Below are positions 1 to 31,169 of a DNA stretch of 31,169 nt, one piece after another (within the stretch, counting starts at the first letter, position 1; each line of letters opens with the position of its first letter). Made by a program: the position numbers and the translations under genes. The stretch comes from a virus. The stretch lies in the IMG/VR virus record IMGVR_UViG_3300022200_003650, positions 1 through 31,169 of that record; one strand, given 5' to 3'. The notes beneath the pieces were generated by a model. The model searched no databases. It was not told the origin of the DNA and saw only the letters and a list, made by a program, of their open reading frames with translations.

Positions 1-862
1 ACATATAATTTAGTGCTTCACGGACGGCAGGAGCATTCGCACCATTACCAGTCTTATAAGCAAGGATCCAAGTCAGTGAAGAAATTGGATAAGCATTAGC
101 ACCAGAAGGATTGGGGTTTTCGCCAGCAAGATTAGCATCAAGAGTGATGCCATTCAGTGCGGCAGAACCAGTTGCGGCAGAAGGACCAACAAACTTACCA
201 GACTTGTTCTGAAGAACTGCTGCTTGAAGTTTGCCTGTGCGAATAAATCCAGTGTTCACATAACCAATCGCACCAGGAGTTTGTTTGATTTGTGCTGATA
301 CACCTTCATTGCCTTTAGCACCGATGCCAGTTGGCCATTTGATTGACTTATTTACACCATAGGACCAACCACCAAAGGCATCCAGAGAGTTCAAGAAGGC
401 ATAAGTGGTTCCAGAACCATCAGAGCGGTGAACGACTCTGATTGAACCAGCGGCACATCCGACTTGTTTCCAGTCTTTAATGCGTCCAGCAAAAACATCA
501 ACAGTCTGTTTCTGAGTGAGTTTCAGCTTACATCCTGGTTTGTTATAGGCAACTGCGATAGTGCCGCCAACCATAGGAATCTGAACCACACCACGCTTAA
601 CTTTTGCTGCTTCAGATGCCTTAATAGGTTCATCAGAAGCACCGAAGTTTACGGTTCCAGCAACAAACTGGCGAACACCAGCACCAGAACCAACGGACTG
701 ATAGTTTACACGGTTACCCGTTTCCTTATTATAGTCCTGTAACCAACGCATATAAATGGGTGCTGGGAAAGAAGCACCAGCACCATTAATAGCGGGAGCA
801 GCAAGTGCCGCAGCAGGAGCAACGGCAAGCAGGGTTAGGGGAAGAAACTTAAAGAGTTTCAT
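1..862 (-). CDS. pstS: PstS phosphate ABC-transporter substrate-binding protein (3' end outside window)
   Basis: Periplasmic phosphate-binding protein that feeds the host PstCAB transporter. I translated 287 codons from the ATG at 860-862 to the window edge without a stop. It starts with a signal peptide (MKLFKFLPLTLL then an Ala-rich stretch), followed by the PstS hallmark INGAGASFPAPIY, YQSVGSGAGVRQF, the FGASDEP loop and VVHRSDGSGTTYAFL, all of which contact phosphate in the family. A GGAG ribosome site sits at 867-870. It lies 11 bases after the small secreted protein gene at 874-1254, so the two are probably one operon under the Pho-box-like site at 1328-1346. Phage-borne pstS is well known in marine cyanophages and supports phosphate uptake during infection. 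Confidence 0.95.
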   Translation of the reverse strand, partial: MKLFKFLPLTLLAVAPAAALAAPAINGAGASFPAPIYMRWLQDYNKETGNRVNYQSVGSGAGVRQFVAGTVNFGASDEPIKASEAAKVKRGVVQIPMVGGTIAVAYNKPGCKLKLTQKQTVDVFAGRIKDWKQVGCAAGSIRVVHRSDGSGTTYAFLNSLDAFGGWSYGVNKSIKWPTGIGAKGNEGVSAQIKQTPGAIGYVNTGFIRTGKLQAAVLQNKSGKFVGPSAATGSAALNGITLDANLAGENPNPSGANAYPISSLTWILAYKTGNGANAPAVREALNYM

Positions 863-873
863 ATATCTCCTTA

Positions 874-1254
874 TCAGAAGCTGTAACGGACCTTAAGTTC
901 GCCACCGATATCAGTGGTCTTGCTCAGGTTACCATATTCGCCAGTTACTTTGGCAGCAACACCAACGTTCTTAGTGACCTTGGCTTTCACACCAACTTCA
1001 CCAACAGCGACTTCTTCACTTTTGGTTTTACCTGTGTTCCATTCGTAACCAGGACCAATCTCACCATAAACGGTGACATTCTTAGCAGCCTTACCTTCGT
1101 AACCAATACGAAGTTCGGTCTGTGAACCTTTGTAGGTGCTTGTGCCATCGGTGATAGCAACACCAGAGGTAGTCTTAGATTCTACATACGGACCAGCAAG
1201 GGCAGGTGCCGCAATCATCGGAAATGCCAATGCGGCAAGAGCGATTGCTTTCAT
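874..1254 (-). CDS. small secreted beta-barrel-like (porin-like) outer-membrane protein
   Basis: 126 residues. Residues 1-20 form a signal peptide (MKAIALAALAF, cleavage near ALA-GPY). The mature part is a series of short alternating beta-strand segments (TELRIGYEG, VTVYGEIGPGYEW, VGVKAKVTKNVGVAAKV) and ends LKVRYSF. A C-terminal aromatic residue like this is typical of the BAM recognition signal in outer-membrane barrels. The mature protein (about 106 residues) is short for a barrel, so it may be a small barrel, an oligomer, or a periplasmic beta protein. It is a paralogue of 1464-1823: both begin the mature part with AGPYV and contain VGYEGK or IGYEGK. A strong AAGGAGA site precedes the ATG. 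It is co-transcribed with pstS, which suggests a role in phosphate uptake. No named family is recognised. Confidence 0.85.
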   Translation of the reverse strand: MKAIALAALAFPMIAAPALAGPYVESKTTSGVAITDGTSTYKGSQTELRIGYEGKAAKNVTVYGEIGPGYEWNTGKTKSEEVAVGEVGVKAKVTKNVGVAAKVTGEYGNLSKTTDIGGELKVRYSF

Positions 1255-1302
1255 AAAAATCTCCTTTTTTGGAATACTTGTTTGTCTTTTAAAGACCAGT
1301 CA

Positions 1303-1346
1303 ATTTTAACAGAGTCTTCAGATTTTGTCGTTAAGGTTTAGTTAAC
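1303..1346 (-). promoter_or_regulatory. Pho-box-like direct repeat and -10 element upstream of the secreted protein/pstS operon
   Basis: On the minus strand two 8-bp units, GTTAACTA (1346-1339) and CTTAACGA (1335-1328), are separated by 3 bp. This gives TTAA cores spaced 11 bp apart, matching the arrangement of cyanobacterial PhoB (SphR) sites. A TAAAAT -10-like element follows at 1308-1303, so the box overlaps the -35 zone as expected for an activator site. Host PhoB control of pstS is established in cyanophages. Its use here is inferred. Confidence 0.7.
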
Positions 1347-1410
1347 CCTATAAGAAGACAAAACCTTCGTATATATGGAGACTTAACTTAATTTTAAACT
1401 ATGTCAGCAA

Positions 1411-1440
1411 ACAAAAAAACCACCCCAGAAAGGGGTGGTT
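1411..1440 (-). terminator. rho-independent terminator of the 119-residue secreted protein gene
   Basis: A 9-bp perfect stem, AACCACCCC (1418-1426) with GGGGTGGTT (1432-1440) and a 5-nt loop, is followed on the minus strand by seven T (1419-1413). It separates the gene at 1464-1823 from the downstream operon, so each has its own promoter. Confidence 0.92.
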
Positions 1441-1463
1441 CCACTCAACTTATGAGTAACTTA

Positions 1464-1823
1464 TCAGAAGGTGTACTTCAGACCAGCCTTGATGTTGGAG
1501 GTCAGGTCATCACCAGTCAGGAACCAGTATTCACCATAGACACTCAGGTTATCGGTAGCAGCAACCGATGCACCAGCCTTACCAGAGACCTTAACAGTAG
1601 CATCGCCACTCTCAGGAGTGGAGAGAGCAGGACCTGCTTGGATGTAACCAGAAACGGTCTCACTCAGTTTGCCCTCATAACCGACGTGTGCTTCGGTCAG
1701 GGTGCCAACATAGTCCGAACCAGTCAGACCAGCATTTGCCTCAACATTCACATAAGGACCAGCGAAAGCAGCAGTGGCAAGGAAAGGAGCAGCAGCAACG
1801 GCTGCGATAGCAGATTTAATCAT
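1464..1823 (-). CDS. small secreted beta-barrel-like (porin-like) outer-membrane protein, paralogue of 874-1254
   Basis: 119 residues. The signal peptide is about residues 1-21 (MIKSAIAAVAAAPFL, cleavage after AFA), followed by GPYVNVEANAG. Alternating strands include EAHVGYEGKLSETVSGYIQAG, VKVSGKAGASV and LSVYGEYWFL. The C-terminus is GLKYTF, a classical beta-barrel end. The layout matches 874-1254 closely, so the pair looks like a duplication that diverged. It is a single-gene unit with a terminator at 1411-1440 and a regulatory site at 1902-1930. A GAGG ribosome site lies about 10 nt before the ATG. Likely in the host outer membrane or periplasm; substrate unknown. Confidence 0.85.
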   Translation of the reverse strand: MIKSAIAAVAAAPFLATAAFAGPYVNVEANAGLTGSDYVGTLTEAHVGYEGKLSETVSGYIQAGPALSTPESGDATVKVSGKAGASVAATDNLSVYGEYWFLTGDDLTSNIKAGLKYTF

Positions 1824-1901
1824 TTAATTAATACCTCGTAAATTTACTTGCGGAATGGTTACCCGCAGATGAAAGAAGACTTGACTTGTCTTCGTTCCAC
1901 T

Positions 1902-1930
1902 ATCTTAAGATTTTCTTAAAGATGTGTCAA
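1902..1930 (-). promoter_or_regulatory. second Pho-box-like repeat, overlapping a TTGACA element
   Basis: On the minus strand TTTAAGAA (1920-1913) and CTTAAGAT (1909-1902) are separated by 3 bp, again giving TTAA cores 11 bp apart. A TTGACA (1930-1925) lies just upstream and overlaps the stop of the glycosyltransferase gene. With a 17-bp spacer the -10 would be TAAGAT (1907-1902), a poor match. Either the repeats are a Pho site or this is a plain sigma-70 promoter whose spacer happens to carry TTAA twice. The leader also carries an inverted repeat GAAGAC/GTCTTC at 1875-1893. Confidence 0.5.
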
Positions 1931-2745
1931 GCCCCTTGTTGTGCGTTTGAGTTTTCGGTTATCCGACCCAAATAAGGATCATAATTCATATAATCCCTAA
2001 TATCAATGTTTGCACCTTGCTGTTGCCAATAGTTCAACAATGCATCATGAGGTCCCTTGTGAAAGATACTAAGATGTTCTGGATGAATTGTTGAACCCAT
2101 CTGCAAGTTATAAAGAAACAGAGGAATAGTGTAAGTCTTACCAGTTTCCAAAATTGTATCCTCAGAAACTGCTCTAGGTTTTACACCATTATCAAGTTTA
2201 AATTTATCACCGCGAATATGATGCTTCATAATTTTAGAAGCATGATGTCTACTTATTACATAAATTGCTGCAGAGAAATCATTGATAAACTTTAAGTGAA
2301 GTTTAACATGAATATCCCCTGTGCAAATTGTAGTTAATTGCAGACAATCCCAATCATATGGTGCAAGAGAAAAGAACTCTGTCCATGTAAAATTCCAATA
2401 TCGGACAATATCAAAATTTACATCATCTTCTAGAATGAGACAATACTCATCATCCGTCTCTTCATAGAAAGTTTTGATTGCTTTAAGATGCGACAAACAG
2501 CATCCCAATTCATTTTGGGAAACATTATCAGGAATTCTACCCTTTAGATGACCAGACACATCATCTTCTCTTGCATCGTATCCTGCAATGCGAGTATGGT
2601 TTTCTATCTCCCAATACTTAAATTGCTGCTCCATATACTCACGACGATGAGTATCGGCATCAAGATTCAACCAGTAGATATGAGGAATACCTTTCAGTTT
2701 ATATGCTGATTTATTCTTATCAAGCAGTAATTCTTGTCCAGCCAT
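1927..2745 (-). CDS. glycosyltransferase family 25 (LPS-type)
   Basis: 272 residues. The N-terminal IPHIYWLNLDADTHRREYME is the GT25 opening strand. The core ELGCCLSHLKAIK followed by YCLILEDDV carries the acidic metal/nucleotide-sugar site of this family, whose members add galactose or glucose to LPS or collagen. It is the last gene of the glycan cluster. It overlaps the GT11 gene before it by 26 nt and has no clear ribosome site, so it is probably translated by coupling. The stop overlaps the TTGACA of the next promoter. Family call is firm; sugar and acceptor are unknown. Confidence 0.88.
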   Translation of the reverse strand: MAGQELLLDKNKSAYKLKGIPHIYWLNLDADTHRREYMEQQFKYWEIENHTRIAGYDAREDDVSGHLKGRIPDNVSQNELGCCLSHLKAIKTFYEETDDEYCLILEDDVNFDIVRYWNFTWTEFFSLAPYDWDCLQLTTICTGDIHVKLHLKFINDFSAAIYVISRHHASKIMKHHIRGDKFKLDNGVKPRAVSEDTILETGKTYTIPLFLYNLQMGSTIHPEHLSIFHKGPHDALLNYWQQQGANIDIRDYMNYDPYLGRITENSNAQQGA

Positions 2746-3532
2746 CGGGAATCAAATCTTTAGTATCGTGTTCTTTTGTATATCCAGTTCCAAACCACTG
2801 GACAGGAGCAATAACTTTTTTATCTTTATTGGTAGAGAGCCATGCACCCCACCAAGAGAATGTTGAGTTTGCAATGATAAAATCATCACAAAGAGACATC
2901 AAACACAAATCAATTCTATTGTCAGTGTTCTCTGAGATCATGAAACGATCGTCACCAAACAGTTCTTGTTCTTGACACCATGCAGGATCATCAGAGAATA
3001 CAATCACGTTGCGATCTGAATCAAAGTGATTAAGTGCTTTTTTATAATACTCTAAAGTACATGGTGGATGATTAGCACTATTACTTACATAATCAGTGCG
3101 ACGAACATGAAGAGCAAGTGGATTATCAACAGATGCAATCATCTCTTTGCAAGGATTAAGAATCTCATCCTTGAAAGTAAAGTCTTCACGAATCTCATCT
3201 TCAATATGCTTGAAGTATTTTTCGGTTTGAAAATATCCCTGAAGACTTACATGATCTGGACACATCTTAAAAAGACTCTCATCAAAATGGAAGAATCTTT
3301 CCTGAACAACTGGAGAATGACCATTGTTTAGAAGACCGACATTAACTCTAAGATCAAAAGAATCAAATAGTTCAGTCCTTAACATATTACCAATTCCATC
3401 ATCCACTGCTTGAGTGTGATTTGGAATAATAATATCTGCTCCAATATTTCTTGCAATTCCTTTTAAAGATGCATACTGAAACATTTGGTTTGCCAAACGT
3501 CCCATCCTACCTAGGGCATTAAATCCTATCAT
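2720..3532 (-). CDS. glycosyltransferase family 11 (alpha-1,2-fucosyltransferase type)
   Basis: 270 residues, normal for the bacterial family. The N-terminal GRMGRLANQMFQYA is the GT11 start motif. HVRRTDY (142-148) is the HxRRxDY GDP-sugar binding motif. ANSTFSWWGAW (221-231) is the third conserved block. GT11 enzymes move L-fucose from GDP-fucose to galactose. Its donor could be made by gmd and the fucose synthase-like gene in the same cluster. The ATG overlaps the previous stop (ATGA). A paralogue lies at 4332-5201; the two share the EKYFK-IED-IRED block, so they are probably duplicates with different acceptors. Related sugars such as colitose or L-galactose cannot be excluded as donor. 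Confidence 0.9.
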   Translation of the reverse strand: MIGFNALGRMGRLANQMFQYASLKGIARNIGADIIIPNHTQAVDDGIGNMLRTELFDSFDLRVNVGLLNNGHSPVVQERFFHFDESLFKMCPDHVSLQGYFQTEKYFKHIEDEIREDFTFKDEILNPCKEMIASVDNPLALHVRRTDYVSNSANHPPCTLEYYKKALNHFDSDRNVIVFSDDPAWCQEQELFGDDRFMISENTDNRIDLCLMSLCDDFIIANSTFSWWGAWLSTNKDKKVIAPVQWFGTGYTKEHDTKDLIPDGWTRITA

Positions 3533-4335
3533 TTCAATTGTGCTCTGCGTGTTTTTAGATAGTCCTGGTTTTCATAATACTGCACAAGTTGGTTTCTGTC
3601 AAACTTTTTAATCGTATTCCAGAGATTCCAGTTGTTGTTAAAGTTTGGATTACTGAACCAAGAGTTATGTGTTCTACTGTGCTCTAAATGGTAAACATAA
3701 TCATCAATTCGTGCAATACGATTTCCAAGTAAACTCATTCTGTAGTAGAACTCATCATCCTCACATCCCCATGAGATGAAGTTTTCATTCATCATATAGC
3801 AGTCAATATACTTCTGACGATTGATAAATTGCGTCCAACCGATCGTTGAGTTTGATAATGTTTTATTCTTATCAAGCACCGAAGTGTCTAAAGAATTTAC
3901 AAACTCATTGTAGATATTCATATTATATTCAGCACGCCACTGATAGACGCCACAACCATAGGGATACACTACATCTGCTTGTCCATCATTAATTGCACCA
4001 TACGCATGGTGGTATGATGAAATTGGAAGAATACAATCCGCATCATAGTTTGCAACTACTTTAGTATCTGCTGCAACAATCAGATCGTTCAGAACTTTAC
4101 TCTTACAAAATAAAGGTTCATTGTTTTCTTCAAACAGATAGGTTAAGTTTTCAGTATTGGCGTGCTTTCTAATTTCTGGAATCGCACGAAACTTAAACGT
4201 TTCACGTCCAGAAACTTCTTTTACTATTACCTTTGCTGGTATATGTCTCAACAAATAAGAGACCGATGAGATAATGTTTCTCAGTCGGTCTTCAGATTCA
4301 ATCCTGGTTGGGATCAGGAAAGTAAGGTCCATCAT
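3529..4335 (-). CDS. GT-A fold glycosyltransferase (GT2 / GT7 C-terminal type)
   Basis: 268 residues. LTFLIPTRIESEDRLRNI opens a GT2-like fold. VVANYDADCILP near residues 93-104 holds the DxD metal-binding site. FISWGCEDDEFYYRMSLLG near residues 187-205 matches the GT7 C-terminal domain pattern (WGxEDDE) seen in galactosyl- and chondroitin-type transferases. It sits between the two GT11 genes with ATGA overlaps at both ends. It probably adds a hexose or hexosamine to the same chain. Donor not determined. Confidence 0.85.
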   Translation of the reverse strand: MMDLTFLIPTRIESEDRLRNIISSVSYLLRHIPAKVIVKEVSGRETFKFRAIPEIRKHANTENLTYLFEENNEPLFCKSKVLNDLIVAADTKVVANYDADCILPISSYHHAYGAINDGQADVVYPYGCGVYQWRAEYNMNIYNEFVNSLDTSVLDKNKTLSNSTIGWTQFINRQKYIDCYMMNENFISWGCEDDEFYYRMSLLGNRIARIDDYVYHLEHSRTHNSWFSNPNFNNNWNLWNTIKKFDRNQLVQYYENQDYLKTRRAQLK

Positions 4336-5201
4336 CTTTGAATTCTCTCCTCAGGAATTTGTTCAATAATCCAAGATTCTGGAATTAGATCCTTCAAATT
4401 ATTAAAGGCAAGTCTTTGTCCAAACCAAGGAGTTTGTGTAATGATTTTTTTGTTTGGATTTTTTTGCAACCATGCACCCCACCAAGATAAGGAACTATTA
4501 GCAATGATTGCATCATTACACAAACTCATCAAACACAAATCATAATATGGAACCAGAGATGTTTCCATTTGACCTGCACCATTTAAAGTTTGATGGGGAT
4601 AATAAACTCTTGTCTCAGAAAGATGAAAACGATCACTCTTGAAAAGTTTTTGTTCCTTTACCCAGTTTAAATCATCTGAGCAAATTAACACTGGACGATC
4701 ATCATTAAAGTATTTGTCTAAGAGATACTCATAATGTTCAACAGTTGGCATAGGGTACCAATCTGGACGACCAACATTATCACCACGACGAATGTGAAGA
4801 AGAATAATCTTCCCATCAAACTGACTCATATATTCTGCACAAGGTTCATAGATTTCATCCCTGAACTCATAATCCTCACGAATAGAGTCTTCAATATTCT
4901 TGAAGTATTTTTCTGATTGACGATAACCATCAATGTTTACATTATCTGGACAGTTATTGAAAAGGTTTTCATCAAAATCAAATCCAGGTTCATTATATGT
5001 TTGACCATTGACAAGTCCAGTATGCTTTACATTCTTCAGTTTAAATGCATCAAACAATCCATAATTTGCATAGTTTGGTGTATCGTGAGGAGGAATACAC
5101 CAGTCCAAATTGTTATTTGCTGCGATCCCTCTCAGAGCAGCATATTGGAACATTTGGTTGCCTAAGCGACCATTTGTTCCAAGTCTGTTATAACCAATCA
5201 C
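4332..5201 (-). CDS. glycosyltransferase family 11, second copy (GTG start)
   Basis: 289 residues. The conserved blocks are GRLGNQMFQYAALRGIA near the N-terminus, HIRRGD (136-141) and ANSSLSWWGAW (234-244). The start codon is GTG at 5201, preceded by GAGGAATAACTT, so the ribosome site supports it. The predicted role is alpha-1,2 transfer of L-fucose or a related L-sugar. It differs from 2720-3532 mainly in an insertion near residues 200-217 before the PYYDLCLMSLC block. The stop overlaps the next ATG. Confidence 0.9.
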   Translation of the reverse strand: MIGYNRLGTNGRLGNQMFQYAALRGIAANNNLDWCIPPHDTPNYANYGLFDAFKLKNVKHTGLVNGQTYNEPGFDFDENLFNNCPDNVNIDGYRQSEKYFKNIEDSIREDYEFRDEIYEPCAEYMSQFDGKIILLHIRRGDNVGRPDWYPMPTVEHYEYLLDKYFNDDRPVLICSDDLNWVKEQKLFKSDRFHLSETRVYYPHQTLNGAGQMETSLVPYYDLCLMSLCNDAIIANSSLSWWGAWLQKNPNKKIITQTPWFGQRLAFNNLKDLIPESWIIEQIPEERIQR

Positions 5202-5211
5202 AAGTTATTCC

Positions 5212-6297
5212 TCAAGCAGAAAAAGTAGGAATGGGTTCCCAGTTATAGATTCTTTCCTGCTCTTCAACCTTTTCAGAAATCCATGCATAAGTTTTAGCAA
5301 TTCCTTCCTCAAGAGTCATTTCATAATCCCAACCAAGTTTCTCACGAATGAGATCATTATTAGAGTTGCGACCACGAACACCAAGAGGTCCATCAATGTG
5401 CTTCTTAACAATAGTCTTTCCAGCAACCTTAGCAGCAATATCTGCAAGTTGATTAATTGTCACCATCTCTTCAGAACCAATATTCACAGGTCCCAAGAAA
5501 TCAGACTCCATCAGACGACGGGTTGCTTCAACGCATTCATCCACATAGAGGAAAGAACGAGTCTGCTCACCATCACCCCAAATCTCAACTACACCACCAT
5601 CAGCAGCTTCTGCTACTTTACGGCACATAGCAGCAGGAGACTTTTCTCTACCACCAGTCCATGTTCCCTCTGGACCAAAGATATTATGGAACCTACCGAT
5701 ACGAACGGGAATACCGTGATTACGGTTATATGCCAAGAAGAGTCTTTCTGAGAACAGTTTTTCCCAACCATACTCAGAATCAGGACCTGCAGGATATGCA
5801 TCACTTTCCTTCAGACCAGGATTGTTCACTTCCATCTGTGCATACTCAGGATACATGCAAGCAGAAGAACTATAGAAGATCTTAGTCTTGTTTACATTCT
5901 TACGATCATTTATTTTTTTCTGTGCAAGCAAAAGATTCAGGTTGATTGCTGCAGAATTGGTCATGATCTCAGAATCATTTTCACCACTGAAAACAAATCC
6001 AGCACCACCCATATCAGCAGCATACTGATAGATTTCATCAAAAGTATCTACGTGCTGATCGGGAACATATTGATAGAAGTTTCCAAGGAAACCTTTAAAC
6101 TCAATACACCTTTCAACGAGTTTATAATCAGTCAGATCTCCCTGAATAAATTCATTTGCTTGTGTTGCAGAGTATTCTGGTCTCTTAAGATCTACTCCTC
6201 TCACCCAATACCCTTCAGCACGAAGTCTCTTAACCATATGACTTCCAATGAATCCACCCGCACCAAAGACCAGTGCAGTTTTCTTATATTGACTCAT
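5212..6297 (-). CDS. GDP-mannose 3,5-epimerase (GME-type SDR)
   Basis: 361 residues. GME converts GDP-D-mannose to GDP-L-galactose and GDP-L-gulose using NAD. The Rossmann motif FGAGGFIGSHMV is at residues 11-22. AADMGG is the GME-specific block. SSSACMYPE carries the catalytic Cys (about 147). YGWEK supplies Tyr176 and Lys180. GRFHNIFGPEGTWTGGREKSP carries the second active-site Lys (about 219). GDGEQTRSF binds the diphosphate. These blocks match plant GME far better than generic epimerases. There is an insertion of about 20 residues (roughly 67-86) before the AADMGG strand. It is preceded by a gap with its own promoter elements (6332-6350), unlike most of the cluster. It may supply L-galactose or L-gulose donors to the following transferases. 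Confidence 0.9.
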   Translation of the reverse strand: MSQYKKTALVFGAGGFIGSHMVKRLRAEGYWVRGVDLKRPEYSATQANEFIQGDLTDYKLVERCIEFKGFLGNFYQYVPDQHVDTFDEIYQYAADMGGAGFVFSGENDSEIMTNSAAINLNLLLAQKKINDRKNVNKTKIFYSSSACMYPEYAQMEVNNPGLKESDAYPAGPDSEYGWEKLFSERLFLAYNRNHGIPVRIGRFHNIFGPEGTWTGGREKSPAAMCRKVAEAADGGVVEIWGDGEQTRSFLYVDECVEATRRLMESDFLGPVNIGSEEMVTINQLADIAAKVAGKTIVKKHIDGPLGVRGRNSNNDLIREKLGWDYEMTLEEGIAKTYAWISEKVEEQERIYNWEPIPTFSA

Positions 6298-6331
6298 GTT
6301 AAAACCTCAGTGAAATTAATTAATTCTGTGA

Positions 6332-6350
6332 TATTTATTTTAGTATTATA
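6332..6350 (-). promoter_or_regulatory. late promoter with adjacent host-type -10 upstream of the GME gene
   Basis: On the minus strand AATAAATA (6339-6332) matches the T4-type late consensus NATAAATA. A TATAAT (6350-6345) lies just upstream, overlapping the stop of the ColD-type gene; its -35 (TAGACT at 6373-6368, 17-bp spacer) is a partial match. This is one of the few gaps in the glycan cluster, so the last five glycan genes may have their own late transcript. Confidence 0.6.
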
Positions 6351-7515
6351 CACCCATTAGAGACGTTAGTCTATCAATCTTGTTTAGATTTACAAACTGA
6401 CTATTACCAACATACAAACCATTGCTGTGAAGAACAGAAACGTTTGAACTCTCTTTTGCGGTGCAGAGTTTATATTTTTTAAATGCAGGATGCATAAGAA
6501 TATTACCACTAATAATGGGACGATATTCAATGTCCGCTTTCATAAAAGTTTTTTTTAAATAATCCGCAAGAGATTTCTCCTTAGCAATGATTGGGAAAGA
6601 AAAACTACTGTTTCCGACTTGATTTTCTGGGATAATGTAATTGTCCTGACCCAATCCACGTAAAAGACTTTCCATCCAATATTGATAGTTCCTCCTGCGA
6701 ATCTCAATATTTTTGTCAAGTCGTTTAATTTGAGACAGACCAAGAACAGCGCAGACTTCATGATTGCGGAAATTATATCCATCAGTCATGAAAAGAAAAG
6801 CAGGATCAATGTCAGGATTTTCTTCACTATATTTCTTGAACATATGAGGAGATCCCTCACGAGCCATGCCATGACTACGCTTCAATCTCATCAATTCATA
6901 GAGTTCAGTATTGTTTGTACAAACAACACCACCCTCAATAGTAGTCATATGGTGTCCGAAGTAGAAACTAAATGTAGATCCGATAGAATCAGTTCCACGT
7001 TTCTTACCATCAGGACCCTCAACACCATGAGATTCGCAAATATCTTCAAGAATCAAAGCGTCTGGAAAAATCTCACGAACCTTTTCAACATCAGATGACA
7101 AACCGATCAAGTGAGTAATAAAAACTACTTTAATGTCTGGGTGTTGGGATGCAATATACTTCAACTCATCAATGTCAAAAGAAAAGTTTTGAAGATTGAT
7201 GTCACAAAAAATTGGTTGCAATCCGTTCTGAAAGACTGGAGCAATATTAGTCATCCAGGTTGTTGCTGGAACTAAAACTTTATCTCCATCTTTCAAACCA
7301 TAATGTTCCTTCACAGCAGCAATTAACAAAGAGTTAGCAGTGCTGCCACTAGAAACATACAAAGAATGTTTGACACCCAACCACTCAGACCATTTAGATT
7401 CAAACTCACGAACCTTTGGTCCATTAGTAAGTCTACTACTGGTCAATAAAAAGGTTGCCATTTTTAAACGATCTCTAAAAGAGATCGTATCTTCCATTAG
7501 TGGCCAATAAGTCAT
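6346..7515 (-). CDS. colD: ColD-type GDP-4-keto-6-deoxymannose 3-dehydratase (DegT/DnrJ/EryC1 fold)
   Basis: 389 residues, the usual ColD length. It has the fold-type I aminotransferase pattern: SSGSTAN near 55-61, LEDICESHG with Asp158 for the pyridine nitrogen, and the active-site segment STFSFYFGHHMTTIEGG. Sugar aminotransferases have the Schiff-base Lys here. This protein has His188, the same replacement described for ColD, which removes the 3-OH of GDP-4-keto-6-deoxymannose using PMP and glutamate in colitose synthesis. The gene lies just after gmd and the fucose synthase-like gene, so the substrate is made next door. ATGA overlap with the previous gene and a GAGGAAAG ribosome site. A different 3,6-dideoxy sugar product is possible. 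Confidence 0.85.
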   Translation of the reverse strand: MTYWPLMEDTISFRDRLKMATFLLTSSRLTNGPKVREFESKWSEWLGVKHSLYVSSGSTANSLLIAAVKEHYGLKDGDKVLVPATTWMTNIAPVFQNGLQPIFCDINLQNFSFDIDELKYIASQHPDIKVVFITHLIGLSSDVEKVREIFPDALILEDICESHGVEGPDGKKRGTDSIGSTFSFYFGHHMTTIEGGVVCTNNTELYELMRLKRSHGMAREGSPHMFKKYSEENPDIDPAFLFMTDGYNFRNHEVCAVLGLSQIKRLDKNIEIRRRNYQYWMESLLRGLGQDNYIIPENQVGNSSFSFPIIAKEKSLADYLKKTFMKADIEYRPIISGNILMHPAFKKYKLCTAKESSNVSVLHSNGLYVGNSQFVNLNKIDRLTSLMGV

Positions 7516-8441
7516 CTTTCCTCTAATTTAAAATACTCATATGTTAATTGTAACCCCTGATCAATGGATGTTCTAGGTTCCCACCCAAGTTCTTTAAGTT
7601 TAGTTGTATCAAGTAGACGTTGCTTCATACCTTCTGGTTTTGAAGTATCCCACTTTATCTCACCCTCATATTCTATCACATCCACAATGTGACCGACAAG
7701 TTCTTTAATTGATACGTCCTTACCTACACCAACATTAACAACTTCACTATCATTATAATTGTTCATCAAGAATATAAGTGACTCAGCAAGATCTTCAACG
7801 TAGATAAATTCACGCCTAGCATTTCCAGTTCCCCAACAATCTACAAATTCTTTCTTAGATTTCTTTGCTTCATGGATACGACGAATCAAACCAGCAATCA
7901 CATGACTAGTCTCTGCACTAAAGTTGTCCTTTGGACCATAAACATTACATGGATTTACAGAGATGTAGTTAGTTTCATATTGTGCATTATACGCTTGACA
8001 CAGTTTGATACCCGCGATCTTAGCAAGAGAGTATGCTTCATTTGTTGGCTCAAGATATCCAGATAAAAGATATTCTTCCTTAATTGGTTGCGGACACTCC
8101 TTTGGATAAATGCAAGCAGACCCTAGAAACATTAACTTTTTAACGCTTGTCTTGTATGAAGATGAGATGACACTATTTTGAATCTTCAAATTGTCTTCAA
8201 GAAATTGAACGGGATGATCAATGTTATCCCTAATTCCACCACACTTTGCAGCAGCCAAGAAAACATACTCAGGTTTAGTCTGTTTAAAAAAGTTTAATAC
8301 TGCACTTTCATTGCGTAGATCAAGTTCTTTACTGGTGACAAGCACTAGGTTCTTATAACCCTGTTCTCTTAACGAACGAACAATTGCAGATCCAACTAGA
8401 CCTGTATGCCCAGCAACAAATATCTTACTATCAAGATTCAT
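7512..8441 (-). CDS. fcl: GDP-L-fucose synthase-like epimerase/reductase (Fcl, or ColC-type)
   Basis: 309 residues from the ATG at 8441. A TTG 18 bases upstream keeps the frame open but lacks support; GAGGA lies 11 nt before the ATG. The NADP site is [12 protein letters not shown] near the N-terminus. [18 protein letters not shown] (catalytic Tyr-x-x-x-Lys) and NVYGPKDNF match GDP-L-fucose synthase, which epimerises C3 and C5 of GDP-4-keto-6-deoxymannose and reduces C4. ColC, which performs the last step of GDP-colitose synthesis, is a relative, and I cannot tell them apart by eye. The gene overlaps gmd by 11 nt and colD by 4 nt, so Gmd, this reductase and ColD form one unit. Confidence 0.88.
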
Positions 8442-9432
8442 TTTTGCACATGTCCTCAACTAGTTGACTAAAAGAAATTTCTGGTTCCCATCCAAGTTCG
8501 TTCTTTGCTCTAGTAGCATCACCAAGAAGAGTATCTACTTCAGATGGTCTATAGTATTTTGGATTGACTTGAATAATAGTTTTACCTGTATTTACATCAA
8601 TTCCAATCTCATCGTCTCCAGATCCTTCCCATGCAATCTTCATATCAAAGTATGGTGCAGATGCTTCAACAAACTGACGAACAGAATATTGTTCATGAGT
8701 TGCAATCACATAATCATCAGCAACTTCTTGCTGCAACATCAACCACATGGCACGAACATAATCCTTAGCATGTCCCCAATCACGTTTTGCATCTAAATTT
8801 CCAAGAATCAAAACGTTCTGTTTACCTTCACTAATAGACTTAAGACCTCTAACAATTTTCCTAGTAACGAATGTTTCACCCCTACGTGGAGATTCGTGAT
8901 TGAAAAGGATTCCACTACAAGCATATAATCCATATGCTTCTCTATAGTTCTTGGTTGCCCAATATGCATAGACCTTAGCACATCCATAAGGAGATCTTGG
9001 GTGAAAAGGTGTTGTTTCTTTTTGAGGGATCTCTCTAACTTTTCCAAACATCTCAGAGGTAGATGCTTGATAGATTCTTGTCTTATCCTCAAGACCCAAA
9101 AGACGGACAGCCTCAAGAACCCTAAGAGTTCCAAGACCATCCACCATTCCAGTATATTCTGGCATCTCAAAGGACACCTTCACATGACTCTGTGCTCCCA
9201 GATTATAAATTTCATCTGGTTGAACCAACTGAATAACTCTAACCATATTTGTAGAATCTGTCAGATCTCCATAATGAAGTTTTATTTTACTGAAGATATG
9301 ATCAATTCTACTAGTGTTGATTGATGAAGATCTGCGAATAATACCATGAACTTCATATCCTTTCTCCAGAAGGAATTCTGCAAGATAAGAACCGTCTTGT
9401 CCTGTGATTCCAGTGATTAATGCTACTTTCAT
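8431..9432 (-). CDS. gmd: GDP-mannose 4,6-dehydratase
   Basis: 333 residues from the ATG at 9432; an upstream in-frame TTG is less likely. It converts GDP-D-mannose to GDP-4-keto-6-deoxy-D-mannose. [20 protein letters not shown] is the Gmd NADP-binding signature. [14 protein letters not shown] binds the cofactor. STSEMFG and [10 protein letters not shown] carry the catalytic Thr, Glu, Tyr and Lys. [17 protein letters not shown] is the substrate block. Its product feeds both the Fcl-like and ColD-type enzymes. No GDP-mannose-making enzyme (PMM or ManC nucleotidyl domain) lies in this window, so the host must supply GDP-mannose. Confidence 0.96.
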
Positions 9433-9437
9433 TTTTT

Positions 9438-10541
9438 TCAAGAATATTGATCTAAGAATTGGAACAACTCATCATAGTTTTTATTATCTTTGTGGAACCT
9501 AAAGACTTTTTTATCTCTCTTTCCTAAGATAGTATCGGAGAACTGAGTTCTGTTTTGAATGCGATCATCACCAGCAATAACTTGATTTGTGTTACAGTAA
9601 TAAGCGGCAAGATCTCCAGGACTAGTTCCAGTGTTTATGAAGTTGTTTGATTCTTCAATGATGGTTAAGAAGTATCTTACATCCAAGAATCCTGTCATGT
9701 CAACATAGGAAACATATTCATTGTCAACGACGGGGAACTTAACCAGATCATTAATGATTACAAGGTTTATTTTGTTCTTTATGTGGTAATCAATTACCTT
9801 TGCGTATAAATCAAACTCAACACTTCCAAATCCAAGATCTCCAGACGTACCATCTTTTCCAACTAGGAAATCATTGATATTTGCTGATCCATAATTTCTA
9901 GTCTTCCAACTGTTCTTAACGAAGAAAGTATTATACCTATCAATTCCAAGACCTTCAGTTTTTTTGAAGGTAGGATCCCAGAGATCAAGATCATATGCCT
10001 GAACACCACACTCATAATATTTGCAAGAGGGAAAATACCAAGTTCCATCTTCACCCTCAGCATACTTATGTCCAGGACCAGGTGGCCAACCAAGTTTCCA
10101 ATGTAAGTCTTTTCCAATAGGATACAGAATGTTTTTGAAAGTATATCCACTGAAGGCATCTTCATATTCATCTTCATCAAAGTTACGAAGAGTATACCAG
10201 AATGCAATACCTCTATCAGATATATTTTTAAAATTATTCAGAAGAAGTTCTGTTTCTTGACTATCCTTATATGCTTTTGACGTATCAATAAAACCATCCA
10301 GAGTCACAAGAATATCAACATACTTTTCATAGAAGATCTCATGTCCAGGGAAACAGAATCCAATCTTCGGACCTTTTACTTGATTGAAAAATTCTATAAA
10401 AAGTTCATTGAAAAAAGTGGGGTGAAACCCATACTCTGTCCAGACGTAGTTTACCAGAGAATATTCTTCAGTATTAATTGACTTGAGAATATTGTCAATT
10501 TCACTAACAGATTTAATTTTTAGATATTTTGTATTAGTCAT
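9438..10541 (-). CDS. unrecognised protein of the glycan cluster, possibly a GT-B glycosyltransferase
   Basis: 367 residues, Asn/Lys/Asp and aromatic rich, with no signal peptide or membrane segment. The middle part has an unusual Gly/Pro/Trp stretch ([19 protein letters not shown]). The C-terminal part has [17 protein letters not shown] near residues 297-313, which resembles the nucleotide-sugar loop of GT-B enzymes (as in GT9: S-x-D-T-G-x-x-H-x-A-A). That is the only functional hint. The stop is 5 nt before the gmd ATG, so the gene belongs to the same operon. It could be a glycosyltransferase of an unnamed family. Confidence 0.75.
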
Positions 10542-10544
10542 AGA

Positions 10545-11267
10545 TCAATCAATAGAAGAAATAAAGAGGTTCTCACCATTATCAAACCAAAAAGGTCTGT
10601 ATCCGATTTCATTAATAAGTTCATTCAATTTTTCAGGAGTATGTCCACATTGACTCATGTTTCCTGGATTATACTCCATCAAAATTTTTGGTTTGTATTT
10701 ACGAATGGTTTCAATTCCACCCCTGATAATATCATATTCAGATCCTTCTGTATCAATTTTGATAAGATCAATCTTAGTATCAAGGAATAGATTATCAATC
10801 GTATTCATCTTGACAGAATGCTTTTGAATTTCTGCTTGAGAAAATCTTTTAACATCCTTACCAATCGTGTTCAATCCTCTGTGATTTGGGCAGATATTTA
10901 AAATACATTCACCAACACTATCACTCAATGCCTCTTCATAGATTACTACATTATCAATTTCATTAAGTTCAATATTCTCTTTCAGTAGAGAGACATTGAA
11001 TGGATCTGGTTCAAACAAATGCCACTTTGTATTTGGATAAGTTTTTGCAATCAGGGAGAAAGTTCCTGTGTTTGCACCAACATCCAGAATGACAGAATCA
11101 TCTTGGATCTGATCTACAAATTTTTGAATAACATCAAGTTCCCAAACGAAATGAGTATTCCACTTACCATCTTTTGAAGGATGAACCCATGAAGAATTTA
11201 GATAGAGACAATTCTCTGATACTGGGATTTCAGTCCCATTAATGTATGGGAAGTTTACAGATTTCAT
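10545..11267 (-). CDS. FkbM family SAM-dependent methyltransferase
   Basis: 240 residues. VILDVGANTGTFSLIA near residues 59-74 is the SAM-binding motif I. LFEPDPFNVSLLKENIELN follows, and IDLIKIDTEGSEYDIIRGG is the FkbM diagnostic block. Family members O-methylate sugars and other metabolites, and they are common in LPS clusters. A terminal O-methyl group often caps or decorates O-chains. It sits 2 nt after the dehydrogenase gene and 3 nt before 9438-10541. Confidence 0.92.
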   Translation of the reverse strand: MKSVNFPYINGTEIPVSENCLYLNSSWVHPSKDGKWNTHFVWELDVIQKFVDQIQDDSVILDVGANTGTFSLIAKTYPNTKWHLFEPDPFNVSLLKENIELNEIDNVVIYEEALSDSVGECILNICPNHRGLNTIGKDVKRFSQAEIQKHSVKMNTIDNLFLDTKIDLIKIDTEGSEYDIIRGGIETIRKYKPKILMEYNPGNMSQCGHTPEKLNELINEIGYRPFWFDNGENLFISSID

Positions 11268-11269
11268 GA

Positions 11270-12430
11270 TTACAAGCTTACAACAAAAATAGGTTCGGTG
11301 ATATATTTTTTATCATCAACAAACCTTACTCTATCACCATACTTATCTAAAAGTTCATCACAGATCAAAGGAGTAACTCTACTATCATTACAAATATAAA
11401 CAGAATATCCCCTATCTAACAGATCTGTGCAAAGACGATACTGCTGACTCTCAGTGAGAATATCAGTTCCTTTTTTATAGGTAATATATTCAAAGTAATA
11501 TGGTTTCTTTTCACCATTAATTTTTTCATAATAATCACACACAAAAGTAGCATGTTGATTATTAATCTCATCAGTTACTGTTCCTAGATTATATTCTAAA
11601 CCAACTTTCTTTGCAAAAGCAGCGAAGGAACGATTGTCTCTAGGAAGACAAGGACCACCATAACCAAACCCATATCCAAGATACTTTCTACCAATTCTAC
11701 TGTCAGTTCCAACAGCACTCAACACTGCGGATACTTCGTCTCCACAACCAGAGTGATGCAGAACATCTCCCAACATATTTGCATAACTGATCTTTGTCGT
11801 TAAGAAACAGTTAATTGCAATCTTAGTAATTTCTGCAGCAGTGGTTGACATACTGCAAACGATTGCACGAGTAGTCTGAATCTTCTCATATAACTTTCTT
11901 ATCTCAGAAATAACATTATCATTATCTCTAAAAGGATTTGTCCCAAGAAGAACCATGTCAGCAGTTCTCAAATCATTAACGATTGATCCCTGTGCAATAA
12001 ACTCTGGGTTATAAAACACATCAATGTTGCTTGGAAGTTTCTTAGAGAACTCGTCACAGTCTCCAGGATTTGTTGTACACCCAACAACAAAATATTTCTT
12101 CTTCTTTACTTCATCAAAACATTCAACAACATCCCATACAGATGAAACATCATAAGATCCGTCAGGAAGAGAAGGAGTTGCGACCAAAGTATAGATTAGA
12201 TCACACTCATCAATAACCTCTTTATTGTTTGTGGTTGCTCTGAAGTTCTTTGCAACACGAAGAAGATTTTCTACTTCAGGTTCATTAGTAACAATCTTTC
12301 GTTCGTTCAGTCCCTGAACATAATCTTCTCTAATATCAGAAACTAAAACATCATATCCCGCTGCTTCACAAAGAAGAGCAAAACAGATGCCAAGTCTACC
12401 GGCGCCAATTACACCAATCTTCATACTCAT
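11270..12430 (-). CDS. UDP-glucose/GDP-mannose dehydrogenase family (UDP-sugar to uronic acid)
   Basis: 386 residues from the ATG at 12430, chosen because AAAGGAGA lies 8 nt upstream; a TTG just before it is not needed. The NAD site is MKIGVIGAGRLGICFALLCE. VATPSLPDGSYD and YNPEFIAQGSIVNDL are family blocks. GYGFGYGGPCLPRD carries the catalytic Cys (about 261). The C-terminal domain is present. It makes UDP-glucuronate or a related uronic acid with 2 NAD per turnover; the usual GFGGSCFPKD is here GYGGPCLPRD, so substrate preference may differ. A TATAAT (12451-12446) with a weak -35 precedes it, in a 29-bp gap, so it may have its own promoter. Confidence 0.9.
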   Translation of the reverse strand: MSMKIGVIGAGRLGICFALLCEAAGYDVLVSDIREDYVQGLNERKIVTNEPEVENLLRVAKNFRATTNNKEVIDECDLIYTLVATPSLPDGSYDVSSVWDVVECFDEVKKKKYFVVGCTTNPGDCDEFSKKLPSNIDVFYNPEFIAQGSIVNDLRTADMVLLGTNPFRDNDNVISEIRKLYEKIQTTRAIVCSMSTTAAEITKIAINCFLTTKISYANMLGDVLHHSGCGDEVSAVLSAVGTDSRIGRKYLGYGFGYGGPCLPRDNRSFAAFAKKVGLEYNLGTVTDEINNQHATFVCDYYEKINGEKKPYYFEYITYKKGTDILTESQQYRLCTDLLDRGYSVYICNDSRVTPLICDELLDKYGDRVRFVDDKKYITEPIFVVSL

Positions 12431-12459
12431 CAAAAAGTCTCCTTTAATTATAATCCACT

Positions 12460-13383
12460 TTATGAAATTTGACTATAGTCATAATTTGCTTTTAAAAAGT
12501 TATGCACAAACGGCCCATTAATAAAATTGTCTCGCATAATCTTTTGGTTGCTATTAAGCAAAGAAGACAACCAAGAAAAAGAACTATTAGACATTACAAG
12601 AAGATCTGCATTCACCATATGATATATGTCACTTACGGGGTGATCATCAATATGAAGTTTAATATTAAAGTTATCTTCTTTTAGTTCAAAAAATTCTTCA
12701 AAGTTTGTAGTAAATCCTTGAGAATGTATATGCAGAGTTGCTTTTTGTTCCTTTGTATTTTGCTTCAGAAAGTTAACAAGATTTTTATATCTGTAAAAGT
12801 CTCTCTCAAAAATATATTTTTCTCTGTATACTGAAACAATTTCTGCAGGGATATCGTTTGGGTTTGCAGTTCTGATGTGCAATGAGATATTTATGTTATC
12901 GTCAAAATACTTCTCACCAGAGAAAGATAGGTTATTCCTAATCTTGTCTATCCTTTCTGTGGTAAAGATCTCATTCATATATTGACCACATAAAGATGCT
13001 AGTGCTTTGTGGCAGTCATGTAGATTAATTAATATTTTCTTGTCACTATTTCTATTGTCATTAATCAATGACATTAAACTATCATTAATTTCAGAAGCGG
13101 TATGAACCTCATCCCAACAACCGTTGATATTTGGGAAGTTAAAAAAGGAATCAATCATTCCAAGATACTCTTCCTTTGAATATCCAGTATATGAATGATG
13201 TGCAAAATTATCAGAACCAGGATAAGTAAATCCAACTCCAATAAAATCTGCAAAGAAATTTAATAGCAGATGATATTGGAGCATGGATCCTATTCCCTCA
13301 GTTCCAAACCCATCAATTAATGGGATTTTTGTTTTCCAACTATCGTCAGAAACTTTGTTACTTAGGGTTAGGCAGACACTCAT
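12460..13383 (-). CDS. divergent GT11-like glycosyltransferase candidate
   Basis: 307 residues. Three spaced blocks echo GT11 fucosyltransferases: EGIGSMLQYHLLLNFFA near the N-terminus (compare GxxGNQMFQYA), ISLHIRTANPNDI near the middle (compare HxRRxDY) and LVMSNSSFSWLSSLLNS near the C-terminus (compare ANSTFSWWGAW). The second Arg of the usual motif is replaced by Thr, so it may use another donor. It starts at the ATG at 13383, overlapping the nadE stop (ATGA). Related families with the same fold (GT23, GT37, GT68) are alternatives. Confidence 0.72.
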   Translation of the reverse strand: MSVCLTLSNKVSDDSWKTKIPLIDGFGTEGIGSMLQYHLLLNFFADFIGVGFTYPGSDNFAHHSYTGYSKEEYLGMIDSFFNFPNINGCWDEVHTASEINDSLMSLINDNRNSDKKILINLHDCHKALASLCGQYMNEIFTTERIDKIRNNLSFSGEKYFDDNINISLHIRTANPNDIPAEIVSVYREKYIFERDFYRYKNLVNFLKQNTKEQKATLHIHSQGFTTNFEEFFELKEDNFNIKLHIDDHPVSDIYHMVNADLLVMSNSSFSWLSSLLNSNQKIMRDNFINGPFVHNFLKANYDYSQIS

Positions 13384-14120
13384 AGTTTAAAGGTAGGAAT
13401 CGGTTGCATTTTATGACTGTTCATGGAGGAGAACTTAAGTAGTGATTCTAGACCAGGACCAGATCCAGTTTCCATTGCTTCTTCAAGTTGCTCATAAGAT
13501 GCACCGAGTTGATCTTCATCAGTGCGACCATCATCCCAAAGACCATCAGTTGGTTTTGCTTCAACGATTCTAGAATCAACACCGAAGAACTTACCAAGCT
13601 CCCATACTTCAGTCTTATAGAGGTCTGCGATAGGAGCGATATCTACACCACCATCACCATACTTGGTGTAGAAACCAACACCATAGTCTTCAACTTTGTT
13701 ACCAGTGCCAACTACAATACCACCAACAGATCCTGCAACCTGATAAAGAGTTATCATACGAATCCTAGATCTGCTGTTAGCAAGAGCATGAGTGTTCTCT
13801 CCATAACCATTCATGGTTTGCTTAAAAGTATCAAAAACACTAGTCAGATCATATTTAAGCGTAGTGACGTTGCTGAAGTTATTAGCAAGCCACTCAAGAT
13901 GAACATCTGAAAGTGTCTCTTGCTCTTCTTTCTGATGAATTGGCATTCCAAGAGCATAAACAGGAAGTCCAGTTTTTGCAGCGAGAGTTGAAGAAACTGC
14001 AGAATCAATTCCACCAGAAACTCCAATTACAAATGATTTAATGTTATTGGTTAAAGCATAATCTTTTAACCAATCAACAATACGACTTTCAAGATCAGAA
14101 TAGTTTTCAATGCGATTCAT
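13380..14120 (-). CDS. nadE: NH3-dependent NAD+ synthetase
   Basis: 246 residues, the size of single-domain bacterial and archaeal NadE. It lacks the glutaminase domain. It adenylates nicotinate adenine dinucleotide and amidates it to NAD+. VSGGIDSA (34-41) is the ATP-pyrophosphatase P-loop. NSRSRIRM, VVGTGNKVEDYGVGFYTKYGDGG (137-158) and IADLYKTEVWELG are NadE-specific. It lies between glycan genes with ATGA coupling downstream. NAD+ is used by the dehydrogenase and the GME of this cluster; countering NAD-depleting defence is another possible benefit. The last residues (MQPIPTFKL) resemble the GME C-terminus (PIPTFSA), which may be chance. Confidence 0.92.
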   Translation of the reverse strand: MNRIENYSDLESRIVDWLKDYALTNNIKSFVIGVSGGIDSAVSSTLAAKTGLPVYALGMPIHQKEEQETLSDVHLEWLANNFSNVTTLKYDLTSVFDTFKQTMNGYGENTHALANSRSRIRMITLYQVAGSVGGIVVGTGNKVEDYGVGFYTKYGDGGVDIAPIADLYKTEVWELGKFFGVDSRIVEAKPTDGLWDDGRTDEDQLGASYEQLEEAMETGSGPGLESLLKFSSMNSHKMQPIPTFKL

Positions 14121-14166
14121 TGGTCTTTCTTAATAATTTACTAGAATAATATCACAAAAAAATTTA

Positions 14167-14505
14167 TTATGCAACCCTTCCATAACTGTCTTCCAGTCTA
14201 ACGATGTCATTTTCATCACATACTCCACGTTGAACTTCAATGAAGGTTAGTCCATCTGGTCCAGCAGTTGCTCTATGAATGTTTTTTGGTGGAATATGAA
14301 ATCTATCACCAACGATACAATTTCTTACTTCAACACCATCATTAATTACACCGCTTCCTTGAACAACAATCCAATCTTCCCAACGATGATTGTGATATTG
14401 GAGAGAGAAAGATTGATTTGGATTTACATAAATCCTCTTTACTTTATAAGTTTCCTCATCATACAGAGTTTCAAATATACCCCAAGGTCTTTCTTCCTTA
14501 TACAT
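14167..14505 (-). CDS. mannose-6-phosphate isomerase type II-like cupin
   Basis: 112 residues forming a single cupin. ERPWGIFETL, VKRIYVNPNQSFSLQYHNHR (metal-binding His pair), EDWIVVQGSG and DRFHIPPKNIHRATAG match the C-terminal isomerase domain of ManC/WbpW-type enzymes. It would interconvert fructose-6-P and mannose-6-P, pulling carbon toward GDP-mannose. The nucleotidyltransferase domain usually fused to it is absent. It sits 46 nt upstream of nadE and 4 nt after the next gene. Confidence 0.88.
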   Translation of the reverse strand: MYKEERPWGIFETLYDEETYKVKRIYVNPNQSFSLQYHNHRWEDWIVVQGSGVINDGVEVRNCIVGDRFHIPPKNIHRATAGPDGLTFIEVQRGVCDENDIVRLEDSYGRVA

Positions 14506-14509
14506 TGTA

Positions 14510-15238
14510 TCAATTCTTATTTGGTACGTAAATTGGATTCGTGTTTATAAATGGAATGTATTTAATGTCATCATTATGAATTCCTTGATACATCAAATAC
14601 TTTTCTGCTTTAATGTTAAGGACATCAATCAAATAAGGAATTGATGTATGGACTGTATGAATTTCTTTTGCATTCTCAAGAACCTTACAATAGTCAAACA
14701 GACAATAATTAATGTCGTTTTCTACAGTAGGTAGATCAAACTCAGGAAATTCAAGAACATTGTTTTTCTTATTGTCCGTGTTTGCATAGCGATTGACATA
14801 GACATATTCAGAGTCATCTTTCAAACCTAATACATCATAATAAAGATGATTTTCTCTTTCAATGTTCCGTGTAAACTTGAAACCTTCGGACCATTTATTC
14901 CAATCAAGGAAAAGTTGTAGATACTTTGCGTGCATACACATGCAAGTTTCTGACTCGGAAATACCAAGATCATTTTGCCAGAAATGAATCATATCCATTC
15001 CCAAGTAGACAAATTGAGGAGACTGGATGATTCCCAACTGACCATAGTATTCCTTTCCAGGGAAGTTATCATTCTGAGAGCAGAAATCAATATCAGTGAT
15101 ATAATCTTTGATCCAGAGCAATCTCTCTTGCAATGGCCAAATAACTTTATATCCCATTGAGAGATACTTTCTGGCAATGTACTGAAGAAAAAATACATCA
15201 CCAATCCCTGCTGGTTGATTGATCAAACAGACTTTCAT
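14510..15238 (-). CDS. putative GT-B glycosyltransferase-like protein (GT9-like N-terminus)
   Basis: 242 residues. The N-terminus MKVCLINQPAGIGDVFFLQY resembles the GIGD start of GT9 heptosyltransferases. The C-terminal half has ENAKEIHTVHTSIPYLIDVL, comparable to the nucleotide-binding loop of GT-B enzymes but divergent. It is shorter than GT9 (about 330 residues). GGGGG precedes the ATG, which overlaps the previous stop (ATGA). Its place between a DUF4254-like gene and the cupin suits a glycan role. Confidence 0.7.
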   Translation of the reverse strand: MKVCLINQPAGIGDVFFLQYIARKYLSMGYKVIWPLQERLLWIKDYITDIDFCSQNDNFPGKEYYGQLGIIQSPQFVYLGMDMIHFWQNDLGISESETCMCMHAKYLQLFLDWNKWSEGFKFTRNIERENHLYYDVLGLKDDSEYVYVNRYANTDNKKNNVLEFPEFDLPTVENDINYCLFDYCKVLENAKEIHTVHTSIPYLIDVLNIKAEKYLMYQGIHNDDIKYIPFINTNPIYVPNKN

Positions 15239-15576
15239 TCTACCCCCTTATAAAGTTTTACAGAATCTTCACGGAGGGTTCTTCCAGTTGCAATCGCATT
15301 ATCAACAAGGAGATTGACTGCTTGCACCAAACGAGGACGCTTTACTTTAAAGCAAATATCAATCTTTCTTTTCAGTTCAGCAACCTCTTGGTCAGTCTTT
15401 GCTTCCTGAATTGCATCTTCCAACATCCACATACGGGTGTGAAGAATAGAAAGTTTTTCTACAACCTCTCCAAGGTTATCGGTTTCAATGTATTCAACAT
15501 CAGGCAGTTCTCTACGAGACAGAACTTCATCAATTGTTTCTTTAATACATTCGTCAATTAAATTTCCAAATTTACT
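15235..15576 (-). CDS. small DUF4254-like protein
   Basis: 113 residues from the ATG at 15576. A GGAG lies 7 nt upstream; an in-frame TTG 24 nt earlier is rejected because it would overlap the previous gene for no gain. The block LHTRMWMLEDAIQEAKTD then AELKRKID resembles the DUF4254 pattern (aromatic-rich WxxED then K/R-R-x-I-D), a family often beside LPS glycosyltransferases and of unknown function. It is helical and charged, with no membrane segment. Coupled to 14510-15238 by ATGA. Confidence 0.7.
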   Translation of the reverse strand, partial: SKFGNLIDECIKETIDEVLSRRELPDVEYIETDNLGEVVEKLSILHTRMWMLEDAIQEAKTDQEVAELKRKIDICFKVKRPRLVQAVNLLVDNAIATGRTLREDSVKLYKGVE

Positions 15577-15583
15577 CATTAGA

Positions 15584-16171
15584 TCACTCCACGTATGCAA
15601 CTAACTGATAATCATCAACAACCCTGTGCGTAGTATAGTCTGGAGCGTTTCCAAAGTATACTGGAACATATTGAATTTTATACTCACTATTGATAGACAA
15701 AATTAAGTTTTCCAAACTCTCCTTTTTGTCAGAGAAATAAACAGGAATATCGTCAATGACGATAGTATGATTTTTGATTGGATGATTTTTGATAAGTTCT
15801 AGTTCTTCAAATGTAGGAACTCCACCACCCTCATCATGAGCATCCAACCAGAAACATGCTTTATCATCAACTGCTTCCAGCATATCTGGCATACAATCCA
15901 GTGATGTTCCAAGATACAAACTTACATTATCGTTCTCAGCAAATCTTGTCATACAATGCTGATAACGTTCATTCATAAACTCACAACTCAACACTTGCTC
16001 AAATCCATGATTCAGAGCGTATTGGACACCATGACCCAGATGAGTTCCAGTTTCAACAAAATATTTACATCCGAGTTTCACACCAAAGTCTCTAAACAAA
16101 AATGCACATGTTGGTATGTTCTTTGACTCAGTTGCATACAACTCCTCAAAGTATTTGTTTTTATCAAACAT
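15584..16171 (-). CDS. class I SAM-dependent methyltransferase-like protein
   Basis: 195 residues. FVETGTHLGHGVQYALNHG (about 38-56) looks like a SAM motif I. VLSCEFMNERYQHC follows as motif II. CFWLDAHDEGGGVPTFEELEL and HTIVIDDIPVYF form the acidic post-motif seen in FkbM-related and Methyltransf_24 sugar or cephalosporin hydroxylase-like families. It probably modifies a sugar of the glycan. It overlaps the GT10 gene by 8 nt. Confidence 0.78.
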   Translation of the reverse strand: MFDKNKYFEELYATESKNIPTCAFLFRDFGVKLGCKYFVETGTHLGHGVQYALNHGFEQVLSCEFMNERYQHCMTRFAENDNVSLYLGTSLDCMPDMLEAVDDKACFWLDAHDEGGGVPTFEELELIKNHPIKNHTIVIDDIPVYFSDKKESLENLILSINSEYKIQYVPVYFGNAPDYTTHRVVDDYQLVAYVE

Positions 16172-16964
16172 AATAGTTCTCCCAAATAAAGTCTTCTAAA
16201 ATTTCCATTTTCTTAGCACGTTCAAGATTGTCTTGAATTGCATCCATTTTACTATAATAGATTTCCTCAGAAACATCAAACTCATCACTCAACACAATGA
16301 TTCCATCCATGTTAAAATGATTACCAATGTCTGGTGCTCCAAGATAAACAGGAATTGTTCCTGTCGCAAAGCAATCTAAAAGTTTTTCAGTGAAGTAAGT
16401 TCCATACTGACCGTTCTCAATCGCAACCGAGAACATGTAGTCGCAGAGACCATCTTCTTTTAATTCAATCTCATTGAAACCACGACCATAAAGATCAACC
16501 TGGTCTCCTATCCTATCAACCCACTCAAGTCTCTTCAAGTGTCCCTCACACATACGCTTGTTTGAGGAGATCATAGAAATCATTTTAGACTTCTCATAAA
16601 TCTTTGGTTCTTTAATCCAAAATCCTTGAGCAGGAACCCACTTAAACTTATCACCAAGAGCAAGAAGTCTTTGATCGTGAGTAAAGATTACATCATATGT
16701 GTTTTCAACTAACTCACGATTCGCAATGATGCTTTCAACAAGACCAGGTTTGATAAACTTAGATTCCAAAAGCCAAAGATACTTTGGTCCTGGTCTACCA
16801 TCAGTAACTCCCTCATTGATAGTATTATCAATATAGAAAGTCCCATCCCCACCACTTTGAACCCATTCAATATATTTGGATTCTTTGCCGTGAACAGAAT
16901 AACCTTTGTTTCCTCCAGTAAGATGAGTAAACGTATTACCAACTAAATTAAATTTCTTTTTCAT
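16164..16964 (-). CDS. glycosyltransferase family 10 (alpha-1,3-fucosyltransferase type)
   Basis: 266 residues from the ATG at 16964; a TTG two codons upstream is unlikely to be used. The GT10 signature is clear near residues 176-212: YMFSVAIENGQYGTYFTEKL then FATGTIPVYLGAPD, which binds GDP-fucose. The N-terminal acceptor domain is short and divergent. Together with the two GT11 genes it makes a third transferase that likely uses GDP-fucose or a GDP-L-sugar made by this cluster. Confidence 0.88.
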   Translation of the reverse strand: MKKKFNLVGNTFTHLTGGNKGYSVHGKESKYIEWVQSGGDGTFYIDNTINEGVTDGRPGPKYLWLLESKFIKPGLVESIIANRELVENTYDVIFTHDQRLLALGDKFKWVPAQGFWIKEPKIYEKSKMISMISSNKRMCEGHLKRLEWVDRIGDQVDLYGRGFNEIELKEDGLCDYMFSVAIENGQYGTYFTEKLLDCFATGTIPVYLGAPDIGNHFNMDGIIVLSDEFDVSEEIYYSKMDAIQDNLERAKKMEILEDFIWENYYV

Positions 16965-16966
16965 AA

Positions 16967-17881
16967 TCAATATCCATCAGCAAAATAAAAAAGATCATAT
17001 GCGATACTTGGGTTCATCAATAAAGCAGCAAGAAACATATTACTACTGCTACCAACAATATACTCTGATTTACTAGATAAGATTACATCTAAAAATGCAT
17101 TTTGATATTCTACTTGATATTCATCATCACTCATACATTCTTGTCCACCCTGTTGAGGATTTCTACCTCCCTTCCAATCAATATCTTCAGAAAGTCTTGG
17201 TCTATCAGCAACGATACATCTATCTCCAAAAACTTTTTTAAACTCATCAACAAAAGGTTGAATCATTGTAGTCAGAAGAACTGCATCATAATCATCAATT
17301 TTATTTTTAACCGATTCAATAGCAGGTTCAACTACATTAGAAACTCCCTGATAATGTCCCGTTTGTCTTAGCATAACAGACATTACTTTTTTTCCTTCAA
17401 TTAATTTTTCTTCATTCTTTATCTTTTCAGCAAAATCATTTACTGGTTTAAATTTTTTCCATTGATTATTCAATGACAATCTAGTTCTGGTAAGATTTTC
17501 CAGATCAACATATTGCTCTTTCTTGCTACCTCTACCGTCATACTTCAGAGTGTCCTCTGGATAGTATTTTAATTGGGACTTTATATCTGCAGGATACGCT
17601 TCAAAATAAGTAAAGTCTTTTGGATATTCTCTACCAAGATATTCATTTGGTTGAAAAAAATCTAAAAGAACATTTTTCTCTAGAACTTCATTAAAATTAT
17701 TAATTTGAGATGATTCTATCCATCTATAATTTGAGTAACTACTACCTGGGTAATTAGTTTTATTTCTTGTGTGCAAAAAAAGATTTATATCTCCATCGGA
17801 TTTTTCAACTGTTTCCATCCAAGCAAGTTGTAAAAGAAATCCACTAAAAACTCCTGCACAATTTCCCGCAATTACATTCAT
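16967..17881 (-). CDS. putative fucosyltransferase-fold protein (NodZ/GT23-like), first gene of the glycan operon
   Basis: 304 residues. Two blocks suggest the GT-B fucosyltransferase fold: KKVMSVMLRQTGHYQG in the middle (compare the basic GDP-binding H-x-R strand of NodZ/GT23) and SKSEYIVGSSSNMFLAALLMNP near the C-terminus (compare the conserved S-x-x-S-x-x loop). There is no signal peptide. It has no clear ribosome site. A late-type promoter lies about 20 nt upstream and a strong terminator sits before that, so it opens the glycan transcript. Assignment to a family is tentative. Confidence 0.7.
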   Translation of the reverse strand: MNVIAGNCAGVFSGFLLQLAWMETVEKSDGDINLFLHTRNKTNYPGSSYSNYRWIESSQINNFNEVLEKNVLLDFFQPNEYLGREYPKDFTYFEAYPADIKSQLKYYPEDTLKYDGRGSKKEQYVDLENLTRTRLSLNNQWKKFKPVNDFAEKIKNEEKLIEGKKVMSVMLRQTGHYQGVSNVVEPAIESVKNKIDDYDAVLLTTMIQPFVDEFKKVFGDRCIVADRPRLSEDIDWKGGRNPQQGGQECMSDDEYQVEYQNAFLDVILSSKSEYIVGSSSNMFLAALLMNPSIAYDLFYFADGY

Positions 17882-17898
17882 TTAAAATAACTAAACGC

Positions 17899-17906
17899 CA
17901 TTTATA
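17899..17906 (-). promoter_or_regulatory. T4-type late promoter of the glycan operon
   Basis: TATAAATG on the minus strand (17906-17899) matches the late consensus NATAAATA at all but the last base. It lies between the terminator and the first glycan gene, giving a very short leader. This would make the glycan genes late or middle-late. Confidence 0.55.
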
Positions 17907-17911
17907 TATGA

Positions 17912-17944
17912 TACAAAAAAAGGAGGTTGTTGTCAACCTCCTTT
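17912..17944 (-). terminator. strong rho-independent terminator upstream of the glycan cluster
   Basis: An 11-bp perfect stem, 17919-17929 with 17934-17944 and loop TTGT, is followed on the minus strand by a T run (17921-17915, partly paired). It ends the transcript of the small genes above 17949 and insulates the glycan operon. Confidence 0.93.
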
Positions 17945-17948
17945 GATA

Positions 17949-18065
17949 TTATTCAGGCTCGCCACTTGCCCTTTGACTGGAGGCAAGAAACCAGGCGGGG
18001 TTGCCCCATCCGCACCAACTGCTCTTGAGAGAAGCAGTAAACTCTAAGGGGTCATTTGACTCCAC
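17949..18065 (-). CDS. Trp-rich 38-residue microprotein (GTG start)
   Basis: Too short for common gene finders but protein-like: it begins ESNDPLEFTASLKSSW and goes on CGWGNPAWFLASSQRA, ending SGEPE. It is rich in Trp, Gly and Ser with one Cys. There is no in-frame ATG. A TAG precedes two adjacent GTG codons (18068 and 18065), so the start is GTG. It begins 9 to 12 nt after the stop of 18075-18302, which suggests coupled translation, and it ends just before the terminator at 17912-17944. Function unknown. Confidence 0.65.
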   Translation of the reverse strand: MESNDPLEFTASLKSSWCGWGNPAWFLASSQRASGEPE

Positions 18066-18074
18066 CACCTAGTT

Positions 18075-18302
18075 TTACTTAACTAGGAAAAGTTGGATTA
18101 GTTTTGGTACTTCAATAGCAGCATAAAAACCACACAAGAAGAGAATGTCCCAAAACTTATATTTGATAGCAAAGGGAACAACAAAGACGTTTCCAATGCA
18201 TTTTACAAATAATCCGATTTTCATGTCTCCCCAAAGCAAGAAAAAATATCCAGACAAAAGGAGAAGATTACCAATGTATCGGAATACATTAGATTTTGAC
18301 AT
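18075..18302 (-). CDS. small membrane protein, two predicted helices
   Basis: 75 residues. Hydrophobic segments lie at about 11-24 (IGNLLLLSGYFFLL) and 31-70 (VKCIGNVFVVPFAI, then DILFLCGFYAAIEV). No family recognised. The 53-nt leader upstream contains a 6-bp hairpin with loop CGGGA (18334-18350). CGGGAG lies 11 nt before the ATG. Confidence 0.75.
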   Translation of the reverse strand: MSKSNVFRYIGNLLLLSGYFFLLWGDMKIGLFVKCIGNVFVVPFAIKYKFWDILFLCGFYAAIEVPKLIQLFLVK

Positions 18303-18355
18303 AAGGGGTTTGCTCCCGACCAGTGCGCTTTTATAGTCTTCCCGAGACTAACTGT

Positions 18356-18517
18356 TTATTGAGAAATAAGAGCAGAAAAACTTCCAGGTCTTACTTGTGG
18401 TGCTTCTTCAACCTTAGGTGCTTCAACCTTAGGTGCTTCTACTTTTGGTGCTTCTACAGCTTCAGATTTAGTTGAAGTTGTGTATGAACCAAAAGATGAG
18501 GAAGATTTTTTAGCCAT
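18356..18517 (-). CDS. 53-residue low-complexity protein with VEAPK repeats
   Basis: Starts MAKKSSSSFGSYTTSTKSEA, then three tandem VEAPK units, then VEEAPQVRPGSFSALISQ. The repeats are direct DNA repeats too (CTTAGGTGCTTC on the plus strand around 18412-18442). No membrane segment or fold is visible; it is probably disordered. A late-promoter-like element and a perfect palindrome lie just upstream (18525-18549). Function unknown; repeats of this type are often linkers or virion decoration peptides. Confidence 0.75.
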   Translation of the reverse strand: MAKKSSSSFGSYTTSTKSEAVEAPKVEAPKVEAPKVEEAPQVRPGSFSALISQ

Positions 18518-18524
18518 TTTTTTC

Positions 18525-18549
18525 AAAGTAAACTTTACTTTTATTTAGA
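18525..18549 (-). promoter_or_regulatory. perfect palindrome and late-promoter-like element
   Basis: AAAGTAAAcTTTACTTT (18525-18541) is an 8-bp perfect inverted repeat around one base, directly upstream of the 53-residue gene and overlapping its leader. TCTAAATA (18549-18542, minus strand) matches the late consensus NATAAATA at 6 of 7 fixed positions. The palindrome could be an operator or a small hairpin masking the start. Confidence 0.45.
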
Positions 18550-18795
18550 CTAATCTTTCACATAACAAGGGACCGTATCAGGGTCCAACCATTTAGTGTA
18601 TTCAAAATCTTCCATAGCAGTCATAAGTTGCATTTCGTTATCGCAGAGATACATGTCCCTGTAACGACCAGTATAAGAATCTACTTTTTGAATACGATAA
18701 TCAGGTTTACCATTGATTTCCAAAATGCCAGTTTGGATATAACGATAAGGAAACCGTTCCATAAGAACGGTTGGTTTTTTGATTACCTTCATCAT
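18550..18795 (-). CDS. hypothetical protein, 81 residues
   Basis: Soluble, mixed charged sequence (ERFPYRYIQTGILEINGKPD, then DSYTGRYRDMYLCDNEMQLM) that looks like a small beta-rich fold. No family recognised. The ATG overlaps the stop of the preceding gene (ATGA), so the two are co-expressed from the promoter at 19030-19058. Confidence 0.8.
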   Translation of the reverse strand: MMKVIKKPTVLMERFPYRYIQTGILEINGKPDYRIQKVDSYTGRYRDMYLCDNEMQLMTAMEDFEYTKWLDPDTVPCYVKD

Positions 18796-19007
18796 GCAAC
18801 CTCAACAGACTCAAGATCAGCAAGAACATATTCCATCAGCATTTCATAATCATCCAGAGGATCACCAGAGAATACTACACCTTCGTTTTCATAGTAGCGG
18901 CGCACCTTTTTGAAAAGTTTCGGATTCTTTACATCAAGGTAGAAATCACCATTTGCTGCACCACGAAGAGTGGAAACGTCTTTCTTGAATTTTGCGGTAA
19001 GAGTCAT
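18792..19007 (-). CDS. hypothetical protein, 71 residues
   Basis: The start is the ATG at 19007 (MTLTAKFKKDVSTLRG). A TTG 51 nt upstream leaves the frame open but lies in the -35 element of the promoter, so it cannot be in the transcript. The sequence is charged and soluble, with FYLDVKNPKLFKKVRRYYEN and an acidic C-terminus. First gene of the unit 19007-17949. Function unknown. Confidence 0.82.
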   Translation of the reverse strand: MTLTAKFKKDVSTLRGAANGDFYLDVKNPKLFKKVRRYYENEGVVFSGDPLDDYEMLMEYVLADLESVEVA

Positions 19008-19029
19008 TGTTTTGAATGTTGACCTTAGT

Positions 19030-19058
19030 ATTATAAGGGTTTGACTTGAAGAAGTCAA
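19030..19058 (-). promoter_or_regulatory. host-type sigma-70 promoter
   Basis: TTGACT (19058-19053), a 17-bp spacer and a perfect TATAAT (19035-19030). The -35 and spacer form an inverted repeat TTGACTT-cttc-AAGTCAA, which could be an operator. It drives the small genes 19007-17949. A GGACAG/CTGTCC inverted repeat (19062-19081) lies between it and the tRNA 3' end. Confidence 0.88.
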
Positions 19059-19083
19059 GGTGGACAGTGTTGATTCTGTCCTA

Positions 19084-19156
19084 TGCTCCTTGAGGGGATC
19101 GAACCCACCTTAGCCGAATTATGAGTTCGGTGCATTCACCAGATTGCTAAAGGAGC
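19084..19156 (-). tRNA. tRNA with CAU anticodon (Met, or Ile-CAU)
   Basis: 73 nt cloverleaf. Acceptor GCTCCTT/AAGGAGC with discriminator A, D arm GCAATCTGGTGAATGC, anticodon arm CCGAA-CTCATAA-TTCGG (CAU), T arm with GTTCGATC. No CCA is encoded. CAU can be elongator Met or an Ile tRNA modified to lysidine; sequence alone does not settle it. Confidence 0.93.
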
Positions 19157-19160
19157 GGGC

Positions 19161-19210
19161 GGAGGATTTACACAGCCTCAGGATTTCTCCATCACAGGCA
19201 CGAAACCTCC
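19161..19210 (-). ncRNA. structured RNA element between two tRNAs
   Basis: 50 nt with nested complementary arms on the minus strand: GGAGG...CCTCC, TTT...AAA, GCCT...AGGC, and an inner GGA-GAAA-TCC hairpin with a GNRA-type tetraloop. It is not a tRNA: it is too short and has no T-loop sequence. It might be a small stable RNA of the kind T4 encodes beside its tRNAs, a processing signal, or a tRNA remnant. Confidence 0.5.
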
Positions 19211-19213
19211 AAT

Positions 19214-19283
19214 AGGAATGTCGGGAATTGAACCCGATTCACACCGTTATAAGCAGTGGGCCTTAACCATTAGGCGACATTCC
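19214..19283 (-). tRNA. tRNA-Ile (UAU)
   Basis: 70 nt. Acceptor GGAATGT/ACATTCC, short D arm GCCTAATGGTTAAGGC, anticodon arm CACTG-CTTATAA-CGGTG (UAU, reads AUA), T arm CGGG-TTCAATT-CCCG. AUA is a rare codon in many hosts, which fits a phage supplement. Confidence 0.92.
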
Positions 19284-19293
19284 CGCAGATGAA

Positions 19294-19476
19294 CTATGAT
19301 GCTTCGTTATTATTTTCCGTGTATATTCGGAAAAGTTCATCTTCTGCGGGAACCATTACTGCTGCCTGTCCATCCTCATTTATTATACCAATATGCTCTC
19401 CATTTTCAACTCTGGAGATCATTTCGTCCCAACGTTCTTGGAATTCTTCCACCGTGTAAATTTCCATTGTTGTCAT
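19294..19476 (-). CDS. Phd/YefM-like antitoxin-type protein (orphan)
   Basis: 60 residues from the ATG at 19476. The frame runs on into tRNA-Pro from a TTG, which is clearly not coding. MEIYTVEEFQERWDEMISRV then ENGEHIGIINEDGQAAVMVP matches the N-terminal DNA-binding domain of Phd/YefM antitoxins (a start strand, helix with E-F, then V-E-N-G-E-x-I, then a strand ending in V-P). The acidic tail is short and there is no adjacent toxin gene. It could neutralise a host toxin or act as a repressor. It lies between tRNA-Ile and tRNA-Pro and shares their transcript. Confidence 0.75.
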   Translation of the reverse strand: MTTMEIYTVEEFQERWDEMISRVENGEHIGIINEDGQAAVMVPAEDELFRIYTENNNEAS

Positions 19477-19486
19477 ATTTAGACAA

Positions 19487-19560
19487 TCGGGGTGACAGGA
19501 TTCGAACCTGCGACCCTCTGCTCCCAAAGCAGATGCGCTACCAAACTGCGCTACACCCCG
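19487..19560 (-). tRNA. tRNA-Pro (UGG)
   Basis: 74 nt. Acceptor CGGGGTG/CACCCCG with C1-G72 as usual for bacterial tRNA-Pro, D arm GCGCAGTTTGGTAGCGC, anticodon loop TTTGGGA (UGG), T arm GCAGG-TTCGAAT-CCTGT, discriminator A. First tRNA after the promoter at 19577-19605. Confidence 0.96.
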
Positions 19561-19576
19561 TCTTGATTACCTACTA

Positions 19577-19605
19577 ATTATACTACTTCTTGGAGTGCTT
19601 GTCAA
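19577..19605 (-). promoter_or_regulatory. perfect consensus sigma-70 promoter inside the 3' end of a microprotein gene
   Basis: TTGACA (19605-19600), 17-bp spacer, TATAAT (19582-19577), exact consensus. The -35 and spacer encode the last residues FDKHSKK of the upstream gene. Transcription should start about 10 nt before tRNA-Pro and cover tRNA-Pro, the Phd-like gene, tRNA-Ile and tRNA-CAU. Confidence 0.95.
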
Positions 19606-19735
19606 ATGGAGCCCAGTGCTGCCAGTTGTATTTGTGGACTGCCCACATACCTAGGATTGGAACTCCAATAAGACCGAAACTCATAAGACCCAACAGGACT
19701 GGGTTGTTTAATACTGATGCTGCAAAGTGTCCCAT
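19583..19735 (-). CDS. 50-residue single-helix membrane protein
   Basis: MGHFAASVLNNPVLLGLMSF then GLIGVPILGMWAVHKYNWQH, ending WAPFDKHSKK. One hydrophobic helix at about residues 13-33 is followed by a Trp/His-rich basic tail. The ribosome site GGAGGGG is strong, and the start overlaps the previous stop as TAATG. Too short for standard ORF cut-offs. The 3' end doubles as a promoter. Function unknown; the size and shape resemble small subunits of thylakoid complexes, which is only a resemblance. Confidence 0.78.
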   Translation of the reverse strand: MGHFAASVLNNPVLLGLMSFGLIGVPILGMWAVHKYNWQHWAPFDKHSKK

Positions 19736-19956
19736 TAATATCCCCTCCACGTCTTAAACTCAAAATAAAAATACTGGTCAAGAATACTATTATCTAGTGG
19801 TGCATTTTCAGTTCTATGTGCCCACTCAATACAGAAGTCTATGATGCGATGGTCTTTTAAGGAACCGTGTCCCCACATTCTTACAAACGCTGATGCTGCA
19901 AAATGAAACCGCTGTTTAATGTGCGGTTCCGTTTCCCTTATAATCTTCGGAATCAT
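19735..19956 (-). CDS. hypothetical protein, 73 residues
   Basis: Starts MIPKIIRETEPHIKQRFHFA at the ATG at 19956, after AGGGGGATACT. An upstream in-frame TTG is ignored. Rich in His, Arg and aromatic residues (FVRMWGHGSLKDHRIIDFCI, ending FKTWRGY), soluble. Its first 41 nt overlap the end of the 43-residue gene 19916-20047 in another frame. Function unknown. Confidence 0.75.
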   Translation of the reverse strand: MIPKIIRETEPHIKQRFHFAASAFVRMWGHGSLKDHRIIDFCIEWAHRTENAPLDNSILDQYFYFEFKTWRGY

Positions 19957-20047
19957 AGTATCCCCCTTTCTTTGAACCAAAGTAAAGTGTAGCAACCACG
20001 AATGGTATTGCTAATACTATAAGAAATCTTCCCAGTAAATGTGACAT
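19916..20047 (-). CDS. 43-residue single-helix membrane protein
   Basis: MSHLLGRFLIVLAIPFVVAT then LYFGSKKGGYYDSEDYKGNG, ending TAH. An N-terminal membrane helix (about 4-24) precedes a soluble GGYYDSEDYKGNGTAH tail. GGAGGAATGTA gives a strong ribosome site, and the start overlaps the previous stop as TAATG. It overlaps 19735-19956 by 41 nt. No function assigned. Confidence 0.8.
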   Translation of the reverse strand: MSHLLGRFLIVLAIPFVVATLYFGSKKGGYYDSEDYKGNGTAH

Positions 20048-20172
20048 TACATTCCTCCGCCGTTTCTAAATCCTATGATATATCCCATAATGAGTCCACA
20101 CATAAATGCTACAAACATGTAGAGCATGTGTGAAAGAAAATCAATGAATATGAACCATTCCGTCGTCGTCAT
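20047..20172 (-). CDS. 41-residue membrane microprotein
   Basis: MTTTEWFIFIDFLSHMLYMF then VAFMCGLIMGYIIGF, ending RNGGGM. Almost entirely hydrophobic and Met-rich, one or two helices. The start ATG at 20172 lies inside the Asp-repeat end of 20141-20455, 32 nt of overlap in another frame. Internal ATG codons (20130, 20121) are alternative starts giving 27 or 24 residues. TAATG couples it to 19916-20047. Function unknown. Confidence 0.6.
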   Translation of the reverse strand: MTTTEWFIFIDFLSHMLYMFVAFMCGLIMGYIIGFRNGGGM

Positions 20173-20455
20173 CATCGTCGTCTTCGTAGGTTGATGGTTC
20201 TTCAAAAAGTTCCATCATTTTTTGTTCGGTAACTCTCTGTTGGAGTTTTTCTAAATCTTCTTCCGTGAATCTTACCACTAGTAAAGGATCTCCTGCTTTA
20301 ACGTCGTTAAGTTCTGGATGTTTTACTTTTGGACTTTTTGAATATCCATAGTGAGCATTCATGATCATCCATCCTTGCACGATCATAGTTAAAGATATTG
20401 CCACAAGAACAAACCAGGGTACTAAAAATATTAGTTCAGAGTGATTTTGAGCCAT
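20141..20455 (-). CDS. membrane protein with acidic C-terminal tail
   Basis: 104 residues. One membrane helix at about 8-30 (LIFLVPWFVLVAISLTMIV), then a soluble part (GDPLLVVRFTEEDLEKLQQR) and a run of seven Asp near the end (YEDDDDDDDGMVHIH). No family recognised. It overlaps the genes on both sides (25 and 32 nt). The Asp run is encoded by an alternating GAC/GAT tract whose shifted frame supplies the start of the next gene. Confidence 0.8.
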   Translation of the reverse strand: MAQNHSELIFLVPWFVLVAISLTMIVQGWMIMNAHYGYSKSPKVKHPELNDVKAGDPLLVVRFTEEDLEKLQQRVTEQKMMELFEEPSTYEDDDDDDDGMVHIH

Positions 20456-20637
20456 GGAAGTAAAGGTGGTATAACTCCTATAAGTCTTAAAAGTCCCTCA
20501 GCAAATAAAGCAAGAACCACCCAACCGACGCACATACTAATGATAGAAGCATTACGGTTGTGTTGTCGTATTGCTGCATCAATCATCTCCTGAACTTCAG
20601 AACGACTTACATACTCGTCATCAAAGGGTTCCATCAT
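20431..20637 (-). CDS. small membrane protein, 68 residues
   Basis: Acidic N-terminus (MMEPFDDEYVSRSEVQEMID), a short amphipathic helix, then hydrophobic segments at about 32-55 (SIISMCVGWVVLALFAEGLL) and a second short one to the end. Starts at ATG 20637, overlapping the previous stop as ATGA. Unknown function. Confidence 0.8.
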   Translation of the reverse strand: MMEPFDDEYVSRSEVQEMIDAAIRQHNRNASIISMCVGWVVLALFAEGLLRLIGVIPPLLPWLKITLN

Positions 20638-20783
20638 TTCTCATCTCCAAGAAACTTTGCAAGAGGATCTCTTCTAGTCTTAACTATTTCACATGCTCTG
20701 TAGTAGAACATATTATTAGTATTACCAGATTCTTCAAAAGTTGCTTTGATCTTCACCCAATTCTCATAAGTATGCTGATCCAT
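20634..20783 (-). CDS. 49-residue hypothetical protein
   Basis: MDQHTYENWVKIKATFEESG then NTNNMFYYRACEIVKTRRDP, ending LAKFLGDEK. Soluble, helical, charged. It is the first gene after the promoter at 20807-20837 and leads the microprotein chain 20634 to 19583. The stop overlaps the next ATG. The leader carries no clear ribosome site. No function assigned. Confidence 0.8.
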   Translation of the reverse strand: MDQHTYENWVKIKATFEESGNTNNMFYYRACEIVKTRRDPLAKFLGDEK

Positions 20784-20806
20784 GAGTAGGATAGTAGATT
20801 TACTAC

Positions 20807-20837
20807 TATATACTAATCAGCATACTTTGAGTGTCAA
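20807..20837 (-). promoter_or_regulatory. probable sigma-70 promoter of the microprotein operon
   Basis: TTGACA (20837-20832) with TATATA (20812-20807) at a 19-bp spacer; TATAGT (20810-20805) is an alternative -10. Spacing is longer than ideal. The stretch 20784-20908 holds nothing else that I can see. Confidence 0.55.
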
Positions 20838-20908
20838 CAATATGTCAGGATTTTGTAACACTAGGATACAGAAAAACGAATAAATTATTAAATCGGTATC
20901 GTATATAA

Positions 20909-20993
20909 CGGAAAGGGTGGGATTCGAACCCACGGAAGCTTTCACTTCGCTAGTTTTCAAGACTAGAGCCTTCAACCACTCGACCACCTTTCC
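20909..20993 (-). tRNA. tRNA-Ser (UGA)
   Basis: 85 nt with the long variable arm of class II tRNAs. Acceptor GGAAAGG/CCTTTCC, anticodon arm CTAGT-CTTGAAA-ACTAG (UGA, reads UCA), T arm GTGGG-TTCGAAT-CCCAC, discriminator G as required by SerRS. Confidence 0.96.
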
Positions 20994-21002
20994 AGGTTTT
21001 AA

Positions 21003-21248
21003 TTAACGAACTTCAAAGTCCAGTTTACGAACCTTGCGTTGTCTTCTTGCTTCTTGATAAGCAAGATCTGATGATGAAAGAACATTTCTTTGTTCCTTCT
21101 GTGTAGAGTTTACCATAACTACTCTACTTAAGTCAACTGCTGTAACACCATCACCTTTGACTGTCATCATATTTGGACAGCCGCAAGTCTGTGTTTTGTT
21201 TGTGCTAGTTAATTCTTTGCTGCAATCTCTGCATCTTACCGTAATCAT
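21003..21248 (-). CDS. small putative zinc-binding protein
   Basis: 81 residues from the ATG at 21248; a TTG two codons earlier is not needed, and AGGA lies 9 nt before the ATG. The N-terminus MITVRCRDCSKELTSTN then TQTCGCPNMM contains C-x2-C and C-x-C pairs (Cys at about 6, 9, 22 and 24), a likely zinc ribbon knuckle. The C-terminus is basic (EARRQRKVRKLDFEVR). It could bind nucleic acid. No named family. Confidence 0.8.
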   Translation of the reverse strand: MITVRCRDCSKELTSTNKTQTCGCPNMMTVKGDGVTAVDLSRVVMVNSTQKEQRNVLSSSDLAYQEARRQRKVRKLDFEVR

Positions 21249-21263
21249 AATCAATCATCCTGA

Positions 21264-21707
21264 TTATTCTAAAAATGATCTCAACATCCAGTGGAATTTT
21301 CCGTGGGTTTCCATAATAGTTTGAACTAAATTAGAAGCTGCAAATTGTCTTTGTTTATCTGCTTCTTCTGAAATATCAGTAAAAATTTCTACAATTTTTT
21401 TATTGTCATCTCTTAACTGTCTTACCATTTCCATAGCGTCAATATCTTGAGCACTATTTGATGCTTGTTCAATCTGAGTTACTTCAGTAATTCTTGTAAG
21501 AGTGCTTACTGGTTTCATACCCAAGTATCTCATATGTTCGGTAAGAGTATCAATCTCCTCAAACATTTCTTTATACTGTTCACCAAAAACAGTATGCAGT
21601 TGGTGAAAATCAGGACCAACTACATCCCAATGATAAATCCAAGTTTTTTGAAATAAAACAAAGAGTGATGATTGACCATCACTTAAGAGTTTGAATAATT
21701 TTTCCAT
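21264..21707 (-). CDS. Dps-like ferritin (DNA-protection type)
   Basis: 147 residues from the ATG at 21707; the frame continues upstream into tRNA-Val, which is not coding. YHWDVVGPDFHQLH and EMFEEIDTLTEHMRYLG are Dps blocks. His26, His38, Asp53 and Glu57 have the same spacing (12, 15, 4) as the E. coli Dps ferroxidase ligands His51, His63, Asp78 and Glu82. Dps oxidises Fe(II) with peroxide, stores iron in a dodecamer and can bind DNA. It lacks a long basic N-terminal tail. A late promoter lies 18-25 nt upstream, so it is probably made late and could even be carried in particles. Confidence 0.85.
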   Translation of the reverse strand: MEKLFKLLSDGQSSLFVLFQKTWIYHWDVVGPDFHQLHTVFGEQYKEMFEEIDTLTEHMRYLGMKPVSTLTRITEVTQIEQASNSAQDIDAMEMVRQLRDDNKKIVEIFTDISEEADKQRQFAASNLVQTIMETHGKFHWMLRSFLE

Positions 21708-21724
21708 TATACTCTTTTTACTTT

Positions 21725-21732
21725 TATTTATC
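21725..21732 (-). promoter_or_regulatory. late promoter of the Dps-like gene
   Basis: GATAAATA on the minus strand matches NATAAATA exactly. It is placed between tRNA-Val and the Dps-like gene, 18 nt before the ATG. Confidence 0.75.
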
Positions 21733-21735
21733 AAA

Positions 21736-21807
21736 TGGGCGATGACGGATTCGAACCGCCGACCTACTCCGTGTAAAGGAGGCACTCTACCGCTGAGTTA
21801 ATCGCCC
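21736..21807 (-). tRNA. tRNA-Val (UAC)
   Basis: 72 nt. Acceptor GGGCGAT/ATCGCCC, D arm CTCAGCGGTAGAG, anticodon loop TTTACAC (UAC, reads GUA), T arm GGCGG-TTCGAAT-CCGTC, discriminator A. Confidence 0.95.
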
Positions 21808-21811
21808 AAGT

Positions 21812-21889
21812 GCCGTGTGGTTGTGAATCTAAATCAGGTTTATCTGATAGACGCCCCACTGGATTCTATCATATAACCTGAACCACGGC
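21812..21889 (-). ncRNA. 78-nt structured RNA element between tRNA-Val and a tRNA-like gene
   Basis: On the minus strand the ends pair (GCCGT/ACGGC, then GGTT/AACC after a 2-nt bulge) and enclose a long hairpin: CAGGTT/AACCTG continuing into TGATAGA/TCTATCA through a small internal loop, with a 13-nt loop. A 12-nt single strand (ATTTAGATTCAC) remains. The ends sit 4 nt from tRNA-Val and directly against the next tRNA-like gene, as if cut from the same precursor. It does not fold as a tRNA. T4 makes stable RNAs of unknown role in its tRNA cluster, the closest parallel. Confidence 0.6.
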
Positions 21890-21961
21890 TCCTCTGTCTG
21901 GGAATCGAACCCAGTTTCCATGTGTGTTGACCACCCGTCCTTACCAATAGACTACCAGAGG
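21890..21961 (-). tRNA. degenerate tRNA-like gene, anticodon uncertain
   Basis: 72 nt. Acceptor CCTCTG/CAGAGG (6 bp plus a G-A mismatch), normal D arm GTCTATTGGTAAGGAC and a perfect T arm CTGGG-TTCGATT-CCCAG. The anticodon arm is irregular: only GTG/CAC pair well around GTCAACA, with a G-A mismatch and one base fewer than normal. Reading the loop as GTCAACA gives CAA, but position 37 is then C and there is no Leu-type variable arm. Probably a decayed or unusually folded tRNA. Confidence 0.6.
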
Positions 21962-21963
21962 TA

Positions 21964-22036
21964 CTCCCCCACCTGGACTCGAACCAGGAACCCCAAAGTT
22001 AACAGCTTCGTGCTCTGCCAATTGAGCTATAGAGGA
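21964..22036 (-). tRNA. tRNA-Asn (GUU)
   Basis: 73 nt. Acceptor TCCTCTA/TGGGGGA (with G-T pairs), D arm GCTCAATTGGCAGAGC, anticodon arm CGAAG-CTGTTAA-CTTTG (GUU), T arm CCTGG-TTCGAGT-CCAGG, discriminator G. Confidence 0.94.
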
Positions 22037-22044
22037 ATGTTCTA

Positions 22045-22251
22045 TTACTTAGAACTTACAAAACTATTAATAATGTCTGCTCTCTCAAGCACTTCACCCA
22101 AAGAGGGAAATTCTGGAAGTTCCATTTCCAATTTACCAACTTTTTCATTCCATTCTCTAGCAACATCAAATTTATTGCAGAATTCATCATTAAGCATATT
22201 GTATGCTTGCTTAAAAATTTCAAAGCGAAGTTCGTAAGGTGTCATAGCCAT
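22045..22251 (-). CDS. hypothetical protein, 68 residues
   Basis: MAMTPYELRFEIFKQAYNML then DEFCNKFDVAREWNEKVGKL, and a C-terminal EFPSLGEVLERADIINSFVS. Helical, soluble, charged. The MTPYELR opening recurs, to my recollection, in other cyanophage small proteins of unknown role. No clear ribosome site; the ATG two codons in (22245) is an alternative start. It sits between tRNA-Gly and tRNA-Asn. Confidence 0.82.
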   Translation of the reverse strand: MAMTPYELRFEIFKQAYNMLNDEFCNKFDVAREWNEKVGKLEMELPEFPSLGEVLERADIINSFVSSK

Positions 22252-22293
22252 AATCGTGTTTATGTGTTTGTGTGTAGAGAACTTAGGTTCTCA

Positions 22294-22365
22294 AGCGGAT
22301 GACGCGATTCGAACGCGCAACCAACAGCTTGGAAGGCTGTGACTCTACCGTTGAGTTACATCCGC
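22294..22365 (-). tRNA. tRNA-Gly (UCC)
   Basis: 72 nt. Acceptor GCGGATG/CATCCGC, D arm CTCAACGGTAGAG, anticodon arm ACAGC-CTTCCAA-GCTGT (UCC, reads GGA), T arm GCGCG-TTCGAAT-CGCGT, discriminator T. Confidence 0.96.
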
Positions 22366-22425
22366 AGGTCGGGTCTTACATGAGAGAGGAGGTGGTGGTG
22401 GTCTCTCTCAACGCCCATAATGACA

Positions 22426-22454
22426 ATTATACCAGGTGGGTGGTTAATTGTCAA
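22426..22454 (-). promoter_or_regulatory. perfect consensus sigma-70 promoter for tRNA-Gly and the genes after it
   Basis: TTGACA (22454-22449), 17-bp spacer, TATAAT (22431-22426). The -35 directly abuts the 3' base of tRNA-Arg. The leader before tRNA-Gly carries an inverted repeat TGAGAGA/TCTCTCA (22381-22410) around a GGT-rich loop. Confidence 0.95.
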
Positions 22455-22528
22455 CGACTCAGGAGGGACTTGAACCCCCGACCAACTGCTTAGAAGGCAG
22501 ATGCTCTATCCAACTGAGCTACTGAGTC
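22455..22528 (-). tRNA. tRNA-Arg (UCU)
   Basis: 74 nt. Acceptor GACTCAG/CTGAGTC, D arm GCTCAGTTGGATAGAGC, anticodon arm CTGCC-TTCTAAG-CAG type with UCU (reads AGA), T arm GGGGG-TTCAAGT-CCCTC, discriminator G. It lies between a terminator (22529-22550) and the next promoter, so it depends on read-through from 22781-22809. Confidence 0.95.
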
Positions 22529-22550
22529 AAAAAAGAGGATTAACTCCTCT
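22529..22550 (-). terminator. terminator between the 67-residue gene and tRNA-Arg
   Basis: AGAGGA (22534-22539) and TCCTCT (22545-22550) form a 6-bp stem with a 5-nt loop, followed by six T on the minus strand up to the first base of tRNA-Arg. The stop codon of 22540-22743 lies in the loop. The stem is short, so it may be leaky. Confidence 0.75.
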
Positions 22551-22743
22551 CAAGGTAGTCATTATACTCGTCTTCGTTGATTTCGTCAAGACTTACGATT
22601 TCCAGTTCAGAACTTTCTGGTTCAATCCATTCATAAAACTCTGCAAGAATTGCACGAGCATCACTCTTGTCAACAGTCATGTCTGCAGCACGGTCAAGAG
22701 ACCAACCTCTCACATGTGCAACGATGTCTTCAGTCTCCACCAT
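22540..22743 (-). CDS. acidic hypothetical protein, 67 residues
   Basis: Start chosen at the ATG at 22743 (MVETEDIVAHVRGWSLDRAA). The frame is open further upstream in a shadow of the nuclease gene, and the promoter at 22781-22809 supports the short form. It is very acidic, especially at the C-terminus (EPESSELEIVSLDEINEDEY), with no Cys or membrane segment. Small acidic phage proteins often inhibit or mimic DNA-binding proteins, but nothing specific shows that here. Confidence 0.75.
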   Translation of the reverse strand: MVETEDIVAHVRGWSLDRAADMTVDKSDARAILAEFYEWIEPESSELEIVSLDEINEDEYNDYLERS

Positions 22744-23170
22744 AGTAATCTTTTCGGAAGTATCTGTTGAGGATGTTGCTATTATAGAACGCTGGTCCTC
22801 CGCTGTCAAGTGATTCGGTGAGGACGCCGTTAACAAATAGTTGTCTGGTCTCCTCAAAGTTTGTTTTGCCCTTTGTTTTATGTAATGATAAGATAGTTCT
22901 ACTAAAATTTTCTCTGCCCAATTGCTCAATTTCTTCTTTAAGTTCTGGACAAGACCCATAGTAATTCTTCCAATCAGATTCTGATTTTACTTTACGCTTT
23001 TTTCCTTTTGGTGTCCGAAACGACCAAAAATACTTTCTACCAATGTAACGTCTTGAGTTGAGCTTATTGGTAATAAGATAAACAAACCCAAAGTTGTCCC
23101 CAATATCGCTGCTGGTAAAAGGACTTTCATTATACAACCAAGGATTTTCATAGTCAATATCTATACTCAT
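22730..23170 (-). CDS. GIY-YIG nuclease-like protein
   Basis: 146 residues from the ATG at 23170; a TTG before it is not needed. FGFVYLITNKLNSRRYIGRK carries the split GIY-YIG motif (here FVY ... YIG) with the following Arg, and SESDWKNYYGSCPELKEEIE plus ENFSRTILS match phage Seg-type endonuclease domains. ETRQLF carries a candidate metal-binding Glu. It lacks an evident separate DNA-binding domain. Free-standing GIY-YIG nucleases in T4-like phages are homing endonucleases, and this one sits at the edge of the tRNA cluster. It overlaps the 53-residue gene by 17 nt and hosts a promoter at its 3' end. Confidence 0.82.
   Translation of the reverse strand: MSIDIDYENPWLYNESPFTSSDIGDNFGFVYLITNKLNSRRYIGRKYFWSFRTPKGKKRKVKSESDWKNYYGSCPELKEEIEQLGRENFSRTILSLHKTKGKTNFEETRQLFVNGVLTESLDSGGPAFYNSNILNRYFRKDYYGGD
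22781..22809 (-). promoter_or_regulatory. perfect consensus sigma-70 promoter inside the GIY-YIG gene
   Basis: TTGACA (22809-22804), 17-bp spacer, TATAAT (22786-22781), exact consensus. It drives the 67-residue acidic protein gene, with a leader of about 30 nt. Confidence 0.93.
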
Positions 23171-23315
23171 CAATTATATCAAGGACTTCGTTTAGATATT
23201 TATGAGCAAGTCCTTTCATGTCCATCTCTGGTCTAATATGATCCTTATAAAGTTTATCCTTTAACTTTAACACACTAACTTTCAATTCTTCTTTATTAAT
23301 TTGATTTTTAGGCAT
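23154..23315 (-). CDS. 53-residue hypothetical helical protein
   Basis: MPKNQINKEELKVSVLKLKD then KLYKDHIRPEMDMKGLAHKY, ending LNEVLDIIDEYRY. Highly charged, helical. It begins immediately after the T run of the terminator 23316-23342, so the AGAGGAG arm of that hairpin may serve as its ribosome site when the hairpin is open. It overlaps the nuclease gene by 17 nt. CATAAATA (23204-23197), a late-type element, occurs inside it. Function unknown. Confidence 0.75.
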   Translation of the reverse strand: MPKNQINKEELKVSVLKLKDKLYKDHIRPEMDMKGLAHKYLNEVLDIIDEYRY

Positions 23316-23342
23316 AAAAAAAGAGGAGGCTATTGCTCCTCT
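23316..23342 (-). terminator. terminator after the nrd operon, abutting the next ATG
   Basis: AGAGGAG (23322-23328) pairs with CTCCTCT (23336-23342) around a 7-nt loop, followed by seven T on the minus strand (23322-23316). The stop of 23330-23494 is within the hairpin, and the next ATG starts on the base after the T run. Confidence 0.88.
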
Positions 23343-23494
23343 ATGTATTCAGAATTGCCTAACCATTCTTTACAATAGTCATAATCACCAAACATAAAGT
23401 CATCACATTCTGCTGCTTGTCTATAAGCGTTCAGAATTTCTTCTTCGCACCATTCATCATAATTGGAATCCTGCGAAAGTATTTTTGGTAACAT
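23330..23494 (-). CDS. 54-residue acidic hypothetical protein
   Basis: MLPKILSQDSNYDEWCEEEI then LNAYRQAAECDDFMFGDYDY, ending CKEWLGNSEYIEEQ. Three Cys, many Asp, Glu and Tyr. Starts at the ATG at 23494, within the last 38 nt of nrdB in another frame; a GTG 18 nt upstream is an alternative. The long overlap lowers certainty, but the composition outside the overlap is protein-like and the terminator sits exactly at its end. Function unknown. Confidence 0.7.
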   Translation of the reverse strand: MLPKILSQDSNYDEWCEEEILNAYRQAAECDDFMFGDYDYCKEWLGNSEYIEEQ

Positions 23495-24587
23495 CCTGTT
23501 TAATTCCACCAACTACGTATGATTCTACCTCAGTTTCCTGGGGAGCAACCTGAAGACCTTTGGAAGAAATCCAGTGCTGAGTCCAAGGAAGTGGGTTATT
23601 GTTTGCTGCAATATCGTATTGGGGCTTTAACCCAATTGCTTTAAGTCTTCTGTTTGCGATCCACTCTACGTATTGTTGAAGAAGTTTATCGTTAAGTCCA
23701 ATCATGCTGCCATCTTTGAACAGATAATCTGCCCATCTCTTTTCTTCGTTTACAGCACGATCAAACATAGCATACGTCCACTCCTCCTCTTCTTTCATGA
23801 TCTGCTTCATTTCTGGATCATCACCATCTCTCCATTTGTTCAGAATATTCTGAGTAATGGCTAAGTGTTGGTTTTCGTCTCTTGCGATAAGAGAGATGAT
23901 CTTAGCGGATCCTTCCATAAGCTTAAGTTCGCCAAAGGCGAAACTACAAGCAAAACTAACGTAGAAGCGAATACCTTCAAGAATGTTAACGTTTGCGACT
24001 GCTCTATAGAGTTTTCGTTTAACGTCATTGAGTGATTCCTTTGCGTATGTTACTCCTTCAAGATTGTGCAGCCAAGTATCGGATACACCATACTGTTGGG
24101 ATGATTGAATGAAGTCATCATATGACTCTGTGACGCTCCTAGCACGCTCTAGAATGCGCTCATCGGTCACAATCTTATCAAACACCTCAGAGGGGTCAGA
24201 ATAAACGTTTTTGATGATGTAGGTGTATGAACGTGAGTGAATCATTTCCATGAATCCCCATACTTCCATACATGCTTCCAACTCAGGAAGTGAGCAGTAT
24301 GGAATGAATGCCATACCAGGACCACGACCCTGAATAGAGTCCAGCATGATCTGATACTTCAGGTTAGAAGTATAGATATGCTTTTGCTCTGGACGAAGTG
24401 TTTGATAATCTCCACGATCCTTCTGCAAAGAAACCTCTTCGGGTCTCCAGAAGTATCCAAGTTGCTGAGTAGTTAGTTTATCAAATATGGGATATTTGTA
24501 TGAATCATATCTCTGAACTCCAAGAGGTTTACCAAAGAACATCGGTTGTTTTTTAGTATTCACTTGCTCAGTATTAAAAACTGTCAT
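23457..24587 (-). CDS. nrdB: ribonucleotide reductase class Ia, beta subunit
   Basis: 376 residues from the ATG at 24587 (MTVFNTEQVN); a GTG 60 nt upstream is in the frame but unlikely. The E. coli length is 376. PMFFGKPLGVQRYD, FFWRPEEV-type block and NLKYQIMLDSIQGRGP match NrdB. Iron ligands are present in FMEMIHSRSYTYI and LIARDENQHL, and the radical Tyr is in SRSYTYI. The C-terminus NTFAGFQL is the NrdA-docking tail (E. coli NFQL). It supplies the tyrosyl radical for dNTP synthesis. It lies 40 nt after nrdA. Confidence 0.98.
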   Translation of the reverse strand: MTVFNTEQVNTKKQPMFFGKPLGVQRYDSYKYPIFDKLTTQQLGYFWRPEEVSLQKDRGDYQTLRPEQKHIYTSNLKYQIMLDSIQGRGPGMAFIPYCSLPELEACMEVWGFMEMIHSRSYTYIIKNVYSDPSEVFDKIVTDERILERARSVTESYDDFIQSSQQYGVSDTWLHNLEGVTYAKESLNDVKRKLYRAVANVNILEGIRFYVSFACSFAFGELKLMEGSAKIISLIARDENQHLAITQNILNKWRDGDDPEMKQIMKEEEEWTYAMFDRAVNEEKRWADYLFKDGSMIGLNDKLLQQYVEWIANRRLKAIGLKPQYDIAANNNPLPWTQHWISSKGLQVAPQETEVESYVVGGIKQDVTKNTFAGFQL

Positions 24588-24627
24588 TCCTTTAATATTC
24601 GTTTGTGGTTCCCCTACGGAAGAAATT

Positions 24628-26925
24628 TTAAACTGCACAGGATTCACACTCTCCCTCCTCTACTGAACTTAACTCACTTAGCAAATCTTGAAGATTGGGT
24701 TTCTCTTCCTCCATCTCATCATTCTTCATATCATGAGTATTCTGATAATAGGAAGTTTTCCACCCGTACTTATATGTAGTCAACAGGTCATTTGCCATAA
24801 CCGAAACAGGAACCTCATTATCGGGAAAATGTTCAGGATTATACGACCAGTTGCCAGATATGGCTTGATCAAAGAATTTTTGCATCACAGACACTACATT
24901 TATATAACCCTTATTGTCAGGCATTTCCCACAAAAGTGTATAGTTATTTTTCAAAGTGTGGTATTGCGGAACAATCTGCTTAAGGGGTCCTTTCTTACTC
25001 TTCTTAACGGACAAGTATCCACGAGGTGGTTCAATTCCGTTTGTTGCGTTTGACACAACGGAACTGCTCTCTGAAGGCATTTGTGCGGACAACGTGCTGT
25101 GTCGCAGTCCGTATTCCAGGATAGATGCTCTAAGAGACTCCCAATCATGCGACAACTCCTGAGAAGAAATCTCATCAACTTCCTTCTTGTATGTATCAAT
25201 CGGAAGAATACCGTCAGCATACTTTGTGCGACCAAAGTATTCGCAGTGACCTTTCTCTTTAGCAAGTTGATTAGATGCTTTCAGAAGATAGTATTGGAAA
25301 GACTCAGAAAGTCCGTGAACAGCATCCCATGCTTCTTGAGACTCATACTTGTATCCAAGTTTTGCAAGGTAGTGAGCAAGACCAATAAAACCAATTCCCA
25401 AAGAACGACGTGCTTTGGTGCAGATTTCTGCTGCTTTGATTGGATAGTTTTGATATTCAATCAACTCATCAAGACTGCGAACAGAAAGATCACAGAGATC
25501 TTCAAGTTCATCGTCAGACTTTACCTTACCAACATTAACAGCAGAAAGGATACACAGAGCAATCTCGCCAAACTCATCATCAATATGATTGATTGGATAA
25601 GTGGGGAGAGTGATCTCTTGACAGAGATTGCTCATGTTTACTTTATCCTTGAAAGAGGAGTGGGAATTGCAATGGTCAATATTCATGATGTAAATACGAC
25701 CAGTCTCTGCTCTCTCCTTTAGAAGATCAAGAATGAGTCCTTGAGCTCTGACAGTCTTTCTTGGAATAGATTGATTTCGTTCGTAACCCACATATAACTC
25801 GTCAAATCTATCAGTGCCAAAAGCATCATACAGACCAGGAACATCATGCGGAGAGAAGAGGGAGATTTCTCCATCTTGAATGAATCGTTCATAGAAGAGT
25901 TTAGAGATTTGGATACTGTAGTCTAACTTACGAACTCGGTTATCTTCGGTTCCTTTGTTGTTTTTTAATACAATGATATCTTCTATTTCTTGGTGCCAGA
26001 TTGGGAAGTGGACAGTTGCTGATCCACCACGGATGCCATTTTGAGTACAGCATCGGACAGTCGCTTCAAACTTCTTGAGGAATGGAACAACACCTGTGTG
26101 CTGAACTTCTCCGCCTCTGATTTTGCTGTTGATGCCACGGATGCGACCTGCGTTGATGCCGATTCCCGCCCTTTGTGCAACGTATCTGCCAATAGCCATA
26201 TCAGAGCTAAAGATACTATCGAGGGTGTCATCAGCATCAATAAGGACACAGCTAGCAAATTGTCTAAGCGGAGTTCGCACTCCCGCCATGATTGGTGTTG
26301 GGATGTTGATTTTGTGCTTGCTGATTGCGTCATAATACCTCTTTACATAAGAGAGACGGGTTTCCTTTGGATACTCTGCAAAGATAGTCAGAGCAATCAT
26401 AATGTACATAAACTGTGGAGTTTCATATACTCCACCACTGCTTCTGTCCTGCACGAGATACTTATCAACGACCTGACGTAAACCTGCATAAGTGAACAAC
26501 ATGTCACGGTCATGATCAATAAAACCATTAACCTTTGCAATCTCTTCTTGAGAATACTTACTGTAAATATCACTGTCATAAACCTCTGCAGAAACGCACT
26601 CTATAATGTGCTGTTCTAGAGTAGGCAGTTCTTTCATTTTCCCATATAACTGCTTACGAACAGAAAAGAGAAGCAGTCTAGCAGCAACATACTGATAGTT
26701 CGGATGATCTAAATCAATCAGATCGGAAGCAGAACGAATCAAGATTTCTTGAATCTCTGCAGTGGTAATTCCATCATAGAACTGAATACCAGACTTCATT
26801 TCAACTTGACTCGCAGAGACACCTGCAAGACCTCTACACGCTTCCTCAACCATCAAATGCATCTTATCTAGGTCAAGAGACTCAATTCTCCCATCACGCT
26901 TTTTTACTTTAGTGCCGTTACTCAT
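24628..26925 (-). CDS. nrdA: ribonucleotide reductase class Ia, alpha subunit
   Basis: 765 residues from the ATG at 26925, which overlaps the primase stop (ATGA). A truncated but present N-terminal cone (KKRDGRIESLDLDKMH) is the ATP-cone region. QFASCVLI, NLCQEITLPTYP and IALCILSAVNVG hold the substrate-site and radical Cys residues. TSYYQNT holds the Tyr-Tyr radical relay. The C-terminal ECESCAV is the redox-shuttle Cys pair. It reduces ribonucleoside diphosphates to feed phage DNA synthesis. It is intact, with no intein or intron, although nrd genes are frequent homes for them. Confidence 0.98.
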   Translation of the reverse strand: MSNGTKVKKRDGRIESLDLDKMHLMVEEACRGLAGVSASQVEMKSGIQFYDGITTAEIQEILIRSASDLIDLDHPNYQYVAARLLLFSVRKQLYGKMKELPTLEQHIIECVSAEVYDSDIYSKYSQEEIAKVNGFIDHDRDMLFTYAGLRQVVDKYLVQDRSSGGVYETPQFMYIMIALTIFAEYPKETRLSYVKRYYDAISKHKINIPTPIMAGVRTPLRQFASCVLIDADDTLDSIFSSDMAIGRYVAQRAGIGINAGRIRGINSKIRGGEVQHTGVVPFLKKFEATVRCCTQNGIRGGSATVHFPIWHQEIEDIIVLKNNKGTEDNRVRKLDYSIQISKLFYERFIQDGEISLFSPHDVPGLYDAFGTDRFDELYVGYERNQSIPRKTVRAQGLILDLLKERAETGRIYIMNIDHCNSHSSFKDKVNMSNLCQEITLPTYPINHIDDEFGEIALCILSAVNVGKVKSDDELEDLCDLSVRSLDELIEYQNYPIKAAEICTKARRSLGIGFIGLAHYLAKLGYKYESQEAWDAVHGLSESFQYYLLKASNQLAKEKGHCEYFGRTKYADGILPIDTYKKEVDEISSQELSHDWESLRASILEYGLRHSTLSAQMPSESSSVVSNATNGIEPPRGYLSVKKSKKGPLKQIVPQYHTLKNNYTLLWEMPDNKGYINVVSVMQKFFDQAISGNWSYNPEHFPDNEVPVSVMANDLLTTYKYGWKTSYYQNTHDMKNDEMEEEKPNLQDLLSELSSVEEGECESCAV

Positions 26926-27890
26926 ATTTTCTTCCAAGTGGTAAACTTAAGTTTTGCTTCTAATCCAGAATATGTATTTGATTCTATCACAGACTGAACA
27001 TCTAGTCCAGAAAGAATCATATCATTGATGTCCTTTTCACTTATTGTTGAAGGCCAGATGACAACTTTTTGTCCATTTCCGATAGTGCGGGAAATTCTTG
27101 ATACGATTTCTCTATTGCGCGGTTCGTTATCATATATCCAAACGGGATCGTTAATCCCCCAGTTACTAATATCAGCATCAGCTCCGCACATAGCAATCGC
27201 ATTGCAAATGAATGTTGAGTCAAATGGTCCTTCTGTGATGTATACAGTTTTGTTCTTTTCAATCTCATCAAGCCCATAGATTTTTGGTGCATCTTCACTA
27301 AGCATTACGGTAATATATTTAATCTTACTGGGACCAAGTGCTCTACCCTGGAATCCAACAAGAGTATTTTGATAGAACAAAGGAATGATAATCCTAGGTT
27401 CATCTTTAGTTGTATCGTCAAAGACCTCTTTTAGTGAGTTTGTCCATGACTTGAATTTTTCAGCGTAATAATAGTTATGTGGGTTTAACTTTCGCTTTAC
27501 CAGATACTCAGTTGCATCAGCGTTTTCTGATGCTTTTGGTAGATCTAGTTTTGGTTTAAACTTCGGTGCTTCAAAATTAAAGACTGGTTCTTCAACGGTG
27601 AAGTTTCTACCAGTCTTTCCATCTTTAAATTTCTCAAATGTATATTGTTTATAGATGACTGAATCTATCTGCTTGAGAAAATTATTGAATGAAATATTAA
27701 CTCCGCAGTTGTGACACTTGAAGTTTGTATTGTTCTTAACTTGATACAGGTATCCCCTTGCTTTATTCTTGTTCTTCTGAGAATCTCCGCAAATGGGACA
27801 CCTAAAGTTATAAAGATTGTTCTTTACTTTTTTAAACTTTTGGAATCGCGCAGAAATCAAATTGATGTATTTAACATCAACAAAATCCAT
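26922..27890 (-). CDS. 61: T4 gp61-type DNA primase
   Basis: 322 residues. The zinc-binding N-terminus has CPICGDS (Cys31, Cys34) and CHNCG (Cys59, Cys62). The middle is a Lys-rich linker. The TOPRIM-like catalytic part has VYITEGPFDSTFICNAIAMC and VWIYDNEPRN with acidic metal ligands. It makes RNA primers for lagging-strand synthesis with the gp41 helicase. Transcribed from 27916-27944 together with nrdA and nrdB. Confidence 0.93.
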   Translation of the reverse strand: MDFVDVKYINLISARFQKFKKVKNNLYNFRCPICGDSQKNKNKARGYLYQVKNNTNFKCHNCGVNISFNNFLKQIDSVIYKQYTFEKFKDGKTGRNFTVEEPVFNFEAPKFKPKLDLPKASENADATEYLVKRKLNPHNYYYAEKFKSWTNSLKEVFDDTTKDEPRIIIPLFYQNTLVGFQGRALGPSKIKYITVMLSEDAPKIYGLDEIEKNKTVYITEGPFDSTFICNAIAMCGADADISNWGINDPVWIYDNEPRNREIVSRISRTIGNGQKVVIWPSTISEKDINDMILSGLDVQSVIESNTYSGLEAKLKFTTWKKI

Positions 27891-27899
27891 AATGTAACC

Positions 27900-28289
27900 T
27901 TAAAGTCTTTCCGCTATTATAGAACTTTGAGGTGCTGGTGTCAAGGAACCAAACATTGGTTTGATCATCTTAACTGCTTGTGGATTTGTTAGAGCTACAA
28001 TTGCTCCCAGGGCTCCAACAACCGACCAGATTCTTCGCTCAAGTAAGGATATTCTTGCACGCATACTGTCATGATCGCCGTCCATTTTATCACGGAGTTT
28101 GTCAATTTTATCAAAGAGTATGTTGTCAATCTCTTCTTGCTTAGATAATCTTTCTTCATGGACGGCAAGCATCCTAGACACATTATTATTTACCTCAGCA
28201 ATCTTTTCAATTGCAGAATCTAATTTAGAAACGACATGCTCAAAATTTTCCAATTTTTGCTCTAATACTGCAACCTTAATTTGTTCCAT
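27900..28289 (-). CDS. coiled-coil protein with C-terminal hydrophobic segment
   Basis: 129 residues. Residues 1-80 are heptad-like and charged (EQIKVAVLEQKLENFEHVVS, then KQEEIDNILFDKIDKLRDKM). RIWSVVGALGAIVALT (about 86-101) is a short membrane helix, followed by NPQAVKMIKPMFG. The layout is like small membrane-anchored phage proteins of the XhlA or Rz-accessory kind, but I see no diagnostic motif. It overlaps the gene before it by 14 nt. Its last codons include a consensus promoter for the primase. Confidence 0.82.
   Translation of the reverse strand: MEQIKVAVLEQKLENFEHVVSKLDSAIEKIAEVNNNVSRMLAVHEERLSKQEEIDNILFDKIDKLRDKMDGDHDSMRARISLLERRIWSVVGALGAIVALTNPQAVKMIKPMFGSLTPAPQSSIIAERL
27916..27944 (-). 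promoter_or_regulatory. perfect consensus sigma-70 promoter for primase-nrdA-nrdB
   Basis: TTGACA (27944-27939), 17-bp spacer, TATAAT (27921-27916), exact consensus, inside the 3' end of the coiled-coil gene. The leader to the primase ATG is about 20 nt. Confidence 0.94.
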
Positions 28290-28497
28290 CGTAGTTGGAT
28301 GATTTTAGATGATCTAGCCAGATCTTTCTACTACCACGTCCACCAGAGATGTATTTTCTTTTTCTTCTTCTTACCGGAGGATCATCACCTGCTTCAACTG
28401 TACCAGCAATTTTTCCACCACCAACATTATTTGTTGGTTGTTCATACAAATAAGCACGAACTACATCTATAACCCAGTCAATCTTCTTCTTTTCCAT
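28276..28497 (-). CDS. basic hypothetical protein, 73 residues
   Basis: Start chosen at the ATG at 28497 (MEKKKIDWVIDVVRAYLYEQ); the frame extends 51 nt further into the previous gene. Helical N-terminus, a Gly/Pro-rich middle (NNVGGGKIAGTVEAGDDPPV) and a basic Arg/Lys patch (RRRKRKYISGGRGSRK). Possibly a nucleic-acid-binding or small structural protein. It overlaps both neighbours. Confidence 0.75.
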   Translation of the reverse strand: MEKKKIDWVIDVVRAYLYEQPTNNVGGGKIAGTVEAGDDPPVRRRKRKYISGGRGSRKIWLDHLKSSNYDGTN

Positions 28498-28870
28498 TAT
28501 AGATTTTATAAAGTTCCGATAAACAATAAAGATCAACCTGGATATCATGAATATGAGTTTTTGGATATTCTGGCATTTTACCCAAAAATATAATAAAAGT
28601 TTTCAATGCGTTCCACAGTTCCTTTTCAATCTTAAAGAATAACATTGGTGTTGTTGCTTCACCAAAAATGTTATAAAGAATAATAAAATGATTTAAAAGA
28701 AGATGGGTCTTTAATTGACCCGTATTCTTATATCGTTTCAATAATCTTTTGATATATTTGAAATGATTTAAATCCTTTTCAAAATCTTCTTTTGTGACTG
28801 CCTGGGGATTTTCATAATTCTTAATTGCGAATAAGAGGAAGTTATCCTCGTTCAGTTCATTAAAGATCAT
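28478..28870 (-). CDS. hypothetical protein, 130 residues
   Basis: All-helical and soluble: LNEDNFLLFAIKNYENPQAV, then DFEKDLNHFKYIKRLLKRYK and LLLNHFIILYNIFGEATTPM. The layout resembles a short conserved hypothetical of T4-like cyanophages as I remember them, but no function is known to me. It follows the probable virion gene by 8 nt. Confidence 0.82.
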   Translation of the reverse strand: MIFNELNEDNFLLFAIKNYENPQAVTKEDFEKDLNHFKYIKRLLKRYKNTGQLKTHLLLNHFIILYNIFGEATTPMLFFKIEKELWNALKTFIIFLGKMPEYPKTHIHDIQVDLYCLSELYKIYNGKEED

Positions 28871-28878
28871 ATATTAAA

Positions 28879-29430
28879 TCATGAATCAGGGAATCTTGCG
28901 TCGTCGCCTGCGTCACTAGTGGTTAAGATACCACCTGCAACTAAAACTTCATGCTTAACTCTTAAGTTACCACCGTTATCAATATAAGTCATGATTCCAA
29001 CCCAACCACTGTGTCCAACAGCATAAGCGGTTGTTGCTGCGACACCAACTTCAATTTGGTCTACACCAAAGACTGCATTAAAGACTGGGCTAGTTGAGAA
29101 TCCAGTTGTTTTTGATTGTGGTGGATCATATGTAGAATCATCAAGGATATAAACTGGAGTCTGTGAAATATTATAAGATGTTGCAGGAACTGTAGTTACT
29201 CCAGCAACAAAGTTAGCAGTGCTTGCTAAAGAAATAGTTGTGGATGTGAACCCAGAAATAACTGCATAACCGTAGGTAGCGCCCGTACCAACAGTTATAA
29301 AGTCACCAGTTCTAATACCAGCACTAGTCCATGTTACAATGCCAACGGCTCCTGTTCCAATTCCAGTAGAAAGATCTACTGCGACTGTTCCAGCAGAATA
29401 AACAGAATCGTTATTACCCCAGAGTGCCAT
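28879..29430 (-). CDS. probable virion structural protein
   Basis: 183 residues, rich in Gly, Thr, Val and Ser and poor in Lys: MALWGNNDSVYSAGTVAVDL, then SGFTSTTISLASTANFVAGV and GHSGWVGIMTYIDNGGNLRV, ending GDDARFPDS. All-beta appearance, as in phage head-decoration and tail-associated proteins. A perfect late promoter (29463-29470) lies just upstream, which supports a virion role. The ATG follows AAAGGTAAAAAA. Confidence 0.78.
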   Translation of the reverse strand: MALWGNNDSVYSAGTVAVDLSTGIGTGAVGIVTWTSAGIRTGDFITVGTGATYGYAVISGFTSTTISLASTANFVAGVTTVPATSYNISQTPVYILDDSTYDPPQSKTTGFSTSPVFNAVFGVDQIEVGVAATTAYAVGHSGWVGIMTYIDNGGNLRVKHEVLVAGGILTTSDAGDDARFPDS

Positions 29431-29462
29431 TTTTTTACCTTTACTAATTTAAGTCGTAGAAA

Positions 29463-29470
29463 TATTTATA
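29463..29470 (-). promoter_or_regulatory. T4-type late promoter of the virion gene
   Basis: TATAAATA on the minus strand, an exact late consensus, about 33-40 nt before the ATG at 29430 and directly after the T run of the terminator 29470-29501. Confidence 0.9.
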
Positions 29471-29501
29471 AAAAAAGGAGACCTTACTTTTGATCTCCTT
29501 T
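29470..29501 (-). terminator. rho-independent terminator
   Basis: An 8-bp stem, AAAGGAGA (29474-29481) with TCTCCTTT (29494-29501), 12-nt loop, is followed on the minus strand by a T run (29476-29471). It overlaps the stop region of the 54-residue gene. The late promoter begins at the T run, so terminator and promoter share bases. Confidence 0.88.
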
Positions 29502-29648
29502 GCGTAAAACAACTCTTAAAAAGTGAGTTGTAAGGTCAAGCAATCCATTCTCCTCAAATCTTTTTGTTTTTGCTAACCACTCAGACGTGGTTAGTAATAG
29601 ACCAAGAACAATGGTTACTCCCCAGTTAGTTACAAAGCAGGTAATCAT
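29484..29648 (-). CDS. 54-residue single-helix membrane protein
   Basis: MITCFVTNWGVTIVLGLLLT then TSEWLAKTKRFEENGLLDLT, ending LRKGDQK. A membrane helix (about 2-21) is followed by an amphipathic cytoplasmic part. The ATG overlaps the stop of the gene before it (ATGA). Together with 29645-29824 it looks like a pair of small membrane-active proteins, possibly holin-like, though without diagnostic features. Confidence 0.75.
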   Translation of the reverse strand: MITCFVTNWGVTIVLGLLLTTSEWLAKTKRFEENGLLDLTTHFLRVVLRKGDQK

Positions 29649-29824
29649 CCCTCAGCTTGTGGTGCAAAGAGTTTTTCTTTGACCAATTCAAGAACTACAT
29701 TATCAATACTGTTATCAGTAGAATTCACATACTTAGTTAAAAGTTCAATAACAAGATTTTTAACTGCTGGATGTGTCGCAATTGAAATCAAAATTGGTTT
29801 TACAACCGATACTACTGCGCCCAT
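29645..29824 (-). CDS. 59-residue amphipathic protein
   Basis: Start chosen at the ATG at 29824 because GGAGG lies 6 nt upstream; the ATG at 29836 has no ribosome site. MGAVVSVVKPILISIATHPA then VKNLVIELLTKYVNSTDNSI. Hydrophobic-amphipathic helices without a clear transmembrane span. Coupled to 29484-29648. Function unknown. Confidence 0.75.
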   Translation of the reverse strand: MGAVVSVVKPILISIATHPAVKNLVIELLTKYVNSTDNSIDNVVLELVKEKLFAPQAEG

Positions 29825-29863
29825 GATGTCCTCCATATGAGAGTATCCAGGACTATTTAGAAA

Positions 29864-31169
29864 TTAGTCTGCTTCTAAAGGAAGTTTTCCAGATTTCTGC
29901 ATTTGAAGCTTTTGACGCTGAAGCATTTGCTGCTTTTGTTGCAGCATCTTCATGTTAGCAAGCTTCTGCTTATCCATCATTTCCTTCTTCTTATCAATTC
30001 CAGATTCTGGAGCAGGTGCTTCAGTATCCATCTGTTCACCAAGTTTTCTACCACCACGACGAGCAGTAAGAACAGCAGCAATAGCAGCCTTTCTTCTCTC
30101 TTCCTTAGTTCTACCTGCTAACTGAGGAGACTTGGAAGCATAGAAGTCTTTGATTGCTGCTCCCATATCAGTCTTAGCAGTAATCTTTTCATCAATCTGA
30201 TTCACTTCTTCTTTATTCATTTTCTTTTTTTGCCAAGAATCAAGTGCATCTACTGGACGACCACCCTTAGCAAGGACTTCTTTCTTATGTGCTTGGAATG
30301 CAGAAGCAGACTTTGCTCTATCTTCTTTTTCTTTTTTAGCAGCAGATGCTCTAGCAGCAACCTTTTCTTTAGCAATACGATCAAGTCTTTCTACAGAAGT
30401 TTCTTCACTTCTTACTGAAGCAAGAAGATCATCTAACTTACTAGACTTCTTTTTCTTAGCAGGTGCTGCAGCTTTTGGTTTTGCTTTTGCTGCTTCTCTC
30501 TTGTCAATATCTGCTTTTACTTCAGCATAAGAAGGTCCACCCTTTCTTCTCTTTGCAGGTCTTCCAGTTTCTGCAGGTTCTGATTTAGTCTCAGGTTTTG
30601 CTGGTGCTGGAGTAGAGGATCCACCTTCCATCTTACGAGCAACATTTCTTGCTCCTCTGGAAACTGCTCTTGCACCTCTTGCAACTGCTTTCTTCAAACC
30701 ACTCTTTAACTTAGAACCAATACGTGACAGGAGACCTGGACGCTTTGGTTTATCTGAAGATGAGGAGGAATCTGAAGAGGTTGAAGTTGAGGTTGATGCT
30801 GAAGATGATCCAGATGAAGAACCACCCTTTCCTCTCTCATATCCTGCTTTGAATTCTCTCTTTGCAGCAGAACCAGCTCTCTTTGCTAAACCAGCAGCAT
30901 ATCCTGCACCACGAGCAACTGCTTTTCCTACTTTCTTAACAGCAGACTTAACTTTCTCAAGTCTGTCACTCTTAATTTTAGTGTCATGACCAAGAGTTAC
31001 TTTTGCTTCGTTAAGAAGGAAGAATGAGGTTTCAATCGCTTCGCAGAGAACTTCTTCTACTTCCTCAACTTCATATCCCTCTTCAATACACTCATAGAAG
31101 AACTCTTCTACAACTTCTTCAATTAATTGGTCAGAAAGAAGAAGAAGTTCTGATTCGTTAAGTTCATCA
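29864..31169 (-). CDS. large low-complexity basic protein, probable virion/internal component (5' end outside window)
   Basis: The frame is open from the stop at 29864 to the window edge, 434 codons. The visible N-terminal part is acidic and helical (SDQLIEEVVEEFFYECIEEG, then EEVLCEAIE). Then come Lys/Ala/Gly-rich stretches (VKKVGKAVARGAGYAAGLAK), a Ser/Thr run (about 110 codons in), PGLLSRIGSKLKSGLKKAVA, long Ala/Lys/Pro-rich linkers, and a Gln/Met/Lys-rich C-terminal coiled coil (NMKMLQQKQQMLQRQKLQMQ). No catalytic motif. An acidic head plus long basic tail suits a scaffold, internal-head or DNA-packing protein. The TTG at 30697 often taken as a start is internal. Confidence 0.8.
   Translation of the reverse strand, partial: DELNESELLLLSDQLIEEVVEEFFYECIEEGYEVEEVEEVLCEAIETSFFLLNEAKVTLGHDTKIKSDRLEKVKSAVKKVGKAVARGAGYAAGLAKRAGSAAKREFKAGYERGKGGSSSGSSSASTSTSTSSDSSSSSDKPKRPGLLSRIGSKLKSGLKKAVARGARAVSRGARNVARKMEGGSSTPAPAKPETKSEPAETGRPAKRRKGGPSYAEVKADIDKREAAKAKPKAAAPAKKKKSSKLDDLLASVRSEETSVERLDRIAKEKVAARASAAKKEKEDRAKSASAFQAHKKEVLAKGGRPVDALDSWQKKKMNKEEVNQIDEKITAKTDMGAAIKDFYASKSPQLAGRTKEERRKAAIAAVLTARRGGRKLGEQMDTEAPAPESGIDKKKEMMDKQKLANMKMLQQKQQMLQRQKLQMQKSGKLPLEAD

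Follow-up and report, generated by a model that had tools for sequence, protein, structure and literature searches.

A chain of seven overlapping small genes in a T4-like cyanophage encodes a putative NdhP and is a probable backbone of an electron-transport gene cassette

The minus strand of a T4-like cyanophage (Kyanoviridae) is tiled from position 20783 to 19583 by seven ORFs of 49, 68, 104, 41, 43, 73 and 50 aa. Judged by their sequences, these are genuine small genes that form one putative operon. The reading that we consider probable as a whole is that this chain represents the backbone of a cassette for electron-transport and pentose-phosphate genes, that the 43-residue protein (P43) is a phage-encoded NdhP which would support the NDH-1L complex of the host, and that the other members would be accessory.

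Results and Discussion

Arrangement of the genes

The window, i.e. the complete stretch of DNA that was analysed, is a linear IMG/VR virus record of 31,169 bp, and the annotated genomes nearest to it are DSL-LC03, Bellamy and S-SM2. The chain is located in a minus-strand tRNA cluster downstream of nrdAB. Its upstream border, here and in many relatives, is a tRNA-Ser (UGA; 20908..20994, minus strand) and its downstream border is a tRNA-Pro (UGG; 19487..19560, minus strand). Two sigma-70-like promoter sequences, both consensus matches only, were found on the same strand: one of 10/12 positions (TTGACA-16-TAGTAT; 20810..20837) that ends 27 nt upstream of the ATG of P49, and a perfect one of 12/12 (TTGACA-17-TATAAT; 19577..19605) at the P50 end, upstream of tRNA-Pro. 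The T4-type late promoter motif ATAAATA was not found within the chain, and the window is not enriched in it. Other minus-strand ORFs of the window comprise a Phd/YefM-like antitoxin ORF in the tRNA cluster (phrog_375; 19294-19479), next to which no partner toxin was identified, an ORF near the cluster with the appearance of the Dps/ferritin family (21264-21785), and two paralogous signal-peptide proteins of ~120 aa (874-1254 and 1464-1823) that look like small outer-membrane barrels.

Five of the seven products are predicted to have a single transmembrane (TM) segment, namely P68 (20431..20637; phrog_1096, the GenBank 'gp7' family, T4-GC 246), P104 (20141..20455; the long form, phrog_275/1953), P41 (20047..20172), P43 (19916..20047; phrog_2173) and P50 (19583..19735; phrog_1184, the syn9 gp123 family, T4-GC 922). 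P49 (20634..20783), a predicted two-helix protein, and the all-helical P73 (19735..19956; phrog_593) are predicted to be soluble. The sizes and overlaps listed in the original prediction were thus all recovered on the minus strand, whereas its title had counted six genes, and four membrane proteins had been claimed. The assumption that such genes are missed by length cut-offs holds in part: P41 and P49 have no PHROG match (for P41 none below E 0.05) and several isolate genomes lack an annotated ndhP, but the other five of the seven proteins match PHROG families that already exist.

P49 and P68 overlap by 4 nt (ATGA; 1 nt with the second Met as start), P68 and P104 by 25 nt, P104 and P41 by 32 nt, P41 and P43 by 1 nt (TAATG), P43 and P73 by 41 nt with P73 in the +1 frame relative to ndhP, and P73 and P50 again by 1 nt (TAATG). 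The acidic DDDDDDD tail of P104 is encoded by a GAC/GAT run, and the ATG of P41 (MTTTEW) is situated within the same run in another frame, exactly as had been predicted. Strong Shine-Dalgarno-like sequences precede P43 (GGAGG), P73 (GGGGG) and P50 (GGAGGGG).

A putative phage-encoded NdhP

On the evidence of profile comparisons P43 is NdhP, a subunit of the photosynthetic (thylakoid) NDH-1. The family profile matched the solved NdhP chains 6khi_P (E=1.7e-10) and 6hum_P (E=5.3e-9) and, with lower significance, plant subunits (NDF6/PnsB4), spanning the TM helix and the tail. It also matched 131 of 151 picocyanobacterial genomes, nearly always once per genome and with values down to 4e-20, and the query of the profile is ~55-64% identical to host NdhP. 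P43 has an N-terminal single TM helix (KD19 2.17 at residues 4-22), as has the 42-44 aa NdhP of cyanobacterial NDH-1L, with which it also shares the C-terminal tail (FYDTDQYHGNGSAH vs YYDSEDYKGNGTAH). The phage tail YYxSxxYxGNGTAH conforms to the pattern of the cytoplasmic NdhP tail, YYDxDxYxGNGTAH, and is kept in phages and hosts. NdhP of NDH-1L is encoded at a host locus, whereas the gene of P43, a putative subunit of the complex, belongs to a phage and overlaps those of P41 and P73 in the same operon. PsaX (PF08078) was considered for P43 and abandoned in favour of NdhP: the score of 16.4 bits is below the gathering score of 25, and 3 of 23 members had E<0.1. The C-terminus of the P-SSM2 NdhP (GDGCAHDVKR) is identical to that of several uncultured picocyanobacterial host copies and unlike that of Synechococcus phages, which suggests that ndhP was acquired from hosts more than once.

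NdhP is essential for a stable NDH-1L (PMC4131877) and contacts NdhD and NdhF (PMC6992706), and transcriptome data from infected Prochlorococcus are in agreement with cyclic photophosphorylation (PMC5082946). We assume that the phage NdhP would stabilise the host NDH-1L and sustain cyclic electron flow. Through this support of NDH-1L it would serve the ATP supply during infection and, in phages that have them, it would do so alongside PTOX, plastocyanin and the NADPH-making gnd and zwf. NdhP is, however, one single-TM subunit, and extra copies need not raise the activity of NDH-1L.

The phage protein might alternatively be a competitor that takes the place of the host subunit, so that NDH-1L is rewired or disabled, for example in favour of respiration or with its CO2-uptake forms blocked. 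The phage copies have variants of their own, such as residues (KGEN) inserted before the tail in marine phages, and ndhP co-occurs with PTOX (an alternative plastoquinol oxidase), both of which would be compatible with such a role; yet positions conserved among the host sequences are also kept in phages and purifying selection acts on the family, which favours a retained subunit function, and we regard competition as unlikely.

The chain as probable backbone of a cassette

In many relatives gnd, PTOX, petE and/or ferredoxin are found between P104/P41 and ndhP. Since these auxiliary metabolic genes (AMGs) occupy a slot directly upstream of ndhP, the chain can be understood as the backbone of the cassette. 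The slot corresponds to the P41/ndhP junction of the window (20047..20048) and is empty in this phage; neither petE, PTOX, gnd, zwf nor ferredoxin was detected between tRNA-Ser and tRNA-Pro, although they are present in many relatives. The chain has two genomic homes, the tRNA cluster as in the window and, in marine phages, the region that precedes gp17, and insertion of AMGs upstream of ndhP occurs in both. ORFs of the chain flank petE, PTOX, gnd and zwf in syn9, Syn30, S-SM2, S-RIM2, S-RIM8 and Syn1. In the petE/PTOX/zwf/gnd mobile cassette of cyanomyoviruses (PMC3037559) homologues of P68, P104, ndhP, P73 and P50 are interspersed in varying subsets (syn9, Syn30, S-SM2, S-RIM2 and S-RIM8), whereas the window has the microproteins alone, in a tRNA cluster near nrdAB and not just before gp17. 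Backbone small ORFs of the cassette are present in the chain as P68 (T4-GC 246), P50 (T4-GC 922) and P73 (T4-GC 1021 family). Millard et al. 2009 reportedly described this mobile cassette as a hyperplastic region.

The chain is also found without some of its members. DSL-LC03, the nearest freshwater isolate found, has kept P49, P68, P104, P73 and P50, and ndhP was not detected in its chain, which shows that the other genes do not need ndhP as a neighbour. P68 occurs without the rest of the chain in S-SM1 and P-SSM4. In DSL-LC02 P68 and the long P104 are located between psbA-psbD, which they directly follow, and the downstream gene speD, another context of photosynthesis genes.

Among the remaining membrane proteins P68 is the best conserved; homologues occur in 267 phage records as well as 10 of 151 host genomes, and the conserved core is HNRNASIIS...G...E.LLRLIG. 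A PDB profile search with P68 gave no match, and the ORFs next to the host copies (peroxiredoxin-like, FtsH-like) gave no functional lead. An HLIP-like nature, considered on account of an H-x-R-x-A motif, was rejected: none of the members had a matching Pfam hit, and the Glu is absent from its expected place. The family is labelled 'gp7' in S-SM1, S-SM2, P-SSM4, P-SSM2 and S-SSM7. T4 gp7 is a large structural protein of the baseplate with about 1000 aa, and a baseplate wedge function was dismissed for the 68-aa single-TM protein, for which the name is a misnomer.

The long P104 has an HPEL...LLVVRF motif and weakly resembles cyanobacterial DUF2973 (PF11189), with which the long form has in common a TM helix followed by the motif HPEL..(D/E)LLxVRF. 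Membership was not accepted: the window protein scored 14.9 bits (gathering score 22.2), the best member had E=8.4e-4, the hhalign probability was 39%, and no member shown reached the Pfam cut-off. Cytochrome b559 alpha was likewise discarded for P104, the PDB matches being at E 0.2 or worse. A short paralogue of P104 (~60 aa) joins or replaces the long form in loci L010, L031, L106 and others; the window has the long form only.

P49 has homologues in picocyanobacterial genomes, often in multiple copies (as many as seven matches in one genome). Its AlphaFold model is confident (pLDDT 90.8), as is that of P73 (pLDDT 84.6), and neither model had a fold match in the PDB; the PDB profile search with P49 also gave none. 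P50 has a conserved P..G......H pattern. No relatives of P41, P50 and P73 were found outside phages: the three had no match in 151 host genomes and none in PDB profile searches, and their tie to thylakoid complexes is therefore positional. Guided by the genomic context, we suppose that P68, P104, P41 and P50 are probably accessory or assembly factors at the same thylakoid complexes and that the soluble P49 and P73 may be cytosolic partners. The original suggestion that the membrane proteins act at thylakoids is thus strengthened for P43 through its identification as a thylakoid NDH-1 subunit; for the others it is supported by context, since relatives have AMGs of photosynthetic electron transport and of the pentose-phosphate pathway inserted into this chain.

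Dense small ORFs beside tRNAs are typical of the host-takeover regions of phages. The microproteins might accordingly be general, non-photosynthetic effectors of the host envelope (lysis regulators, superinfection exclusion, depolarisation) with ndhP as a passenger, an idea with which the location by the tRNAs, the occurrence of P68 apart from AMGs in S-SM1 and P-SSM4 and the missing PDB matches of P41, P50 and P68 agree. Such a function appears quite unlikely to us, however, in view of the constant order with ndhP in 80 ndhP-anchored loci, in which P73 was present in 74, P50 in 70, P68 in 66 and P104 in 63, and of the repeated insertion of electron-transport AMGs into the chain. In the same 80 contigs gnd was found in 12, petE in 13 and psbA/psbD in 5.

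Evidence for genuine genes

The stretch has seven ATG-started ORFs of at least 40 aa that cover 100% of it, whereas 2000 dinucleotide-preserving shuffles gave on average 1.3 ORFs and 17% coverage, with maxima of 6 and 61%. Profiles built from the fetched loci recovered each family, with unchanged order, in 45 to 157 loci: P49 in 115, P68 in 157, P104 in 139, P41 in 45, P43 in 95, P73 in 122 and P50 in 152, counts that include the window and, as the loci were drawn from best-identity lists, are not independent samples of nature. The 25-nt overlap of P68 and P104 is preserved in 82 loci, the 41-nt overlap of P43 and P73 in 67, and TAATG was found at all 26 of 26 adjacent P41/P43 pairs.

The dN/dS ratio, determined for each frame across relatives as the original prediction had proposed, was below 1 for all seven genes outside the overlaps, with medians of 0.09 (P49), 0.17 (P68), 0.40 (P104), 0.17 (P41), 0.26 (P43), 0.60 (P73, the weakest constraint) and 0.29 (P50), and the third codon position was the most variable there in all seven. 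Within the 25- and 41-nt overlaps it is the upstream gene whose third codon positions vary. It follows that the upstream frame (P68 and P43, respectively) is the constrained one in these overlaps and that the N-terminus of the downstream gene is carried along. The original prediction had named selection on one frame only as counter-evidence; here both frames are under selection, but unequally within the overlaps. That several ORFs are spurious and open merely through their overlap with real genes is very improbable: the upstream frame alone governs variation inside the overlaps, and in phages with a zwf start annotated in the +1 frame of ndhP that frame stays open for ~35 aa, but most of each ORF lies outside the overlaps with dN/dS <1 and third-position-biased change, P43, P73 and P50 have their strong Shine-Dalgarno-like sequences, and none of the 2000 shuffles produced such a chain.

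Distribution and annotation of phage ndhP

By tblastn ~394 phage records encode ndhP, a number that includes redundant records. Equally redundant are the 331 Synechococcus-labelled and 46 Cyanophage-labelled records with ndhP, as compared to 377 and 61 that match the syn9 terminase. Among the matches listed, P-TIM68 alone names NdhP (the depositors called it 'putative NADH dehydrogenase subunit P'), and the others are 'hypothetical' or lie beneath over-extended zwf starts. As in the window, ndhP of P-TIM68 would be an auxiliary metabolic gene; there it directly follows nrdB, whereas in the window it is part of the seven-gene overlapping chain bordered by tRNA-Ser and tRNA-Pro. Viral ndhI, ndhD and ndhP, with ndhP likewise as an auxiliary metabolic gene, have been suggested from metagenomes (cited in PMC3877843 and PMC10452541). 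With this suggestion and the annotation in P-TIM68, phage ndhP as such is not new. In a search outside Sharon 2011, Millard 2009 and the P-TIM68 paper, we found no account of how widespread phage ndhP is or how it is hidden in isolate genomes, and none of the microprotein backbone or of the correction of T4-GC 1021 given below.

In syn9, S-SM2 and Syn30 the ndhP ORF spans the gnd/zwf junction beneath an over-extended zwf start, which is in the +1 frame. Sullivan et al. 2010 (PMC3037559) described 'remnants of zwf' as cluster T4-GC 1021 with lengths of 276, 303 and 306. The 303- and 306-nt members (Syn1, S-ShM2) are P73-family genes (E about 1e-22), and their similarity to zwf is confined to residues ~3-42, which are the +1-frame translation of ndhP. 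Because the similarity to zwf derives from this translation alone, these members are not zwf remnants but 73-aa-family genes that overlap ndhP.

Implications

A more far-reaching view of the chain is that of an unrecognised complex-I takeover operon, in which NdhP and four phage membrane microproteins would remodel NDH-1L and petE, PTOX, gnd and zwf would be plug-ins of a single slot. We consider this doubtful; if true, a takeover operon of photosynthetic complex I would be common to cyanomyoviruses. The reading that we prefer, a cassette backbone with a putative NdhP that would support NDH-1L, implies that conserved microproteins form the backbone of the best-known AMG cassette and also travel without the AMGs, and that the published 'degraded zwf remnants' may be reinterpreted as 73-aa-family genes overlapping ndhP. 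Most cyanomyovirus records appear to have ndhP, largely unlabelled or under a mis-started zwf. This would make NDH-1 a directly testable target, and phage ndhP bears on the question of whether photosynthetic electron flow in infected cyanobacteria is linear or cyclic.
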